Assembly (NCBI GenBank): GCA_028710895.1
Contig: JAQTTH010000008.1
Location: 1-64,000, forward strand
Length of the DNA stretch: 64,000 nucleotides
Source: Paludibacter sp.
GTDB lineage: Bacteria > Bacteroidota > Bacteroidia > Bacteroidales > Paludibacteraceae
Direction of reading: 5' to 3'
The notes under the pieces are model-generated. The model did no database searches. It was not told the DNA's origin and saw only the letters and a list, made by a program, of their open reading frames with translations. A program made the position numbers and the translations under genes. Below, one piece after another: positions 1-64,000 of the stretch; position 1 is the stretch's first letter; every line of letters begins with the position of its first letter.

Positions 1-100
1 TTAGAAAATTGACGTGGTATAAAAAATATTATTTACTATCTCTAGTAAAATCACATTTATAAAAAATGTTCCCTTTCCTTATACTACATTATTTGTTGTT

Positions 101-553
101 CATGTATTCTCAAAGATCGATGCTTAACCTGTCTACCATCGCGGTAAATGTTGTTGTCAAGACTTTCTTGTGCTATCACAAAACAGCTCCCTGTTTTATA
201 ATCTTGTTTCGCCAATTCCGTTTTTCATATTGGGACGGACTGCAAAGGTAATGCAAATTTTCAAACTACCAAAACTTTCCAAAAAAAAATAATGCTTTAT
301 TTTTATCTTCTGTTTTTCCTTTTATTTACTTCTCCATATTTGCATTTCATCAAAACAGAGAAGTCAACTTTAGCAGTATTTCAAACCTCAGCTTCTCTCT
401 CAAAGCGGGTGCAAAAGTAGTGCTTTTAATTCTACCAACCAAATGTTTTCGAAAAAAAGTTTGATTAATTTTCAAACTTATATTTTTTACTTTCAGTCGT
501 GCCTTTCTCTCAAAGCGGGTGCAAAAGTAGTCGCTTTTTCAATACCATCCAAA
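101..553 (-). promoter_or_regulatory. Three tandem leftward promoters plus boxA-like leader, probable rRNA operon control region
   Basis: On the minus strand three -7 elements fit TAnnTTTGC: TACTTTTGC at 529-521, TACTTTTGC at 419-411 and TACCTTTGC at 250-242. Each has a TTTG -33 element (553-550, 443-440, 273-270) with spacers of 20, 20 and 19 nt. The two outer promoters lie in an identical 26-bp direct repeat (396-421 and 506-531), so the promoter itself is duplicated. Further downstream on the minus strand, TCTTTGAGAA (115-106) resembles an rRNA antitermination boxA. Tandem strong promoters plus a boxA-like motif are typical of rRNA operons. The rRNA itself would lie left of the window and is not seen. 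Confidence 0.6.
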
Positions 554-982
554 CACCTTTACATTATTTTTATGTTATAAAACACATACATCAATATAAA
601 CTCTTGATTTGATTATGTTTATACAGGATAAATATTTTAAAATTATATTGAATATATCATCTCGGGCATATTTGAAGAATGGTAAATTCAAATCAGTACC
701 ATAATATAAGTACAACAAAAGACAATTATCTGGTCTAATTCAAATTTTATCAGATATAATTATTTTCAAAAGAAATGATTCAGAAATCTCGAGAAATGGT
801 ACACTATCAATAAGAACCTATATTTCATTAGTTTAAATCATTTTCCGAATTAATTTTATTGGGTACAAACATCTGATTTGAATTAATTGACTACCTTTGG
901 CACTCAAATATAGATATATTGAGACTATAAATCCGAATAAGTTTCAGTAATTATATCATTGATTTACAATATCATAAAAGCC
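554..982. other. AT-rich intergenic stretch without recognisable genes
   Basis: This interval between the leftward promoters and the first rightward gene is very AT-rich. It holds no ORF with a convincing start or family signature. No tRNA cloverleaf or strong hairpin was seen by eye. A rightward promoter for the polysaccharide cluster must lie here or just inside, but I could not pick a clear TAnnTTTG with a matched -33 box. Confidence 0.4.
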
Positions 983-1195
983 ATGAAGGTCCATCCAAAA
1001 ATAGAACCAATTTTATACGGTATAGTTGTGTTTGTTATATTCTATATACTGACACTTGTATTAAAACTAATAACTCATCAGTTTCCAATGGTTTTGAGTT
1101 TTGAAACACTATTCCCCAAAAAGGATCTTCTTTTGGGATTGGGAGTGGCAGTAGTGCTAACATTTACACATCAACGAAAAAAGAAGTTGCAATAA
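983..1195 (+). CDS. Small two-segment membrane protein
   Basis: Seventy residues from the ATG at 983. An in-frame TTG at 959 would add eight residues, but the ATG is preferred. Two hydrophobic segments are visible, roughly residues 9-30 and 48-62, with a basic C-terminus (RKKK). It ends 12 nt before the deacetylase-like gene, so it is probably the first gene of that transcription unit. No family is recognised. The position suggests a membrane accessory of the polysaccharide cluster, which is inference only. Confidence 0.5.
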   Translation: MKVHPKIEPILYGIVVFVIFYILTLVLKLITHQFPMVLSFETLFPKKDLLLGLGVAVVLTFTHQRKKKLQ

Positions 1196-1207
1196 GAGTT
1201 ATTACCG

Positions 1208-2521
1208 ATGTCTGATATTATTGATTATATATTACAATTTCTCTTAGGCGAACAAATTAAGCCAGAGATTAGAGGCCAGGTTGGATATACCGACAATCCC
1301 GAAGAGTTTGATAAATATAAACTTATCATTCTTCCATCAGGATTTTTCGATAATGACATGTATGGAACAGAACAAAGTTTACCTCATTTACCACTGCGTA
1401 TATGGGAAGAGACTCCTATCATTTTTGGAGAACCCAGCATCGAACAAATTGGAGACACACGCATAATAAAAGCCGATTTAGTAGCCAGCACCTATTTTCT
1501 TATTTCACGATACGAAGAGATGGTTAGACCTAAAGTACGCGATACACATGGACGTTTTTTAGGAAAAGAATCTTTACCGTATCGGGCAGGTTTTATCGAC
1601 AGACCATTGGTAGAAGAATATGGCAAATTATTGAGAAGTCAGCTTCGGGAAGTATGTTGTGAAGTGCCTGAACCTCCGGCAAAAATTCAAAAAATTTATT
1701 TGACCCACGATGTTGACCAATTAGCGCACTACCGAAATATCAGAGGAATGGTGGGTGGTGTTCTCAGAGGTTTAAAATGGCCAAAAGAGGGGAACAGAGC
1801 GTTGAAAAGCTATTTCATGGGACTTAAATATGACCCCTGGTATACTTTCCCCTGGTTATTTATGCAAGATAATGCATTAAAAAAAGTACTTGGTGAAGAA
1901 CGTAGCGAGACTATCGTTTTTTTTAGAACTGGAGGTGGTCGCAAAAAAGAAGACAAACCAATTTCAAATCTCATTTTACCTGATTTTCAAACCTTATTGA
2001 AGTATTGCCGTAAGAAAAATGTCACGATTGGACTACATACCAGTTATGAAGCTGGTATAAACGTGTCACTCATATCGCGAGAAAAGAAAACACTTGACAG
2101 AATAGGTAAGATTGAAACGATTTATAATCGGCATCATTATCTTTGTTCGCGTGAACCAGATGATATGCAAGCAATTGTAGATGCTGGCTTTACTGATGAT
2201 TTCACATTGGGCTATGCAGATATGGCCGGATTCAGACTTGGAACTTGCCGCCCAGTAAAATGGATCAACCCTAAAACACGTCAGATATCCAATCTCACTT
2301 TGCATCCACTTGCAATTATGGATTGCACACTGAATGATAAGCGATATATGTATATGAATGCACATGATGCTTATCAGTATTGTATGCAACTGATTGACTG
2401 TGTAGAGAGTTATAATGGCGAACTTGTGTTGCTCTGGCACAATACGATGGTAGAAAAAACGCCGCAACTTTACCACCGAAAACTATACAAAGACATTGTA
2501 AAATACCTGAAAACAAAATAA
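1208..2521 (+). CDS. Polysaccharide deacetylase-like protein with DUF7033-type N-terminus
   Basis: 437 aa, no signal peptide seen. The N-terminal part (about residues 60-150, with LVASTYFLISRYEE and a following RDTHGRF) matches what I recall of DUF7033. The C-terminal part resembles a NodB/carbohydrate-esterase-4 fold: THDVD at 166-170 stands in for the usual TFDDG metal motif, and IGLHTSYEAG is a plausible second metal/histidine motif. Such proteins sit in Bacteroidales surface-polysaccharide clusters and are presumed to remove acetyl groups from a glycan. The next gene starts one base after this stop, so the two are transcribed and probably translated together. Substrate unknown. Confidence 0.75.
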   Translation: MSDIIDYILQFLLGEQIKPEIRGQVGYTDNPEEFDKYKLIILPSGFFDNDMYGTEQSLPHLPLRIWEETPIIFGEPSIEQIGDTRIIKADLVASTYFLISRYEEMVRPKVRDTHGRFLGKESLPYRAGFIDRPLVEEYGKLLRSQLREVCCEVPEPPAKIQKIYLTHDVDQLAHYRNIRGMVGGVLRGLKWPKEGNRALKSYFMGLKYDPWYTFPWLFMQDNALKKVLGEERSETIVFFRTGGGRKKEDKPISNLILPDFQTLLKYCRKKNVTIGLHTSYEAGINVSLISREKKTLDRIGKIETIYNRHHYLCSREPDDMQAIVDAGFTDDFTLGYADMAGFRLGTCRPVKWINPKTRQISNLTLHPLAIMDCTLNDKRYMYMNAHDAYQYCMQLIDCVESYNGELVLLWHNTMVEKTPQLYHRKLYKDIVKYLKTK

Positions 2522-2522
2522 T

Positions 2523-3641
2523 ATGCAAAAAACGGCTATTGTTTGTGTGACGAACGACCTGAGCACTGATCAACGCGTACATAAAACCTGTATGACTTTG
2601 CAAAAATGCGGTTATTGGGTAATTGAAACAGGACGATTACTGCCCGAAAGCCTCCCGTTAGAGCGTTCATATTTCACACTCAGAAAGAAACTTTGGTTTA
2701 GAAACGGACCTCAGTTTTATGCCGAATTCAATATCCGCCTTTTTCTGTATTTAATGACAAAAGAAGTGGACTTGATTTTTGCAAACGATTTGGACACACT
2801 TCCTGCTGCTTATATGGCTGCTAAACTGCGCAATAAAAGATTGATTTACGACACGCATGAATATTTTACTGAAGTTCCTGAGCTAGTAAAACGCCCCAAA
2901 ATACAGACTTTATGGAAAGCTATAGAAGATTATTTTTTCCCAAAGCTGACGGATATACTGACTGTGAATGCATCCATAGCTAAGCTTTATGGAGATAAAT
3001 ACAATAAAACGGTTCTTGTAAGTCGTAACATTCCGCCAACTTTCGCGCCCGAACGAATCAAAACACGCAAGGAACTGGATTTGCCTGAGAATAAACGAAT
3101 ACTTATATTACAGGGAACCGGCATTAATATTGAGCGTGGTGCCGAAGAAACTGTTTTAGCCATGCAATACCTTGAAAACGTTGTTCTTTTAGTTGTAGGG
3201 AGCGGCGATGTTTTTCCGGTTTTACAAAAAATGGTTAGCCAACATAACCTACAGGACAAAGTTGTTTTCAAACAAAAGATGCCTTTTGCCGAGCTCAGAC
3301 AATATACCATGAACAGCGACCTTGGGCTGGCAATTGACAAAGACACTAACCTGAATTATCATTTTTCGTTGCCAAATAAGTTGTTCGATTATATACATTC
3401 TGGTATTCCAACGTTATCTTCCGGTCTCGTGGAACTAAAACAAATCATTGATAAATACGATATTGGCTACTATATTCAAAACCACGATCCAAAACATATT
3501 GCCGAAGTGATTGAAAGTATTTTTGCCGATGAAATACGCTACAATCTGGTAAAACAAAATACCATAAAGGCTAAAGAAGAACTTTGTTGGGAAAACGAAG
3601 AAAAGGTATTGATAGGAATCATCAATAAGTCTGACCAATAA
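2523..3641 (+). CDS. Glycosyltransferase, GT-B fold (family 4-like)
   Basis: 372 aa cytoplasmic enzyme expected to transfer a sugar from a nucleotide donor during polysaccharide assembly. The start VCVTNDLSTDQRVHK is the N-terminal loop typical of Bacteroidetes family 4-like transferases. The C-terminal donor-binding half includes ILILQGTGINIERGAEE, a VVGSGDVFP strand-turn and NYHFSLPNKLFDYIHSGIP, where family 1/4 enzymes carry the donor-contacting acidic/loop motif. It begins one base after the deacetylase-like gene and is followed 12 nt later by a family 2 transferase. Donor and acceptor cannot be read from the sequence. Confidence 0.82.
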   Translation: MQKTAIVCVTNDLSTDQRVHKTCMTLQKCGYWVIETGRLLPESLPLERSYFTLRKKLWFRNGPQFYAEFNIRLFLYLMTKEVDLIFANDLDTLPAAYMAAKLRNKRLIYDTHEYFTEVPELVKRPKIQTLWKAIEDYFFPKLTDILTVNASIAKLYGDKYNKTVLVSRNIPPTFAPERIKTRKELDLPENKRILILQGTGINIERGAEETVLAMQYLENVVLLVVGSGDVFPVLQKMVSQHNLQDKVVFKQKMPFAELRQYTMNSDLGLAIDKDTNLNYHFSLPNKLFDYIHSGIPTLSSGLVELKQIIDKYDIGYYIQNHDPKHIAEVIESIFADEIRYNLVKQNTIKAKEELCWENEEKVLIGIINKSDQ

Positions 3642-3653
3642 TTCAATCACAAC

Positions 3654-4547
3654 ATGCTGTCCATCCTCCTGCCTACATATAATTACAATATTACCAAAGT
3701 GGCTACCGACTTGCATCAGCAAGCGATGGATCAATATGTAGATTTTGAGATTATTGTCATGGAAGATGGTTCCACATTATTTAAAGATGAGAATAAAACT
3801 GTAAGCGATTTAGAATTTTGTCAATATATAGTTCTACCTCAAAATATTGGGCGGTCGGCAATACGTAACAGACTTGCAGACACCGCAAAATATGACCATT
3901 TATTATTCATGGATTGTGATTCAGAACTTGGCAGCAGAAATTTTATTCAAAAGTATTTAGCTTTTTGTAAGGAAGATACTGTTGTGGTTGGAGGACGGAT
4001 TTACGATGATAATGAATCGGATCCCACCCGAAGTTTGATTCTCACATACGGTCGGAAAAGGGAACGCTATAATCGCCCCGACATGAATCAAAACGTTCAC
4101 AAAATGTTTATGACTCCGAATTTTTTGATACCAAAATCCATTTTCAATAAAGTCCGTTTTGACGAAACTATCGTAGGCTACGGACATGAAGATACAATTT
4201 TTGGCATTGAACTTCAGTTGTTGGATATTGATTTTACTATGATTGATAATCCTGTTATTCATAAAGGACTAGAAGACAACGAAACCTATATAAGAAAGAC
4301 TGAATATGCATTGGAAAACCTTTACCGGATTTATGCCAGTGCTAAATATCCTATACTTGAATCAAAGTCCAAGGTATTGAGCATATTCATCAAAACAAAA
4401 AGGTACAAACTCCACAGTCTGATTCGATTCACGTTCAGGCTTACAAAACCTTTACTTCTTAGAAATCTAAAAGGACTTCATCCTAATCTGACTTTTTTTG
4501 ACTTCTATAAGCTTGGGCACTTATGTTTAATTGCCACAAAGAAATGA
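3654..4547 (+). CDS. Glycosyltransferase family 2
   Basis: 297 aa. The N-terminus LSILLPTYNYN, the strand DFEIIVMEDGS and the DxD-type metal site in LLFMDCDSEL are the classical GT-A family 2 signature. GYGHEDTIFGIEL (around residue 180) matches the ED-containing catalytic-base region. No transmembrane segment is evident, so it probably acts at the inner face of the inner membrane. It is the last of four closely spaced genes; about 190 nt separate it from groES. Likely role: adding one sugar to a surface glycan, with unknown specificity. Confidence 0.85.
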   Translation: MLSILLPTYNYNITKVATDLHQQAMDQYVDFEIIVMEDGSTLFKDENKTVSDLEFCQYIVLPQNIGRSAIRNRLADTAKYDHLLFMDCDSELGSRNFIQKYLAFCKEDTVVVGGRIYDDNESDPTRSLILTYGRKRERYNRPDMNQNVHKMFMTPNFLIPKSIFNKVRFDETIVGYGHEDTIFGIELQLLDIDFTMIDNPVIHKGLEDNETYIRKTEYALENLYRIYASAKYPILESKSKVLSIFIKTKRYKLHSLIRFTFRLTKPLLLRNLKGLHPNLTFFDFYKLGHLCLIATKK

Positions 4548-4739
4548 CAACTTGTCAGCACAACGAACAACTTTGCAGCCCCAATGAGCATTCCTTCTGT
4601 CAAAACCGACAACTATGGGCTTTGGCATAAAATTAGATAACACCAAACTGCATTGCTCCAAAACGATACAGAAAATACGTTGTATTGCTTTGTCATTGCA
4701 CTCATATTAATAATATAAACTTATAAATAACAGTAGATT

Positions 4740-5009
4740 ATGAGCATTAAACCATTAGCCGACCGCGTGTTGGTAAAACCGGTACCGGCCGAAGAAAGAA
4801 CAGTGAGTGGAATCATTATTCCTGACTCAGCGAAAGAAAAACCATTGAAAGGCGAAGTAATTGCCATTGGCAACGGAACAAAAGATGAAGAAATGGTAGT
4901 AGCCGTTGGCAATACTGTATTGTATGGCAAATATGCCGGAACTGAACTCGAATGGGAAGGTGAGAAATATTTGATTATGAAACAATCGGATATCCTTGCA
5001 ATTGTGTAA
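4740..5009 (+). CDS. groES: Co-chaperonin GroES
   Basis: 89 aa, close to the usual 90-95. It shows the full Cpn10 pattern: [33 protein letters not shown] (mobile loop in the middle), [21 protein letters not shown] and a C-terminal [13 protein letters not shown]. It forms the heptameric lid of GroEL in the cytoplasm. groEL follows 65 nt downstream, with a palindromic insertion between the genes. Upstream (4548-4739) I saw neither a CIRCE-type operator nor a clear TAnnTTTG element. Confidence 0.98.
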
Positions 5010-5029
5010 GGACAGGTCGCGACCTGTCC
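5010..5029. repeat. Perfect 20-bp palindrome between groES and groEL
   Basis: GGACAGGTCGCGACCTGTCC is its own reverse complement and starts at the last base of the groES stop codon. It is followed by CTACGAAATC. This looks like a dispersed palindromic repeat inserted between two co-transcribed genes. As RNA it would form a hairpin that could protect the groES 3' end or change the groES:groEL ratio. No U-run follows, so it is not a standard terminator. Confidence 0.75.
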
Positions 5030-5056
5030 CTACGAAATCAAATCGTAAATGTTTAA

Positions 5057-6706
<1,650 letters not shown>

Positions 6707-6743
6707 TCAATAATGCATAATGCACAATGCATAATGCATAATT
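6707..6743. repeat. Short tandem TAATGCA(C/T)AA repeats after groEL
   Basis: Just after the groEL stop the sequence repeats units of the type AATGCATAATGCACAATGCAT several times. It is low-complexity and partly self-complementary. I see no coding potential; it lies between the stop codon and the terminator. Confidence 0.6.
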
Positions 6744-6748
6744 AAAGA

Positions 6749-6785
6749 AAATCTCCGAACGACTTGGGTTGTTCGGAGATCTTTT
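6749..6785 (+). terminator. Intrinsic terminator of groESL
   Basis: The arms ATCTCCGAAC (6751-6760) and GTTCGGAGAT (6771-6780) form a perfect 10-bp stem with a 10-nt loop, followed by CTTTTG. It lies about 45 nt after the groEL stop on the same strand. Confidence 0.85.
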
Positions 6786-6798
6786 GTTTCGTCTTTTC

Positions 6799-6837
6799 TT
6801 CAACTGCTGACAAGGTTTTCAACCGTTGTCAGAGTTG
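6799..6837 (+). repeat. REP copy 1, single bulged hairpin
   Basis: A solitary REP unit: flank TTCAACTG, then hairpin 6807-6832 with 5' arm CTGACAAGGTT, loop TTC, and 3' arm AACC, a bulged G, then TTGTCAG; flank AGTTG follows. It has the same structure as the REP units around the RAYT gene at 10526-11158. It lies between the groEL terminator and the 3' end of the lipoprotein gene. Confidence 0.85.
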
Positions 6838-6859
6838 GAACTTATCAATAAATCGAAGG

Positions 6860-7588
6860 TTATTCCCCAAATAAGTCAAATGAAACTAATTCTTTTTGAC
6901 CTTTAGCCTTTTGTTTTACTCCAGAATAGATTGAAGATTTAAAATATCTCCATTGAAGATCAGAAGGAATATTATTTGTCAAACTCCATGTAGTTGTTAC
7001 GCCCATTTTCGTATTTTCTAATTTTTCAATTTTGAAAACCAACTCATTCCAGCCTTTATTCAAAGTCGCATTAAAAACATATTTCAAGGTGTCAACATAA
7101 CCTGACATAACCCATCGTCCTAATAGTGTCTGTACTCCTTTTATTGTTGTCGTCCTATCAACATATAAAAACCTAGAATATGACATTCCTAATGTTTTCA
7201 AACTATCACTAGTAAAATTACATCTGATTAATTCACCAGTAATCTTTCTATTTTTGTACAAATAAATATTAAAAATACTATTTCCTAAAGCATTAGTATC
7301 GCTTACTGTTGTACCTTCTGGACCATTACCAATCGTACTCAATTTTGGTATTGATAAAATCATTGAGAATTTCCCTTCAGTTGTAACACTACTATTACCA
7401 AAAGATGAATTGTCATAATCAAATACTTTTACAGAATCAATCGCCGCAGAAGCATAATTCACTATTGTTCCTTTTAAAACTCCATCGCTGGTAATGGAAG
7501 TATTCGTATCTTGCGATACAGCATTTTTCTCGCAACTATAGAAAATTGCAACTAATACAATTAAAATAACATAGAACTTTGTTTTCAT
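6860..7588 (-). CDS. Putative lipoprotein of unknown function
   Basis: 242 aa. A signal sequence of the form MKTKFYVILIVLVAIFYSC ends at Cys19, giving a clear lipobox, so the protein is probably lipid-anchored in the periplasm or outer membrane. After the Cys come EKNAVSQDTN and a sequence resembling a carboxypeptidase-regulatory-like or immunoglobulin-like beta domain (GVLKGTIVNYASAAIDSV). I do not recognise a family. It lies in the REP-rich island, with REP copies beyond both ends. Confidence 0.7.
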   Translation of the reverse strand: MKTKFYVILIVLVAIFYSCEKNAVSQDTNTSITSDGVLKGTIVNYASAAIDSVKVFDYDNSSFGNSSVTTEGKFSMILSIPKLSTIGNGPEGTTVSDTNALGNSIFNIYLYKNRKITGELIRCNFTSDSLKTLGMSYSRFLYVDRTTTIKGVQTLLGRWVMSGYVDTLKYVFNATLNKGWNELVFKIEKLENTKMGVTTTWSLTNNIPSDLQWRYFKSSIYSGVKQKAKGQKELVSFDLFGE

Positions 7589-7689
7589 AAATATAAAATA
7601 TATTTTTTGCCTACTCTCAAGCTTTTCGGCTACCGCTCCCTACTCTATTACAGGATTTTCGGGCTACTCCTTAATATATTATTTCGTTC

Positions 7690-7772
7690 TTCAACAGCTG
7701 ACAAGGTTTTCAACCGTTGTCAGAGTTGTAAACCTCAACCCTGTCAGTAGTCGAAGACTCTGACAGGGTTGT
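7690..7772. repeat. REP copy 2, inverted pair (BIME)
   Basis: Two bulged hairpins face each other. Hairpin A (7698-7723) is CTGACAAGGTT, loop TTC, AACC + bulged G + TTGTCAG. Hairpin B (7741-7766) has 5' arm CTGTCAG + bulged T + AGTC, loop GAA, 3' arm GACTCTGACAG. Hairpin B read on the other strand is a homologue of A. The pair fills the gap between the lipoprotein start (7588) and the T9SS-protein stop (7790). Confidence 0.9.
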
Positions 7773-7789
7773 GATTTGATTCTGATTAT

Positions 7790-9139
7790 TTATTGTACAA
7801 GTACTTTCCCGACAATAGTTTTCCCGGCGGTAATCAGCCTGTAAACATAAAGTCCGTTCCCCAGTTTTTCTACAGAAACAGATTCCGAAGTACTTATTGG
7901 GCTATTTAGCATTAGTTTTCCTGACAAGCTATACAATTGCAGTTGATTCGAATTACCAAGCTCTGTATTTTGTAACGCAATTGTTTTTGACAGCGCATTA
8001 TATCTTACCACTTCGTTGGTTACTCTTGAAGTATTATTAATGTCGGTTGATTTGTTACTTTCAGAATAATACAATGTATATCCTCCCATTAACAAAGAAT
8101 CAGTTCCATTCGCAATATACAAATCAATATTTTTCAGCTGTGATTTAAACGTATATGGGAAATCAGTAAAAGTATATCCATAATCAATATCACTCATTAA
8201 TATTGATTTATTATAGCTAGTAATATATTTTAATTGCGAAGTACTCATATTATCACCAAACATATCTTCTGTATATGAAATACAATCGTGACTATCGTTA
8301 TAAATGTAATCGTGCTTTTCATCGAAATCCCACAAACTATTTGTAAACTGAAATTTTTCTGAGTGTATCATATCATTATTGGCATCATAATAAAATTTTT
8401 TCTTGATAGACTCTCGCATGATATCCGTACCCCAATCGACATTATACGATACTTCTGCTGTATCACGACTAAGTGAATCGTAAAAATACCGAGTCATTCC
8501 TGATGGTGTTTCGTAGCCGGGATAATACGTATTTATAGTTGAGAGCAAATTACTTTCATAAATATATTCGCTCCTATATGCATCTTCATCTAAATTCACT
8601 GTATCGTTCCACTCTTTTATGGTCTGTGTTCTGTTATTATCATCGAAAATTGTTTTGGTTCGCTGTGTAAATCTTGCAGGGCTAGCATTTCCATATCCAT
8701 CATATCCATTATACTCATCTCTTATTGAATAGTTACTACCATAGCTATATACATATTTATAACTCAGCTCCAACACATCTGTTGAATCAGAAGTTTGTGA
8801 AACATAGAATAATATCATTCTTCCCAAGCTATCGTATTTACATTCAACTTTTCCTTTAGTCATATCAGTCGAGCCGGCAATACCTCCAATAAATACTAAA
8901 CTATCCAATTGATATCTTAGCGATTCACCCTTTTTTACTTTGCAATAAGGCGATGTTGTTCCCAGCCCTTGCAGAGCTAAAGGGTTGTGCTTAGATGTTT
9001 TTGAATTGAAAAACATACCATCCAACATTGAATGGTTGCGAACTTTACTTTTGTTTACAGGATTTTGTGCACTCAAGTTGCTGCAGATAAACACCAGGAG
9101 CATTACACTCCAAAAAGACTTCATTGTAGTTTTATTCAT
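7790..9139 (-). CDS. Secreted protein with T9SS type A sorting domain
   Basis: 449 aa from the ATG at 9139. An upstream in-frame Met at 9175 is less likely, since the signal peptide (MKSFWSVMLLVFICSNLSAQ) starts shortly after the chosen Met. The middle contains several YD-repeat-like stretches such as CKYDSLGR and YIYNDSHD. The last 70 or so residues (LQLYSLSGKLML, then GLYVYRLITAGKTIVGKVLVQ) form a typical type A C-terminal sorting domain, so the protein should be exported by Sec and then moved across or onto the outer membrane by T9SS. Role otherwise unknown. It may be co-transcribed with the DUF6261 gene upstream. Confidence 0.8.
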   Translation of the reverse strand: MNKTTMKSFWSVMLLVFICSNLSAQNPVNKSKVRNHSMLDGMFFNSKTSKHNPLALQGLGTTSPYCKVKKGESLRYQLDSLVFIGGIAGSTDMTKGKVECKYDSLGRMILFYVSQTSDSTDVLELSYKYVYSYGSNYSIRDEYNGYDGYGNASPARFTQRTKTIFDDNNRTQTIKEWNDTVNLDEDAYRSEYIYESNLLSTINTYYPGYETPSGMTRYFYDSLSRDTAEVSYNVDWGTDIMRESIKKKFYYDANNDMIHSEKFQFTNSLWDFDEKHDYIYNDSHDCISYTEDMFGDNMSTSQLKYITSYNKSILMSDIDYGYTFTDFPYTFKSQLKNIDLYIANGTDSLLMGGYTLYYSESNKSTDINNTSRVTNEVVRYNALSKTIALQNTELGNSNQLQLYSLSGKLMLNSPISTSESVSVEKLGNGLYVYRLITAGKTIVGKVLVQ

Positions 9140-9202
9140 TATATATAATTTTATAATGAGAGTGCGAACCAACATCGCACTCCCATTTTGTTTTAAAGAA
9201 AT

Positions 9203-9943
9203 TTATTTCGCAGGTGCATCCGGAGCCGCCGGCGTATCTTTACCACTGCCACCCAGCGCATGATATGTTTTGCGAAGTTCGTCCAATTGGTGGAAAAGAG
9301 AAATTATCTTGTCGCTGGGCGTGAAATTGGCAGCTTGCTCAATGGCTGTACAGAACATATTGTAACTGGCTACGGCTGCTGGTTTGAGCGAAGTGCCCGA
9401 AGCTTCGGCTTTTGCATATTCATCGTTACGACTTTTATAAATTACATTGCTGGCTTTATTTTTAGTTTCGAACGAAGCAAACGAACTATCCAGACCCAAC
9501 ACCTTGGCGGCTGCCTGCACAGCGGCATTGGCATTGTACTTAGTACTGATTTCTGAGAACACACCCGATTTTGAATTCAGTGGTAGCGAGTCGGCATCGA
9601 CATAAGGGGCAATAAACGATTGAATAGTCAATGCTGCCTCCTTTTTTGTTAGATCGGGACTCTTCACATACGAGTTTTCAATGCGTTTAATTTCCTTCCA
9701 AAAGCCAACCCGATCTTTATCCAGGGCATCAAGCTTTTTGGTCAGATCGCTTTTCTGACTCTTGTTTATTTGCTTCCCGAAATTATCATTATCGAGAATA
9801 AACTGAGCTAAAGCTGCACTTTCAATCGGACCAAAATTCGATTTGAATGGAATGGAAACTTCAATACTTGTTTTGAAAAGGGAAAAAGCGTTGTTGATAG
9901 TCAAATTAGCTGCTGTCAACGATGTCAATTCAAATTTACTCAT
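9203..9943 (-). CDS. DUF6261-like protein
   Basis: 246 aa from the ATG at 9943 (MSKFELTSLTAANL); the reading frame is open further upstream but the extension looks non-coding. It appears mostly helical, without signal peptide or membrane segment, and ends in a low-complexity PAAPDAPAK tail. The beginning and the pattern of a conserved NFG followed by paired helices fit what I recall as DUF6261, a Bacteroidales family of unknown function. The 41-bp tandem repeat array lies directly upstream, probably in its 5' region. Confidence 0.65.
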   Translation of the reverse strand: MSKFELTSLTAANLTINNAFSLFKTSIEVSIPFKSNFGPIESAALAQFILDNDNFGKQINKSQKSDLTKKLDALDKDRVGFWKEIKRIENSYVKSPDLTKKEAALTIQSFIAPYVDADSLPLNSKSGVFSEISTKYNANAAVQAAAKVLGLDSSFASFETKNKASNVIYKSRNDEYAKAEASGTSLKPAAVASYNMFCTAIEQAANFTPSDKIISLFHQLDELRKTYHALGGSGKDTPAAPDAPAK

Positions 9944-9999
9944 AAATACAGTTTTTTTAAGTTTATAATAGAAATAAAGTACATCCAAAAAAGTATCAG

Positions 10000-10247
10000 T
10001 ATCCAATCAGCACCAGTACATCCTTCAAAATTCTTTTAAACCTCTATCCAACTCCAAACCAACCTTCAAAAAATATTTTATTGTCCACCCAGCATTAAAC
10101 TAACCCTCATAAAAAGTTTGAAGTCTCATCTGACATCAAAACAACCTTCAAAATTTATTTTATTAACCGTTCAACTCCAAACCATCCTTCAAAAAAATTT
10201 TGAAGCTCCAAATGGCTTCAAATCCTCTTTTAAAATTTATTTTTCCA
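10000..10247 (-). repeat. Degenerate tandem repeat, 41-bp period
   Basis: The anchor CCTTCAAA (once CCCTCATA) recurs at 10022, 10063, 10104, 10145 and 10186, an exact period of 41 bp, with a weaker sixth copy near 10224. The bases before the anchor (for example CAACTCCAAACCA at two positions) and the AT-rich bases after it also align. Because 41 is not a multiple of three, a repeating protein is excluded. A TATATTTG -7-like element on the minus strand at 10308-10301 would place the repeats in the untranslated leader of the DUF6261 gene. Confidence 0.75.
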
Positions 10248-10420
10248 CTAAACCAACTCCTTACTCAGAAACATTTTATATTTTAAGATCATTTCCGCTA
10301 CAAATATAATAAAGTTAATCCAAATGATTAACCTAATTATTCGGATTTTTTTGATTTTTTTTTTGAAAAAACGGGAATCGCTGATTTGGTGGGGGGTCGG
10401 GGATTTTATCTAAATCATTT

Positions 10421-10505
10421 TTCAACTGCTGACATGGTTTTCAACCGATGTCAGAGTTGCAAACAACAACCCTGTCAGTAGTCGAAGACTCTGACAGCGG
10501 TTGAA
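10421..10505. repeat. REP copy 3, inverted pair after the RAYT stop
   Basis: Hairpin A (10428-10453) has arms CTGACATGGTT and AACC + bulged G + ATGTCAG. Relative to the other copies one A-T pair has become T-A, so the pairing is kept by a double change. Hairpin B (10472-10497) is CTGTCAG + bulged T + AGTC, loop GAA, GACTCTGACAG. Outer flanks TTCAACTG and CGGTTGAA are mutually inverted. It lies 20 nt downstream of the transposase stop codon. Confidence 0.92.
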
Positions 10506-10525
10506 AAGAAACTGAAGTTGATTAT

Positions 10526-11158
10526 TTAATCCAGATTTACCAACTCAACATGAGCCAATTGAAAATCGGTAAGACCATCGAACATGGAGAGTACTTTTTC
10601 TTTTTTCAAAAGTGTAACTTTTGAGGAGAGTATTGTATTAAATGAGGTGTATCTGTAATCGGTCAAGCGTTCGACAAAACCATGCTTTATAGGATTTTGA
10701 TGTACATAAATTAAACAGCGTTTGAAATACGGTCGGTTATCAATCAATTTCCGCTTAAAAGAACGTTCGAATAAAGCTCCATGTCGTTTGTATTTATAAT
10801 TAAAATACTGGGCATACGAATTGAATAGATGCGAAAATTGTTTAGTTGGGTCAGGTTTCTTATCGGGAGACTGTTCCTTAGTTTTATCTTCAAACAAACC
10901 AAGTTCAACAAGTGTCTTAATCTCCGTCTCATTTTTAATCCTGACGACAACATGAAAATGATTTCCCAACAAACTCCAGGCATAAGTATCGGCAATTGGC
11001 TCAATGTACTTTGCATACTTCGACAAAAAACGATTATAATCATCGTCATCTACAAAAATATCACATCCATCAATACCACAATTGTAAATGTGATAAACTG
11101 AATTGTATTCGAGATTTGGTTCGGAGAATTGATTCATATATTTATGATTTAAATTCAT
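10526..11158 (-). CDS. REP-associated tyrosine transposase (RAYT), Y1/HUH family
   Basis: 210 aa from the ATG at 11158. The frame stays open to 11236, but that extension is simply REP copy 4 translated, so the later start (preceded by GGTTGAAG) is chosen; a further Met lies at 11137. The sequence has the HUH motif (GNHFHVVV, His67 and His69), a candidate nucleophile Tyr115 in FNSYAQYFNYKYKRHG, and the LFERSFKRKLID, IYVHQNPIKHG and YRYTS blocks typical of single-strand-specific Y1 transposases. RAYTs cleave and join REP hairpins. This one is bracketed by REP pairs on both sides. It appears intact. Confidence 0.92.
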   Translation of the reverse strand: MNLNHKYMNQFSEPNLEYNSVYHIYNCGIDGCDIFVDDDDYNRFLSKYAKYIEPIADTYAWSLLGNHFHVVVRIKNETEIKTLVELGLFEDKTKEQSPDKKPDPTKQFSHLFNSYAQYFNYKYKRHGALFERSFKRKLIDNRPYFKRCLIYVHQNPIKHGFVERLTDYRYTSFNTILSSKVTLLKKEKVLSMFDGLTDFQLAHVELVNLD

Positions 11159-11171
11159 ATCTTCAACCACA

Positions 11172-11215
11172 ACTATCAACCCTGTCAGCAGTTCGAAGGA
11201 CTCTGATAGCGGTTG
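11172..11215. repeat. REP copy 4, single hairpin just upstream of the RAYT start
   Basis: Hairpin of B type at 11182-11209: CTGTCAG + bulged C + AGTTC, loop GAA, GGACTCTGATAG. It pairs with two G-U wobbles, so it is slightly decayed. It begins only about 25 nt from the transposase start codon and would be in its mRNA leader. Flank CGGTTGAA follows. Confidence 0.85.
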
Positions 11216-11245
11216 AAAAAAAAGCTCAAAGTCCATTTATCTTCA

Positions 11246-11330
11246 TCAACTGCTGACAAGGTTTGTCAACCGTTGTCAGAGTTGCAAACATCAACCCTGT
11301 AAGCAGTCGAAGACTCTGACAGCAGTTGAA
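11246..11330. repeat. REP copy 5, inverted pair
   Basis: Hairpin A is at 11253-11279, with one extra base in the loop (TGTC). Hairpin B is at 11297-11322, with one stem mismatch (CTGTAAG opposite CTGACAG). Flanks CAACTG and CAGTTGAA are inverted copies of each other. It is 15 nt from copy 6's leader segment and belongs to the same cluster upstream of the RAYT gene. Confidence 0.9.
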
Positions 11331-11355
11331 AAAACAAATCCTATTTTCATCTTCA

Positions 11356-11436
11356 TCAACTCCTGACAAGGTTTTCAACCATTGTCAGAGTTGCAAACAA
11401 CCCTGTCAGCAGTCGAAGACTCTGACAGCGGTTGAA
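11356..11436. repeat. REP copy 6, inverted pair
   Basis: Hairpin A is at 11363-11388 (bulged base is A instead of G). Hairpin B is at 11403-11428, with perfect stem halves and a bulged C. The pair ends 17 nt before the stop of the hexosaminidase gene, so it also lies in that gene's 3' flank. Confidence 0.9.
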
Positions 11437-11452
11437 AAGCAAAGCAAACAAC

Positions 11453-13783
11453 CTACCACGCTCCCACTTCGTCCAAAAACAACATGCTACATGGGGCATT
11501 TTCAAGTTTGTCGGCAGGACAATAGTTCGCATTTTTAAGTTGAAGTTTCAGGTAGCGAACATCCACAGCGGGGAAAGTCATTTCGGGGCGAACAATCACC
11601 TTATCGGGCGAAGTTGGTGCAACCGGCTGCTTCCCGGCCAGCAATTGATAGCTGACACCATCCACCGAGCCATAGAGTTTAATATCCGGCGAAACCAACG
11701 CACACATGGCGGGTGCATTGAGTAGCCCAACCGTGAAGCGTTCCACCTTTTGAACGGTAAGCATATCCAGTACAATCTCGGCATCGGTGCCCTTGCCATA
11801 ACCCAACCATTGGTCATAGGTCTTTTCGGTGCCGGGAACACCATCGGTCAGGGCATTTATTTTTCCACCATCGTACCAGGTGTTCGTCGGGTTTTTCGTG
11901 TAGGTCAGTCCGGTAAGTTTACTCACAGTAAACGGTTTTGCAATTGTTTTGCCCAATTGTTTACCGTTTATTAAAGCTATAGCGCTTATATTGGCCGACT
12001 CCGAAAGCGTAAAAGGTTCTTTATACACGACAGTTTTGCCATCGATTGTATACTGAATAACAGCACCGGGACAATCGCACACAAGGGTAATCTGCAATTT
12101 CCGATCGGCAGTAATCGTCGACTGAAACTGCACGTCGTAGAATGCTTTCGAAGGCTCGATGCCCAGTTGGTTGTATCGCTCAAACTCTTTAGGCATACGC
12201 TGGGCAAACAACTCCCAGTTGCGCATCTTTTTGCTCGACCAAAGCACCTCGGCCATGGCCGACACACGCGGGTAAGCCATATATTCAACCCGCTCCGACG
12301 TTGGCATATATTCCGCCCACATATTGGCCTGAGCACCCAAAATATGTTTCGCCTCGTCGTCAGTAAGTTCTGTGGGAACGGGTTCATAATTATAGACATT
12401 CTTCAACGGCAAATACCCGCCAATAGTGACCGGCTCAAACACCGGGTCGGCCTGATATTTATCGAAATAACAATAGGCAGTGGGAGTCATTATCACATCG
12501 TTTCCGGCTTTGGCAGCCGTAATGCCGCCCTGCGTACCGCGCCACGACATAACCGTGGCATTCGGATCAAGTCCGCCATCAAGGATTTCATCCCAACCGA
12601 TAATTTTACGCCCTTTCGAGTTCAGAAAACGCTCCATGTGATGCACAAAATAACTTTGCAGCCCATTTTCATCTTTCAAATCAAGCCTGGCAATCATTGC
12701 CTGACAATCGGGACAGGCCTTCCAACGGTCTTTCGGACATTCGTCGCCACCAATATGAATGTACTTTCCCGGGAAAATATCCATAACCTCCGTCAGCACA
12801 TCTTCCAGAAACCGGAAAGTAGTATCGAGCGGGCAAAAAACTTCTTTGAAAACGCCCCATTTAGTTTCAACTTTAATGGTTGAATCCTGCGTGCACGAAA
12901 GGTAAGGATAAGCAGCAATGGCAGCCTGAGCGTGCCCGGGCATTTCTATCTCAGGAATAACGGTAATAAACCGCGCCTTGGCATAAGCCACAATCTCCCG
13001 CGCTTCGGCCTGGGTGTAATATCCGCCGTAGGGTTTGCCATCAAATTGCTGTGGAAAACGGTCGTAATAATAATCGAGCAATGTTTCATCCCGCCGCGAA
13101 CCCACTTCAGTCAGTCGTGGATATTTCTTTATCTCAATGCGCCAACCCTGATCATCGGTTAAATGCCAGTGAAACGTGTTGAACTTATGAATGGCCATGG
13201 CATCGATGTATTTCTTGATAAATTCCACCGGAAAGAAGTGACGACACACGTCCAAATGCAATCCGCGATACGAAAAACGGGGCGCATCCTTAATCTCAGC
13301 CGATGGAGCCGACCATTTTACGGCAGTAGCTGTTTTCTTTCCATAAATTTCAGGTGGCAACAGTTGATACAGGCTTTGCAGGCCATAGAAAAACCCGTTA
13401 GCCGCAGCTGCCCTTATTTTAATGCCCCCGGGAGATATACTCAACAAATATGTTTCGGAAGTATAATCCTTATCGGTAGTTTCAAAAATCACGACATTGC
13501 TCCCTTTGGCTTTGGAAGCATCTTTTACTTCAAGTTTCAAACCCGATACCAACTCCATTTGTGCCGAAAATTGCTGGGCAAGTTTCAGCACTTCCGGTTT
13601 ATCGAAAGGGCAATAAACGGTTGTATGTTTATTAAACGTAAACGAACCGGATTGTGGAATCAACAAGCGTGGATATGGAATGATGTTGTAATTAGATGCC
13701 GACATTGTATCGAATTTTGAGGTGCCAAACAAGAAACAAATTCCCGAAAAAAGGAAAGCATACAGGGGGATTGATTTAATCAT
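11453..13783 (-). CDS. Beta-N-acetylhexosaminidase, GH20
   Basis: 776 aa. A hydrophobic N-terminal signal (residues 1-21) indicates export. Residues about 30-160 form the GH20b domain and 165-510 the catalytic TIM barrel: FSYRGLHLDVCRHF, FNTFHWHLTDDQGWR, VIPEIEMPGHAQA and the catalytic pair Asp347-Glu348 in HIGGDECP. Residues 540-620 resemble the C-terminal beta domain of chitobiases, and 640-776 resemble an F5/8 type C (discoidin) sugar-binding module ending in FLDEVGAW. It removes terminal GlcNAc/GalNAc from glycans or chitooligosaccharides in the periplasm or at the surface. It has no T9SS tail and stands alone. Confidence 0.93.
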   Translation of the reverse strand: MIKSIPLYAFLFSGICFLFGTSKFDTMSASNYNIIPYPRLLIPQSGSFTFNKHTTVYCPFDKPEVLKLAQQFSAQMELVSGLKLEVKDASKAKGSNVVIFETTDKDYTSETYLLSISPGGIKIRAAAANGFFYGLQSLYQLLPPEIYGKKTATAVKWSAPSAEIKDAPRFSYRGLHLDVCRHFFPVEFIKKYIDAMAIHKFNTFHWHLTDDQGWRIEIKKYPRLTEVGSRRDETLLDYYYDRFPQQFDGKPYGGYYTQAEAREIVAYAKARFITVIPEIEMPGHAQAAIAAYPYLSCTQDSTIKVETKWGVFKEVFCPLDTTFRFLEDVLTEVMDIFPGKYIHIGGDECPKDRWKACPDCQAMIARLDLKDENGLQSYFVHHMERFLNSKGRKIIGWDEILDGGLDPNATVMSWRGTQGGITAAKAGNDVIMTPTAYCYFDKYQADPVFEPVTIGGYLPLKNVYNYEPVPTELTDDEAKHILGAQANMWAEYMPTSERVEYMAYPRVSAMAEVLWSSKKMRNWELFAQRMPKEFERYNQLGIEPSKAFYDVQFQSTITADRKLQITLVCDCPGAVIQYTIDGKTVVYKEPFTLSESANISAIALINGKQLGKTIAKPFTVSKLTGLTYTKNPTNTWYDGGKINALTDGVPGTEKTYDQWLGYGKGTDAEIVLDMLTVQKVERFTVGLLNAPAMCALVSPDIKLYGSVDGVSYQLLAGKQPVAPTSPDKVIVRPEMTFPAVDVRYLKLQLKNANYCPADKLENAPCSMLFLDEVGAW

Positions 13784-13841
13784 AAAAACAACGATTTAAG
13801 TATATGAAAGTAATTATGCTAATATAATATTGTATTTTCTG

Positions 13842-14053
13842 AAGAATAGAACGCGGATCGAAGAGACCGACTTTGTGGCATTCACAGATTAAGTTGATAT
13901 ATAAGGATAAGAAGATACAGATTTAGGTACGAGTTTTATTCATGCTGGCATGAACGATAAGGGTACAACTACTTGAAAATCATTTCGCCGAAGGTGAAAT
14001 TTAAATCCGTATTTTTTATCCGCTACATCTGCATTAATCCGCGTTCTATTCTT
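13842..14053. mobile_element. MITE-like element with 17-bp perfect terminal inverted repeats
   Basis: AAGAATAGAACGCGGAT (13842-13858) is matched by its exact reverse complement at 14037-14053; the whole is 212 bp. Inside are two further hairpins: TTCATGC/GCATGAA (13939-13954) and ATTTCGCC/GGTGAAAT (13982-14000). A subterminal pair AGATACAGATTTA and TAAATCCGTATTT is roughly inverted too. There is no ORF. The AATCCGCGTTCTATT-type end resembles a widely scattered Bacteroidetes intergenic repeat that I recall only in general terms. No clear target-site duplication was seen. Confidence 0.65.
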
Positions 14054-14341
14054 TTTTTGTCTATTCAAAATAATACGACATTGTATTATTTCTATAACTT
14101 AGTTGGACAAATGTACAACTTTTTATGTTTGAATTTATGAATTCAGGATATAAATAAGCTTGTTTTTCTCAATCAAAATACATTTTTTATACTGAAATGA
14201 TTCCTGAGAATAAACTCAAACTACTTATTTACTGATATTTAAATTTCCGGGAATGAATCTTAATAAAAAAAACACCAAACAACAACAAATGAAAAAGAAT
14301 AAATTGTTATTTTAGTGCTCTTTAAACTAATAACAAACAAC
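14054..14341. other. AT-rich intergenic region upstream of udk
   Basis: About 290 bp, very AT-rich. I found no ORF, strong hairpin or well-matched promoter pair in it. It presumably holds the udk promoter. Confidence 0.4.
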
Positions 14342-14953
14342 ATGCTTATAATTGGAATTGCGGGCGGAACAGGATCGGGAAAAACAACTGTTGTTCGCAA
14401 AATAATTGAACGCCTGCCTCAGGGCGAAGTAGTGGTGCTTCCTCAGGATTCGTATTACCGCGACAGTAGCCATTTACCCCTCGAAGAACGACTCGAAATC
14501 AATTTCGACCATCCCGATTCAATCGAATTTGAGCTGCTGGTGAAACATTTAAAAGAGCTCCGGAAAGGTAAAACCATTGAGCAACCAATTTACTCCTACC
14601 TCACGTGTACGCGTGCCTCCGAAACCATTCCCATCAAACCGTGCCACGTAATTATTGTGGAAGGAATTCTGGTTCTTACCGATCCCGAACTGCGGAAAAT
14701 GATGGACCTGAAAGTATTTGTTGATGCCGATGCCGACGACCGCCTGATTCGTGTTATCAACAGGGATATTGTGGAACGCGGACGCTCGGTAAACAAAGTG
14801 ATGGAGCGATACGAATGTACAGTAAAACCCATGCACCTGCAATTTATTGAACCAACCAAACGCTTTGCCGATCTGATTATTCCTCAGGGTGGAAACAACC
14901 ACATAGCCATTGACATTCTGACAAAATACATTGAACATAAACTAAACCCCTAA
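14342..14953 (+). CDS. udk: Uridine kinase
   Basis: 203 aa from the ATG at 14342; an in-frame ATG at 14315 gives an atypical nine-residue extension. The P-loop IGIAGGTGSGKTT lies at the very N-terminus, followed by LPQDSYYRD and NFDHPDSIEF (nucleoside pocket), EGILVLTDPELR and RLIRVINRDIVERGRS (lid). It phosphorylates uridine and cytidine in pyrimidine salvage in the cytoplasm. It starts the rightward run that continues, after 10 nt, with the exonuclease gene. Confidence 0.95.
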   Translation: MLIIGIAGGTGSGKTTVVRKIIERLPQGEVVVLPQDSYYRDSSHLPLEERLEINFDHPDSIEFELLVKHLKELRKGKTIEQPIYSYLTCTRASETIPIKPCHVIIVEGILVLTDPELRKMMDLKVFVDADADDRLIRVINRDIVERGRSVNKVMERYECTVKPMHLQFIEPTKRFADLIIPQGGNNHIAIDILTKYIEHKLNP

Positions 14954-14963
14954 GGAACTGAAT

Positions 14964-15707
14964 ATGCTGCGAAACGAATTACAAAAGATCATGTTTCTGG
15001 ACATCGAAACGGTTCCTCAAACAGCAGACTACACCGAATTATCATCCGAACTGGCGCATTTGTGGGAAGACAAGTTTAATCTGATTCACAAACGCATGCC
15101 CGAAAAATACGGAGAGGAAACAACTGCTGCCGACGGGTTCAACAGCAGTGCCGGTATTTATTCCGAATTTGGTAAAATCGTTTGTATTTCAGTCGGGTTC
15201 ATTCATTTTCAGGGTAACGACATGCATTTTCGCACCAAATCGTTTTGTGGCGATAATGAGAAATTATTGTTGAACGACTTCCTTCAACTTATTGGCAAAT
15301 TCTGTACAACGCGCGAACACACTCTTTGCGGCCACAATATCAAAGAGTTTGATATCCCATATATTTGTCGACGAATGCTGATAAACGGATTAGCTCTTCC
15401 TGCTATTTTTCAGATTGCCGGTAAAAAACCCTGGGAAATCAATTTTATCGATACGCTCGAATTATGGAAATTTGGCGACTATAAAAACTACACAGCTTTG
15501 AAACTGCTCACAGCCGTGTTCGGCATCCCAACTCCGAAAGACGATATTGACGGCAGTCAGGTAGCTGAAGTGTACTACAAAGAAAAGAATATCAGAAGAA
15601 TAGCGCTGTATTGTCAGAAAGATGTTGTTGCCACAGCACAGGTATTTTTACGACTGAACAGCATGGATTTGATTGCGGAAACAAACATCGAACATATCGA
15701 ATCCTGA
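14964..15707 (+). CDS. Predicted 3'-5' exonuclease of the DNA polymerase B-type (DEDD) family
   Basis: 247 aa. Three exonuclease motifs are visible: FLDIETVP near residue 11 (Exo I), CGHNIKEFDIPYICRR around 130-145 (Exo II) and YCQKDVVATAQVFLR near 215-230 (Exo III). This layout matches the stand-alone PolB-like exonuclease family (PF10108 as I recall), found widely in Bacteroidetes and Proteobacteria. It probably trims single-stranded 3' ends in repair, but its substrate is not known. It is close behind udk and may share its transcript. Confidence 0.85.
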   Translation: MLRNELQKIMFLDIETVPQTADYTELSSELAHLWEDKFNLIHKRMPEKYGEETTAADGFNSSAGIYSEFGKIVCISVGFIHFQGNDMHFRTKSFCGDNEKLLLNDFLQLIGKFCTTREHTLCGHNIKEFDIPYICRRMLINGLALPAIFQIAGKKPWEINFIDTLELWKFGDYKNYTALKLLTAVFGIPTPKDDIDGSQVAEVYYKEKNIRRIALYCQKDVVATAQVFLRLNSMDLIAETNIEHIES

Positions 15708-15791
15708 TAGAAAACCGGCAATTTGAAATTATTTGCTTACTTTTGGTAGCTGAGAAATGAAATTCTCAGCTACCGGAACAAATAATTGAGC

Positions 15792-17168
15792 ATGCAAAAA
15801 AGAAATTATCACATACTCATTCTGTTTTCAGTATTGTTGTTTGCATCGTGCAAGCAGCAAAAAACTGAGCTACCCACAGTTTCCGGTTCTACCGATTTAA
15901 AAAGCATTATTTCCAACGATACACTCCGTGTTGCCACCATGTATGGCTCGACTTCTTACTTCCTTTTCAGGGACGAATACATGGGTTTTGATTACGAAAT
16001 GGCTACCAATCTGGCCAATTATCTTCACGTAAACTTAAAAATAAACATTGCCAAATCCGAAGCCGAAATGACACAATGGCTCGAAGAAGGTAAGGTTGAT
16101 GTGATTTGCTACAACATGATTGAAACCCGTGAACTGAAAAAGAAGTTTGCGTTTGTACTACCTCAGGCCGATTCCTATCAGGTATTGGTGCAAAATATCG
16201 GAGCAAATGCGCTTTCGGATGTCACCGAATTGGAAGACGAGGATGTTTATGTAACGCAAAACAGCATCTATCATGAGCGACTGGAAATGCTCAACGATGA
16301 AATTGGCGGAACAATCAATATAAAAATTGCTGCCGATTCACTGTCAGAAGACGATTTAATTGATATGGTTGCCGAGAACAAAATCAAATACACCATATCG
16401 GATCACAACTTGGTATTGCTCCACAAATCGTATGACAGAAAGCTCGATGGTCACATGCCGGTCAGTTTTAATCAGCACAATGGCTGGCTAATCCGGAATG
16501 AAAGTCGGGATTTGAAAAATACGATTGAAAAATGGGAGAAACTGGCAGAATCGGAACAATTGCAATCTACTCTGAAAAAGAAATACTGGGACCAAAGCCC
16601 GTTTTTTGCGTTACGCCGCATCACAATCCCCAAAGGAGCGATATCGCCTTTCGATCATTTATTCCGAAAATATGCCTCGGATATAGAATGGGACTGGCGG
16701 TTGCTGGCAGCAATTGCTTTTCACGAATCCCGTTTCGATTCGCAGGAAGTATCGTGGGCCGGAGCAGCCGGACTTATGCAACTCATGCCCCGCACGGCAT
16801 CCAATTTCGGACTCAACAGAAAAACCATTTTTGACCCCGAACTAAATATAGAGGCGGGTGTTCAATATATCAAAAGTTTAAACATGTCGTTCCGGCAAGT
16901 ATCAAGCAAATCAGAACGGATTAAATTTATTCTGGCGGCTTACAATTCGGGGCCCGCACATATATTGGATGCAATGGCTTTAGCCAAAAAACACGGAAAA
17001 AATCCGCAAATATGGTTCAACAACGTAGAGTATTTTCTACTCAAAGAAAGTGAACCACAATTTTACAACGACCCGGTTGTAAAATACGGATATTACCGGG
17101 GAAAAGAAACCGCCCATTACGTTCAGAATGCATTGCAAACATTCGATAAGTACATTAAAAGAAAATAG
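15792..17168 (+). CDS. MltF-like membrane-bound lytic transglycosylase (lipoprotein)
   Basis: 458 aa from the ATG at 15792; an in-frame TTG two codons earlier is less likely. A lipoprotein signal (ILFSVLLFASC) ends at a Cys near residue 21. Residues about 45-260 are a periplasmic solute-binding module (bacterial extracellular family 3: LRVATMYGSTSYF, YMGFDYEMATNLA). Residues about 290-430 are an SLT domain: LAAIAFHESRFDSQ with the catalytic Glu, then GAAGLMQLMPRTA and FILAAYNSGPAHI. The combination is the MltF architecture. It cleaves peptidoglycan between MurNAc and GlcNAc, with the binding module probably giving allosteric control. Confidence 0.9.
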   Translation: MQKRNYHILILFSVLLFASCKQQKTELPTVSGSTDLKSIISNDTLRVATMYGSTSYFLFRDEYMGFDYEMATNLANYLHVNLKINIAKSEAEMTQWLEEGKVDVICYNMIETRELKKKFAFVLPQADSYQVLVQNIGANALSDVTELEDEDVYVTQNSIYHERLEMLNDEIGGTINIKIAADSLSEDDLIDMVAENKIKYTISDHNLVLLHKSYDRKLDGHMPVSFNQHNGWLIRNESRDLKNTIEKWEKLAESEQLQSTLKKKYWDQSPFFALRRITIPKGAISPFDHLFRKYASDIEWDWRLLAAIAFHESRFDSQEVSWAGAAGLMQLMPRTASNFGLNRKTIFDPELNIEAGVQYIKSLNMSFRQVSSKSERIKFILAAYNSGPAHILDAMALAKKHGKNPQIWFNNVEYFLLKESEPQFYNDPVVKYGYYRGKETAHYVQNALQTFDKYIKRK

Positions 17169-17194
17169 AACAGAAAAAATTGTAAATATATAAC

Positions 17195-18418
17195 ATGCCA
17201 AATAGCGAATTAATTCTTATCAAAATATCCGGCGAAGATAAACCCGGAGTTACAACAGCCATAACCGGAATTCTTGGAAAATACAATGCTACTATTCTTG
17301 ATATCGGACAAGCTGATATTCACCACACACTTTCATTAGGAATTTTATTTAAGGTTACCAATCAATCCGATTCGGGCAATATATTGAAAGAAGTACTATT
17401 TAAGTGCTCCGAATTGGATGTAAATGTACGCTTCAAACCCGTTTCAAGCGAAAGATATGAAAATTGGGTCGGTCGTCAGGGAAAAAGCCGCTATATTGTA
17501 ACTGTATTGGGCAGAGAAATTACTGCCTATCAAATTTCAATGGTTACGAAAGCCATTTTAGAACAAAACCTGAATATCGATTCTATCATTCGTCTCACCG
17601 GACGACACTCCATAGAGATGAACGGGGACACAACAACACGCTCTTGCATTGAGCTTTCAGTGCGCGGCGAATTGATTAATAAAAATATCCTTTCGGAACA
17701 ATTTATGGAATATGCAGCCGACCTCGGCATCGATATTTCTTTCCAGAAAGATGATATGTATCGCCGTAACCGTCGGTTGATTTGCTTCGATATGGATTCT
17801 ACGCTTATCAAAACAGAGGTTATTGACGAATTGGCCGACCGTGCCGGAGTTGGCGAACAGGTTCGTGCCATTACCGAATCGGCCATGCGGGGCGAAATTG
17901 ATTTCAGCGAAAGCTTTAAACAACGTGTTGCCTTATTAAAGGGACTCGACGAAAGCGTAATGAAAGAAATTGCCGAAAGCCTGCCTATCATGGATGGTGC
18001 CGACAGATTGATTTCTATTCTGAAAAAGATTGGATTCAAAATCGCCATCCTTTCCGGTGGATTTACATACTTTGGAAATGCACTCAAAAAACGATTCGAT
18101 GTGGATTATGTTTATGCCAACGAACTGGAGATTATCGATGGAAAACTTACAGGGAATCATTTGGGTGATATTGTAGATGGAAAACGCAAAGCAGAACTCC
18201 TGAAACTTATTGCTCAGGTTGAAAAAATTGAACTCGAGCAGGTTATTGCTGTGGGAGATGGCGCGAATGATTTACCCATGTTAAACCTTGCCGGACTTGG
18301 TATTGCTTTCCACGCCAAACCCAAAGTCAAAGAGGAAGCCCAACAGTCAATATCAACAATTGGACTCGATGGTGTGTTATATTTCCTGGGATTCAGAGAT
18401 ATACACATTGATAATTAA
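17195..18418 (+). CDS. serB: Phosphoserine phosphatase with two ACT domains
   Basis: 407 aa. Two tandem ACT-like regulatory domains (about 5-80 and 95-175, starting LILIKISGEDKPGVTTAI) precede a HAD phosphatase. The HAD motifs are FDMDSTLIKTEVIDELA (nucleophile Asp), ILSGGFTYFG (motif II), the Lys in DGKRKAELL, and AVGDGANDLPML (motif III). It removes phosphate from L-phosphoserine, the last step of serine synthesis, with ACT domains usually binding serine. It lies 26 nt behind the transglycosylase and 20 nt before the NAD(P)-binding gene. Confidence 0.95.
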   Translation: MPNSELILIKISGEDKPGVTTAITGILGKYNATILDIGQADIHHTLSLGILFKVTNQSDSGNILKEVLFKCSELDVNVRFKPVSSERYENWVGRQGKSRYIVTVLGREITAYQISMVTKAILEQNLNIDSIIRLTGRHSIEMNGDTTTRSCIELSVRGELINKNILSEQFMEYAADLGIDISFQKDDMYRRNRRLICFDMDSTLIKTEVIDELADRAGVGEQVRAITESAMRGEIDFSESFKQRVALLKGLDESVMKEIAESLPIMDGADRLISILKKIGFKIAILSGGFTYFGNALKKRFDVDYVYANELEIIDGKLTGNHLGDIVDGKRKAELLKLIAQVEKIELEQVIAVGDGANDLPMLNLAGLGIAFHAKPKVKEEAQQSISTIGLDGVLYFLGFRDIHIDN

Positions 18419-18438
18419 ATAAGAGATCAGATAACAAT

Positions 18439-19083
18439 ATGAAAAAAGCAATCGTAATTGGTGGCACCGGAATGGTTGGCACACAACTTATACAACTACT
18501 ACTTGAATCGGCTGCTTATTCGGAAGTTGTTTCGTTGGTACGTAAAGCCAGCGGGGTCAAACACTCAAAGCTAAAAGAGCATATTATTGATTTTGATCAG
18601 CCTGAAAATTGGTACGATTTAATTACGGGAGATGTCCTGTTTTCTACGCTTGGAACTACAATTGCTCAAGCCAAAACAAAAGACAATCAATATAAAGTAG
18701 ATTTCACGTATCAATATGTTGTAGCTGAAATAGCTGCAAAAAATGGTATCCCGAATTATGTTTTGGTATCCTCAGCCGGTGCCAGTTCTAAATCAACAGT
18801 ATTTTACTCTAACATGAAAGGAAAGTTAGATGATGCTGTTCAAGCCTTACCATTCAAAGCTATCAGCATATTACGTCCCGGCCAGTTAGACGGCAACCGA
18901 AATGAGAATAGAATAGGTGAAAAGGTTGGCCTCTCTGTCATGTATACACTAAACAAGATTGGACTATTTAATCGCTACAAACCGATTCAGGCAAAAGAAG
19001 TAGCACAAGCCATGCTACATGCAGCAGAAAAACAACAATCAGCCATATACACGCTTGAAAAAGTTTTCGAATTAATCAGATAA
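18439..19083 (+). CDS. NAD(P)-binding short-chain protein (atypical SDR, HTATIP2/NmrA-like)
   Basis: 214 aa. The N-terminus AIVIGGTGMVGTQLIQLLL is a Rossmann GxxGxxG site. SSAGASSKSTVFYSNMKGKLD corresponds to the Ser-Tyr-Lys region of atypical SDRs, and ISILRPGQLDG is the usual following strand. Such proteins are small oxidoreductases or NAD(P)H sensors; the substrate cannot be read. It is the last gene before a strong terminator, probably in the serB transcript. Confidence 0.8.
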   Translation: MKKAIVIGGTGMVGTQLIQLLLESAAYSEVVSLVRKASGVKHSKLKEHIIDFDQPENWYDLITGDVLFSTLGTTIAQAKTKDNQYKVDFTYQYVVAEIAAKNGIPNYVLVSSAGASSKSTVFYSNMKGKLDDAVQALPFKAISILRPGQLDGNRNENRIGEKVGLSVMYTLNKIGLFNRYKPIQAKEVAQAMLHAAEKQQSAIYTLEKVFELIR

Positions 19084-19099
19084 TCATTTCCGATACCAT

Positions 19100-19135
19100 A
19101 TCCCTGCAATATCAATAGTATTGCAGGGATTTTTT
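19100..19135 (+). terminator. Intrinsic terminator after the SDR gene
   Basis: ATCCCTGCAAT (19100-19110) and ATTGCAGGGAT (19120-19130) form a perfect 11-bp stem with a 9-nt loop, followed by TTTTTG. It lies 17 nt after the stop codon. Confidence 0.92.
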
Positions 19136-19463
19136 GTATTCGCTTGGTTCAAAATCGAAAGAAGTTACATTTTGAAACATAAAAACCAATAATCTTTCTC
19201 ATTGATAGTATTTTGCTGCTATAATTTAGAATAAAACATGAATTTCTAATTATATGAGAAATAAACTAAAACAAATAAAATCTGCATACAACTCTATATA
19301 TCATTAATTTAAATTATTTTATCCAACAAATAAAAATATTTATTCATATTGCTTTCAATTTGAAATTAATCTTGTATTTTTACACCGATTTCCAACGATA
19401 ATCAGATTGTATTTATTGTTGGAAAGAGAATAAAACAAAAAGTTCCATTAAAATTCAAAGGAT
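19136..19463. other. Intergenic region upstream of alanine dehydrogenase
   Basis: About 330 bp of AT-rich DNA between the terminator and ald. No ORF or hairpin of note was seen. No well-spaced TTG/TAnnTTTG pair was found, so the ald promoter position is open. Confidence 0.4.
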
Positions 19464-20549
19464 ATGAAAATCGGAGTTCCAAAAGAAATCAAAAACAACG
19501 AAAGCCGGGTTGCACTGACTCCCGGTGGAGCAAGAACACTTGTTTCAAACGGTCACACCGTATTTGTTGAAACCCATGCAGGTGAAAATAGTGGTTTTAG
19601 CGATGAGCAGTATGTAAAAGCAGGTGCACAGATTCTCTCAACAGCTGTAGAGGTTTTTGCATTAGCTGAGATGATTATGAAAGTAAAAGAGCCAATCAAA
19701 AGTGAATATAAACACATACGTCCCAACCAATTAGTTTTCACATACTTCCATTTTGCCTCTGAAAAAGAACTTACACTTGCCATGATGGAAAGTGGAGCTG
19801 TGTGTCTGGCATATGAAACCGTTGAAAGAGCTGATCGTACGCTCCCACTACTTATCCCCATGTCGGAAGTTGCCGGACGAATGTCAATTCAGGAAGGAGC
19901 AAAATATCTGGAGAAACCCAAAGGAGGTAAAGGAATTTTACTTGGCGGCGTTCCCGGAGTAAAACCAGCCAATGTATTGGTTTTGGGAGGTGGAATTGTT
20001 GGCACACAAGCAGCATTAATGGCAGCAGGCCTCGGAGCTCATGTTACTATTGCTGATATTTCATTGCAACGTTTACGCTATTTGAGTGAAATTATGCCGG
20101 CAAACGTCGACACTCTCATGTCAAGCACATCTAACATAGAAGATATTCTGCCTCATACCGATTTAGTAATTGGTGCAGTATTGATTCCCGGCGCTAAAGC
20201 ACCACATCTTATTACACGTGATATGTTGAAATTAATGCAACCCGGATCTGTATTAGTCGATGTTGCAATTGATCAGGGTGGTTGTTTCGAAACCTCCCAC
20301 CCTACTACTCACGCCGATCCCGTTTACGAAGTTGATGGAATTTTGCATTATTGCGTTGCTAATATTCCTGGTGCAGTGCCGTTTACATCAACTCTTGCTC
20401 TGACAAATGCAACATTGCCTTACGCCGTTTTGTTGGCAAATATGGGTTGGGAAGAAGCATGTGCCAAACACGATGACCTACGTAAGGGTTTGAACATTGT
20501 AAATGGACAAGTCGTTTGCAAAGCCGTAGCTGAAACATTCGGATTATAA
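19464..20549 (+). CDS. ald: Alanine dehydrogenase
   Basis: 361 aa. It starts MKIGVPKEIKNNESRVALTP, the defining N-terminus. KVKEPIKSEYKHIRPNQLVFTYFHFA holds the pyruvate-binding region, and VLVLGGGIVGTQAALMAAGLGAHVTIAD is the NAD-binding Rossmann turn. Near the C-terminus are VDVAIDQGGCFETSHPTTH and VANIPGAVPFTSTLALTNAT. It interconverts alanine with pyruvate and ammonium using NAD. It is monocistronic: terminators lie on both sides, and a GntR regulator gene follows on the same strand. Confidence 0.97.
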   Translation: MKIGVPKEIKNNESRVALTPGGARTLVSNGHTVFVETHAGENSGFSDEQYVKAGAQILSTAVEVFALAEMIMKVKEPIKSEYKHIRPNQLVFTYFHFASEKELTLAMMESGAVCLAYETVERADRTLPLLIPMSEVAGRMSIQEGAKYLEKPKGGKGILLGGVPGVKPANVLVLGGGIVGTQAALMAAGLGAHVTIADISLQRLRYLSEIMPANVDTLMSSTSNIEDILPHTDLVIGAVLIPGAKAPHLITRDMLKLMQPGSVLVDVAIDQGGCFETSHPTTHADPVYEVDGILHYCVANIPGAVPFTSTLALTNATLPYAVLLANMGWEEACAKHDDLRKGLNIVNGQVVCKAVAETFGL

Positions 20550-20573
20550 TTTCGGTAAAATTTATCGATAAAC

Positions 20574-20610
20574 AATCTCCTCTTAATCTGGATTAAGAGG
20601 AGATTCTTGT
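20574..20610 (+). terminator. Intrinsic terminator of ald
   Basis: AATCTCCTCTTAATC (20574-20588) and GATTAAGAGGAGATT (20591-20605) form a long perfect stem, followed by CTTGTTTT. It lies 25 nt after the ald stop. Confidence 0.92.
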
Positions 20611-20703
20611 TTTAATAGTTCAGCCTGAAATAACTGAATTTCGCAAAACAGATTATCGACATGTTTTACAATTGATATGATTTCAATAATTTAAAATTTA
20701 GAT

Positions 20704-20712
20704 TATCTTTGC
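20704..20712 (+). promoter_or_regulatory. Promoter -7 element of the GntR gene
   Basis: TATCTTTGC matches TAnnTTTGC exactly and lies about 86 nt upstream of the GntR start. A TTG at 20672-20674 is too far away (29 nt) for the usual -33 spacing, so only the -7 element is supported. Confidence 0.45.
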
Positions 20713-20797
20713 AGTAAAATACAAAGCAAAATATAACAACGTAAGCAATTATCTTCGAATATTTTAAATTCAAACTACGTTGCAAGTCTATTAGATT

Positions 20798-21502
20798 ATG
20801 GCAGATTCCAAAGTTGTTTTCATAGAACAAACAATTGATAGTTCAAACGACATCGTAATTTCGAGAATAAAAGAACTCATTAACTCCGGAATACTAAAGC
20901 CCGGAGATAAACTTCCGGCTGAGCGAAAACTGGCATCTGAATTTGGTGTGGGAAGAACACAAGTTCGCGAAGCTTTACATAAACTTGAGTTTTACGGCAT
21001 CATAAAAACGTTACCTCAAAGCGGTTCGGTTGTAAACGGATTGGATATAAATACCCTCGATGGACTCATTTCAGATGTATTGAATTTGCAGGACTATGAT
21101 TTCTTTTCATTAGTAGAAACGAGAGTGGTTTTGGAAACAAACGCAATCCGCTTATGCGCCGAAAGATGCACAGAATCAGACATTGCAAAACTCGAAAAGG
21201 CTCATGAAAACTATATAAAGTGTTTTGAGACTCCCGATCGGGTAAGTGCTGACTTTGCCTTCCACAGAGCAATAGCCGAAGCTTGTCACAACCCCGTATT
21301 CAAAGCAATGCTAATGATTGTGATTCCGGATATCCTTACAATTTATCAGCGTGACCGTATTTGCGCACCCAATCGAGATTTAATTATTGAACACGCAATG
21401 ATGTTGGATGCTATTAAAACGAGAGATGGAGAAATGGCTGCAAAAATTATGACACAACATTTACAAGCTGTGCTTGATTTTGCTAAATCAAAAATTGAAT
21501 AA
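20798..21502 (+). CDS. GntR-family transcriptional regulator, FadR subgroup
   Basis: 234 aa. Residues about 15-80 are the winged helix-turn-helix: SRIKELINSGILKPGDKLPAERKLASEFGVGRTQVREALHKLE plus the GSVV wing. Residues 90-230 are an all-helical FCD effector domain, with the Asp/His positions typical of metal-dependent ligand binding (FHRAIAEACHN and the later EHAMMLDAI). FadR-subgroup proteins usually respond to carboxylic acids. It follows alanine dehydrogenase but a terminator separates them, so control of ald is only a guess. Confidence 0.9.
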   Translation: MADSKVVFIEQTIDSSNDIVISRIKELINSGILKPGDKLPAERKLASEFGVGRTQVREALHKLEFYGIIKTLPQSGSVVNGLDINTLDGLISDVLNLQDYDFFSLVETRVVLETNAIRLCAERCTESDIAKLEKAHENYIKCFETPDRVSADFAFHRAIAEACHNPVFKAMLMIVIPDILTIYQRDRICAPNRDLIIEHAMMLDAIKTRDGEMAAKIMTQHLQAVLDFAKSKIE

Positions 21503-21602
21503 ACCGGATAAATCATTATTGTCTATTTTTCTCTTTCATTAAACTCAAAATTAGTCTAACATTAATCGATTTCATTAAATAATGTTATTTTATCACCATA
21601 TA

Positions 21603-21648
21603 ATATGTCGCATGCGATATATTATATATTTTTGTATCGCAAACGATA
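21603..21648 (+). promoter_or_regulatory. gpx promoter with two palindromic operator candidates
   Basis: A -7 element TATTTTTG lies at 21627-21634. Upstream of it, 21603-21622 is a 20-bp palindrome broken at one pair, with core TCGCATGCGA. Downstream, TATCG-CAAA-CGATA (21635-21648) is a second inverted repeat over the expected start site. The centres are 29 bp apart. A MarR regulator is encoded in the same cluster, so these are its likely binding sites (inference). Confidence 0.6.
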
Positions 21649-21683
21649 TAAATAAAAAAGATAATTTAAAAACAGATAAAAAT

Positions 21684-22166
21684 ATGAACTCAAATTTTCA
21701 TCAATTCACAGCAACATCGCTTCAGGGCAAAGAAATAAATACTGAAAGCTATAAAGGAAAAGTAGTATTAGTTTTAAACACAGCGAGCAAATGTGGTTTT
21801 ACACCTCAATACGAAGGACTTGAAAAACTGTACAAAGAATATAAAGACAAAGGATTAGTAATTCTCGGATTTCCATGTAATCAATTTGGAAATCAGGAGC
21901 CTGGAAGTGAGAAAGAAATATCAGAGGGTTGTCTTATCAATTATGGAGTCTCATTTCCCATGTTCTCAAAAGTTGAAGTAAATGGGCCCAATGCGCATCC
22001 TATATTTAAATACCTGAAAAGTGAATTAAACGGATTTCCGGGAAATAGTGTCAAATGGAACTTTACCAAGTTTTTAGTTGATAAAAACGGTAAACCTGTC
22101 AAAAGATTTTCACCTATCACAAAACCAGAGAGTTTGCGTAAAGATATTGAAGCATTATTAGCCTAA
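21684..22166 (+). CDS. Glutathione peroxidase family (thiol peroxidase), cytoplasmic
   Basis: 160 aa from the ATG at 21684. The frame is open upstream to 21582 but that part overlaps the promoter. Family motifs: GKVVLVLNTASKCGFTPQYEGLE with the peroxidatic Cys, LGFPCNQFGNQEPG with the catalytic Gln and a Cys, and VKWNFTKFLVD with the catalytic Trp and Asn. It is a Cys (not Sec) enzyme that reduces H2O2 or organic peroxides, probably using thioredoxin. No signal peptide. It is the first gene of a gpx-marR-gpx unit. Confidence 0.93.
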   Translation: MNSNFHQFTATSLQGKEINTESYKGKVVLVLNTASKCGFTPQYEGLEKLYKEYKDKGLVILGFPCNQFGNQEPGSEKEISEGCLINYGVSFPMFSKVEVNGPNAHPIFKYLKSELNGFPGNSVKWNFTKFLVDKNGKPVKRFSPITKPESLRKDIEALLA

Positions 22167-22183
22167 AATGGCATTAATTAGGG

Positions 22184-22216
22184 CGCAGGTAAACAAATTT
22201 TGTTTACTTGCGTTTC
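22184..22216 (+). terminator. Hairpin between gpx and marR, possible attenuating terminator
   Basis: CGCAGGTAAACAAA (22184-22197) pairs with TTTGTTTACTTGCG (22199-22212) with one wobble, followed by TTTCTTAT. It lies after the first gpx and before marR, so it may cause partial termination. Confidence 0.6.
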
Positions 22217-22236
22217 TTATATTATAAAATATTGAT

Positions 22237-22695
22237 ATGAGCTACGATCAATTAAAATTAGAGAATCAAATTTGCTTTCCGTTATATGCAGCATCCAGAC
22301 TTATAATAAGAGCATATCAGGAGGACTTGGATAAAATGGGGATTACCTATCCACAATATCTGGTATTGATGGTATTATGGGAACATGATGAGCTGACTGT
22401 AAATGAAATAGCTGAGAAACTTATCCTCAACACCAACACAGTCACTCCTCTACTGAAACGAATGGAAGCACAGCAAATTCTGACTCGTGAACCGTCGAAA
22501 ATTGATCAACGTAAGGTAATAGTAAAACTAACCGAAAGTGGAAATAAACTTCAAACGGAGGCTGCTGAAATTCCATTTAAGCTTCTCAATAAATTAAATA
22601 TCACCATGAATGAGGCCGAATTGGCTGAGGCAATGGATTTAAAGAAAAGACTCTATGAATTAATACAGGTTTTGGAAACAGTTGAAAAAAAATAA
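22237..22695 (+). CDS. MarR-family transcriptional regulator
   Basis: 152 aa. The layout is that of OhrR/MarR: an N-terminal dimer helix (ENQICFPLYAASRLIIRAYQEDLDKMGITYPQYLVLMVLWE), a winged HTH (LTVNEIAEKLILNTNTVTPLLKRMEAQQILTREPSKIDQRKVIVKLT) and a C-terminal dimer helix. The DQR in the wing and an N-terminal Cys in the NQICFPLYAA position are those of OhrR-type peroxide sensors, in which that Cys is oxidised. It is flanked by two peroxidase genes, which fits peroxide-responsive repression. Confidence 0.92.
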   Translation: MSYDQLKLENQICFPLYAASRLIIRAYQEDLDKMGITYPQYLVLMVLWEHDELTVNEIAEKLILNTNTVTPLLKRMEAQQILTREPSKIDQRKVIVKLTESGNKLQTEAAEIPFKLLNKLNITMNEAELAEAMDLKKRLYELIQVLETVEKK

Positions 22696-22719
22696 AAATC
22701 ATCTTTAAAATAAAAAATC

Positions 22720-23265
22720 ATGAAAAAAGGTATCATTATATTATTCTCCCTTGCCATAGTTCTAACAACTTTCGGACAGAAAAGCACAGCTGCATTCTAT
22801 CAGTTTCACTGTAAAAATATTACCGGTGAAGATATAAGTATGAATTCATACAAAGGAAAAGTTGTACTCATTGTAAATACTGCCAGTAAGTGTGGATTCA
22901 CACCACAATATGAGGGATTAGAAGCATTGTATAAAAAATACAAAAACAAAGGCTTGGTTATATTGGGCTTTCCATGCAATCAATTTGCAGGCCAGGAACC
23001 GGGTAGTTCGGAAGAAATAGCTAAGTTCTGCACCTTAAAATATGGAGTCAGCTTCCCTATGTTTCAAAAGATTGAAGTCAATGGAGAAAAAGCCGACACA
23101 CTTTACAAGTATCTGAAGAATATTCTCCCCGGTACTATGGGAAATGATGTAAAATGGAATTTCACAAAATTCCTTTTAGACAAAAAGGGTCAACCATTCA
23201 AGCGCTATGCTCCATCTACAAAGCCGGAAGATATAACAGCTGATATAGAAAAGTTGCTATTATAA
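22720..23265 (+). CDS. Glutathione peroxidase family, exported paralogue
   Basis: 181 aa. A cleavable signal peptide (MKKGIIILFSLAIVLTTFGQ) precedes a domain closely similar to the product of 21684-22166: NTASKCGFTPQYEGLE, LGFPCNQFAGQEPGSS, VKWNFTKFLLDKKGQ. It is therefore a periplasmic thiol peroxidase paired with a cytoplasmic one in the same transcript. It starts 24 nt after the marR stop. A terminator follows at 23294-23326. Confidence 0.92.
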   Translation: MKKGIIILFSLAIVLTTFGQKSTAAFYQFHCKNITGEDISMNSYKGKVVLIVNTASKCGFTPQYEGLEALYKKYKNKGLVILGFPCNQFAGQEPGSSEEIAKFCTLKYGVSFPMFQKIEVNGEKADTLYKYLKNILPGTMGNDVKWNFTKFLLDKKGQPFKRYAPSTKPEDITADIEKLLL

Positions 23266-23293
23266 GTTTTCTATATCAGACTTACAAATTACA

Positions 23294-23326
23294 GGGGGAC
23301 ATTTAGAAATAAATGCCCCCCTTTTT
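23294..23326 (+). terminator. Intrinsic terminator of the gpx-marR-gpx unit
   Basis: GGGGG, an unpaired A and CATTT pair with AAATG and CCCCC; TTTTTG follows directly. It is 28 nt after the stop of the second gpx. Confidence 0.85.
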
Positions 23327-23893
23327 GTATAAATAAATCTTAGATATATGTATACGTTTTTCCAACAATCCTAATCCATAAGCCATAGATAACAATTGTG
23401 GAATTGAGCCATTACTATTCAGACATACAGAAAAATATGACAAACGATAAGCTTTTAAAACAAAGGAAACTGATTATTGACAAATATATTACTACATTCT
23501 CATTCAATTTTGAGCTAGAAGATCTAAGATTCAGAACTAAACAAATTAAAGTTCACTAATTTAACAGACATATATACTAATAAATGTTATCCGAAATGCG
23601 ATATATTCAATAAATGCCCTCAAAGTTCTACAGAGAGAAATAAATAATTAACACTAAATATTAAATCTCATTTCTGATATTAATGATGGAAGTAAAACAA
23701 TTTTATTAAGTCTACAGACTCGAAGTGTTACACTCAAACAAGAAAATTCATATCAAACTGGCATTCAACTACTTAATCCAGGCAAGAAGAATTTTATCTT
23801 AGAATAGTATTTTTATCTGTAACATTTTTTCTACTTACATTTGTATTTTATATTACAACATACACGAAATTAATCACAACATGAAGAATTTCA
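23327..23893. other. AT-rich region without recognisable genes
   Basis: About 570 bp with stops in all frames at short intervals. It has one stretch, ATGCGATATATT near 23596, identical to part of the first palindrome of the gpx promoter, and AAACGATAAG near 23437. These may be decayed copies or chance in AT-rich DNA. No RNA gene was recognised. Confidence 0.35.
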
Positions 23894-23920
23894 GTATATT
23901 ATATATATTTGCAAACGATA
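23894..23920 (+). promoter_or_regulatory. Promoter resembling the gpx promoter, with operator half-box
   Basis: TATATTTGC at 23904-23912 is an exact -7 element. The stretch TATATTATATAT and the box GCAAACGATA (23911-23920) are both shared with the gpx promoter at 21619-21648. This suggests common control of the small gene that follows. Confidence 0.45.
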
Positions 23921-23967
23921 AACACTGTAAATTCATTTTCTATAACTACACATCTCAAGAATCTATT

Positions 23968-24066
23968 ATGAAAGAAATTAGTTTGAAAATATTTCTTAAA
24001 GCCGCAATTACACTATACTCAGTATATATGCTGACTTTGATAGTAATTGTATTAGTTTCAAAATAA
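23968..24066 (+). CDS. Putative 32-residue single-pass membrane peptide
   Basis: From the ATG at 23968 the product is 32 aa: a short basic start (MKEISLKIFLK) and one hydrophobic segment ending LIVIVLVSK. The frame is open back to 23881, but that part contains the promoter-like element, so the short form is preferred. There is no family match. The promoter shared with gpx suggests a role in the peroxide response, which is speculative. Confidence 0.4.
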   Translation: MKEISLKIFLKAAITLYSVYMLTLIVIVLVSK

Positions 24067-24155
24067 GATATAACTAAACTCATTTTGGCTGCATTTGGAA
24101 TTACTGTAGTTGCTAATTAAGTAGCAACCAGACAAACTTGTAATTTCATTCATAT

Positions 24156-24192
24156 AAAAAATGACCATTTGCAAAAGCAAATGGTCATTTTT
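24156..24192. terminator. Bidirectional terminator between the small ORF and leuB
   Basis: AAAAATGACCATTTGC and GCAAATGGTCATTTTT form a long perfect stem with a 4-nt loop; both strands carry U-runs. It lies 22 nt beyond the leuB stop, so it ends the leucine cluster on the minus strand. Confidence 0.9.
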
Positions 24193-24213
24193 ATAAATAC
24201 AAATAACTTTAAA

Positions 24214-25284
24214 TTATTTTGATATATAATTTACAATCCACTCTCCTACTTCTGAAGTAGAATACGCTTTTGCATTGTCGGCAATATCTTCAGTAACAAC
24301 ATTTGCATCCATGCTCGCTGCAACAGCTTCACGAATTAATGCTCCTTCTGCCATCATTCCGAATGCATATTCAAACATCAAAGCTGCAGACAGGATAGTC
24401 GCCAAAGGATTTGCAATATTCTTGCCAGCGGCCTGAGGATAAGAACCATGAATAGGTTCAAATACTGAAGTATGAATACCAACAGAGGCTGAAGGTAGCA
24501 TACCTAATGAACCTGTAATTACGGAAGCTTCATCTGTAAGTATATCTCCAAATAAATTCTCTGTAACCAATACATCGAAACTCTTTGGCCATTGGATAAT
24601 ACGCATAGCTGCATTATCAACAAACATAAATTCAGTTTCAATATCAGGATATTGTGGGGCAATTTCCTGACCAATCTGACGCCATAAACGTGAAGTTGCC
24701 AACACATTTGCTTTATCAACGATAGTTACTTTCTTATTACGTTGTCCTGCATATTTGTAAGCAAGATGCAAAATACGTTCTACTTCTTCGCGGGTATACA
24801 CGCAAGTATCATAGGCAGTGTTTCCGTCTTCTGCTCTTCCTTGTGGGCGACCGAAATACATTCCACCAGTCAACTCACGGATACACATAAAATCAGCTCC
24901 ATCAACTAAATCAGCGCGTAGTGGTGATTTATGAATTAATGATGGGAATGTTGTAACCGGACGGATATTTGCATAAAGGCCCAAATCTTTCCGCATTTTC
25001 AATAAACCTTGTTCGGGACGAACTTTAGCTGCCGGATTGTTGTCGTACTTTGGATCACCAATTGCACCAAAAAGTACAGCATCAGACTTCATACATAATT
25101 CGTGTGTAGCCTTTGGATATGGTTCTCCAACTTCATCGATTGCACATGCACCTACAATTGCATACTCATAAGTTAACTCATGACCGAACTTTTTACAAAC
25201 AGCTTTTGTTACATTTAAAGCTTGTTCAACAATTTCAGGTCCAATGCCATCACCTGGCAATACTGCGATATTCAATTTTTTCAT
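24214..25284 (-). CDS. leuB: 3-isopropylmalate dehydrogenase
   Basis: 356 aa. Signatures: [19 protein letters not shown] at the N-terminus, [47 protein letters not shown] and [18 protein letters not shown]. It oxidises and decarboxylates 3-isopropylmalate to the leucine precursor 4-methyl-2-oxopentanoate with NAD. It is the distal gene of the leu cluster but is separated from the isopropylmalate synthase paralogue by a rightward small gene (25438-25623), so it may have its own promoter. Confidence 0.97.
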
Positions 25285-25379
25285 TTGAAGTGTATTTTTG
25301 ACATTTTGAATTTCTAAAGACTCAATTTGTCACAATTTTACGTTTTTATATATTTTTATATTATTGTTATCTGTTTTTC

Positions 25380-25409
25380 TTGTAACTTTAGCATTTAGTA
25401 TTATCTTTG
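25380..25409 (+). promoter_or_regulatory. Promoter of the small membrane-protein gene inside the leu cluster
   Basis: TTG (25380-25382), a 19-nt spacer and TATCTTTG (25402-25409) match the Bacteroidetes consensus. The ATG at 25438 lies 28 nt downstream. Confidence 0.7.
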
Positions 25410-25437
25410 TAACCATAATCTGATAAACCAAATACTC

Positions 25438-25623
25438 ATGATTTATATTTTAATTGCAATAGCAGGATTGATGACAATCATCACAACTGCAATATTTCAA
25501 TCAATCTCGAAGAAACAAAAACACTACAGAATAAAGAGAACTATATTGATTACTATATCTTTAATCATCTTTATTGTTATAACATATTTCTTAATTCATC
25601 AACAGCAACAAACTATTCTGTAA
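25438..25623 (+). CDS. Small two-pass membrane protein
   Basis: 61 aa with two hydrophobic segments (about 2-20 and 34-53) separated by a basic loop (KKQKHYRIKR). It lies on the strand opposite to the leucine genes on both sides, with its own well-formed promoter, which is the main reason to call it real. No family is recognised. A 9-aa Gln-containing tail (HQQQQTIL) ends the protein 15 nt before the convergent stop of the isopropylmalate synthase paralogue. Confidence 0.55.
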   Translation: MIYILIAIAGLMTIITTAIFQSISKKQKHYRIKRTILITISLIIFIVITYFLIHQQQQTIL

Positions 25624-25638
25624 TTATATTACAACCTA

Positions 25639-27144
25639 TCAGTCAATAATATTCAACATTTTGACTGTTGCTTTTATGGCTGCCACTGTTTGATCACCAT
25701 CTAGCCCTCTTGTTTTAAAAATCTTACCATTGAATCTCCATGTAATGATGGTTTGTACAATGGCATCTGTCTTACCTCCTGGAGGGATTACAACTTCATA
25801 ATCGAGTAGCTCCGGAGTTGGCTTATTCAACCGCTTATAAATCTTGTATAATGCTTTTGAAACTGCATTATATTGACCATCTCCTGACGCTGATTGCTCA
25901 TACACACGACCACTTATTTCAATTTTTACATTGGCCATTGGTCGCAAACCATGAGTTATTGATAAAGAATAGTTTATCATTTTAATTACCTGATTCTCCT
26001 GATCATTTTTCAACACATCAGAAACAATGTAAGGTAGCTCATCAAGCGATACAAGTTCTTTTCTATCCCCCAATTCAATAACACGGGCTGTTACCCGATG
26101 CATTGTTTCATCATCCAATTCAATACCAAGCTGTTGCAGATTCTTCAGGATATTGGCTTTACCCGATGTTTTACCCAAAGCATATTGACGCTCACGCCCA
26201 AATCGTTCGGGCAGTAAATCATTGAAATACAGATTCTTTTTATTATCCCCATCCGCATGAACACCTGCTACCTGCGTAAACACGTTTTCACCAATTACAG
26301 GTTTGTTATGAGGAATACGAATTCCCGAATAGGTTTCAACAACTTTACTAACTGAATTTATCTGATCTTCTTTGATACGTGTTTCTGTCTTAAGATGGTC
26401 GTGCATTACAGCTAAAACGCTCGATAAAGGCGCATTTCCGGCACGTTCTCCAAGACCATTCACAGTAACGTGTATACCTTTCACTCCTGCTTTTACGGCT
26501 TCAAACACGTTAGCTACAGCTAAATCATAATCATTATGTGCATGAAAATCAAAATGTAACTCAGGGTAGCGAGTCAACATTTTTGTACAGAAAGTAAATG
26601 TATCAGATGGATTTAAAATGCCTAAAGTATCCGGAAGCATAAAACGTTTTATACCCGACTCTTTCAATGAATCGACCATAAAGTACACGTAATCTTCTGA
26701 TTCACGCATTCCGTTTGACCAATCCTCCAAATAGATATTTACAGTAATACCCATTTCGTTAGCGCTTGCCAGAACTTGCTTAATATCAGCAACATGAGCT
26801 TCAGGCGTTTTTTTCAACTGATAGGTACAGTGTTTCAAAGAACCTTTGCACAGTAAATTAATTACTCTACAACCAGCATCTTTAATCCAATTCAGTGATA
26901 CTACACCATCAACAAAACCGAGCACTTCTATTTTATCCAAATGTCCGTGCTTTTTTGCCCATTGTGCAACGTTTTTTACAGAGGCAAACTCGCCGTCCGA
27001 AACGCGTGCTGATGCAATTTCAATCCTGTCCACGCATAATTCATCAAGCAACAGCTTAGCTATGCTCAATTTTTCCTGTCCCGCAAATGAAACTCCCGAA
27101 GTTTGTTCCCCATCGCGAAGCGTGGTATCCATTATTTCTATCAT
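25639..27144 (-). CDS. Second 2-isopropylmalate synthase-family enzyme (LeuA/CimA-like)
   Basis: 501 aa. The HMGL-like catalytic barrel starts [20 protein letters not shown] and has the metal site HFDFHAHNDYDLAVANVFEAV and NGLGERAGNAPL. A C-terminal LeuA allosteric domain covers about residues 385-501 (SGDGQYNAVSKALYKIYKRL, IITWRFNGKIFKTRGLDGDQT). It differs clearly from LeuA at 29299-30792, for example TSGVSF against VPGCQL. Either it is a second isopropylmalate synthase or it condenses acetyl-CoA with pyruvate as a citramalate synthase, feeding isoleucine synthesis. The sequence alone does not decide. Confidence 0.85.
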   Translation of the reverse strand: MIEIMDTTLRDGEQTSGVSFAGQEKLSIAKLLLDELCVDRIEIASARVSDGEFASVKNVAQWAKKHGHLDKIEVLGFVDGVVSLNWIKDAGCRVINLLCKGSLKHCTYQLKKTPEAHVADIKQVLASANEMGITVNIYLEDWSNGMRESEDYVYFMVDSLKESGIKRFMLPDTLGILNPSDTFTFCTKMLTRYPELHFDFHAHNDYDLAVANVFEAVKAGVKGIHVTVNGLGERAGNAPLSSVLAVMHDHLKTETRIKEDQINSVSKVVETYSGIRIPHNKPVIGENVFTQVAGVHADGDNKKNLYFNDLLPERFGRERQYALGKTSGKANILKNLQQLGIELDDETMHRVTARVIELGDRKELVSLDELPYIVSDVLKNDQENQVIKMINYSLSITHGLRPMANVKIEISGRVYEQSASGDGQYNAVSKALYKIYKRLNKPTPELLDYEVVIPPGGKTDAIVQTIITWRFNGKIFKTRGLDGDQTVAAIKATVKMLNIID

Positions 27145-27212
27145 ATAACCCGAATTTAATTAAAACAAGAATCTGCTCAAAAGCCAAAACTAATGAGCAG
27201 ATTATTTTCAAT

Positions 27213-27803
27213 TTATTTAATTCTTGTTGCTTCGTACGCTTCTATCTGTACTTTTTTACTCAACAAATAATCGATGTCATCCAATCCGTTGAGCAAACAT
27301 TCCTTTTTGTAGGAATTGATTACAAAGGTTTCGGATTTTCCTGAAACATTGTTAGTTACTGTTTGATTCTCTAAATCAATAGTTAACGTAGCTTTGGGGT
27401 CAGCATTTACATTTGCAAATACTTCAGCCAAAAACTCAACTGAAACAACTACAGGAAGTACGCCATTATTCAAAGCATTGTTTTGGAAGATATCAGCGAA
27501 AAAGCTTGATACAACCACTTTAAAACCATATCCGTCAATTGCCCATGCAGCATGTTCACGACTCGAACCAGAACCGAAGTTTTTACCCGCAACAAGGATT
27601 GAGCCACTAAAAGTTGGATTATTCAATACGAAATCAGCCTTAGGACTTCCATCCTTGTTATAACGCCAATCGGCAAACAAGTTATCACCAAAACCATCTT
27701 TGTTGGTCGCTTTCAAAAAACGAGCCGGTATAATTTGATCAGTATCCACATTCTCAATTGGAAGCGGAACTACACTTGAAGTTAATTTTATAAACTTTTC
27801 CAT
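27213..27803 (-). CDS. leuD: 3-isopropylmalate dehydratase small subunit
   Basis: 196 aa, normal size. Motifs: [20 protein letters not shown] at the N-terminus, and [47 protein letters not shown], which is the aconitase swivel domain core. With LeuC it isomerises 2- to 3-isopropylmalate. It starts 17 nt after the leuC stop, so the pair is translationally linked. Confidence 0.97.
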
Positions 27804-27820
27804 TTTTCCTTAGTTCAATA

Positions 27821-29212
27821 TTAATTACGTGGATCTGTTATTTTTCCTGAAATTGCGGCAGCAGCAGCCACTAGTGGTCCGGCCAAAATTGTACGTGCAC
27901 CAGGTCCCTGACGACCTTCGAAGTTACGGTTTGATGTAGAAACTGCATATTTACCTGCAGGTACTTTGTCATCATTCATAGCCAAACAAGCCGAACAACC
28001 CGGTTGACGTAGTGCAAAGCCAGCTTCAGTCAGAATATCATATAAACCTTCTTCGCGAATTTGTTTTTCAACCATCCAGCTCCCGGGTACTAACCAGGCT
28101 ACTACATTATCAGCTTTCTTTTTACCTTTTACAAAAGCTGTAAATGCACGGAAATCTTCGATACGACCATTTGTACAACTACCCAGGAATACATAATCAA
28201 TTGACTTTCCTTCCAGTTTTTCACCAGCTTCAAAGCCCATATATTCCAACGATTTCTGATACGAGATACGGCCAGCCTCGTCTACCTGATCCAACGTTGG
28301 GATAGATTCTGTAATACCCATTCCCATACCCGGATTAGTTCCGTAAGTAATCATTGGTTGAATATCGGCAGCATCAAAAACAAGTTCTTTATCGAAAGAA
28401 GCACCTTCGTCGGTTTTCAATGTTTTCCAGTAAGCCAGTTTTGTTTCCCATTCTTCGCCTTTTGGAGCAAACTCGCGTCCGTTTACGTAATCGAAAGTTG
28501 TTTGGTCAGGAGCAATAAGGCCGCCACGTGCACCCATTTCGATAGAAAGGTTACAAACTGTCATACGTTCTTCCATTGATAAATTGCGGATAGCTTCGCC
28601 TGCATATTCGACAAAATAACCAGTAGCACCACCCGTAGTCAACTTCGAAATCATGTAAAGAGCTAAATCCTTAGCTGTCACACCGGCACTCAACTTACCA
28701 TTAAAGGTAATACGCATTGTTTTAGGGCGTGACTGAAGTACACATTGTGTTGCCAAGACCATTTCTACTTCACTGGTTCCAATACCGAAAGCAATAGCTC
28801 CGAAAGCACCGTGAGTAGAAGTATGGCTATCGCCACAAACAATTGTTGCACCCGGATGAGTAAATCCGTTTTCTGGACCAATGATGTGAACCACACCATT
28901 TTTGATGTGTCCTAATGGAAAATACAACGGCAAATTGAATTCACCTGCATTTTTTGCAAAAGTATCCAACTGGTTTTTAGAAATAGGATCTTTAACCGGT
29001 TGATCCTGATTGATAGTCGGAGTATTGTGATCCGCTGTCAGTGTTGTTTGTTCAGGACGGAAAACCTTCAATCCACGTGCACGAAGACCATTAAAAGCCT
29101 GTGGGCTTGTTACTTCGTGACAAAAATGACGGTCGATATACAACTGTGTCGGTCCGCCTTCTACGGTTGATACCACATGGGCATCCCAAATTTTATCAAA
29201 TAATGTTTTCAT
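27821..29212 (-). CDS. leuC: 3-isopropylmalate dehydratase large subunit
   Basis: 463 aa from the ATG at 29212 ([14 protein letters not shown]); eight codons further upstream are open but not conserved in the family. Fe-S cluster cysteines lie in [13 protein letters not shown] and [35 protein letters not shown] is the aconitase-family signature. Its partner LeuD follows. Confidence 0.98.
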
Positions 29213-29298
29213 AAATCTTTTGTAGTGCGACTTCATATTGATCGCCCCAATTATTATTTGGTTTTTGAATTTTATTTTTTTATTGCTGAATTATCAAG

Positions 29299-30792
29299 TT
29301 ATTTCACAAACTGATTAATAGCATTTATGTACGCTTCTACCGAAGCAGCTACAATATCTGTGTTAGCACCAAAGCCGTAGTAAACGATACCATCGTGCTC
29401 CACCTGCATGTGAACCTTACCAACATCATCGCTACCTTTGTTGATAGCCTGAATTGTAAATTCCTGTAAAGTCATGGCACGATCGATAATTTTCTTCAGT
29501 GCTTTGATAGCAGCATCTACCGGACCGTTGCCCGAAGCAGCTGCTTCAAATTTCTCACCGGCAATTTTCAGACCGATACTGGCTACAGCCTTCACTCCCA
29601 CTCCCGAAGTTACCTGCAGGAAGTCAAGTTGAATACGTTGTTTTTCAGCACGTTCTTTTCCGGCCAATACCAATACATCATCGTCGTTGATGTCTTTTTT
29701 CTTGTCAGCCAGTTTCAGGAATTCTTCGTAGATTTTATCCAGGTGTTCGCCTTCAACATCAACTCCCAACACACTTAAACGGTGTTTCAAGGCAGCACGA
29801 CCGCTACGGGCAGTCAGTACAATTGAGTTTTTATCGATACCCACATCCGTTGGATCCATGATTTCGTAACTTTCGCGGTTTTTCAACACACCATCCTGGT
29901 GAATACCCGAAGAGTGCGCAAAGGCATTACGACCTACAATTGCTTTATTAGCCTGAACAGGCATATTCATTAATCCTGAAACCAAACGGCTTGTTGAATA
30001 AATCTTCTGTGTGTTGATTTGCGTTTCAATTTCCATGCTCTTGTGGCATTTCAAAATCATCGCAATTTCTTCCAATGAAGTGTTTCCGGCACGTTCGCCA
30101 ATACCATTCATTGTTACTTCCACCTGACGGGCACCGTTCAGCACACCTGAAATAGTGTTAGCAGTTGCCATACCCAAGTCGTTGTGACAGTGAGTGGAGA
30201 TAACGGCATTGTGAACACCTTTTACATTGTCCATCAGGAACTTGATTTTCTCACCATATTGCCATGGCAGACAATATCCCGTTGTATCAGGGATATTTAC
30301 CACTGTAGCACCGGCTTTGATAACAGCTTCCACCACGCGTGCCAAATATACATTGTCGGTACGACCGGCATCCTCGCAATAGAACTCCACATCTTCAACA
30401 TACTTTTTAGCATGCTTTACAGCAGCCACAGCACGTTCCAATATTTCATCCTGATTCGAGTTGAACTTATGTTTGATATGAAACTCCGAAGTTCCGATAC
30501 CTGTATGAATACGTTTGTTTTTGGCGTATTTGAGTGCTTCGGCGGCCACGTCAATGTCTTTCTGTACTCCGCGTGTCAAAGCGCAAATGGTAGGCCACGT
30601 TACGGCCTTAGAGATTTCAACCACCGAGTTGAAATCGCCCGGACTGGAAATGGGAAAACCCGCTTCAATTACATCAACACCCAGTGTTTCGAGTGCTTTT
30701 GCCACCTGAATTTTTTCAACGGTGTTCAACTGGCATCCGGGTACCTGCTCACCATCGCGTAAGGTGGTGTCGAAAATAAATAATCTGTCCAT
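29299..30792 (-). CDS. leuA: 2-isopropylmalate synthase
   Basis: 497 aa. The barrel begins [21 protein letters not shown] and contains [18 protein letters not shown] (metal site) and [14 protein letters not shown]. The C-terminal regulatory domain ([38 protein letters not shown]) binds leucine for feedback inhibition. It condenses acetyl-CoA with 3-methyl-2-oxobutanoate, the committed step. It is the first gene of the cluster and lies directly behind the leucine leader and attenuator. Confidence 0.97.
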
Positions 30793-30904
30793 AATCTATT
30801 GATTTACTATTTTTTCATTTACGATTTACAATTGAGTGATTATTTCTCAACTCAATCAACCAGCTAACCGATTCTGCAATTAACTGGTTTATTCCCCATA
30901 GGGT

Positions 30905-30940
30905 CAAAAAAAAGCCTTCCACACCGCAGTGAGAAAGGCT
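30905..30940 (-). terminator. Leucine attenuator (intrinsic terminator in the leuA leader)
   Basis: Read on the minus strand, AGCCTTTCTCAC, loop TGCG and GTGTGGAAGGCT form a stem of about 12 pairs with one mismatch and one wobble, followed by an eight-base T-run. It lies between the leader peptide gene and leuA, over 110 nt before the leuA start. CTCACT in its 5' arm (30933-30928) can instead pair with AGTGAG (30982-30977), which directly follows the leader stop codon and would act as antiterminator. Confidence 0.85.
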
Positions 30941-30983
30941 ATCTATATTTTATTGTATACTTACATACATACCAAACTCACTT

Positions 30984-31046
30984 CTACTTGTTCTGCAAGA
31001 GAATAATAATACCGAGTAGGAGGATATGTAAGAAATTCTTGTTCAT
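30984..31046 (-). CDS. leuL: Leucine operon leader peptide
   Basis: A 20-codon ORF whose translation is MNKNFLHILLLGIIILLQNK. It has six Leu codons (TTA, CTC, CTA, CTC, CTC, TTG) and four Ile codons, clustered in residues 6-17. It begins about 21 nt downstream of the operon -7 element and is followed by alternative hairpins. By analogy with enterobacterial leu and ilv leaders, ribosome stalling when charged Leu-tRNA is scarce would favour the antiterminator. The symbol is used for the role, not for homology to the enterobacterial peptide. Confidence 0.85.
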   Translation of the reverse strand: MNKNFLHILLLGIIILLQNK

Positions 31047-31066
31047 ACTTTTGTTTTTAAAACGCT

Positions 31067-31098
31067 GCAAAGATACAGTTTATTTTTGTTTCTACAAA
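31067..31098 (-). promoter_or_regulatory. Promoter of the leu operon
   Basis: On the minus strand TTTG (31098-31095), a 19-nt spacer and TATCTTTGC (31075-31067) give a full consensus match. The transcript would start a few bases before the leader peptide. Confidence 0.85.
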
Positions 31099-31263
31099 TA
31101 CGAAGTGATATTTTTTTGATATTATTCGTAACAAATCAAAATAAAACGTATCAAATTTCGCATATATTTAAAGAAAACCACCTCTACAATTTCAATTTGG
31201 CAGATAATTTTCCAGAAAACTTATAATTTAAACACAACCGCCACAAAATTGTTCAGTTTTGCT

Positions 31264-31881
31264 TCAAAATTCACCCAAATAGATTGATTTGGAATTCTCC
31301 CTGTTATTCGCCAACGAGAAATAAGCCCAACCATGAATTTTATCCGTGGTATTCAATCGGGGAAGAGTTGTTTCGAAAGAGCCCTGATTTCTGGCAGCCA
31401 CACATTGATGAAAAGCCATATGCCTGATGCTGTGATTCAGAAATACGATATTGATAACATCATCGGAATGGCTCTGTGAAAACAACGTGCTGTCCCAATT
31501 AATGATCATCCGATTGTGAGGCAGACTATCAGCAGTTATTTTTTGAGGCAAATCAACATTGCCGCCGGACAGTACTAATAAATTGTAATGCAATTTAAAA
31601 TCGGGGAATTCACCTGTGACACAGGTTTTCATGGCTTGCGAAACAGCTTTATTGATGCCATACTGGCCTCCATAAGTCTCGGTAAACAATTTCCGCATGC
31701 AGTTGAGCTCTTTCATTACAAACCCAAATTTTCCCCGTTGTGATTTCTGCCCAACTGTGTTCGGATTGGAAGCCACACGATATACTTTGAGAATACATAA
31801 ACCATCTTTACGAACAGCTGCCACAGCAGTTCCATGCTTACCGGATATTTTGCCAAATGTAGAAGAAGTGAAACGCGCCAT
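31264..31881 (-). CDS. DUF6266-like protein
   Basis: 205 aa, no signal peptide. The start MARFTSSTFGKISGKHGTAV, then YRVASNPNTVGQKSQRGKF, is the pattern I remember from DUF6266 proteins of Bacteroidota: a short N-terminal segment with the form GxxSGKxGxxV, an NPxTxxQxxxRxxF segment, then beta-rich C-terminal sequence. Function is unknown. It has a TATATTTG -7-like box on its strand at 31943-31936. It stands alone between the leu leader and the T9SS protein gene. Confidence 0.65.
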   Translation of the reverse strand: MARFTSSTFGKISGKHGTAVAAVRKDGLCILKVYRVASNPNTVGQKSQRGKFGFVMKELNCMRKLFTETYGGQYGINKAVSQAMKTCVTGEFPDFKLHYNLLVLSGGNVDLPQKITADSLPHNRMIINWDSTLFSQSHSDDVINIVFLNHSIRHMAFHQCVAARNQGSFETTLPRLNTTDKIHGWAYFSLANNRENSKSIYLGEF

Positions 31882-31959
31882 ATGTATTTACAAATTGAAA
31901 GTTCAGAAATTTACTATAATGACTGAATAGAACCACAAATATAACACTTATTTCGGAGA

Positions 31960-32400
31960 TTGAAACATCGGATGGTCATCGGATAGTCATCGGAGGATAT
32001 TGAGTAATAACACTGAAGAAATACCTGTATACTATAAGTGAGGAACCAGGCTGTTTGATTGCATTTACAGTTATAGTTGTTGTAAATAAATTTTGCTCCT
32101 GAATTACTTCTCCTGACACTAGCAGATATACCGCATGAAACACGGGAATATTCGTTTCAGCATTACAAAGTACTACAAGAAGCTAATGATTAACTAAAAA
32201 CCACAAAACCCTAATACATCAAGGTATAAAAGTTATCAACATCTTACAAACAGCAGTTATCGTTAACAATAAATTATATTTTTTTGACAGAAGTGCCACA
32301 CAATGCATTCTGAAACAACTATCAGAATACAGGTTTGTCTTCCTTTTGCAATAATGAGTTTACAATTGTATTAAATCCAGCAATTTTACCGCAGGTTTAT
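31960..32400. other. Intergenic region with a short 11-bp tandem repeat
   Basis: This AT-rich region has no supported gene. At about 31966-31997 the unit TCATCGGATAG and variants repeat about three times with an 11-bp period. No other structure was noticed. Confidence 0.4.
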
Positions 32401-32409
32401 ACAAATAGC

Positions 32410-32440
32410 TTGCATAATTATTTAAAAACATTTATATTTG
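32410..32440 (+). promoter_or_regulatory. Promoter of the large T9SS surface protein
   Basis: TTG (32410-32412), a 20-nt spacer and TATATTTG (32433-32440) match the consensus, giving an untranslated leader of about 90 nt before the ATG at 32536. Confidence 0.75.
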
Positions 32441-32535
32441 TGGCACAATGTTTATAAAAAAGTAACATTTTCTACTACATTTTCATTGGTTTTTACAAGA
32501 TTTTCTATTTAGTTACAAATTTTTAATTACTAATT

Positions 32536-35500
32536 ATGGTTAATTCTACATGTATCTCAGACGTTTCCAAGCGAAACAATTCTTTTTTTAGGTATTTAGG
32601 TATTTTAGTTTTTTTGATAGGGATTTCGGTGAATTTGAGTTGGGGACAGACAACAATAGCATCTGATGGTTTAAATAGTAGCACATCCCTGTTCACACTT
32701 TCTGGAGGAGCTTACTATACTACTTCTTCTGGAACGGGAGATCGTCCAGCATCAACACCCTTCTATATTGAAGGAACTGCTTCTAGAGGCGTTGTAAATG
32801 GAAGTGCAACACTCACATCAACATCAGATATTAACACAACTGGCTACTCTGGAATACAACTAGCATTCAGACTTGCTTCTTTTTCCATTGCATCAACGGG
32901 TAATGGTGCAGATGCAGGCGATATAGTTACTGTTGAAGTAAGTCCTAATTCTGGAACAACTTGGTATAGTACAGCTAGAGTACTAGGAAATACAAATGCA
33001 TATTGGGGCTATTCTGCAACAGGCAATGCTTCTACTGCTTATGATGGAAATGCAACCTCAGTGGATTTCGCACCTGCAGGAGGTGGTTCCAGAACAACTG
33101 ATGGCTACAGTACTGTCACTGTTACCTCATTACCTGCAACAACTACTCTTAGAATACGAATCACAATGTTGAATAATGCTAGTGGAGAGGAGTGGGCAAT
33201 AGATGATATAAAAATAACTGGAACTCCAGCAATTTTAGCACCAACTATAACATCTCCAACATCAAGCAGTATAACTGATATATCAGCCATGTTAGGTGGT
33301 AATATCACTACAGATGGTGGTTCTGTAATAACAGAAAGAGGAACTATATGGAAAACATCTACAGGCGTTACTATTGCTGATAATAAATTGGCTGAAGGTG
33401 GGATTACAACCGGAGTATTTTCCCACCCCCGCACTTCCTTGCCGGCTGGATCTCAAATTTTCTACAAAGCTTACGCTATAAATGGGGTTGGTACTACACT
33501 TTCAACTGAAAGTAGTTTTTACACATTATCTACAGAACCCACAACACATTCTACAACATTTTCAGCAAGTACAATTAACAGTACTCAAATTGGTCTTTCA
33601 TTTGATGCTGCCTCAACAATAACAAATGCTTCGGGGTATTTAATATTACAAAAATCGGGTTCAGCTCCGACAGGAACTCCAACTGACGCAACAACTTATA
33701 CGGTTGGTAATACAATCGGAGATGGTACTGTAGCGGCAATAATAACTAATACTGCTGCAACATCAGCTACTATTTCATCATTATCGGGTTCTACGGCTTA
33801 CAATTACAAAATAATTCCATACAGTGGATCTGGAGCTACAATCAATTACAAAACAGACGGAGTTATACCTTCTGCAAATGCCACTACTCAAACCCCATTG
33901 GATGCAAATTCTGAAATTTCAGGTCCTGTTTTGGGAAGTCAGCCAAATCCCGGATCAATTTCATCTTTAGCAACAACTGATGGATCTGCAGTAAGGGTTT
34001 TAGACATGGACATTTATGATTATGGAACCACTGATACACAGCCAACCAAAATAACGCAGGTAACAATTAAGGCCGGTACAAATAACACTGCAAATTGGGT
34101 GAACACAATACAGGGAGTTAAACTCTCATTGGATGGAGGTTCAACTTTTGTGACTATCGGCACACCTGTTATTTCGGCTTCTTCAATTGTCATCCCAATT
34201 ACTTCAGGAAATTTAGATATTGCAAACAGTGATGCTAAAACTTTGTCAGTGTACGTATATCTCAAATCTTCGGGCTTGACAGATAAGCAAGTTTTAGAGT
34301 TTAAGGTTGATGCTACTGCCAGTTCTCACGGTTTTACTGCCGATGCTACAGGTTCAACATTCCTATCTACATTTGCAACAGCTCCTGTTTCCAATCAAAT
34401 ATTAGTAGATGTAACTGCTACAAAATTCAACTTTATAACTCAACCGGCAAACACTACTGCAAATACGAACTTTGGTACAGCGGTTGAGGCACTGGATGCA
34501 AATAACAACAGAGATATAGATGCTACCACAAGTGTAACATTAGCTGCTTCTGCCGGAACCTTGTCATCAACTACCGGGCTAACCCAAAATTTGGCTAGCG
34601 GTTTATACACCTGGACCGATTTACAGAATAACACTGCAGGTTCCGGAATTACTTTATCTGCAAGTGGTGCATTAACTACAGCCACAAGTGCTGCTTTCAA
34701 TATACTTTCAGGGAAACCAACCGTACAAGCATCAGCCATAACATTTAGCAATGTTGATGTAAATACAATGACGGTAAGTTGGACTAATGGAGATGGAGCA
34801 AACAGAATTGTTGTAGCCAAAGCAGCAGGAACACCAGGAACACCAACCAATGGTACAAGTTATACTGCTAACAGTGCTTTTGGGTCTGGAAGTAATTTTG
34901 GAACCAGTGAGTACGTAGTTTATAATGGTACTGGAACTTCTGTTGATATAACCGGACTTTCGGGAAGTACGTCATATACATTCAAAGTATTAGAATATAA
35001 TGGAACTGGTGGTACTGAAAATTATCTTACAACAAGTAATGCAATCAGTCAAACCACACTTGGTTTGACCTATTATTCCACAGGAAGCGTTGATGCAACA
35101 GTTCTTACCAACTGGAAAACAAATCGAGATGGTTCCGGAAGCAGTCCTGCCAATTTCACTTCGGGTGAAAAATTTGTAATCCAAAACGGACATTCAATGA
35201 CTACGGGATCAACCTGGTCGGTGAGTGGAACGAACTCAAAACTATGGATAGAAAATGGTGGTACACTTACAGCTACAAATGCTGTTACTTTGGCTGCTGC
35301 AACGACTTTCCAAATTGATAACGGTGGAACATATATTCACAGTAACACTTCTGCTTTTGGAACTACAATTTTCCAGGGAATAGAATCATTTGCGACAAAT
35401 AGTACAGTTGAGTTCAGAGACTGGAATACTACTGGCCCAAGTGTTGCAGCCTGGGGAAATATAAAATTTAATGCAACAGGTGCAGTTGCCGGGTCTATGC

Positions 35501-37500
35501 AAATTGCTGGCAACATGACATTAATAAATGGAAATTTAGACGTTTTAGCGACTGGCTCTACAGTTAGAGAAATTAGATTTGCAGCAGGAACTGCACCAAC
35601 AATTACTTTAAAAGGTAATTTCACTCAATCAGGAGGCGCTGTCAATTTAGCTTCATCTACGGGTGCATCTGTAACGGTCTTAAATATTGCCGGAAATTTT
35701 AGTGTTAGTGGTGGTACTTTTACAAGTACATCAACGGGCTCAAAAGTTGTGTTTAATGGCAGCTCTTCTCAAACTTTCACTAGTGGTGGAACAATAAGTG
35801 TAGTTAATTTTGAAGTTGGCAATACATCTATACTTGATATGGGAACTCAGGTTATGACTGGTGGAAACTTCACTCTTCCAGCAGGTGCTACACTTAAAAC
35901 AGCTAATGCTACCGGAGTTGGTGGTTCAATCACAGTTTCGGGAACAAAGACATATAACTCTGCAGCAAATTACGTTTTGAATGGAAGTAGTGCTCAAACA
36001 TTGAGTACAATAACTGCTGCGAACAATTTTGAGGTTAATAATAGTGCAGGTGTAAATTTAAATGTAAATTTGGTTGCATCAGCTCTGACAGTAGATGCAA
36101 GTGCTGTATTAAACGTTAATGCCGGAAAACAACTTACAGCAAGCACAACATTAACCAACAACGGAACATTGAATTTACTTTCAGACGCAACAGGTACAGC
36201 CACACTGCTAACTCCAGCCACATTGAGTGGAAGTGGAACATACAACGTGAAACAATACCTGCCAACAGGTAGAAATTCATATATTTCAAGTCCGGTAAGT
36301 GCTGCTACAACAGCTGCATTAAGTTCAGCATCGTCGGTAGTTAGTTATAACGAACAAACTGCAGCGTGGGATACTGAAAGCGGAGCACTTACTCCATTGA
36401 AAGGATATATTTCGGTTAGCAACACTACAAGCGGACCTATTACTTTCAGTGGAACAATCAATAATGGAGATTTAAGTATTACTCCAACACGCCATACGGG
36501 TGTCACTAAAGAAGGTTTTAACCTTGTTGGAAACCCTTATCCTTCGTATGTAAACTGGGCATCTGCTACAAAAACAAACCTGCTTACTACTATGTGGTAT
36601 CGCACACGAAGTGCAAGTGCGTATGTTTTTGACACCTATAATTCAACCGGAAATATTGGAACAGCACTTGGAACAACCAGTGTTTCAAGTTTGATTCCAC
36701 CTATGCAGGGATTCTGGGTACGGGTAGATGCAGGTCAGACTTCGGGAACACTTGGCTTTACAAACGCTATGCGTTCGCATGCAGATGTATCGACAAATAG
36801 TTTCAAAGCACCGGAAGTTACAGCACAACAGGTATTGCGTTTACAGGTATCAAACGGAGAAAACAAGGATGAAGCAATCGTTTTATTCAACGATGCTGCT
36901 TCGAATGGTTATGATGCATTTGATTCACCTAAAATGACTAATGCTAATGTTGCTATTCCTGAAATATACACAATGGTGGGAACTGAGCAACTTGTAATAA
37001 ACGGATTGAACAGTATTACTGCTAATCAGGAATTGCCATTAGGATTCAAAACTGGTCAGTCAAATTTATTCACTATCAAAGCTACTGAAATCAGCAATTT
37101 TGAGCCTGGTATGAAAGTGATTTTGAGAGATAATACATTGGCTACCGAACAAGAACTGACTGATGGTTCAACTTACAGCTTTACTTCGGATGTAGCTACT
37201 ACAACTACCCGTTTCAGCGTTCTGTTCAAATCGGCCGGTGTAACCACAGGGATTAACAATGCAGAAAATCAGGTTGCATTCATTTATAAAAATGCCAATA
37301 ACCAAATTTCAGTAAGCCTAAAAGGTGATTTGAGTAACGAAGCCTATGTATCGGTATACAATGCTGTTGGTCAGAAATTGCATACAGAACAAATCACCAA
37401 TGCAAATGCTGTGCTTGGCACACCATTCACTGCCGGTATTTATCTGGTGACTGTAAACAATGGCGGAAAGAGTGTAACAAAGAAAGTAATCCTTAATTAA
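32536..37500 (+). CDS. Large secreted surface protein with T9SS type A sorting domain
   Basis: 1654 aa. A signal peptide (YLGILVFLIGISVNLSWGQ, ending near residue 38) is followed by Thr/Ser/Gly/Asn-rich beta repeats. Two fibronectin type III-like regions can be seen: about 235-330 (PTITSPTSSSITDISAMLGG) and two SGSTAYNYKIIPY/GSTSYTFKVLEY segments further on. Residues about 930-1200 look like a beta-helix or adhesin-like region. Residues about 1240-1420 contain the SPV and GFNLVGNPYPSYVNW block common in Bacteroidetes surface proteins. The final 75 residues (AYVSVYNAVGQKLH, GIYLVTVNNGGKSVTKKVILN) are a T9SS type A tail. Likely an adhesin or glycan-binding surface protein. Confidence 0.85.
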   Translation: MVNSTCISDVSKRNNSFFRYLGILVFLIGISVNLSWGQTTIASDGLNSSTSLFTLSGGAYYTTSSGTGDRPASTPFYIEGTASRGVVNGSATLTSTSDINTTGYSGIQLAFRLASFSIASTGNGADAGDIVTVEVSPNSGTTWYSTARVLGNTNAYWGYSATGNASTAYDGNATSVDFAPAGGGSRTTDGYSTVTVTSLPATTTLRIRITMLNNASGEEWAIDDIKITGTPAILAPTITSPTSSSITDISAMLGGNITTDGGSVITERGTIWKTSTGVTIADNKLAEGGITTGVFSHPRTSLPAGSQIFYKAYAINGVGTTLSTESSFYTLSTEPTTHSTTFSASTINSTQIGLSFDAASTITNASGYLILQKSGSAPTGTPTDATTYTVGNTIGDGTVAAIITNTAATSATISSLSGSTAYNYKIIPYSGSGATINYKTDGVIPSANATTQTPLDANSEISGPVLGSQPNPGSISSLATTDGSAVRVLDMDIYDYGTTDTQPTKITQVTIKAGTNNTANWVNTIQGVKLSLDGGSTFVTIGTPVISASSIVIPITSGNLDIANSDAKTLSVYVYLKSSGLTDKQVLEFKVDATASSHGFTADATGSTFLSTFATAPVSNQILVDVTATKFNFITQPANTTANTNFGTAVEALDANNNRDIDATTSVTLAASAGTLSSTTGLTQNLASGLYTWTDLQNNTAGSGITLSASGALTTATSAAFNILSGKPTVQASAITFSNVDVNTMTVSWTNGDGANRIVVAKAAGTPGTPTNGTSYTANSAFGSGSNFGTSEYVVYNGTGTSVDITGLSGSTSYTFKVLEYNGTGGTENYLTTSNAISQTTLGLTYYSTGSVDATVLTNWKTNRDGSGSSPANFTSGEKFVIQNGHSMTTGSTWSVSGTNSKLWIENGGTLTATNAVTLAAATTFQIDNGGTYIHSNTSAFGTTIFQGIESFATNSTVEFRDWNTTGPSVAAWGNIKFNATGAVAGSMQIAGNMTLINGNLDVLATGSTVREIRFAAGTAPTITLKGNFTQSGGAVNLASSTGASVTVLNIAGNFSVSGGTFTSTSTGSKVVFNGSSSQTFTSGGTISVVNFEVGNTSILDMGTQVMTGGNFTLPAGATLKTANATGVGGSITVSGTKTYNSAANYVLNGSSAQTLSTITAANNFEVNNSAGVNLNVNLVASALTVDASAVLNVNAGKQLTASTTLTNNGTLNLLSDATGTATLLTPATLSGSGTYNVKQYLPTGRNSYISSPVSAATTAALSSASSVVSYNEQTAAWDTESGALTPLKGYISVSNTTSGPITFSGTINNGDLSITPTRHTGVTKEGFNLVGNPYPSYVNWASATKTNLLTTMWYRTRSASAYVFDTYNSTGNIGTALGTTSVSSLIPPMQGFWVRVDAGQTSGTLGFTNAMRSHADVSTNSFKAPEVTAQQVLRLQVSNGENKDEAIVLFNDAASNGYDAFDSPKMTNANVAIPEIYTMVGTEQLVINGLNSITANQELPLGFKTGQSNLFTIKATEISNFEPGMKVILRDNTLATEQELTDGSTYSFTSDVATTTTRFSVLFKSAGVTTGINNAENQVAFIYKNANNQISVSLKGDLSNEAYVSVYNAVGQKLHTEQITNANAVLGTPFTAGIYLVTVNNGGKSVTKKVILN

Positions 37501-37506
37501 TTATTT

Positions 37507-37534
37507 CCTCCCCTCTCGTAAAAGAGAGGGGAGG
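37507..37534 (+). repeat. Perfect 11-bp stem between the T9SS gene and the small peptide gene
   Basis: CCTCCCCTCTC and GAGAGGGGAGG pair without mismatch around the loop GTAAAA. There is no U-run, so it probably stabilises the upstream mRNA or lowers readthrough, rather than ending transcription. Confidence 0.65.
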
Positions 37535-37561
37535 ATGTGAAATAAAATAAGACAAAAATTT

Positions 37562-37735
37562 ATGGAAAATATTGACAAAAAAAGAGTTTATATCACTCCG
37601 GCAATAGAGCAAATTAAGCTTGATAATGAGATTTCACTGGCACTTGAATCTTCACCTCCAACTTACGAGTTTGTGAAAGGTTCAAATGCTCCTGAGTATT
37701 TCAACAACGATCCATTCAAAACAAACCTTGGTTAA
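37562..37735 (+). CDS. 57-residue conserved-looking small protein downstream of the T9SS protein
   Basis: The ORF starts at ATG 37562, 61 nt after the T9SS gene stop, and gives 57 aa. It opens MENIDKKRVYITPAIEQIKL, then DNEISLALESSPP, and ends EYFNNDPFKTNLG. The [Y]xxPxIExxxLDNEISLxLxSxPP...YFNNDPF pattern recalls small proteins I have seen in other Bacteroidales genomes next to surface-protein genes, although I cannot name a family. No signal peptide. A strong terminator follows at once, so it is the last gene of the unit. Function unknown. Confidence 0.7.
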   Translation: MENIDKKRVYITPAIEQIKLDNEISLALESSPPTYEFVKGSNAPEYFNNDPFKTNLG

Positions 37736-37737
37736 TA

Positions 37738-37773
37738 AAAAAGTCCCCGAAAGAATTTTCGGGGACTTTTTAT
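37738..37773. terminator. Intrinsic terminator, usable on both strands
   Basis: AAGTCCCCGAAA (37741-37752) and TTTCGGGGACTT (37757-37768) form a perfect stem with loop GAAT, flanked by A- and T-runs. It ends the small peptide gene rightwards and dapA leftwards. Confidence 0.92.
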
Positions 37774-37793
37774 TTATAAGAATCAATGCTACA

Positions 37794-38687
37794 TCAGCAT
37801 TTTATATTCAGTTCGTTCAGAACAACACGAATTTTTTCGTAGGTTTTAATTGTGTTTGGCACCAATGGTAAACGCAATTTATTTTCGACCATTCCCATTA
37901 CCGCCAACATACTTTTCACACCGGCAGGATTGCCCTCTACAAAGAGCAGTTCAATCAATTCGGTGAAGCGATGGTGAATCTGACGTGCACTTGGATAATC
38001 GCCCTGTAGAGCTAATCGAACCATGCGGCTGAATTCTTTCGGGAACGCATTACCAATCACGGAAATCACGCCTACAGCACCCAGTGTAATCAACGGAAAT
38101 GTAATTCCATCGTCACCCGAGATAACCATAAAATCAGCAGGCTTGTTTTTGATTATATCGTCGATTTGGGTAAAGTTACCTGAAGCTTCTTTGATAGCAC
38201 AAATAGCAGGGAATTCTTTTGCCAGACGAAGTGTTGTTGAAGCAGTCATGTTCACTCCTGTACGCCCCGGCACATTATAAAGTACCACCGGAATTGGCGA
38301 AGCCTTTGCAATGGCGGCATAATGCTGATAGAGACCTTCCTGAGATGGTTTGTTGTAGTATGGAGTTACCGATAAAATAGCATCAATACCTGTAAAATCG
38401 TAGGTTTGAAGTTTTTCAACAACAGCTCTTGTATTATTTCCACCCACACCCAGCACAATTGGCAATCGACCGGCAGCACATTGCAACACAAAGCGTGTCA
38501 CGTCCTCTTTTTCGGCATCAGTCAAAGTCGGAGTTTCGGCAGTAGTACCGCAAACCACCAAATAATCAGTGCCATTTTTAATCAGATGCTCCACCAAACG
38601 GGCTAAAGCATCAAAATCAATAGTTTCATCGTTTTTAAAAGGCGTAATCAATGCAACGCCCATTCCTGTCAGTTTATTATTAATCAT
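37794..38687 (-). CDS. dapA: 4-hydroxy-tetrahydrodipicolinate synthase
   Basis: 297 aa. Motifs: GMGVALITPF, YLVVCGTTAETPTLTDAE (substrate-carboxylate TT pair), VTPYYNKPSQEGLYQHY with the catalytic Tyr, YNVPGRTGVNM, and AICAIKEASGN with the Schiff-base Lys. It condenses pyruvate with aspartate semialdehyde in lysine and diaminopimelate (peptidoglycan) synthesis. It is the third gene of a leftward ligA-DUF6913-dapA set. A TACTTTTGC element at 38718-38710, 23 nt upstream, may add a promoter. Confidence 0.97.
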   Translation of the reverse strand: MINNKLTGMGVALITPFKNDETIDFDALARLVEHLIKNGTDYLVVCGTTAETPTLTDAEKEDVTRFVLQCAAGRLPIVLGVGGNNTRAVVEKLQTYDFTGIDAILSVTPYYNKPSQEGLYQHYAAIAKASPIPVVLYNVPGRTGVNMTASTTLRLAKEFPAICAIKEASGNFTQIDDIIKNKPADFMVISGDDGITFPLITLGAVGVISVIGNAFPKEFSRMVRLALQGDYPSARQIHHRFTELIELLFVEGNPAGVKSMLAVMGMVENKLRLPLVPNTIKTYEKIRVVLNELNIKC

Positions 38688-38723
38688 CGGTCGAAAAACA
38701 AAATTGTTTGCAAAAGTAACGTT

Positions 38724-39296
38724 TTAATCGTTAGTTTGTATGCTTTTCAGGTAAAAAATTATCTGATTGAAGATGTAAGTTTCGTCAATCGGATTCTCTA
38801 CCGATTCATCAGTCTCAGTTGAAAGTTCCATATTTTCTATGTCGAGCATAAAATCGTAAACAGGCAAATCATTCTTGCGGGTTCCGGTTTTACACGATGC
38901 ATTGGCATACATTGCAATGTACTGAAGCGGTAAAACAGCATGTACAGTCAGGTCAATCAATAAATCAAACTCCAGATTTTCGAGCTCATTGATGTATGAG
39001 ATTTCCGGTTTTTGAAAAAAATCGGTTTGCTTGTGGTGTAGGATTCTAAAATCGGGGAGAATAGCAGTAGTCACTTCTTTTTTATCAATAAAACCCCAAG
39101 CGGATACCTTCTTACAGTCTTGTTGAAGTGAAGAGATAAGCCTGCGGATGATTGGATTTTTTTCATTATAATCACTCTCGAAAAGAATCAACACAGTTTT
39201 AGCTTTGTCGTAACTTACAAAACGACGTTCACGAACAGAAGCATTCAGATACTTCTTAGCACGTAAATTAAAGAGATAATTATTTAGTTTTTTCAT
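38724..39296 (-). CDS. DUF6913-like protein
   Basis: 190 aa with no membrane segment or signal. It is an alpha/beta protein with KTVLILFESDYNEKNPIIRRLISSLQ near residue 33-58 and a conserved-looking FDLLIDLTVHAVLPLQYIAMYANASCKTGTR block near residue 108-140. This fits the DUF6913 family that I recall beside ligA and dapA in Bacteroidales. Function is unknown. It lies 12 nt from the ligA stop and is very probably co-transcribed with it. Confidence 0.75.
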   Translation of the reverse strand: MKKLNNYLFNLRAKKYLNASVRERRFVSYDKAKTVLILFESDYNEKNPIIRRLISSLQQDCKKVSAWGFIDKKEVTTAILPDFRILHHKQTDFFQKPEISYINELENLEFDLLIDLTVHAVLPLQYIAMYANASCKTGTRKNDLPVYDFMLDIENMELSTETDESVENPIDETYIFNQIIFYLKSIQTND

Positions 39297-39308
39297 GACT
39301 ATTAAAAT

Positions 39309-41375
<2,067 letters not shown>

Positions 41376-41415
41376 TCAGAATTCTTGTCGAAGTGTAGCT
41401 GTAGTATCTTGTTTT

Positions 41416-41448
41416 GCAAAAGTAAGAATTACTGAACAAGTAGGCAAG
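41416..41448 (-). promoter_or_regulatory. Promoter of ligA-DUF6913-dapA
   Basis: On the minus strand CTTG (41448-41445), a 20-nt spacer and TACTTTTGC (41424-41416) match the consensus, about 77 nt before the ligA start. Confidence 0.75.
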
Positions 41449-41517
41449 TGAAATGCAAATAAATAAGTGCGCCCTCAAATGAAACATCTTCCAACTTAAG
41501 TGAATGCCATGGAAAAT

Positions 41518-41553
41518 ACAAAAGGACTCAGTTTAAATAACAGAATCCTTTTG
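41518..41553 (-). terminator. Weak intrinsic terminator of the hybrid kinase gene
   Basis: ACAAAAGGA and TCCTTTTGT form a 9-bp stem around a long AT-rich loop, about 35 nt beyond the kinase stop. The following U-run is short, so the call is modest. Confidence 0.5.
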
Positions 41554-41584
41554 TAATTAATTAAAGAAATGACTGGAAAGCCAT

Positions 41585-44500
41585 TTATGAAAGATAAATC
41601 AATTCGATATCATCTATTACCCGTTTAAGTACATAGTTGACTTCATTGACTAACAGCTTTAATTCAACATCGGTATTCTCATCCAAACTGAAAGCTTCAA
41701 GTTGCTTTATTTTATCCGCAATAACTTTTATTTGTAAATTTTCGAGACTTGGTTTAATTTTATGAGCAATCTTATGAATCGAAACGATGTCGAGATTTTC
41801 AACCGAATTGTTTAGTGTCTGGATTGTTTCAGTAGCTAGATTTTTAAAAGCAACCAAAATGCTGTTTACAAAGGATTCATCACCATTACCCAATTCTCTG
41901 AGAACGGTCAGGTCAAAAAGCACTTCATCTTTCATACTATTATTTGTTGATTTTGAGTTCTGTAGCTTTGTTTCAGCATATATTCCAATTTTATCGTACA
42001 ATTCAGTTTCTTTGTATGGCTTTATCAAATAATCATTCATCCCAACCGACAAATAGAGATCGATATCATGCTTGAATGCATTCGCCGTAAGCGCAATTAT
42101 TGGGATAGTGGCGTTATAGGTACTTCGTATTTGTTTGGTTGCTTCAACACCATCCAACAACGGCATCTGAATATCCATCAGAATTATATCAAATTCTTGT
42201 TGTTGAATTTTTTCGATTGCATCAAGTCCATTCACGGCCTCAGTAATTTCACACCCAAGTCCTTTCAGGCTTTGAATGGCAATTAAGCGATTCATATCGT
42301 TGTCTTCGACCAAAAGAATTTTCATTCCAACAAAGCTATTCGGAGTTACTTTTAAGCTCTTTTTCACCAGTTTATCTTCTGAGCCGACAGGTAATACAAG
42401 TTCAAATGAAATTTGAGTTCCCTCTCCCTTCTGACTGGCGGCATAAATTTTGCCTCCCATCAATTGTACTAATTCGTTGCTTATGCTCATACCCAATCCC
42501 GTACCCTCGTAACGTCTGTTTGATTCTCCATCTTCTTGTGAGAATTTGTCAAAAAGACGTTTCATAAAGTCCTGACTCATACCAATTCCCGAATCAATCA
42601 CAGAAAATCTCAATTTTTGATATTCGGTTGTAGATTCCAACACATCAACTGTAAGATTTACATACCCTTTATCGGTGAATTTTATCGAGTTTCCAAGCAG
42701 ATTTATAAGCAACTGGCGTAACCTTCCCTGATCTCCTATCAGGGATTTCTCAACCACAGGAGAGATATCTGTCCTGAATTCTAAGTTTTTTTCTCTTGCT
42801 TTCGAGAAAAGAATGCTTCGCACGTCGCCAACCACTGCCGATACGCTAAAATCTTTGTTATCAAGCTCGAATTCACCAGCTTCAATTTTAGACATATCCA
42901 AAATATTATTGATAATTGTCAGAAGATGTTCTGCAGATGTCTCTGAATGCGTAACATATGACTTCTGTTTATCAGTAAGATTTTCTTTCCCCAATTCGCG
43001 CACCATACCCATTATCACATTCAATGGTGTCCTGATTTCATGACTCATATTGGCCAAAAATACTTCCTTGGCTTTCGCGGCATATTCGGCTGATATTTTT
43101 GCCTGTTCTAATTCGTTTTCCAACTTTTTCTGGTCGGTTATATCAAGGTGTATTCCAATAGAACCCACTAACTCATTGTTGTCGTTATAATTAGGAGCTC
43201 CGCTAACAAACCACCAACGAGGCTCACCTTGTTTATTTTTCACAGCAAGTTCGTAGCCATCGGAAATTCCCTGCTCTCTTCGTCGTAACTTCTCTTCTAA
43301 CAATTTAGTGTCATCGGGCGATGAAAGGAAAGCAGTTGTCTTCATACTTAACAACTCTTCATTACTATAACCAGATATATTGCAAAAACTTTGATTGGCA
43401 AATACAATATTTTCTTCTTTATCAACCTCAATTATACCAAGGTTCATATTGGAAATTATATTCCTGTATTTTTCCTCCTGTAACATCAAAAGTGTTCCAC
43501 TCCGTTTCCTTTCGGTCACGTTCACAAGCATTTGTGAGAAAACTTCCAATAGTTTTTTCTCTTTATCTGTATAAGAGTGTACTTGTTTTACTGAGTCAAA
43601 ACCAACAAATCCCAATAGCTTATCATTGCTAATCATTGGTAAAGAGATTAAACTTTTTATTCCCTGAGTTTCCAAACCAGCTCTCAGACCATTAGGACCA
43701 TCATCTGATAGTGCAAAAACATTTTCAACATATAACTCTTCCCCTTTATTGTGTTGTGCCATAAAGTAAGGCATAGTATCAAATGGTACACTTTGCAGAT
43801 CCTGAATTTCAGGCAATACTTCATCAGAACACCATTCGTAGGTATTGGAAGCAATGTTTTCAACAAAATCATAATCAAAAATATAGGCTCTATCGGCTCC
43901 AACAAACTCTCCTAACTCTTTCAGGGATTTTTGAATTGTTTCCTCTACTTTCTCTAAATCGATGTTGATATAAACTGTTGAAATACGGATTAGTAGTTCC
44001 TGCATTTTTACCTGCTGACGGATAATTTCCTCCCGTTGCCTACGATACGTAATGTCACGGATTACACAGGTGACGCCACTTTGTTCGCCATACTGATTAT
44101 TAAGCACAGTGGCGTGAAGCTCATACCACAAGCGGCCATTAGGGGTATCCAGATAATAGTCTACTTTACTAAAGCTTTTACTCTCCAAGCAATAAACCAA
44201 TGCATTTTTTATAATTCCTTTTGCAGGCTGTGGCAATGGTATATCGTCAAAGCTTTTGTTTAAATAATTTGCCGGATCAATAAAAATATCCATGCCAACA
44301 GGCATATGAAATTCGTTCAACACAAGCTTATTATCAAGCACATACACAATATCGCTCATGCTGGCAATGAGCGATGCTTTACGTTCTTCACTTTCACGCA
44401 ACGCATCTTCTGCTTTTTTCCGTTCTGAAATATCCTGAGTTAAACCCTGTACTCCAACTGCATTGCCATTCTCGTCTCTTAGAATTGACATGTTCATTTC

Positions 44501-47164
44501 GGCCCAGAAAATACTCTTATCGGCTCTGTAATGCTCTACTTCAACTTTCAATGTTCTATTTTTGTCTGAAGTTGGATCTTTTTCTTTCTCCATTTCCAAC
44601 GCAAACAATGATAACAGAATTTTCATTGAATTAGGAGAAAATTTTTCAGTCATCGGGCGGCTCATCTGTTTTTCTATGGATTCGCCATATAGTTTTTCGG
44701 CAGATGGGCTTAAGAAGGTAAGATTAAAATTCAAGTCGGTAGTCCAGACAATATCCAACATATTTTCTGTAATCTGACGGTATTTTTTCTCACTTGCCTG
44801 AACCTGTGTTTCTTCTTGTTTGCGCTTGGTTATATCTTCAAAAATATAGAACCTACCATAATATTCGTCATTTTCTCCCCGAATTTGCGTTGTAAACCGT
44901 TGAATAGTCCTATTGCCTACAAATGCAATTTCATCTTCTAATACGATCCTGTTTGATTCAGACTGAAGTGGTTTACAGGACTCTGCAAATGCGTCAATAT
45001 CAGCCAAAACAGGGAAACAATATGGAATGATATCATTGTTTTTAAACTCCCCAAGTCGCATTCTGTCGGCAAGCTGTGTTATTCCCCAAATTTCACAAAA
45101 TTGTTGATTGAAATACAATATTTCATCGGTTCTGTTATCAACAACCAGAAAGCCAAATGGTGAAGAGTTTGACATTAGCTGTAACAACGACTGATTCCAA
45201 CGTAACTCTTCAGCCGCTTTTTTGCGTTCAGTAATATCCCTTATAATCAACTGAATAGACAGCTCATTATCCAGAATAATTTGCATTGCTTTAATTTCGA
45301 CCTCTACTTCTGAGCCATCAAGACGTACAAATACCTCCTCAATAGGAGCTGTGATAATACCTTCTTCAAAGGCCACTTTCAAGTGCTCATTCAAAGCTCT
45401 TCGGGATTCCGGATGTACGAATTTCAAAACCGATTTACCAAGCAATTCATCTGCATTTTTCGCACCCATTAAACTGACACCCTCGTTATTGATAAACACA
45501 AGTTTGCCATTGGTATAAATCGCAATTGCATCGGGAGAATTGTTGACAAGTTCCCTGTATTTTAATTCGCTTTCTTTCAGGGCTTCTTCAGTTCGCTTTC
45601 TTTCGCTTATATCACGGTTTACTCCATAAAAACCTATTAACTCTCCATTGGAATTATAATGAGCCGTTGAACTAACTTCGGTCCAAATCCAACTGCCATC
45701 TTTACACTGTTGCTCAAGTTCAAAATGTATTGTTGCTAAATTCTCACCCTTACTTTCGCTGATGAGTCGTTGTGCCCTCAATTGTAAAACCTGCTCAATG
45801 CCATCTGGCTTTAATACGCTCCATAAATGATTACCAATCACTTCCTCCTGTTTAAATCCACGCAGTTTTTCATCAGCCGGGCTAATATAATCGCACACAT
45901 AATTACGGTCCAAATGCCATACCACATCGCTTGAATTTTCAGTCATAAAGCGGTATTTCTCTTCGCTTTCCTGAAGGGCTAACTCTGACTTTTTCCGTTC
46001 AGTAATATCTCTCGAAATTGCAACAACATATCCTCTGTCATTTACATCAACATACTTAACTGTTACTTCCACCGGAAATTCCAAGCCCGTTTTTTGATTC
46101 AGATTTACGCCTTCTGTTGTCAAGTATTCAATTGTCTTTAATTCTCGTACATGTTTTCTCCAGGCCTCAAGTGTAGGGAAAGCACGGATATAATCCGTGA
46201 CACGATATTCAGAAACCTTATCTTGTGAAATTCCCAGGCGATCACTTGCAACTTTATTCACATACAAAAGTTGACCCTCATCCGTGTTTACCTGAATTGC
46301 ATCAGAAATGTTATCAAAAATCTTCAGGAAAACTGACAATTGCTCTTGCGTGTTTTTTCTTTCAGTATAATCTATACTAATTCCAACCAACCCAGTTATT
46401 AACCCATCAGCATTCTTTAAGGGCAATTTTGAAATCAGCGCCCAACTATCATCTCCAATTCGCTTTTCTTCTCCCAGAATTGATTTGCCTTCCAATATCA
46501 CCTGCTCGTCTTCTATAAGCGTATTTTGAGCAACATCCTGTCCATATAAATCCAGGTCTCTTTTGCCAAGCACTTCATTCTCTGATTTATATCCCAGATG
46601 TTGAAGTTCTGATAAGTTTGCTAAAGTCTTTTTATACTCTAAATCTTTGGCATAAATATTAATGGGTATATTATCAATAATTGTACGCAATAACCGCCTT
46701 TCTTCTGCAAGCTTTTTCTCAGCTACTTTTCTTCTTTCATCTTCTACCGATTGCGACAAAACCTTTCCAAAATAGTTTGCAACTGACTTAAATTCGTTTT
46801 TAAAACTATTCTCAAATGGATTTTTTCTACCAACTACCAAAAAACCATAGCTGGAAAGGCGATAAACATAATAGCAATTGTCGTTGTGTGATAACTCACA
46901 GAAATCTTTCGTACAATCATTAATTGAATCAAGAATATATTTCTTTACAAATAGCCATGTTTTATCACTTTTGAACACAAATGGAAATACCTGTTTCTCT
47001 GTAAGTAGTTGATTCTCCCGAATAAGAATACCGGCCATGAAGCAATTCAGTTTTCGTAAAACAGCATGTAACATGGTATTTATGATATCCATTTCGGCTT
47101 CCTTATCGTCAGCGCAGAAAATAAGCTCAAGCAAAGCTTCTGTTTTTAAATCGTCTGTTCCCAT
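41585..47164 (-). CDS. Hybrid sensor histidine kinase with about eight PAS domains, GAF, REC and HPt
   Basis: 1859 aa, apparently cytoplasmic. After an N-terminal segment of about 150 residues come repeated PAS/PAC units, each closed by an ITERK or ISERK linker (about residues 160-275, 280-395, 400-530, 530-650, 655-785, 785-920, 920-1050). Then a GAF domain (about 1055-1225), an eighth PAS (1235-1350), HisKA with His in NMSHEIRTPLN, HATPase (NSIKFTD, DSGIGM, GTGLGMSIS), a REC domain (LLVEDNDMNR, ILMDIQMPLLDG, LTANAF) and a terminal HPt (SIHKIAHKIKPS). It is a complete phosphorelay without a DNA-binding output. It overlaps the FIST gene by 19 nt. Confidence 0.95.
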   Translation of the reverse strand: MGTDDLKTEALLELIFCADDKEAEMDIINTMLHAVLRKLNCFMAGILIRENQLLTEKQVFPFVFKSDKTWLFVKKYILDSINDCTKDFCELSHNDNCYYVYRLSSYGFLVVGRKNPFENSFKNEFKSVANYFGKVLSQSVEDERRKVAEKKLAEERRLLRTIIDNIPINIYAKDLEYKKTLANLSELQHLGYKSENEVLGKRDLDLYGQDVAQNTLIEDEQVILEGKSILGEEKRIGDDSWALISKLPLKNADGLITGLVGISIDYTERKNTQEQLSVFLKIFDNISDAIQVNTDEGQLLYVNKVASDRLGISQDKVSEYRVTDYIRAFPTLEAWRKHVRELKTIEYLTTEGVNLNQKTGLEFPVEVTVKYVDVNDRGYVVAISRDITERKKSELALQESEEKYRFMTENSSDVVWHLDRNYVCDYISPADEKLRGFKQEEVIGNHLWSVLKPDGIEQVLQLRAQRLISESKGENLATIHFELEQQCKDGSWIWTEVSSTAHYNSNGELIGFYGVNRDISERKRTEEALKESELKYRELVNNSPDAIAIYTNGKLVFINNEGVSLMGAKNADELLGKSVLKFVHPESRRALNEHLKVAFEEGIITAPIEEVFVRLDGSEVEVEIKAMQIILDNELSIQLIIRDITERKKAAEELRWNQSLLQLMSNSSPFGFLVVDNRTDEILYFNQQFCEIWGITQLADRMRLGEFKNNDIIPYCFPVLADIDAFAESCKPLQSESNRIVLEDEIAFVGNRTIQRFTTQIRGENDEYYGRFYIFEDITKRKQEETQVQASEKKYRQITENMLDIVWTTDLNFNLTFLSPSAEKLYGESIEKQMSRPMTEKFSPNSMKILLSLFALEMEKEKDPTSDKNRTLKVEVEHYRADKSIFWAEMNMSILRDENGNAVGVQGLTQDISERKKAEDALRESEERKASLIASMSDIVYVLDNKLVLNEFHMPVGMDIFIDPANYLNKSFDDIPLPQPAKGIIKNALVYCLESKSFSKVDYYLDTPNGRLWYELHATVLNNQYGEQSGVTCVIRDITYRRQREEIIRQQVKMQELLIRISTVYINIDLEKVEETIQKSLKELGEFVGADRAYIFDYDFVENIASNTYEWCSDEVLPEIQDLQSVPFDTMPYFMAQHNKGEELYVENVFALSDDGPNGLRAGLETQGIKSLISLPMISNDKLLGFVGFDSVKQVHSYTDKEKKLLEVFSQMLVNVTERKRSGTLLMLQEEKYRNIISNMNLGIIEVDKEENIVFANQSFCNISGYSNEELLSMKTTAFLSSPDDTKLLEEKLRRREQGISDGYELAVKNKQGEPRWWFVSGAPNYNDNNELVGSIGIHLDITDQKKLENELEQAKISAEYAAKAKEVFLANMSHEIRTPLNVIMGMVRELGKENLTDKQKSYVTHSETSAEHLLTIINNILDMSKIEAGEFELDNKDFSVSAVVGDVRSILFSKAREKNLEFRTDISPVVEKSLIGDQGRLRQLLINLLGNSIKFTDKGYVNLTVDVLESTTEYQKLRFSVIDSGIGMSQDFMKRLFDKFSQEDGESNRRYEGTGLGMSISNELVQLMGGKIYAASQKGEGTQISFELVLPVGSEDKLVKKSLKVTPNSFVGMKILLVEDNDMNRLIAIQSLKGLGCEITEAVNGLDAIEKIQQQEFDIILMDIQMPLLDGVEATKQIRSTYNATIPIIALTANAFKHDIDLYLSVGMNDYLIKPYKETELYDKIGIYAETKLQNSKSTNNSMKDEVLFDLTVLRELGNGDESFVNSILVAFKNLATETIQTLNNSVENLDIVSIHKIAHKIKPSLENLQIKVIADKIKQLEAFSLDENTDVELKLLVNEVNYVLKRVIDDIELIYLS

Positions 47165-48261
47165 GTTGCTACAATTACAGTTTTATTATAGATTTCGAGA
47201 AACGAATGACCGGCATTAGCAATTTCCCCGAATGAAACCGTTCCATTCACAGGTAAATCTTCACCTATAGCTTTCAACTCTTTAGCATAGTCCTCATTCA
47301 GAAATTTAACCCGCGAAATACAATCTATGCAAAACACGAAATTATCATCAGCGTTTATCAAATCAGTCTTGTTACAAGATTCAGCAGCTTTTGCAGCCCC
47401 TTCAATCAAAGAATTGATATTCCCGTTCATTATCGTTATATATTGCCCTTTCTCAATATTATCCAAACAATAAATAGCTCCTTCTTTCGTCAGAAAAGGA
47501 TCGCGAATAATCATCTCGCCATCTATTTTCACAAGTCCAATCGGATAACTTTTCGCTATTTCCAGAAAGTTCGTATCATCAAATTTCAACCCGGAATGTT
47601 GTTCAACAACCCGGGTGTAAACATCATAGGCTGACTCCCAATTTATTGTAATTACTTTGTTTAATTCCGATTCGGTGACTTTCAAAGGTTCAGTTATTGG
47701 TGTCCAACCGTGTGCAACACCTAATTTTAAAGGTTCCTCCGAAAATCCTATAACACCTGTATTAGCGTGTATTCCTGAGTTGTGAATGACACATGGAAAT
47801 GACACAAATGAGTCAGAACCACATCCGGCACCTATAAATGTAAATTTAAACCCAAAGAAGTTGAATAAATCTTCAATAAACAGGCTCTTTGAAGATGTGA
47901 ATGCATCTGTAAAAATAAATACGCTTCCATTTTCCGGCAAAGTCTCCGAAAATTTCTCTTCAAGCTTCTCGAAATTAGTTGGAGATTCCAATCCAAAATC
48001 AAAAACTTCAGTTATCAATTTAAACTTTAGAGGAATAATCAGGACTCCGGTATTTTTTCTTATGCTATTGAATATCAATTCATAGAAAACCCCTCCAATA
48101 AGTGGCTTCTTAAATGAATGCAGTAGTGGTATTAGAAATTCATCTGAAAATGAATCATCGTTCGTTTTAAAAAAAAGAATGGATTTTACAGCATTATCCT
48201 CCTCTAATTTCTTTAGATTTTCGACTAACTCCTGGTGATTTACTGAATATAAAGCTTTCAT
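47146..48261 (-). CDS. FIST domain sensor protein
   Basis: 371 aa. The N-terminal FIST half (about 1-180) contains PLIGGVFYELIF, VLIIPLKF, GSVFIFTDAFTSSKS and FIGAGCGSDSF. The FIST_C half (about 200-360) contains LGVAHGWTPITEPLKVTES, YPIGLVKIDGEMIIRDPFL and FCIDCISRVKFL. FIST domains are small-molecule sensors, proposed to bind amino acids. No membrane segment. It is the upstream gene of a two-gene operon, and its stop lies inside the start of the hybrid kinase, so the pair is translationally coupled and probably acts as one sensory unit. Confidence 0.92.
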   Translation of the reverse strand: MKALYSVNHQELVENLKKLEEDNAVKSILFFKTNDDSFSDEFLIPLLHSFKKPLIGGVFYELIFNSIRKNTGVLIIPLKFKLITEVFDFGLESPTNFEKLEEKFSETLPENGSVFIFTDAFTSSKSLFIEDLFNFFGFKFTFIGAGCGSDSFVSFPCVIHNSGIHANTGVIGFSEEPLKLGVAHGWTPITEPLKVTESELNKVITINWESAYDVYTRVVEQHSGLKFDDTNFLEIAKSYPIGLVKIDGEMIIRDPFLTKEGAIYCLDNIEKGQYITIMNGNINSLIEGAAKAAESCNKTDLINADDNFVFCIDCISRVKFLNEDYAKELKAIGEDLPVNGTVSFGEIANAGHSFLEIYNKTVIVATWEQTI

Positions 48262-48876
48262 AGTTGTATAGTTGTATGTAAAACAATAGAATTAAACTAA
48301 AAGTGCATTGCTATCAAAAATAATGATTACTGTGTACAGCCAAGAGGTAGAATTATATCATCCTAATTATTAAATGCTTAACAAATAGATCACGTTTTAT
48401 TGATACAGTAATCAATTTAAAATCTATACAAATATACACATTTAAACCATTTATTCATAAATATCTAACAAACAAACTAAACACTAAATTTCTATTTAAT
48501 AGCGTTTTATACAAGTTGAGACTATATTATTTACTACATTAAAAAGTATTATTACCACATTGTAAAACACGGAGGACATTTGAGTAATACTACAACAACA
48601 ATAATAAATGAATTTATATTCAAAAAACAATTGAAATCAATTATATTTTTCGTTGGTTTCAGCCATATATACAGTTAATTATACACAACCAACATAACTG
48701 TTGTAGCAATAATTATAATCGTATTTATATCCGGAAAACACACATAAGCATGAATTGTTTCATGGAATACGGTCAAACAAAAACATACTATAACTTATTT
48801 TTTATTTTATTTACATCTAGGGTAATAGAAACAATAAGCGTATAAAGTCTGAAAAAAGGGATTAGAAGGAATTAAA
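48262..48876. other. AT-rich intergenic region upstream of the FIST gene
   Basis: About 615 bp with no ORF, tRNA or strong hairpin seen. A TATATTTG element is present on the minus strand at 48436-48429, but without a well-placed -33 box. The FIST operon promoter must lie here. Confidence 0.4.
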
Positions 48877-50118
48877 CTATTCGTATCGAATAATTTTAGC
48901 AGGAGTGATTCGGGTAATGAGGTAAGAAGGACCAACCATCATTAGGATGGAGGCAGCAAGTGTTCCTATGTTTAGCAAAATGATATTAAGCCAGTTGAAT
49001 GCAATTGGAACTGTTGCCGTGTAATAAGATTGAGGATCGAGGGGAATTATACCCGTAAAATACTGAACAGCACAAAGCGATAATCCAATAATATTGCCCC
49101 ACAGCATTCCTTTCCCAATTAAGAAGAAAGAATGATACAAAAACACTTTACGTACTGACCAATTGCTTGAACCTAATGATTTGAGAATACCAATCATATT
49201 GGTGCGTTCCAGAATTAAAATCAGCAATCCGGAAATCATATTAAAACCGGCTACTGAGAGCATTAAAAATAAGATAACCCACACATTCATATCCAGGAGT
49301 TCGAGCCAACTGAAGATTTGTGGATTGGTTTGCTTAATCGTTTGAGTTGAATAGGCATTGCCTTTATCATTGAATTTGTTTCCGGTTACCGCATACACTG
49401 CATCACCAACCTCATCGAGCCGATTAAAATCAGTAATCAACACCTCAAGACCGCTGATGGAGTCGTTCGACCAATCGTTTAGATTTTGCACCTGACGCAT
49501 ATCGGCCAAAATAATCAACTTATCGAATTCAACAAAATTAGTAGAATAAATACCGGTAATTTTGAACTTACGAGCCCTGATCTGATCCTGAATAAAGTAT
49601 GTAAAGAAACTATCACCGAGCTTTAAATCCAGCAGATTAGCCAGGTATTTCGATAAAACAACCTGATTGCTTGGTGTTTCTCCAGACAAATCAAGGACAT
49701 TCCCCTCGACAAGATTCGATTTAAAAAATTTCCAATCAAAATCTTTATCAATTCCTTTCACTACAATTCCCTGAAATTCAGTATCAGTTTTAATAATTCC
49801 GGGTTTTGTTGCAAATCGTTGTACATGTTTTACACCATCTACAGCCGCAATCTTATGTATCAAAGCATTATCTGCTTTGATTGGATTCATTTCGTACGTA
49901 TTGTTATTATCCAAATTCGTAATTTGGATATGGCCGCCAAAACCTATCGTCTTATTTCGAATTTCCTGCTTAAAACCAACTACAACTGCCACCGAAATAA
50001 GCATTACTGCTAATCCCAATGCAATGCCAATTGTAGCAATACGAACGGCAGGGCGAGAAACATTCTTCTTGCCCTGCTGAAAGTGTATGCGTTTTGCTAT
50101 GAAATATTCGAGATTCAA
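48877..50118 (-). CDS. ABC transporter permease, LolC/LolE-like (FtsX family)
   Basis: 413 aa. One N-terminal transmembrane helix (IGIALGLAVMLISVAVVVGF), a large periplasmic domain (about 55-265) and three C-terminal helices (WVILFLMLSVAGFNMISGLLILIL and following) give the FtsX/MacB layout. The start NLEYFIAKRIHFQQGKKNVSRPAVRIATIGIALG and the motif LERTNMIGILKSLG are as in LolC/E. It probably extracts lipoproteins from the inner membrane with a LolD ATPase encoded elsewhere. It starts 80 nt after the aminotransferase stop, with a hairpin between. Confidence 0.85.
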   Translation of the reverse strand: MNLEYFIAKRIHFQQGKKNVSRPAVRIATIGIALGLAVMLISVAVVVGFKQEIRNKTIGFGGHIQITNLDNNNTYEMNPIKADNALIHKIAAVDGVKHVQRFATKPGIIKTDTEFQGIVVKGIDKDFDWKFFKSNLVEGNVLDLSGETPSNQVVLSKYLANLLDLKLGDSFFTYFIQDQIRARKFKITGIYSTNFVEFDKLIILADMRQVQNLNDWSNDSISGLEVLITDFNRLDEVGDAVYAVTGNKFNDKGNAYSTQTIKQTNPQIFSWLELLDMNVWVILFLMLSVAGFNMISGLLILILERTNMIGILKSLGSSNWSVRKVFLYHSFFLIGKGMLWGNIIGLSLCAVQYFTGIIPLDPQSYYTATVPIAFNWLNIILLNIGTLAASILMMVGPSYLITRITPAKIIRYE

Positions 50119-50145
50119 AATATTAATTTGTAAATTATTCGATGT

Positions 50146-50188
50146 GATGATGTGTTGATAGTTGATTAGGAAATTATCACATCATCAT
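50146..50188. repeat. Imperfect inverted repeat between aminotransferase and permease genes
   Basis: TGATGATGTG + TT + GATA pairs with TATCACATCATCA, leaving a two-base bulge. It stands between two leftward genes and may act as a processing hairpin or partial terminator. No clear U-run. Confidence 0.5.
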
Positions 50189-50197
50189 ATTATCACA

Positions 50198-51397
50198 TTA
50201 AATAGTACGTCCCGGATATGCCTGCAAGGCTTTTCCAAGAACAATTAGTGCATGTTTCAAGTCTTCCTTGTCTAATACGTACGCAATACGAACTTCGTCT
50301 TTACCCATACCTTCGATTGTATAGAACCCTGATGCCGGAGCCATCATCACCGTATATCCTTCGTATTCAAAATCGGAAAGTAACCACGCACAGAATTTAT
50401 CGGCATCATCAACAGGCAAACGGGCAACCGTATAGAAAGCTCCCATTGGAATTGGAGAATAAACTCCCGGAATACGATTTAGACCATCAATCAAGAACTT
50501 ACGACGCTCAACATACTCGTTATACATTTCGAGCATATAATCGGCTGGGGTATCCATGGCGGCTTCAGAAGCTATTTGCCCCAATAAAGGTGGGCTCAAA
50601 CGTGCCTGACAAAACTTTATAACGTTTTTACGAACTTCTTTATTTTTAGTAACCAATGCTCCAATACGAACACCAGTCATGCTATAACGTTTTGAAACTG
50701 AATCAATCAGCACTACATTTTCTTCAATGCCATCCAAATGGAAAGCCGAAATATACGGAGCGCCTGTGTAACAAAACTCACGGTATACTTCGTCGGAAAA
50801 AAGATACAGATCGTATTTTTTCACCAGGTCGCGGATCTTATTCATTTCTGCCCGGGTATACAAGTATCCGGTTGGATTATTTGGATTACAAATCAGAATA
50901 CCCTTTGTTTTTGGCGTAATCAGTTCCTCGAATTTATCAACATGAGGCAATGCAAATCCTTCTTCGATAGTTGAAACTACCGGTTTTACAACAGCGCCTG
51001 CAGCAATAGCAAAAGCAGTGTAATTAGCATAAGCAGGCTCAGGAACAATAATTTCATCCCCCGGATCAAGACAACTCATAAAAGCAAAGTTAACCGCCTC
51101 TGAACCACCGGTTGTTACAATGATATCTTCTTCAGTAACATCAATATTGAATGTGTGATAGTATGCTGCTAATTTTGTTCTCAGGCTTCTGATACCATCA
51201 CTCGGACTATATTCCAGAACTGAACGATCAATGTTACGAATCGCATCCAATGCCACCTGAGGCGTCTTCAAATCGGGTTGACCGATATTCAGATGATACA
51301 CTTTGATACCGCGGGCTTTTGCTTTGTCAGCTAGCGGAACCAATTTACGAATAGGCGACTCGGGCATTGCCTGCCCCCGTTGTGAGGTGTGTGGCAT
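50198..51397 (-). CDS. Class I/II pyridoxal-phosphate aminotransferase (aspartate aminotransferase-like)
   Basis: 399 aa, normal size. Visible features: KVYHLNIGQPDLKTPQVAL near the N-terminus, TTGGSEAVNFAF, EPAYANY, CNPNNPTGYLY (PLP ring/phosphate contacts), LFSDEVYREFCYTG, and SVSKRYSMTGVRIG with the PLP-binding Lys. The N-terminus MPHTSQRGQAMPESPIRKL resembles the Bacteroidales group annotated as AspC-like. It transfers amino groups between amino and keto acids; the exact substrate is not certain. TACTTTTGC at 51499-51491 is a probable -7 promoter element. Confidence 0.92.
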   Translation of the reverse strand: MPHTSQRGQAMPESPIRKLVPLADKAKARGIKVYHLNIGQPDLKTPQVALDAIRNIDRSVLEYSPSDGIRSLRTKLAAYYHTFNIDVTEEDIIVTTGGSEAVNFAFMSCLDPGDEIIVPEPAYANYTAFAIAAGAVVKPVVSTIEEGFALPHVDKFEELITPKTKGILICNPNNPTGYLYTRAEMNKIRDLVKKYDLYLFSDEVYREFCYTGAPYISAFHLDGIEENVVLIDSVSKRYSMTGVRIGALVTKNKEVRKNVIKFCQARLSPPLLGQIASEAAMDTPADYMLEMYNEYVERRKFLIDGLNRIPGVYSPIPMGAFYTVARLPVDDADKFCAWLLSDFEYEGYTVMMAPASGFYTIEGMGKDEVRIAYVLDKEDLKHALIVLGKALQAYPGRTI

Positions 51398-51600
51398 GTT
51401 TTCTTTAGTTTATTGTGAACAGTTATTTATTTTGGAAGTAAAAGTTTCACTTCGTTACAAGAACTGCGTTTTAAGTTAGAGATTGAAGCCGCAAAAGTAA
51501 TGAATTTTACGCGACTATGAAAACAATTTAGCTGGTAGTTTGGGGTTAGAAGTCAATAGGAAAGCTAAAAATTAACCACTATTATACAAATCAGGTCTTT

Positions 51601-51621
51601 TAATCCCCCGTTGGGGGATTA
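51601..51621. terminator. Short hairpin, probable terminator of the TonB receptor gene
   Basis: TAATCCCCC, loop GTT, GGGGGATTA is a perfect 9-bp stem, 17 nt beyond the receptor stop. A third GGGGG run follows. The U-run is weak, so it could also be a small dispersed repeat. Confidence 0.6.
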
Positions 51622-51637
51622 AGGGGGTCACTGCCTA

Positions 51638-54115
51638 CTATTTCAAATCCACCATAATTTTGAGGTTAAACTGACGTCCGGTCAAATAATTAGGCACGGC
51701 CATTTGTCTTCCGTAAATATCAGTGACCCAATAATATGAATTCACGTTTTGGAAGCCCAACAAATTGAATACCTCCACATTCAACCAAATATTCTTTACG
51801 TGTTGAAGCCAACTTCTATCCAGAAACTTATCTGTACCACTTACCAAAACCCGCGAAGCACCAATATCTACCCGGCGATAATCCGGCGAACTGAAAGCAT
51901 TTCTGTATTGAACATTATTAGTAGGGCCAAAAGGAAGTCCGTCTGACCAAATAAATTTCAGGTGCATTTTATACTTCGGATTGTTTGGCAAATAATCCTG
52001 AAAAAGCATTGAAAAAACGTAGCGCTGCTCGTTTGGAGTTCTGATCCAACCGGGATAAACAACTTGTGACGTTAAAATTTCCCCATTTGCATCATACGTG
52101 TGAGCGACATACGAATCGTTCAACAAATCTTGCTTCGAATCCATCAAAGACAGATTTATCCACGAATCGGCACCGGGAACTAATTCACCATAGAGTTTAA
52201 AATCTACTCCGGCAGTATAGGCTTTTGCATCGTTTTCACCTGAATAACGAATACGCACATTATCAACAGTGTATGAAATAACACGGTCGGCAAGTTTCAT
52301 GTATGCCTCCGTTGTGAATTTAAATGGTCTTCCCCATGCACGGAAATAATGATCGCCACCCAATACAAAATGAAGACTACGCTGGGCTTTGATATTTTTA
52401 TTCAGGTAAACTGATACATTCCCAAGCGAGTCAGTCAGAGTTTGGCGAAGTTCTTTATAAAATGGCGCCTGATAATAAACACCTGTTGCAAAACGAAAGC
52501 TAAAATCATGTTCCCACTTTGGCAAATATGAAACTGCCAAACGTGGACTAACCAACAATTCCTTATTGAAATTCCAGTAATTAGCGCGTAAACCACCCGT
52601 GAAAGAGAAAAGCCCTGCATCCGTTTTCCATTTGTAGGTATCCTGAAAAAATGCTGTTGAGCGAAAACTCAACATGGTAGTGTTAGATTTAAGTGTATAG
52701 AACAGGTTCTCCTGATTATCGCTAAATGGCAAAGAATAGCCAACAGAATCGCGCCACTGCCATTCACTTATTTTATCGGAAATAATTTCACTTTGCAGAT
52801 TAATGCCCCATCTCATTTTATGACTTTCCAAATCCAATTCTCCCAAATGAGCAATATTAGAAACAGTAGCATTCAGTCGGTTACGTGCATGTTCCTGATA
52901 TTTTCCTATTCCAAGCGATTCACCTTTTTTGTTTTCAGCATTTAAATCCATCTTTACTTCACTCAATTCATATTCACCCAAAATATCGTAGGTTTCGCTT
53001 TCGTTTGTATTAAAAGTACTGGCAAGAAAACTAAGTTTCATATTTTTCTGGGGCTGGTAATTCAGTGTCAAAGCACCAAATGATGTGCGAAACAAATCCT
53101 TTTCCTGACCCTCGAAGAAAATCTTTAAATCGCGTCCCATATTATATGTACCAAATTTAGTATCACGATTTACAGGTATAAACTCATAGGTATTCTGAGA
53201 AAAATTTCCAAGAAAAGTGAGTTCCCATTTAGGCTCCAAACGATACGTCATATAAGTTTGATAGTCGATAAATGAAGGTTTATATTCTCCTTTAGTATCA
53301 AGTGTTCCAAGCAGATATTGAGACGTTTTGTACCGAATACCATGCATCTGCGTAAACTTATTATTGGCAGTTCCCACATATGCCGAAGCACCTAGCAAAC
53401 TAACCGAAGCGGTGGATTCAAATTGTGACGGTTTTTTATATTCAATATCAAGCACCGACGACATTTTATCACCGTACTTAGCATCGAAACCTCCCGACGA
53501 AAAAGCTACATTCTTCACCATGTCGGTATTAATGAAGCTAAGACCTTCCTGCTGACCGGCACGAACCAACAAAGGGCGATACACCTCAATACCATTTACA
53601 TACACAGCATTTTCATCAAAATTACCACCACGAACATTGTACTGAGAACTTAGCTCGTTAGTAGAACTTACTCCGGTAAATGTGATTAATAAGGATTCGA
53701 TTCCTCCGTTGGCATTCGGAATCAAACGGTATTTTGAAGGATCAATCATATCCAGGGTTGAAGTCTGCCTGCGTTGTCCGATAATGCTAACTTCACCAAT
53801 TTTTTTGTCGAGCATAGGCAGCTCAACCGAAATTTGTATGACTTTATGATTGGGGTGAATTGTATGTTTGACGGTTTGATAGCCCAACATCGAATAAACA
53901 AGGGTCACTGAATCCCTAATTTCTGAAGTCAGCTCATAATATCCATTTTGATTGGTTATAGTGCCTACCGATGAGTTCTCAAAACGAACATTTGCCAATT
54001 CAATTCCACGGTTGTTTGTATCAATAACATAACCATATACACGCACTTTGGTTTGTGCCGATAAAGCTGATGAAATAAATAAAATGCAAAATATATAGAA
54101 AAACTTTTTCGTCAT
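51638..54115 (-). CDS. TonB-dependent outer-membrane receptor with carboxypeptidase-regulatory-like domain
   Basis: 825 aa from the ATG at 54115. Signal peptide (FFYIFCILFISSALSAQ), then a carboxypeptidase-D-regulatory-like domain of about 80 residues (VRVYGYVIDTNNRGIELANVRFENSSVG, YSMLGYQTV), a plug (about 115-230, with NVRGGNFDENAVYVNGIEVY) and a long beta-barrel ending FNLKIMVDLK. It imports a large nutrient across the outer membrane with TonB/ExbBD energy. No SusD gene is next to it, so the substrate is open. It is preceded by a strong promoter. Confidence 0.9.
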   Translation of the reverse strand: MTKKFFYIFCILFISSALSAQTKVRVYGYVIDTNNRGIELANVRFENSSVGTITNQNGYYELTSEIRDSVTLVYSMLGYQTVKHTIHPNHKVIQISVELPMLDKKIGEVSIIGQRRQTSTLDMIDPSKYRLIPNANGGIESLLITFTGVSSTNELSSQYNVRGGNFDENAVYVNGIEVYRPLLVRAGQQEGLSFINTDMVKNVAFSSGGFDAKYGDKMSSVLDIEYKKPSQFESTASVSLLGASAYVGTANNKFTQMHGIRYKTSQYLLGTLDTKGEYKPSFIDYQTYMTYRLEPKWELTFLGNFSQNTYEFIPVNRDTKFGTYNMGRDLKIFFEGQEKDLFRTSFGALTLNYQPQKNMKLSFLASTFNTNESETYDILGEYELSEVKMDLNAENKKGESLGIGKYQEHARNRLNATVSNIAHLGELDLESHKMRWGINLQSEIISDKISEWQWRDSVGYSLPFSDNQENLFYTLKSNTTMLSFRSTAFFQDTYKWKTDAGLFSFTGGLRANYWNFNKELLVSPRLAVSYLPKWEHDFSFRFATGVYYQAPFYKELRQTLTDSLGNVSVYLNKNIKAQRSLHFVLGGDHYFRAWGRPFKFTTEAYMKLADRVISYTVDNVRIRYSGENDAKAYTAGVDFKLYGELVPGADSWINLSLMDSKQDLLNDSYVAHTYDANGEILTSQVVYPGWIRTPNEQRYVFSMLFQDYLPNNPKYKMHLKFIWSDGLPFGPTNNVQYRNAFSSPDYRRVDIGASRVLVSGTDKFLDRSWLQHVKNIWLNVEVFNLLGFQNVNSYYWVTDIYGRQMAVPNYLTGRQFNLKIMVDLK

Positions 54116-54214
54116 GTAATCTGTGATTGTCACTTTTCAGGGTGTTTATTCTGTTTAACCCCATTTTAACGGTAAAAACCTGCATTTATTTTATATTGCA
54201 GGCTACATTTGATT

Positions 54215-54247
54215 GCAAAGATACAACAACTATGGAAAGTTCACAAA
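54215..54247 (-). promoter_or_regulatory. Promoter of the TonB receptor gene
   Basis: On the minus strand TTTG (54247-54244), a 20-nt spacer and TATCTTTGC (54223-54215) match the full consensus, 100 nt before the start codon. Confidence 0.8.
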
Positions 54248-54354
54248 TTATAAAAGCGAACATGAAACCAATATCAACTGCACGAAAAATCCTGAAATAA
54301 ATTGAAGCCATTTTCAATTTATTTCAGGATAAGACAGTAGAAATCAGTAAAAAG

Positions 54355-56037
54355 TTATTCTACATTAATTTCGGACCCAACATGGGTAAATTTATTTACA
54401 TTCTTAGGACTTCCCTTACAGTCGATTTCACTTGCACCGGTGGCACTTGCATCTAGTTTTTCGGTAGCATAAACATCTGCATGACTAGCCCCGGTTACTT
54501 TTATGTCAGCTATTTTTGTTACTAAATCTTCAGCATTTAGTTGGCAAGCGCCTGTACCTTGGGACTTTATATTATTGGCTGAACCACTCATATTAGCCTG
54601 CGATGCACCGGTTAAATCTATATCTAACAACCCGGAAACTTTCACATCCATATCGGCTTGCGATGCACCGGTCAATTCCAATTTTAAATTGCCCGTAATC
54701 AAATCGGATTCGGTATTTATCTGACACGCCCCTTTTGCTACAATGCTATTAATTGAATCAGTAGAAATTGTAACTTTAATTTTACGATTAAGGAAAATTT
54801 CATCGGCATAAATATGTAAAACACCATTTTCGACTTTCGTAATAATTTTAGGCAAATAACCCTCTTTGGCCGAAACGGTTACTTTCTGAACAGAATCCTG
54901 ATTTAATGTCAATTCAATAGCTCCGGATACTTCAATTGCATGAAATGGTTCACAGGTTCGAACCTCATCAGCAACATTCGAGTCATCGTCCGACCAGTCA
55001 ATTGATAATGGATGTCCATTGTTATTGTGCATTTTTATAATGGTATTGGCACCAATGCTGTAGAACATAAACAACCCGGCCAACCAAAGAATAAGTACTA
55101 CCCACGAAGCTGTATGATTTTTTTCCGTGCGACCGGAAATAATGCGAATTGCCCAATAAACAAGCATAAAAATAGGACATCCAACCACCAAAAGCAACGA
55201 TATAATTAGCATCACCATTTTTTCGGGCGAAATCAATGCCCAGTTTGAGATAAAATCAGGTGCAAAACCATTTATGACTGTTGGCTCAAAAATCAAAAAG
55301 AACAACAACATGATGAGCGCACCAACAAGCACCACTCCTACAATTCCCAATACAGCACCAACAAAGCCAAAAACAACTTTGAAGAACATGCGCAAAATTT
55401 CCAGGATGCGCTCCCCTACGGTAGTGGCTGATTGTTTAAACTTATCGCTCTGTACGTAATTCTTAGCATTATTTAGCTCTGTCTTAATGCTTTCGACAGT
55501 TACATCTTCGCCCTGCATCTCTAAACGTTGCGACGCAGTAGTTGCCTGTGGTGCAACAAACCAGGCTATAATATAAATCGGAATCATATATCCGGCACTT
55601 ATCAATGCCAGAGCTACCATACCAATTCGAACCCAGGTTACGTCCCAATCAAAATAGGCAGCTAATCCGGAGGCTACTCCACCCAGAATGGCATTCTCAG
55701 GATCGCGGTAGTACCGACGTTTTTTGGACTGGCTCTTATCCGACTTTGGAGCTTTTGGTTCCTCATCATCTTCTTCACCGGCATATTGGCTGGGTTTCCC
55801 CATAATTTCAATGATTTCCTGAACATCAATCAGATTCACCACATTCTTTGTTTTTTGCAGTTTTTCAGTAAAAAGCTCAGCAATTCGGGCTTCAATATCA
55901 GCCATTATTTCCTTTTTCTCATCTTCCGATTGAAAATGATCGGCAATATCATGCAGATAGGTTTGAAGCATTTCATAAGCATCGTCGTCGATATGAAAAA
56001 CGATGTTATTTAAATTGACGGTTAATGTCTTTTTCAT
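54355..56037 (-). CDS. PspC domain and GIN (DUF2807-like) domain fusion membrane protein
   Basis: 560 aa. Residues about 1-90 form a small helical domain (DIEARIAELFTEKL). Residues about 108-170 are PspC (YRDPENAILGGVASGLAAYFDWD). Four more membrane helices follow (about 215-345). The C-terminal ~190 residues are a right-handed beta-repeat with four recurring LTGASQADM or TGACQ motifs, the GIN/DUF2807 pattern. PspC usually senses envelope stress; the GIN repeat is thought to be a surface/adhesin or interaction module. A PadR regulator gene lies 28 nt upstream, a frequent pairing. Function not known. Confidence 0.88.
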   Translation of the reverse strand: MKKTLTVNLNNIVFHIDDDAYEMLQTYLHDIADHFQSEDEKKEIMADIEARIAELFTEKLQKTKNVVNLIDVQEIIEIMGKPSQYAGEEDDEEPKAPKSDKSQSKKRRYYRDPENAILGGVASGLAAYFDWDVTWVRIGMVALALISAGYMIPIYIIAWFVAPQATTASQRLEMQGEDVTVESIKTELNNAKNYVQSDKFKQSATTVGERILEILRMFFKVVFGFVGAVLGIVGVVLVGALIMLLFFLIFEPTVINGFAPDFISNWALISPEKMVMLIISLLLVVGCPIFMLVYWAIRIISGRTEKNHTASWVVLILWLAGLFMFYSIGANTIIKMHNNNGHPLSIDWSDDDSNVADEVRTCEPFHAIEVSGAIELTLNQDSVQKVTVSAKEGYLPKIITKVENGVLHIYADEIFLNRKIKVTISTDSINSIVAKGACQINTESDLITGNLKLELTGASQADMDVKVSGLLDIDLTGASQANMSGSANNIKSQGTGACQLNAEDLVTKIADIKVTGASHADVYATEKLDASATGASEIDCKGSPKNVNKFTHVGSEINVE

Positions 56038-56065
56038 AATTGTACTTTTTCGGGTGACTATTGAC

Positions 56066-56392
56066 TTATGTTTCTTTAATTTTCTTTACTACGTTATTAA
56101 TTTCATCCCAGGCAGTTTCCAGTTCGTCCAGAAAAGCATGTCCTTGAGGAGTCATTTCATAATATTTGCGAGGTGGTCCCTGTGTCGATTCTTCCCAACG
56201 GTAATCGAGCAGTTCGCCATTTTTGAGCCTTGTGAGCAAAGGATACAAAGTTCCCTCCACCACTATCAATCTGGCATCCTTCAGTTCAGAAATAATATCG
56301 GAAGTGTATGCCGATTTTTTCCTTAGAATAAGCAGAATGCAATATTCCAGGTATCCTTTTCGCATCTGCGATTTAATATTATCTGCATTCAT
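56066..56392 (-). CDS. PadR-family transcriptional regulator
   Basis: 108 aa. Winged helix motif GYLEYCILLILRKKSAYTSDIISELKDARLIVVEGTLYPLLTRLKNGELLDYRW followed by GPPRKYYEMTPQGHAFLDELE is the PadR signature. It binds DNA as a dimer and usually represses transport or stress genes. It lies 28 nt upstream of the PspC-GIN gene and about 50 nt downstream of the export genes, all leftward, so it may control either. Confidence 0.93.
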   Translation of the reverse strand: MNADNIKSQMRKGYLEYCILLILRKKSAYTSDIISELKDARLIVVEGTLYPLLTRLKNGELLDYRWEESTQGPPRKYYEMTPQGHAFLDELETAWDEINNVVKKIKET

Positions 56393-56444
56393 TTTATTTA
56401 ATTATTTAATTTAGGTCTCAATTCTAACAGCCAATTTAATTAAT

Positions 56445-57779
56445 TTATTTCAAGAATTCAAGCATTTTAATTCTAAAGAAGTATTCATATTTAGCCTGAA
56501 CTTCTTCGCTAAGCACCTGAGTTAAATTATTTTTCGCATCGTATAATTCAAAAACTGTAGCACGGTCGTTTTCATATTTTTGGTTTGTAAAACGATAAGC
56601 TTCCCGACTCGCAAGCTCAGATTTTTTAGCTGCATCCCAACGGGTTTTAGCTCCCAAAGCATTGTAGTAAGCCTGTTGAATCGATTTCCTCAATTCTAAT
56701 TTTGCATTATCAATACTTATTTTACTACTCTGAATGCCTAATTCAGCGGAACGAACATTATTACGCGTCAAGCTTTTATCGTAAATAGGAATAGACAGGT
56801 TAAGACTTATGTTAGCGTTTATCTTGTTGGATAATTGCGTTCCAAATGAATCAAAAATATAGTTTTGACCAGTTAAAGGGTTGACACTATTATTTTCATA
56901 ATAGCTTGACCCAATACCTGTTGACAAACTTAATGAGGGATAATAACCTGCTTTTGTTGCCAACAATCTGTATTCGCTGCTTTTCAACCGAAACTCGGCT
57001 CCTTTTATTTCAGGTCGATGGGATAGTGCACTTTGAAATACTTCATCCGCTGTCAGTAATTTCAAGTCCGATTCCGACAAATTATCAGGAGCCACAACAT
57101 CAAGATTTTCAAATTTTTCAATCTCAAGATATTGAGCCAAGTCGAGCAATGAGAGTTTCAATGTATTTTCGGCTCGCAAACGACTTAGTTCTTCTTTCGA
57201 TTCTTGAGCTACTAAATTATATAACTCACCTTCAGCCATTTTCCCTGCAACCACCAATGCTTTCTGTTGTTCAATTTTAGTCTTGGTCAAACCAAGTTGT
57301 TCAACCGCAATTTGCAACAACTCCTTGTTTAGCAAAACTTGCAAAAAACCAGCTGCAACATTCGTAGTTATATCATTTTTTATTTTTTCCAAATCAGCAT
57401 TAGATGCAAACATGTCTGCTTTGCTTGATTCAATATTATTCCTCAACCTGAAGCCATTATATAATATCATGCTTCCCGAAACACCTAAACCAGTGCTTAA
57501 AGATGCAGCTGTACCATTCAGATACGTATTATTCTCACCAATAGTACGTCCAAAGGCAAAGCTTTGATTAATGCTTGCTCCCACTTCTGGCATCAGATTC
57601 TTTCGTGCCTGATCATATGCAATTGCCTTATTTTTAGTTTCAAGAGATTGTTGTTTTACATTCCGGTTATTCACAAGAGCTGTATCAATACATTGTTGCA
57701 AAGTCCAGGGTTTGGATTGTGCTGATGCCGATAACATTATCAAAACAGCACCCAATATTATAACTATTTTTGTTTTCAT
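56445..57779 (-). CDS. TolC-family outer-membrane efflux protein
   Basis: 444 aa. Signal peptide (IVIILGAVLIMLSASAQ) then two OEP repeats with long coiled-coil segments. The first begins WTLQQCIDTALVNNRNVKQQSLE, and the second half starts near NLSESDLKLLTADEVFQSAL. YYNALGAKTRWDAAKKSELASREAYRFTNQKYENDRATVFELYDAKNNL is the last periplasmic helix pair. It forms the outer-membrane exit duct of the tripartite pump whose adaptor and ABC subunits are encoded immediately upstream. Confidence 0.93.
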   Translation of the reverse strand: MKTKIVIILGAVLIMLSASAQSKPWTLQQCIDTALVNNRNVKQQSLETKNKAIAYDQARKNLMPEVGASINQSFAFGRTIGENNTYLNGTAASLSTGLGVSGSMILYNGFRLRNNIESSKADMFASNADLEKIKNDITTNVAAGFLQVLLNKELLQIAVEQLGLTKTKIEQQKALVVAGKMAEGELYNLVAQESKEELSRLRAENTLKLSLLDLAQYLEIEKFENLDVVAPDNLSESDLKLLTADEVFQSALSHRPEIKGAEFRLKSSEYRLLATKAGYYPSLSLSTGIGSSYYENNSVNPLTGQNYIFDSFGTQLSNKINANISLNLSIPIYDKSLTRNNVRSAELGIQSSKISIDNAKLELRKSIQQAYYNALGAKTRWDAAKKSELASREAYRFTNQKYENDRATVFELYDAKNNLTQVLSEEVQAKYEYFFRIKMLEFLK

Positions 57780-57823
57780 TTTTCTATTTTTTTTCGAAAT
57801 TAATTTGAACCGATATCAATTAA

Positions 57824-58954
57824 TTACTTTTTGTCTTCAGGCTTCTTTTCCTCAGCTTTCTTTTCCAGTACTTCGGCACCACGAATTTTGTCTTTTGTTC
57901 TCAAACCACTTTTAACTTCAATTTTGATTCCGTCAGAAAGGCCAATTTTAATTTGCTTTTTCGTGAACGCTTGTGGTTCTTTGGTTTTTAGCACATATAC
58001 AAATGCAGTATCTCCACTAAATTCGATACAACTTTCTGGTATTGTTATTACACTTTCTTGTTTCGACAGCACAATTTCGGCATTTGCACTATAACCCGCA
58101 CGAACAAACACATCTTTTGGAACTTTTACTGCTGCTTTCATTTCAAACATGATAGCTCCGCTTTCTTCCTTTCCTTTAGGGGAAACATATTCCAGCGTTG
58201 CAGTAAGTTTTTGATCCTGCAATGCACCAATGGTAATATCCATAGGCATTCCTACTTTAATTTTGCCCACTTCGGTTTCGTCAAGCTTCCCAACAAAAAG
58301 CATATCGCCCATATTAGCCACCGTAGCAATTGTTGTTCCGTCGTTGAAGTTATTAGACTGAATAACCGAGTTACCAACTTTAACCGGAACGTCCAGAATT
58401 GTTCCATTAATAGTAGAACGAACCAAGGTATTGCTCAATTGTGATTTATCGCTTGAGATCCCATCACGGGTTAAACTCAGGTTATCTTTTGCCGTTTTCA
58501 ACTCTTCTTTAGCATTGCGGTATTGCAAATCAGATTTTTCAAAATCTTCTTTCGAAATAACTTTCTCGTCGTATAATTTTGCATCGCGGTCATAAGTACG
58601 TTTTGCCTGATCGAAAGAAAGCTGCGCTCTTTCAACCCGTGATTCGGCACTATTCAGACTTACCATATCCGGAATTACTTTGATTTTAGCAATAACGTCA
58701 CCAGCTTTCACGATATCACCAGCTTCTTTATATACTTCGGCAATGATACCCGACATCTGCGGTTTAATCAAAATTTCGTTACGTGGCTCCACTTTACCGG
58801 TTGCCACAGTTCGCTTATCGATATTACCGATTGTAACCGACTCAACCTGGTATTTTTTTACTACCGGACGTGATTTTTTCCATAAGAACCAAAATGTTCC
58901 CAACACTGCTACTACCAGTAATACCAGTAAAAAGATTTTAAAAAATTTTTTCAT
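57824..58954 (-). CDS. Periplasmic adaptor (HlyD/MacA-like) of an efflux pump
   Basis: 376 aa. One N-terminal transmembrane helix (FLLVLLVVAVLGTFWFLW), then a lipoyl/barrel-sandwich half (VATGKVEPRNEILIKPQMSGIIAEVY), a coiled-coil hairpin (about 100-170, VERAQLSFDQAKRTYDRDAKLYDEKVISKEDFE), the second lipoyl half (STINGTILDVPVKVG) and a beta-barrel domain. It bridges an inner-membrane ABC complex and TolC. It ends with a Lys/Glu-rich tail. Genes on either side encode its partners. Confidence 0.93.
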   Translation of the reverse strand: MKKFFKIFLLVLLVVAVLGTFWFLWKKSRPVVKKYQVESVTIGNIDKRTVATGKVEPRNEILIKPQMSGIIAEVYKEAGDIVKAGDVIAKIKVIPDMVSLNSAESRVERAQLSFDQAKRTYDRDAKLYDEKVISKEDFEKSDLQYRNAKEELKTAKDNLSLTRDGISSDKSQLSNTLVRSTINGTILDVPVKVGNSVIQSNNFNDGTTIATVANMGDMLFVGKLDETEVGKIKVGMPMDITIGALQDQKLTATLEYVSPKGKEESGAIMFEMKAAVKVPKDVFVRAGYSANAEIVLSKQESVITIPESCIEFSGDTAFVYVLKTKEPQAFTKKQIKIGLSDGIKIEVKSGLRTKDKIRGAEVLEKKAEEKKPEDKK

Positions 58955-59009
58955 ATTGCTTTAAATTATGAGTTTATGTTTTATATTTATTGATTCAATA
59001 TTTTTTTAA

Positions 59010-60314
59010 TTATTCTTCGCGAATTGCTTCGATAGGCTTTATGCTCATGGCACGGTTTGCGGGTATAAATCCGGCCAAAGTCCCAATAACCAGTAAAATT
59101 AGTAAAGCAGCAATTGCAACAGTAAAACTGATTTGCGGATCTTTGAAGAATTGGTCACCCTTACTCAATGCCCAGCCAACCAACGAAAGTAAGCCAACGC
59201 CCACCATTAGGCCTGAAATACCGGCAATAAGAGTCAGAATTATACTTTCGCTTAAAATCTGAGTAATTATATTTCGCGGTGTTGCTCCCAATGCACGTCG
59301 AATACCAATTTCTTTTGTCCGTTCGCGCACCGTTACCAACATGATATTACTTACACCTACAGCTCCTGCAATCAACGTTCCCGAACCAACAAACCAGATT
59401 AAAAATGCAATTCCGATTCCCAGATACAGAAACATATTAAACTGATCTTCTATATTAAAGCCTCCAACTGCTTTTTTGTCGTTTGGCGATATTTCATGTT
59501 GAGCTTTAAGCACTTCACGAATTCGATCTTCAATCACTTTCACTTTTATACCGGGCTTAGCCGTTACAGCCAAAAAGTGTACGATATTTCCCTGATTAAA
59601 TGCCTGTTGCATAGTGCTGAAAGGAAGTACAACCGATTCTTTAGCATCTCCACCAATATTGATATCGGAAGTATGTCGGGCCACGCCAATCACCTGAAAA
59701 TATATTCCATTTACCTGAATGGGCTTTCCCAATGGATTTTCATCTTTAGGAAATAAAACCTCGTAAACACGTTCTCCGATTACACATACTTTCCGTTTTT
59801 CAGCTATATCAATATCATTGATGTATCTTCCATACACCATTTTACTTTCATCTATCAGGTTGTAGGAAGGATAATTTCCTTTTATACCAAAACTTCCTGC
59901 TTTATCGTTTCTGGTAACATTATTCGTTCCTCCACCTCCAAAAAGCACAGGTGCCAAATACTGAATCTCAGGTATTTTATTCAACAAAACCGGGATATCA
60001 GCATTTTCCATGTTCCAGTTCCGTCCTTTTTTCAATCCTTTATAAGGTTCTGAGGTATTCTCGGTCCAAACAAAGCATGAATTAGTTGCAAAACCTTCAA
60101 TTTGAGAACTCATGCCTCGTTGCAAAGCAACACCTGCACCAACCATAACCACCAGCATAAACATCCCCCAGAAAACCCCGAAAGCTGTCAAAAAGCTCCG
60201 CGATTTATTATGCGTTATTGTGAACCAGATTTCCTGCCAACGATCAAGGTCGAAAATCCCCAATCTGAAAGCAGCATTCTTGGTTGTTGAATCTATATTA
60301 TCTGTACTTTTCAT
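59010..60314 (-). CDS. MacB-like ABC transporter permease (second copy in the operon)
   Basis: 434 aa. N-terminal helix (FLTAFGVFWGMFMLVVMVGAGVAL), MacB periplasmic core domain (about 65-270), and three C-terminal FtsX helices (LIAGAVGVSNIMLVTVRERTKEIGIRRALGATP, which holds the coupling region). The permease lacks its own ATPase domain, as in split MacB systems, and probably forms a heterodimer with the product of 60336-61592 driven by the ATPase at 61869-62543. Confidence 0.92.
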   Translation of the reverse strand: MKSTDNIDSTTKNAAFRLGIFDLDRWQEIWFTITHNKSRSFLTAFGVFWGMFMLVVMVGAGVALQRGMSSQIEGFATNSCFVWTENTSEPYKGLKKGRNWNMENADIPVLLNKIPEIQYLAPVLFGGGGTNNVTRNDKAGSFGIKGNYPSYNLIDESKMVYGRYINDIDIAEKRKVCVIGERVYEVLFPKDENPLGKPIQVNGIYFQVIGVARHTSDINIGGDAKESVVLPFSTMQQAFNQGNIVHFLAVTAKPGIKVKVIEDRIREVLKAQHEISPNDKKAVGGFNIEDQFNMFLYLGIGIAFLIWFVGSGTLIAGAVGVSNIMLVTVRERTKEIGIRRALGATPRNIITQILSESIILTLIAGISGLMVGVGLLSLVGWALSKGDQFFKDPQISFTVAIAALLILLVIGTLAGFIPANRAMSIKPIEAIREE

Positions 60315-60335
60315 TTTCAGTTCATTTTAGCATTA

Positions 60336-61592
60336 CTATTCTTCCCTCATGGCTTCTATTGGCTTAATCCGAACAGCACGTCGGGCTGGCATATATCCGG
60401 CAATTACACCTGAAACAATGAGTATTCCGGTTGAAATAAAGACATACGAAAGTTCTACCGTAGGATTTTTAAATACCGACATTCCCTCAGGATTTCCTGC
60501 CGCCGATTGAACCATAATGTAATTTACAATCTCGGTAAGTCCCACTCCCATTAACATACCCACATATCCAAATACCGTTGTAATGAGAATTGATTCAATA
60601 ATAATAGACCGCAGAATTGTTGACGGTGGTGCTCCAATTGCTTTGCGGATACCAATTTCACGGGTTCGCTCTTTCACCGAAACCAGCATGATATTACTTA
60701 CTCCAACAATGCCGGCAATCAAGGTAAAAATCCCAATGATTGAAACAAAAAGTGTTATTCCTCCAAATATTTTCATTGTTTCAAGGTAGTCACGTTGCGA
60801 ATTTCGAACCCACAAAGCCTGAGTGTCATTGGGGTCGAAACGTAAACTCTTCGCCATTGTACCTTTCAGGTTATCATTAAAGGTATTATTTGCCTGTTCC
60901 GTTTCAAGTCCTTTCACGCGCATTGCTATGCTCCTGAACTTCCGATCCGGATTGTATATCAATTGAGCAGTGGTAAACGGAATATATCCCGTTCCATCAC
61001 CCCAGCGCTGTTTCTTGGTATTAATGCCAATCACTTTAAAAACTACATTTCCAACCTGCACATATTTGCCTAAAGCATTCTCATTTTTAAACAGAACATC
61101 AACTACTTTTTTATCCAGGATAATGACTTTACTAATGGATTTCAGATCCATATCATTGAGAAAACGTCCTCCGTCCGCTTCAAATTTCATATTGAAAATC
61201 TGACTGTAAATCGGATTAACTCCCAGAATCCGGTAGCTTCCGTATTCGCTTTTATAAGTAACTGTCGATTGCTTTTCTATAACGCCTGTCTGACCATCGT
61301 CTTCGGGGAGTTTATCATTCACATCGGTCAATTGTTTTTCGGCAAAGTTCAACGACCGTCCGCTTTTGAGTCCCTGAAAAGGAAGTGACGACATTCCCGA
61401 CCACATTTGTACCGTGTTTGTAGCTCTGTCGCTGAAGTTTGAAGTTACACCGTTTTTCAATCCATTACCGGCGCCCAGCAAAACAATGAGAATAAATATT
61501 CCCCATGACACCGAAAGTCCGGTAAGTACAGTACGCAACTTATTGTGCTTTAAGCTGGCAATTATTTCTTGTATAGTATTGATTGTAAACAT
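60336..61592 (-). CDS. MacB-like ABC transporter permease (first copy in the operon)
   Basis: 418 aa with the same layout as its neighbour: helix RTVLTGLSVSWGIFILIVLLGAGNGL, periplasmic core (about 50-275) and FtsX helices with GVSNIMLVSVKERTREIGIRKAIGAPPS. About 20 nt separate it from the next permease gene. It is expected to pair with the other permease as an ABC export complex. Confidence 0.92.
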   Translation of the reverse strand: MFTINTIQEIIASLKHNKLRTVLTGLSVSWGIFILIVLLGAGNGLKNGVTSNFSDRATNTVQMWSGMSSLPFQGLKSGRSLNFAEKQLTDVNDKLPEDDGQTGVIEKQSTVTYKSEYGSYRILGVNPIYSQIFNMKFEADGGRFLNDMDLKSISKVIILDKKVVDVLFKNENALGKYVQVGNVVFKVIGINTKKQRWGDGTGYIPFTTAQLIYNPDRKFRSIAMRVKGLETEQANNTFNDNLKGTMAKSLRFDPNDTQALWVRNSQRDYLETMKIFGGITLFVSIIGIFTLIAGIVGVSNIMLVSVKERTREIGIRKAIGAPPSTILRSIIIESILITTVFGYVGMLMGVGLTEIVNYIMVQSAAGNPEGMSVFKNPTVELSYVFISTGILIVSGVIAGYMPARRAVRIKPIEAMREE

Positions 61593-61603
61593 TTTTTCTT
61601 AGT

Positions 61604-61813
61604 CTAAATATATGATTTAGCAATTTTTCGGGAAGGTGCAATCACAAAATAAATGATGGCACCAAAAGGAATAAAAAGAACGATAAGGATCATCAATAGA
61701 TTATCATTGCCGGAGAATTTACTACTCAGAATATCAATAATTGCAATTACAGGCAATAAAATGCCAAGTATCAGTGCAAAAGGAATTAAAATAAGCAAGA
61801 ATAAAAGTCCCAT
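61604..61813 (-). CDS. Small two-pass membrane protein, PLDc_N-like
   Basis: 69 aa: helix about 2-25, polar turn IIDILSSKFSGNDNLLM, helix 41-60, then a basic tail (PSRKIAK). The IDIL..(E/K)FSGN(D/N)KL...F(I/L)P pattern is the phospholipase-D N-terminal type small membrane module that I recall widely in Bacteroidetes. It lies between the ATPase and first permease genes with short gaps (about 55 and 12 nt), so it is probably an accessory of this exporter. It has no catalytic part. Confidence 0.7.
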   Translation of the reverse strand: MGLLFLLILIPFALILGILLPVIAIIDILSSKFSGNDNLLMILIVLFIPFGAIIYFVIAPSRKIAKSYI

Positions 61814-61868
61814 ATTATTTCTTTTTTAAAGCTAAACAAATCATTATGTACTTAATTTGAACGAAGTA

Positions 61869-62543
61869 TTATCGGCGTTCAACATTCTCAATTAAACCAT
61901 CCTTGATATGAATAATGGATTTAGTTTCATCTGCCACTGATTTCTCGTGGGTAACAATAATGGTAGTAAGTCCATTTTCATTGAGTTCCTTCATCACTTT
62001 CATTACCTCCAATGTAGTCACACTATCCAAGGCTCCCGTTGGCTCATCAGCCAATAAAATCTTTGGTTTCGAAATAATGGCGCGAGCAATGGCTACACGT
62101 TGTTTTTGTCCACCCGACATTTCACTTGGTAAATGATTTGCCCAATCGCGCAGACCCATTTGGTCGAGGTATTCCATGGCAATTACGTTTCTTTTTTTAC
62201 GGCTGATGTTTCGGTAATAAAGCGGCAAAGCAACATTCTCCAATGCATTTTTAAAATTGATCAGATTAAATGACTGAAATACAAAACCAATCATTTCGTT
62301 GCGATAATAGGCTGCCTGCTTTTCCGATAAATCTTTTATCAACACATTATTCAGGTTATAAGCGCCTGTATCGTAATTATCAAGTATACCAAGTATGTTC
62401 AGTAAGGTAGACTTACCCGAACCGGAGGCACCCATTATCGATACATATTCGCCTTGTGAAATATGCAAATCTATTCCTTTTAGTACATGCAACGAGGCCT
62501 GGCCCATGTCGTATGTTTTATTAATGTCTTTCAGTGTTATCAT
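61869..62543 (-). CDS. ABC transporter ATP-binding protein, MacB/LolD type
   Basis: 224 aa. Walker A (IMGASGSGKSTLLNILG), Q-loop (IGFVFQSFNL), ABC signature LSGGQ-equivalent (SEMSGGQKQRVAIARAI), Walker B (KILLADEPTGALD) and H-loop (TTIIVTHEKS) are all intact. It powers the two permeases encoded next to it. Confidence 0.95.
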   Translation of the reverse strand: MITLKDINKTYDMGQASLHVLKGIDLHISQGEYVSIMGASGSGKSTLLNILGILDNYDTGAYNLNNVLIKDLSEKQAAYYRNEMIGFVFQSFNLINFKNALENVALPLYYRNISRKKRNVIAMEYLDQMGLRDWANHLPSEMSGGQKQRVAIARAIISKPKILLADEPTGALDSVTTLEVMKVMKELNENGLTTIIVTHEKSVADETKSIIHIKDGLIENVERR

Positions 62544-62597
62544 ATTACTGATTTTGTATTGCAGTTTATTATTACTTACTGGATGAATTGGTTTATT

Positions 62598-64000
62598 TTA
62601 AAACGGAAGTTTTATACCACTGTCTTCCATATTTTGTTCCTGAGTTCGTTTTTGTACATTCACATCTTTTCCCACTTTGAAATTAATGCTGTAGTTTATC
62701 ATAAATACCCGCTTTAAGTCCATATACGATTCGGAACGTTGATATAATGTACCATTATCAATGGTAGACCTACTATAAAAGTTCTTGCTTGCAAATGGAT
62801 TGAATGCCAGAAATGTTAGGCTGCTGTTATTTTTAAACTGTTTTGATATCCCGAACAGATTAAATGGTGCCGACTGGCTCACTTCCTGTCCGTTGATCAT
62901 AGGACCATTCAGACTTAGTACAGCAAAAAAGCGGAAGTCCTTTGGCAACGGACACATAACCTGTGAGTTCCAGCTCCAGCTATTTCTATCTATAGCTTTT
63001 ATCTGATCCTGGTATTTGTCGGTGTGACTTCTGTAGTATCTAACATTTGAGTTCAGAATTACAGTAAATACCTGAGCATATACCGATAAATTCAAACCTG
63101 TTTCATAGCCGTTTGAAATATTTTCCGGAACCTTTACGAAAGTATTTGTATTGTCTTTTTGCTTCGTAATGGTTTGAATCAGACCACTTCTGTATTCAAA
63201 AAACAGTTGAGGCGAGATAGTGCCCGAGAATTTATTCTTTCCAAACTTAATGCTGTTAGTCAATTGAAAATTATGGCGATAAGCAGGTTTCAACAATGGA
63301 TTTCCTTTACTCTCTGTCAAACTATCAACATAACTCACAAATGGATTCAACTGACTATTTGATGGTCTGAACACCCTGCTGGAATAGTTCAACTTCAATG
63401 TATTTCCATCATTAAATTTATACTGTCCATTCACATAAGGGAGTGGTGAAACATAGGTGCTGGGAGTTGATGAATTAATCATCACATCAGCCACTTCCAA
63501 TCTGGCACCTATTTTCGCATTTCCCTTTTTGAATGTTTTACCCAATTCGGCATACAATGATCCTCTCAGGTCATTATACGTTAAGTTTGGTGTATTGCTT
63601 CGCGAGCTAACATTATGAATGTAATTATAGCTGTAGTTGGCACTCACACCAGTATTAAAAGTATATACACTGTCGAATGGTAGCGTATAATTTGCCCGTG
63701 TATTCACCGAACGGCTTGTAATATCATTTGCTTCTTGTTGCAGAGGCGATCGCATTAATTCAGTACTATCTAAATTGAGAATTATATTGGTGAAGTCAGT
63801 TGTATTGTTATTTTTCAGACTTGTATAAACATTGGTCTCAATTTCATAAGCATGCTCTGTCTTTTTGTCGAAACGATGTTTGTAATAAACAGATGTATTA
63901 AGCCCGCTACTTACATTATTCGAAGTGTTTGTCGTTTGGTTTAAACTCCGAATGTTGTTTTCCGAAATGGAATTAAACTGATTGTTTTTGCTGGTAGAAC
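62598..64000 (-). CDS. Outer-membrane beta-barrel protein (TonB-receptor-like barrel), truncated by window edge
   Basis: The frame is open from 64000 to the stop at 62598 (about 467 residues seen); the N-terminus lies to the right of the window, so this is a fragment by position, not a broken gene. It shows repeated amphipathic beta strands rich in N, S, T and Y, with YSSRVFRPSNSQLNPFVSYVDSLTESKGNPLLKPAYRHNF, the signature I associate with the outer membrane beta-barrel family PF14905. It is the most upstream gene seen of the export operon (gap to the ATPase gene 54 nt). It may be a surface receptor tied to the exporter's substrate. Confidence 0.8.
   Translation of the reverse strand, partial: STSKNNQFNSISENNIRSLNQTTNTSNNVSSGLNTSVYYKHRFDKKTEHAYEIETNVYTSLKNNNTTDFTNIILNLDSTELMRSPLQQEANDITSRSVNTRANYTLPFDSVYTFNTGVSANYSYNYIHNVSSRSNTPNLTYNDLRGSLYAELGKTFKKGNAKIGARLEVADVMINSSTPSTYVSPLPYVNGQYKFNDGNTLKLNYSSRVFRPSNSQLNPFVSYVDSLTESKGNPLLKPAYRHNFQLTNSIKFGKNKFSGTISPQLFFEYRSGLIQTITKQKDNTNTFVKVPENISNGYETGLNLSVYAQVFTVILNSNVRYYRSHTDKYQDQIKAIDRNSWSWNSQVMCPLPKDFRFFAVLSLNGPMINGQEVSQSAPFNLFGISKQFKNNSSLTFLAFNPFASKNFYSRSTIDNGTLYQRSESYMDLKRVFMINYSINFKVGKDVNVQKRTQEQNMEDSGIKLPF

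Follow-up and report, generated by a model that had tools for sequence, protein, structure and literature searches.

Within the window analysed here, a stretch of 64,000 nucleotides from Paludibacter sp., a gene for a REP-associated tyrosine transposase (RAYT, or TnpA-REP) lies among ten hairpins, which a covariance model (R1) places at six sites between positions 6801 and 11434 as four inverted pairs, a lone A and a lone B hairpin (Table 1). The location, the gene, the six element sites and the facing pairs had been described in an earlier note, and all were confirmed, the model finding ten hairpins at the locus where eleven had been counted. The gene is a complete open frame with an alternative possible start, an ATG at 11137. 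Because the open frames of its orthologues begin near this second ATG, the in-frame extension upstream of the first one is probably leader more than coding sequence. The gene ending just before B6 is one that, from reading its sequence, we take to be hexosaminidase-like; a neighbouring gene in the window bears a type IX secretion tail, a feature that points to a Bacteroidetes host.

Table 1. Positions in the window of the RAYT gene and of the hairpins surrounding it
Feature	Position	Strand	Remarks	Evidence
REP hairpin A1 (lone)	6801..6837	+	between groEL and gene 6860-7588(-)	
REP hairpin A2, inverted pair 2	7692..7728	+		covariance model, DNA folding
REP hairpin B2, inverted pair 2	7736..7771	-	36 nt, first bulge absent	covariance model, DNA folding
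REP hairpin A3, inverted pair 3	10423..10459	+		covariance model, DNA folding
REP hairpin B3, inverted pair 3	10467..10503	-	22 nt past RAYT stop	covariance model, DNA folding
RAYT/TnpA-REP gene	10526..11158	-	210 aa	NHFH HUH motif, YVHQNP catalytic-Tyr motif
In-frame open extension 5' of RAYT start	11159..11236	-	runs through B4; probably leader	open frame
REP hairpin B4 (lone, weakest copy)	11177..11215	-	18 nt upstream of ATG 11158	covariance model, 37.7 bits
REP hairpin A5, inverted pair 5	11247..11284	+	four-base loop	covariance model, DNA folding
REP hairpin B5, inverted pair 5	11292..11328	-		covariance model, DNA folding
REP hairpin A6, inverted pair 6	11357..11393	+		covariance model, DNA folding
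REP hairpin B6, inverted pair 6	11398..11434	-	begins 18 nt past hexosaminidase-like gene stop	covariance model, DNA folding

Read in one orientation, each hairpin is a stem of 36-39 nt with 5 bp at the foot (CAACY/RGTTG), 7 bp in the middle and about 4 bp beneath a short loop, interrupted by up to two single-base bulges on opposite arms. Hairpin A1 pairs at 5/5 outer and 7/7 middle positions, with four pairs at the top and G at both bulges. The hairpin of 26-28 nt proposed in the earlier note exists, but only as the inner part of this longer structure, and the single bulge assigned to it becomes two; a loop of three bases, once four, describes the A copies, whereas that of B4 is longer. With all ten window hairpins turned to the same orientation, 18 of the 19 bulges hold a purine (bulge 1: G in eight, C in one, missing in one; bulge 2: G in seven, A in three), and the impression that any base could stand there arose from mixing the strands. 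CAAC indeed recurs in the supposedly constant flank TTCAAC, but the TT precedes it in 7/10 copies and CAAC itself pairs with GTTG as part of the stem, so that a free recognition tetranucleotide is unsupported as it was stated. Model-free DNA folding of A3 and B3 returned the proposed structure (z -5.9 each, equalled by 0/200 shuffles); for the pair A5-B5 the centroid fold departs from two separate hairpins.

Substitutions in pairs that preserve the stems, previously noted between the two hairpin types and in copy 3, were borne out; the A3 mid-stem, CTGACAT/ATGTCAG, is such a paired change relative to A1. In an alignment of 13 hairpins (nine of the ten window copies and four from the orthologous locus L052), 96.2% of cells were paired and 9/16 pairs had changed on both sides, with a covariation score of 0.49 against 0.19 in shuffles (0/500) and at most 0.15 with slid partners; in 33 model-fitted matches (31 distinct), the corresponding values were 94.7%, 11/16 and 0.41. 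The 13 hairpins did not stand out in their number of further pair types, which 139/500 shuffles matched. Bulge letters of the two B hairpins of locus L128 and of one A hairpin were left unused (automatic register wrong; truncated or extended matches). As judged from these alignments, covariation of the hairpins is strong. The ten copies score E 7.5e-12 to 7.9e-6 genome-wide, values that are partly circular, as 9/10 window copies belong to the training set.

The predicted structure of the RAYT has its best Foldseek match in the PDB copy to E. coli TnpA-REP (4er8_A, E 8e-8), with further matches to ISDra2 and IS608, and a 21-row sequence profile (profile A2) also matches 4er8_A (E 2.3e-6). The HUH and single-tyrosine core is present with its Y---NP signature (NHFH, YVHQNP); all 21 rows share the second H, the Y, the N and the P, and only one departs from the first H. 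Against the NCBIfam model of REP-associated tyrosine transposases (NF047646) the protein scores 49 bits, under the cut-off of 80, and seven other members of its tree score 45-56 bits; it has no Pfam match at 1e-3. A variable insert follows the HUH motif, and in the model 12 residues lie between a helix that ends at 122 and a strand that begins at 135. In alignments at 13% identity, the register of which is likely rather than certain, F, E, R, K and D stand at the positions of the E. coli GTAG readers W94, Q95, E100, H101 and R104; RAYTs that read GTAG carry a W-Q motif, in place of which the window protein has F-E.

The four closest orthologues found (L215, L216, L217 and L052) are 57-71% identical to the window RAYT, L052 being 57% identical, and all four frames are open. 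Together the five proteins form one clade (support 99/100), and their genes occupy three kinds of site, two of them other than that of the window. Hairpins lie on both sides of the gene in 5/5 members found, dispersed hairpins being expected at most about 0.001 times per 600-nt flank, although the training set of R1 comprised hairpins from the window and from L052, which leaves L215-L217 as the only independent test of the flanking. In L052 the hairpins retain the outline 5bp-bulge-7bp-4bp-loop-bulge with mid-stems CAACGAA and CTTTTGG, against CTGACAA and CTGTCAG in the window, and the changes are compensated. Two relatives have, at the site of the window locus, family hairpins but no RAYT, the hairpin lying 11 nt (G156) and 17 nt (G001, in opposite orientation) past the same stop as B6.

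An exact-pattern genome search had suggested that the family is nearly confined to the locus, a result that proved too strict: the covariance-model search proposed in the earlier note scored 20 places in the genome (4.9 Mb) at E<=1, ten of them at the locus and ten elsewhere. The hairpins are therefore dispersed but few, REPs usually exceeding 100 copies according to Nunvar 2010. Within the genus, they were found in 4/4 genomes with this RAYT and 7/44 without it (Fisher p 0.0017; 3/3 against 7/44, p 0.0074, without the window genome, G000; kinship and genome incompleteness are uncorrected in both). The earlier note had named equal frequency in strains lacking the gene as evidence against it; the hairpins do occur in such strains, but at this lower frequency. 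The seven RAYT-less genus genomes have fewer hairpins than three of the four carriers, and one carrier, G161, has only 2 matches. Genomes without this RAYT include G119 (25 matches), G023 (10), G169 (6) and G144 (5). Profile A2 found no RAYT of this type in G119 and G023, which belong to the family sample, its two matches in G119 being other Y1 proteins; in G023, a HEPN/MNT pair lies between two inverted pairs that are nearly identical. Matches in G010, G100 and G105 were set aside as a different type, since those inspected in G010 (2 of 30) and G100 (1 of 3) are bulge-free perfect palindromes and the single G105 match coincides by coordinates with a perfect palindrome behind the L047 RAYT.

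Neither the window RAYT gene nor its four orthologues contain an internal REP hairpin of score >=12; the best in the window gene scores 8, matched by 15/100 synonymous shuffles. In-gene REPs were found in 34/57 frames of relatives in the RAYT tree, 22 of the 79 listed loci being without a retained frame (12 Cas6 only, 4 repeating a retained protein, 6 under the cut-offs). These last six (L067, L228, L229, L230, L232 and L237), dropped at <75 bits or <170 aa, include two with an in-gene hairpin of score >=12 (L067 and L228) and one with a hairpin of 10 (L230). Outside the window, three in-frame Cas6-RAYT fusions carry a REP hairpin at the junction. A CRISPR repeat was considered as the source of the REP of the Cas6-RAYT operon and rejected, the L240 array repeat being unrelated to the hairpin by eye.

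We interpret the locus, with a probability of about 0.82, as a REPtron, that is, a single RAYT gene bordered by its own REP hairpins in pairs (BIMEs or REPINs). Support for the proposal of a RAYT surrounded by bulged REPs of its own comes from the same hairpin build on both sides of the four orthologues, from covariation and from the fold. An autonomous insertion sequence of the IS200/IS605 type, with the hairpins as its ends, would belong to the same enzyme superfamily, as the Foldseek matches to ISDra2 and IS608 reflect, and would account for flanking hairpins and for three kinds of gene site among five genomes. We nevertheless rejected it as very improbable, since the RAYT is single-copy (the only other match in the genome, in two pieces of one gene, is 36-37% identical) and its YVHQNP belongs to the Y---NP and not the Y---Q class (classes from PMC6006769); furthermore, the hairpins are paired and dispersed away from the gene, and searches of the genome and of relatives revealed no repeated, near-identical units of gene and ends.

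It is somewhat less improbable, though still unlikely, that the hairpins form an independent intergenic repeat family beside which the RAYT came to lie accidentally or through homologous recombination of repeats. The four RAYT-less genomes named above carry them, and the inverted pairs of G023 enclose genes other than a RAYT; against this stand the two-sided flanking in all five members, far above expectation, and the association within the genus. A more serious possibility, though one we doubt and which is compatible with an origin as a REPtron, is that gene and REPs are a decaying, inactive relic, the hairpins being retained as terminators or 3' ends of transcripts. Dispersed copies are indeed few and often imperfect, and hairpins survive without the RAYT both in 7/44 genus genomes and beside the stop codon in G001 and G156. 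Yet the frame is fully open with intact HUH, Tyr and N-P motifs, the orthologues are open as well, and the ten locus copies have near-perfect stems with paired changes.

By analogy with the TnpA-REP of E. coli and with the wider family, a working REPtron would proceed as follows. The RAYT, which probably recognises bulged hairpins, would most likely bind the hairpin in single-stranded DNA, e.g. on the lagging strand, reading the foot region (CAAC/GTTG, not GTAG) plus the stem, the purine bulges serving it as cues to shape; the catalytic tyrosine would cut at the foot, allowing small inverted pairs to copy or move within the genome. More tentatively, these hairpins might constitute a separate REP class, with a CAAC/GTTG double foot, two opposed purine bulges and a changing but paired 7-bp mid-stem, read by a RAYT in which all GTAG readers are replaced; RAYT and flanking pairs might relocate onto and out of REP-bearing sites, so that the whole REPtron moves. 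To our knowledge, recognition by a RAYT of its own REP and the joint change of protein and hairpin have been little tested outside proteobacteria. Five orthologous protein/hairpin pairs, with the outline kept, a foot unlike the GTAG type and the whole mid-stem different in one pair, make swap experiments direct, and a site with hairpins only in two relatives and with both in the window is a natural comparison for REPtron spread. In print, REPtrons do not appear to transpose as a unit (PMC6006769).

With the E. coli system (TnpA-Y1 subclass 2.2, PDB 4er8) the locus shares the HUH/Y1 fold, flanking inverted REP pairs, bulged hairpins and one gene per REP family; it differs in its foot, CAAC/GTTG instead of GTAG, and in its few dispersed copies. 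The 5' GT[AG]G guide tetranucleotide is absent, but as subclasses 2.6 and 3 are also counted without GTRG (PMC6006769), this excludes the canonical type and not the RAYT class. Subclass 2.4 (RAYT group 4; Quentin et al. 2018, PMC6006769) likewise has a variable post-HUH insert, and its 'double foot' REPs, GTRG..CYAC, have a counterpart in CAAC..GTTG; in-gene REPs, another of its features, occur in relatives in the tree but are absent from the window gene and from all four orthologues. Its W-Q, YIxNNP and GTRG foot contrast with F-E, YVHQNP and a foot without GTRG, and by these sequence features, together with the lack of in-gene REPs, the window RAYT is not of subclass 2.4. Subclass 2.6 (RAYT group 5, mostly Bacteroidetes; PMC6006769) resembles it in host phylum, atypical non-GTAG structures and Y-I/V-H-[QN]-N-P, but has NH[LIV]H where the window RAYT has NHFH, W-Q where it has F-E and, between alphaC and beta4, an insert of 21 aa where it has 12 residues. 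The five L070-type proteins used, which we take to represent subclass 2.6, form a tree group (100/100) separate from the window RAYT.

The window locus is a real REP-RAYT system, in a variant that fits neither of the published subclasses compared (2.4 and 2.6). Ten hairpins occupy six sites in the window region 6801-11434, namely the lone A1, the lone B4 and the pairs A2-B2, A3-B3, A5-B5 and A6-B6, and because A-type hairpins are read on the plus strand and B-type on the minus strand, the partners of each pair face one another. Read in one orientation, they share a common build: CAACY, a purine bulge, 7 bp, about 4 bp, a loop (three bases in most window copies), 4 bp, a second purine bulge, 7 bp and RGTTG. 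The inner 26-28 nt with one bulge, as described in the earlier note, stand; a second bulge and an outer stem of 5 bp, both equally regular, had been missed. Across the ten copies, read in that one orientation, 18 of 19 bulge bases are purines and one bulge is absent. Folded alone as DNA, A3 and B3 each adopt exactly this build (z -5.9 each), and two separate hairpins form the lowest-energy DNA fold of all four pairs, that of A5-B5 having a frequency of only 0.11 and a different centroid fold.

Covariation was assessed in a MAFFT alignment of nine window copies (B4 omitted) and four hairpins from L052, the locus of a RAYT orthologue. In these 13 hairpins 96.2% of 208 cells are paired, and both-sided changes occur in 9 of 16 pairs, which 10 of 500 shuffles reach. 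The covariation score reaches 0.49, where shuffles give 0.19 (0/500 as high) and partners displaced by one to three columns give 0.15 or less. Further pair types number 17, which is unexceptional, with 139/500 shuffles as high. The 33 model matches give 94.7% paired, 11/16 pairs changed on both sides and a score of 0.41, in an alignment that is structure-fitted and thus biased towards structure. The strongest single fact is that L052 retains the architecture with changed 7-bp mid-stems (CAACGAA and CTTTTGG), one of its four copies having 5/7 mid pairs and two a weakened top.

The window RAYT has no Pfam match at 1e-3 and scores 49 bits against NCBIfam REP_Tyr_transpos, under the cut-off of 80. 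A 21-row RAYT profile matched a single PDB entry at E<=0.01, the E. coli TnpA-REP structure 4er8 (E 2.3e-6), and the predicted structure (pLDDT 84, pTM 0.80) retrieved the same entry first (E 8e-8, TM 0.51/0.63), followed by IS200-type transposases. Window-type RAYTs (67-100% identity) occur in 4 of 48 same-genus genomes (G000, the window's own, G156, G174 and G161), and a fifth, at 57% identity, in G024 from another genus; together they form one clade with support 99/100. Hairpins matching R1, the covariance model trained on window and L052 hairpins, stand on either side of each of the five genes, the nearest upstream copy lying 18-64 nt ahead of the RAYT start by coordinates, and dispersed hairpins would be expected at no more than 0.001 per 600-nt flank in G156, G174 and G161. 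Their neighbourhoods are of three kinds, with gene names from reading the sequences (Table).

Within the genus, hairpins were found at E<=0.001 in all four genomes with this RAYT (17, 11, 10 and 2 copies) and in 7 of 44 without it (6, 5, 4, 4, 1, 1 and 1 copies), an association (Fisher p 0.0017; 3/3 vs 7/44 and p 0.0074 minus G000) that ignores kinship and includes several incomplete genomes. In a wider family sample, 9 of 150 genomes gave R1 matches at E<=0.01; those inspected in G010, G100 and G105 were perfect palindromes of another type. Bulged hairpins were present in G119 (25) and G023 (10), in neither of which a profile search found a window-group RAYT, two weak matches in G119 being other Y1 proteins. 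Hairpin-bearing genomes thus exist without this RAYT, and therefore the repeats outlast or outrun the gene.

Six relatives carry a hexosaminidase-like gene and groEL in one stretch (G001, G034, G144, G152, G154 and G156), groEL not being found in eight other stretches. No RAYT match lies at this site in any of the six, and window-family hairpins occur there in G001 and G156 and in none of the other four. A hairpin lies 18 nt past the stop of the hexosaminidase-like gene in G000, 11 nt past it in G156 and 17 nt past it in G001, there in the opposite orientation. The RAYT of G156 lies at a different site, where RAYT and hairpins are present in G156 and G174, and no hairpin was found in G000, G001, G034, G144 and G161 within the flanks compared. 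Hairpin-bearing sites thus occur with and without RAYT among relatives, so the gene has been gained or lost there.

Elsewhere, in G023, an MNT nucleotidyltransferase/HepT-like pair (toxin-antitoxin type) lies between two near-identical inverted REP pairs, whose A core equals that of A1 and whose B core matches B6 except for one inserted base. In G119, three identical bulged hairpins surround two adjacent genes whose lipoprotein-like starts are nearly the same, a pattern that would suit joint duplication of gene and repeat. The window's genome also encodes another, distantly related RAYT (36-37% identity over parts); it has a separate family of hairpins, one of which lies within the gene and encodes TDSLSQREAIC.

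Coordinates and settings of RAYT genes and associated features
Feature	Coordinates	Genome	Remark
Window RAYT	window 10526-11158(-)	G000	210 aa
Open frame upstream of window RAYT	window 11159-11236(-)	G000	to ATG at 11236
RAYT neighbourhood 1		G000 (window)	groEL/hexosaminidase
RAYT neighbourhood 2		G156, G174	gene of about 790 codons
RAYT neighbourhood 3		G161, G024	ABC-transporter pair
Second, distant RAYT	L064:5475-6119(-) (G000:C31)	G000	
MNT/HepT-like pair between REP pairs	L128:4476-5452 (G023:C5:70475-71451)	G023	
Three identical hairpins	L130 (G119:C157:220, 1294, 2894)	G119	
Cas6-RAYT fusion	L241:22-1467(-)	G160	
Cas6-RAYT fusion	L239:9269-10747	G150	
Cas6-RAYT fusion	L240:306-1865	G174	
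Separate RAYT beside cas6	L281:5789-7297	G511	RAYT after cas6
Separate RAYT beside cas6	L282:8601-10066	G443	RAYT after cas6
Separate RAYT beside cas6	L283:2854-4879	G234	RAYT before cas6
Second RAYT-like gene	L282:1581-2192(-)	G443	between cas3- and cas4-like genes

Hairpins inside RAYT genes were surveyed in 57 frames from 79 loci, kept if distinct, at least 170 aa long, scoring 75 bits or more and containing an HUH motif. Of these, 34 carry an in-frame hairpin of score >=12, in every case with one copy in the loop that directly follows HUH (offset +9 to +40 aa), as against 5 of 478 other frames from the collected loci, one of the five being a RAYT frame itself (L067). Although stem sequences vary widely across lineages, the in-gene hairpin falls within the top tenth for likeness to the hairpins flanking its gene in 25 of the 30 loci with both. 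REP insertions inside subclass 2.4 genes are already reported in PMC6006769, and in-gene REPs are nothing new in kind.

Three frames join an N-terminal Cas6 to a C-terminal RAYT (481-519 aa), the Cas6 part scoring 88-93 bits with Pfam Cas_Cas6_C and, in the two tested, 126 and 120.8 bits with NCBIfam cas_cas6 (cut-off 58.65). All three keep intact HUH and Tyr motifs in the RAYT part, and besides the copy in the loop after HUH each carries a related REP hairpin, in frame, at the Cas6/RAYT junction. The G174 fusion is the first gene of a type I-B CRISPR-Cas operon with Cas7, Cas3, Cas4 and Cas1 by Pfam, Cas5b by NCBIfam, and Cas8 and Cas2 from position alone; an array of 17 repeats follows at the end of the contig. 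Separate RAYTs adjoin cas6 within CRISPR-Cas operons of three further genomes, with cas6 called by similarity and other cas names from reading the sequences; the second RAYT-like gene in G443 is followed by one hairpin and contains another. Among the papers searched, no title or abstract ties Cas6 to RAYT; six papers contain both words in some part of their text. The window RAYT frame stays open upstream through B4, which is either a leader or else an N-terminal extension of the RAYT, to be compared with these fusions.

The mechanism of the window system would, by analogy, follow that of E. coli TnpA-REP, in which, according to PMC6006769, W94, Q95, E100, H101 and R104 read GTAG. In the profile alignment these residues correspond to F, E, R, K and D of the window RAYT, and the hairpin feet are CAAC/GTTG instead; the differing residues fit the non-GTAG feet, suggesting a putative link in recognition. 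In-gene REPs, which that source reports for subclass 2.4, are lacking in the window clade (0/5), and the window variant matches neither of the two TnpA-Y1 subclasses compared, 2.4 and 2.6.
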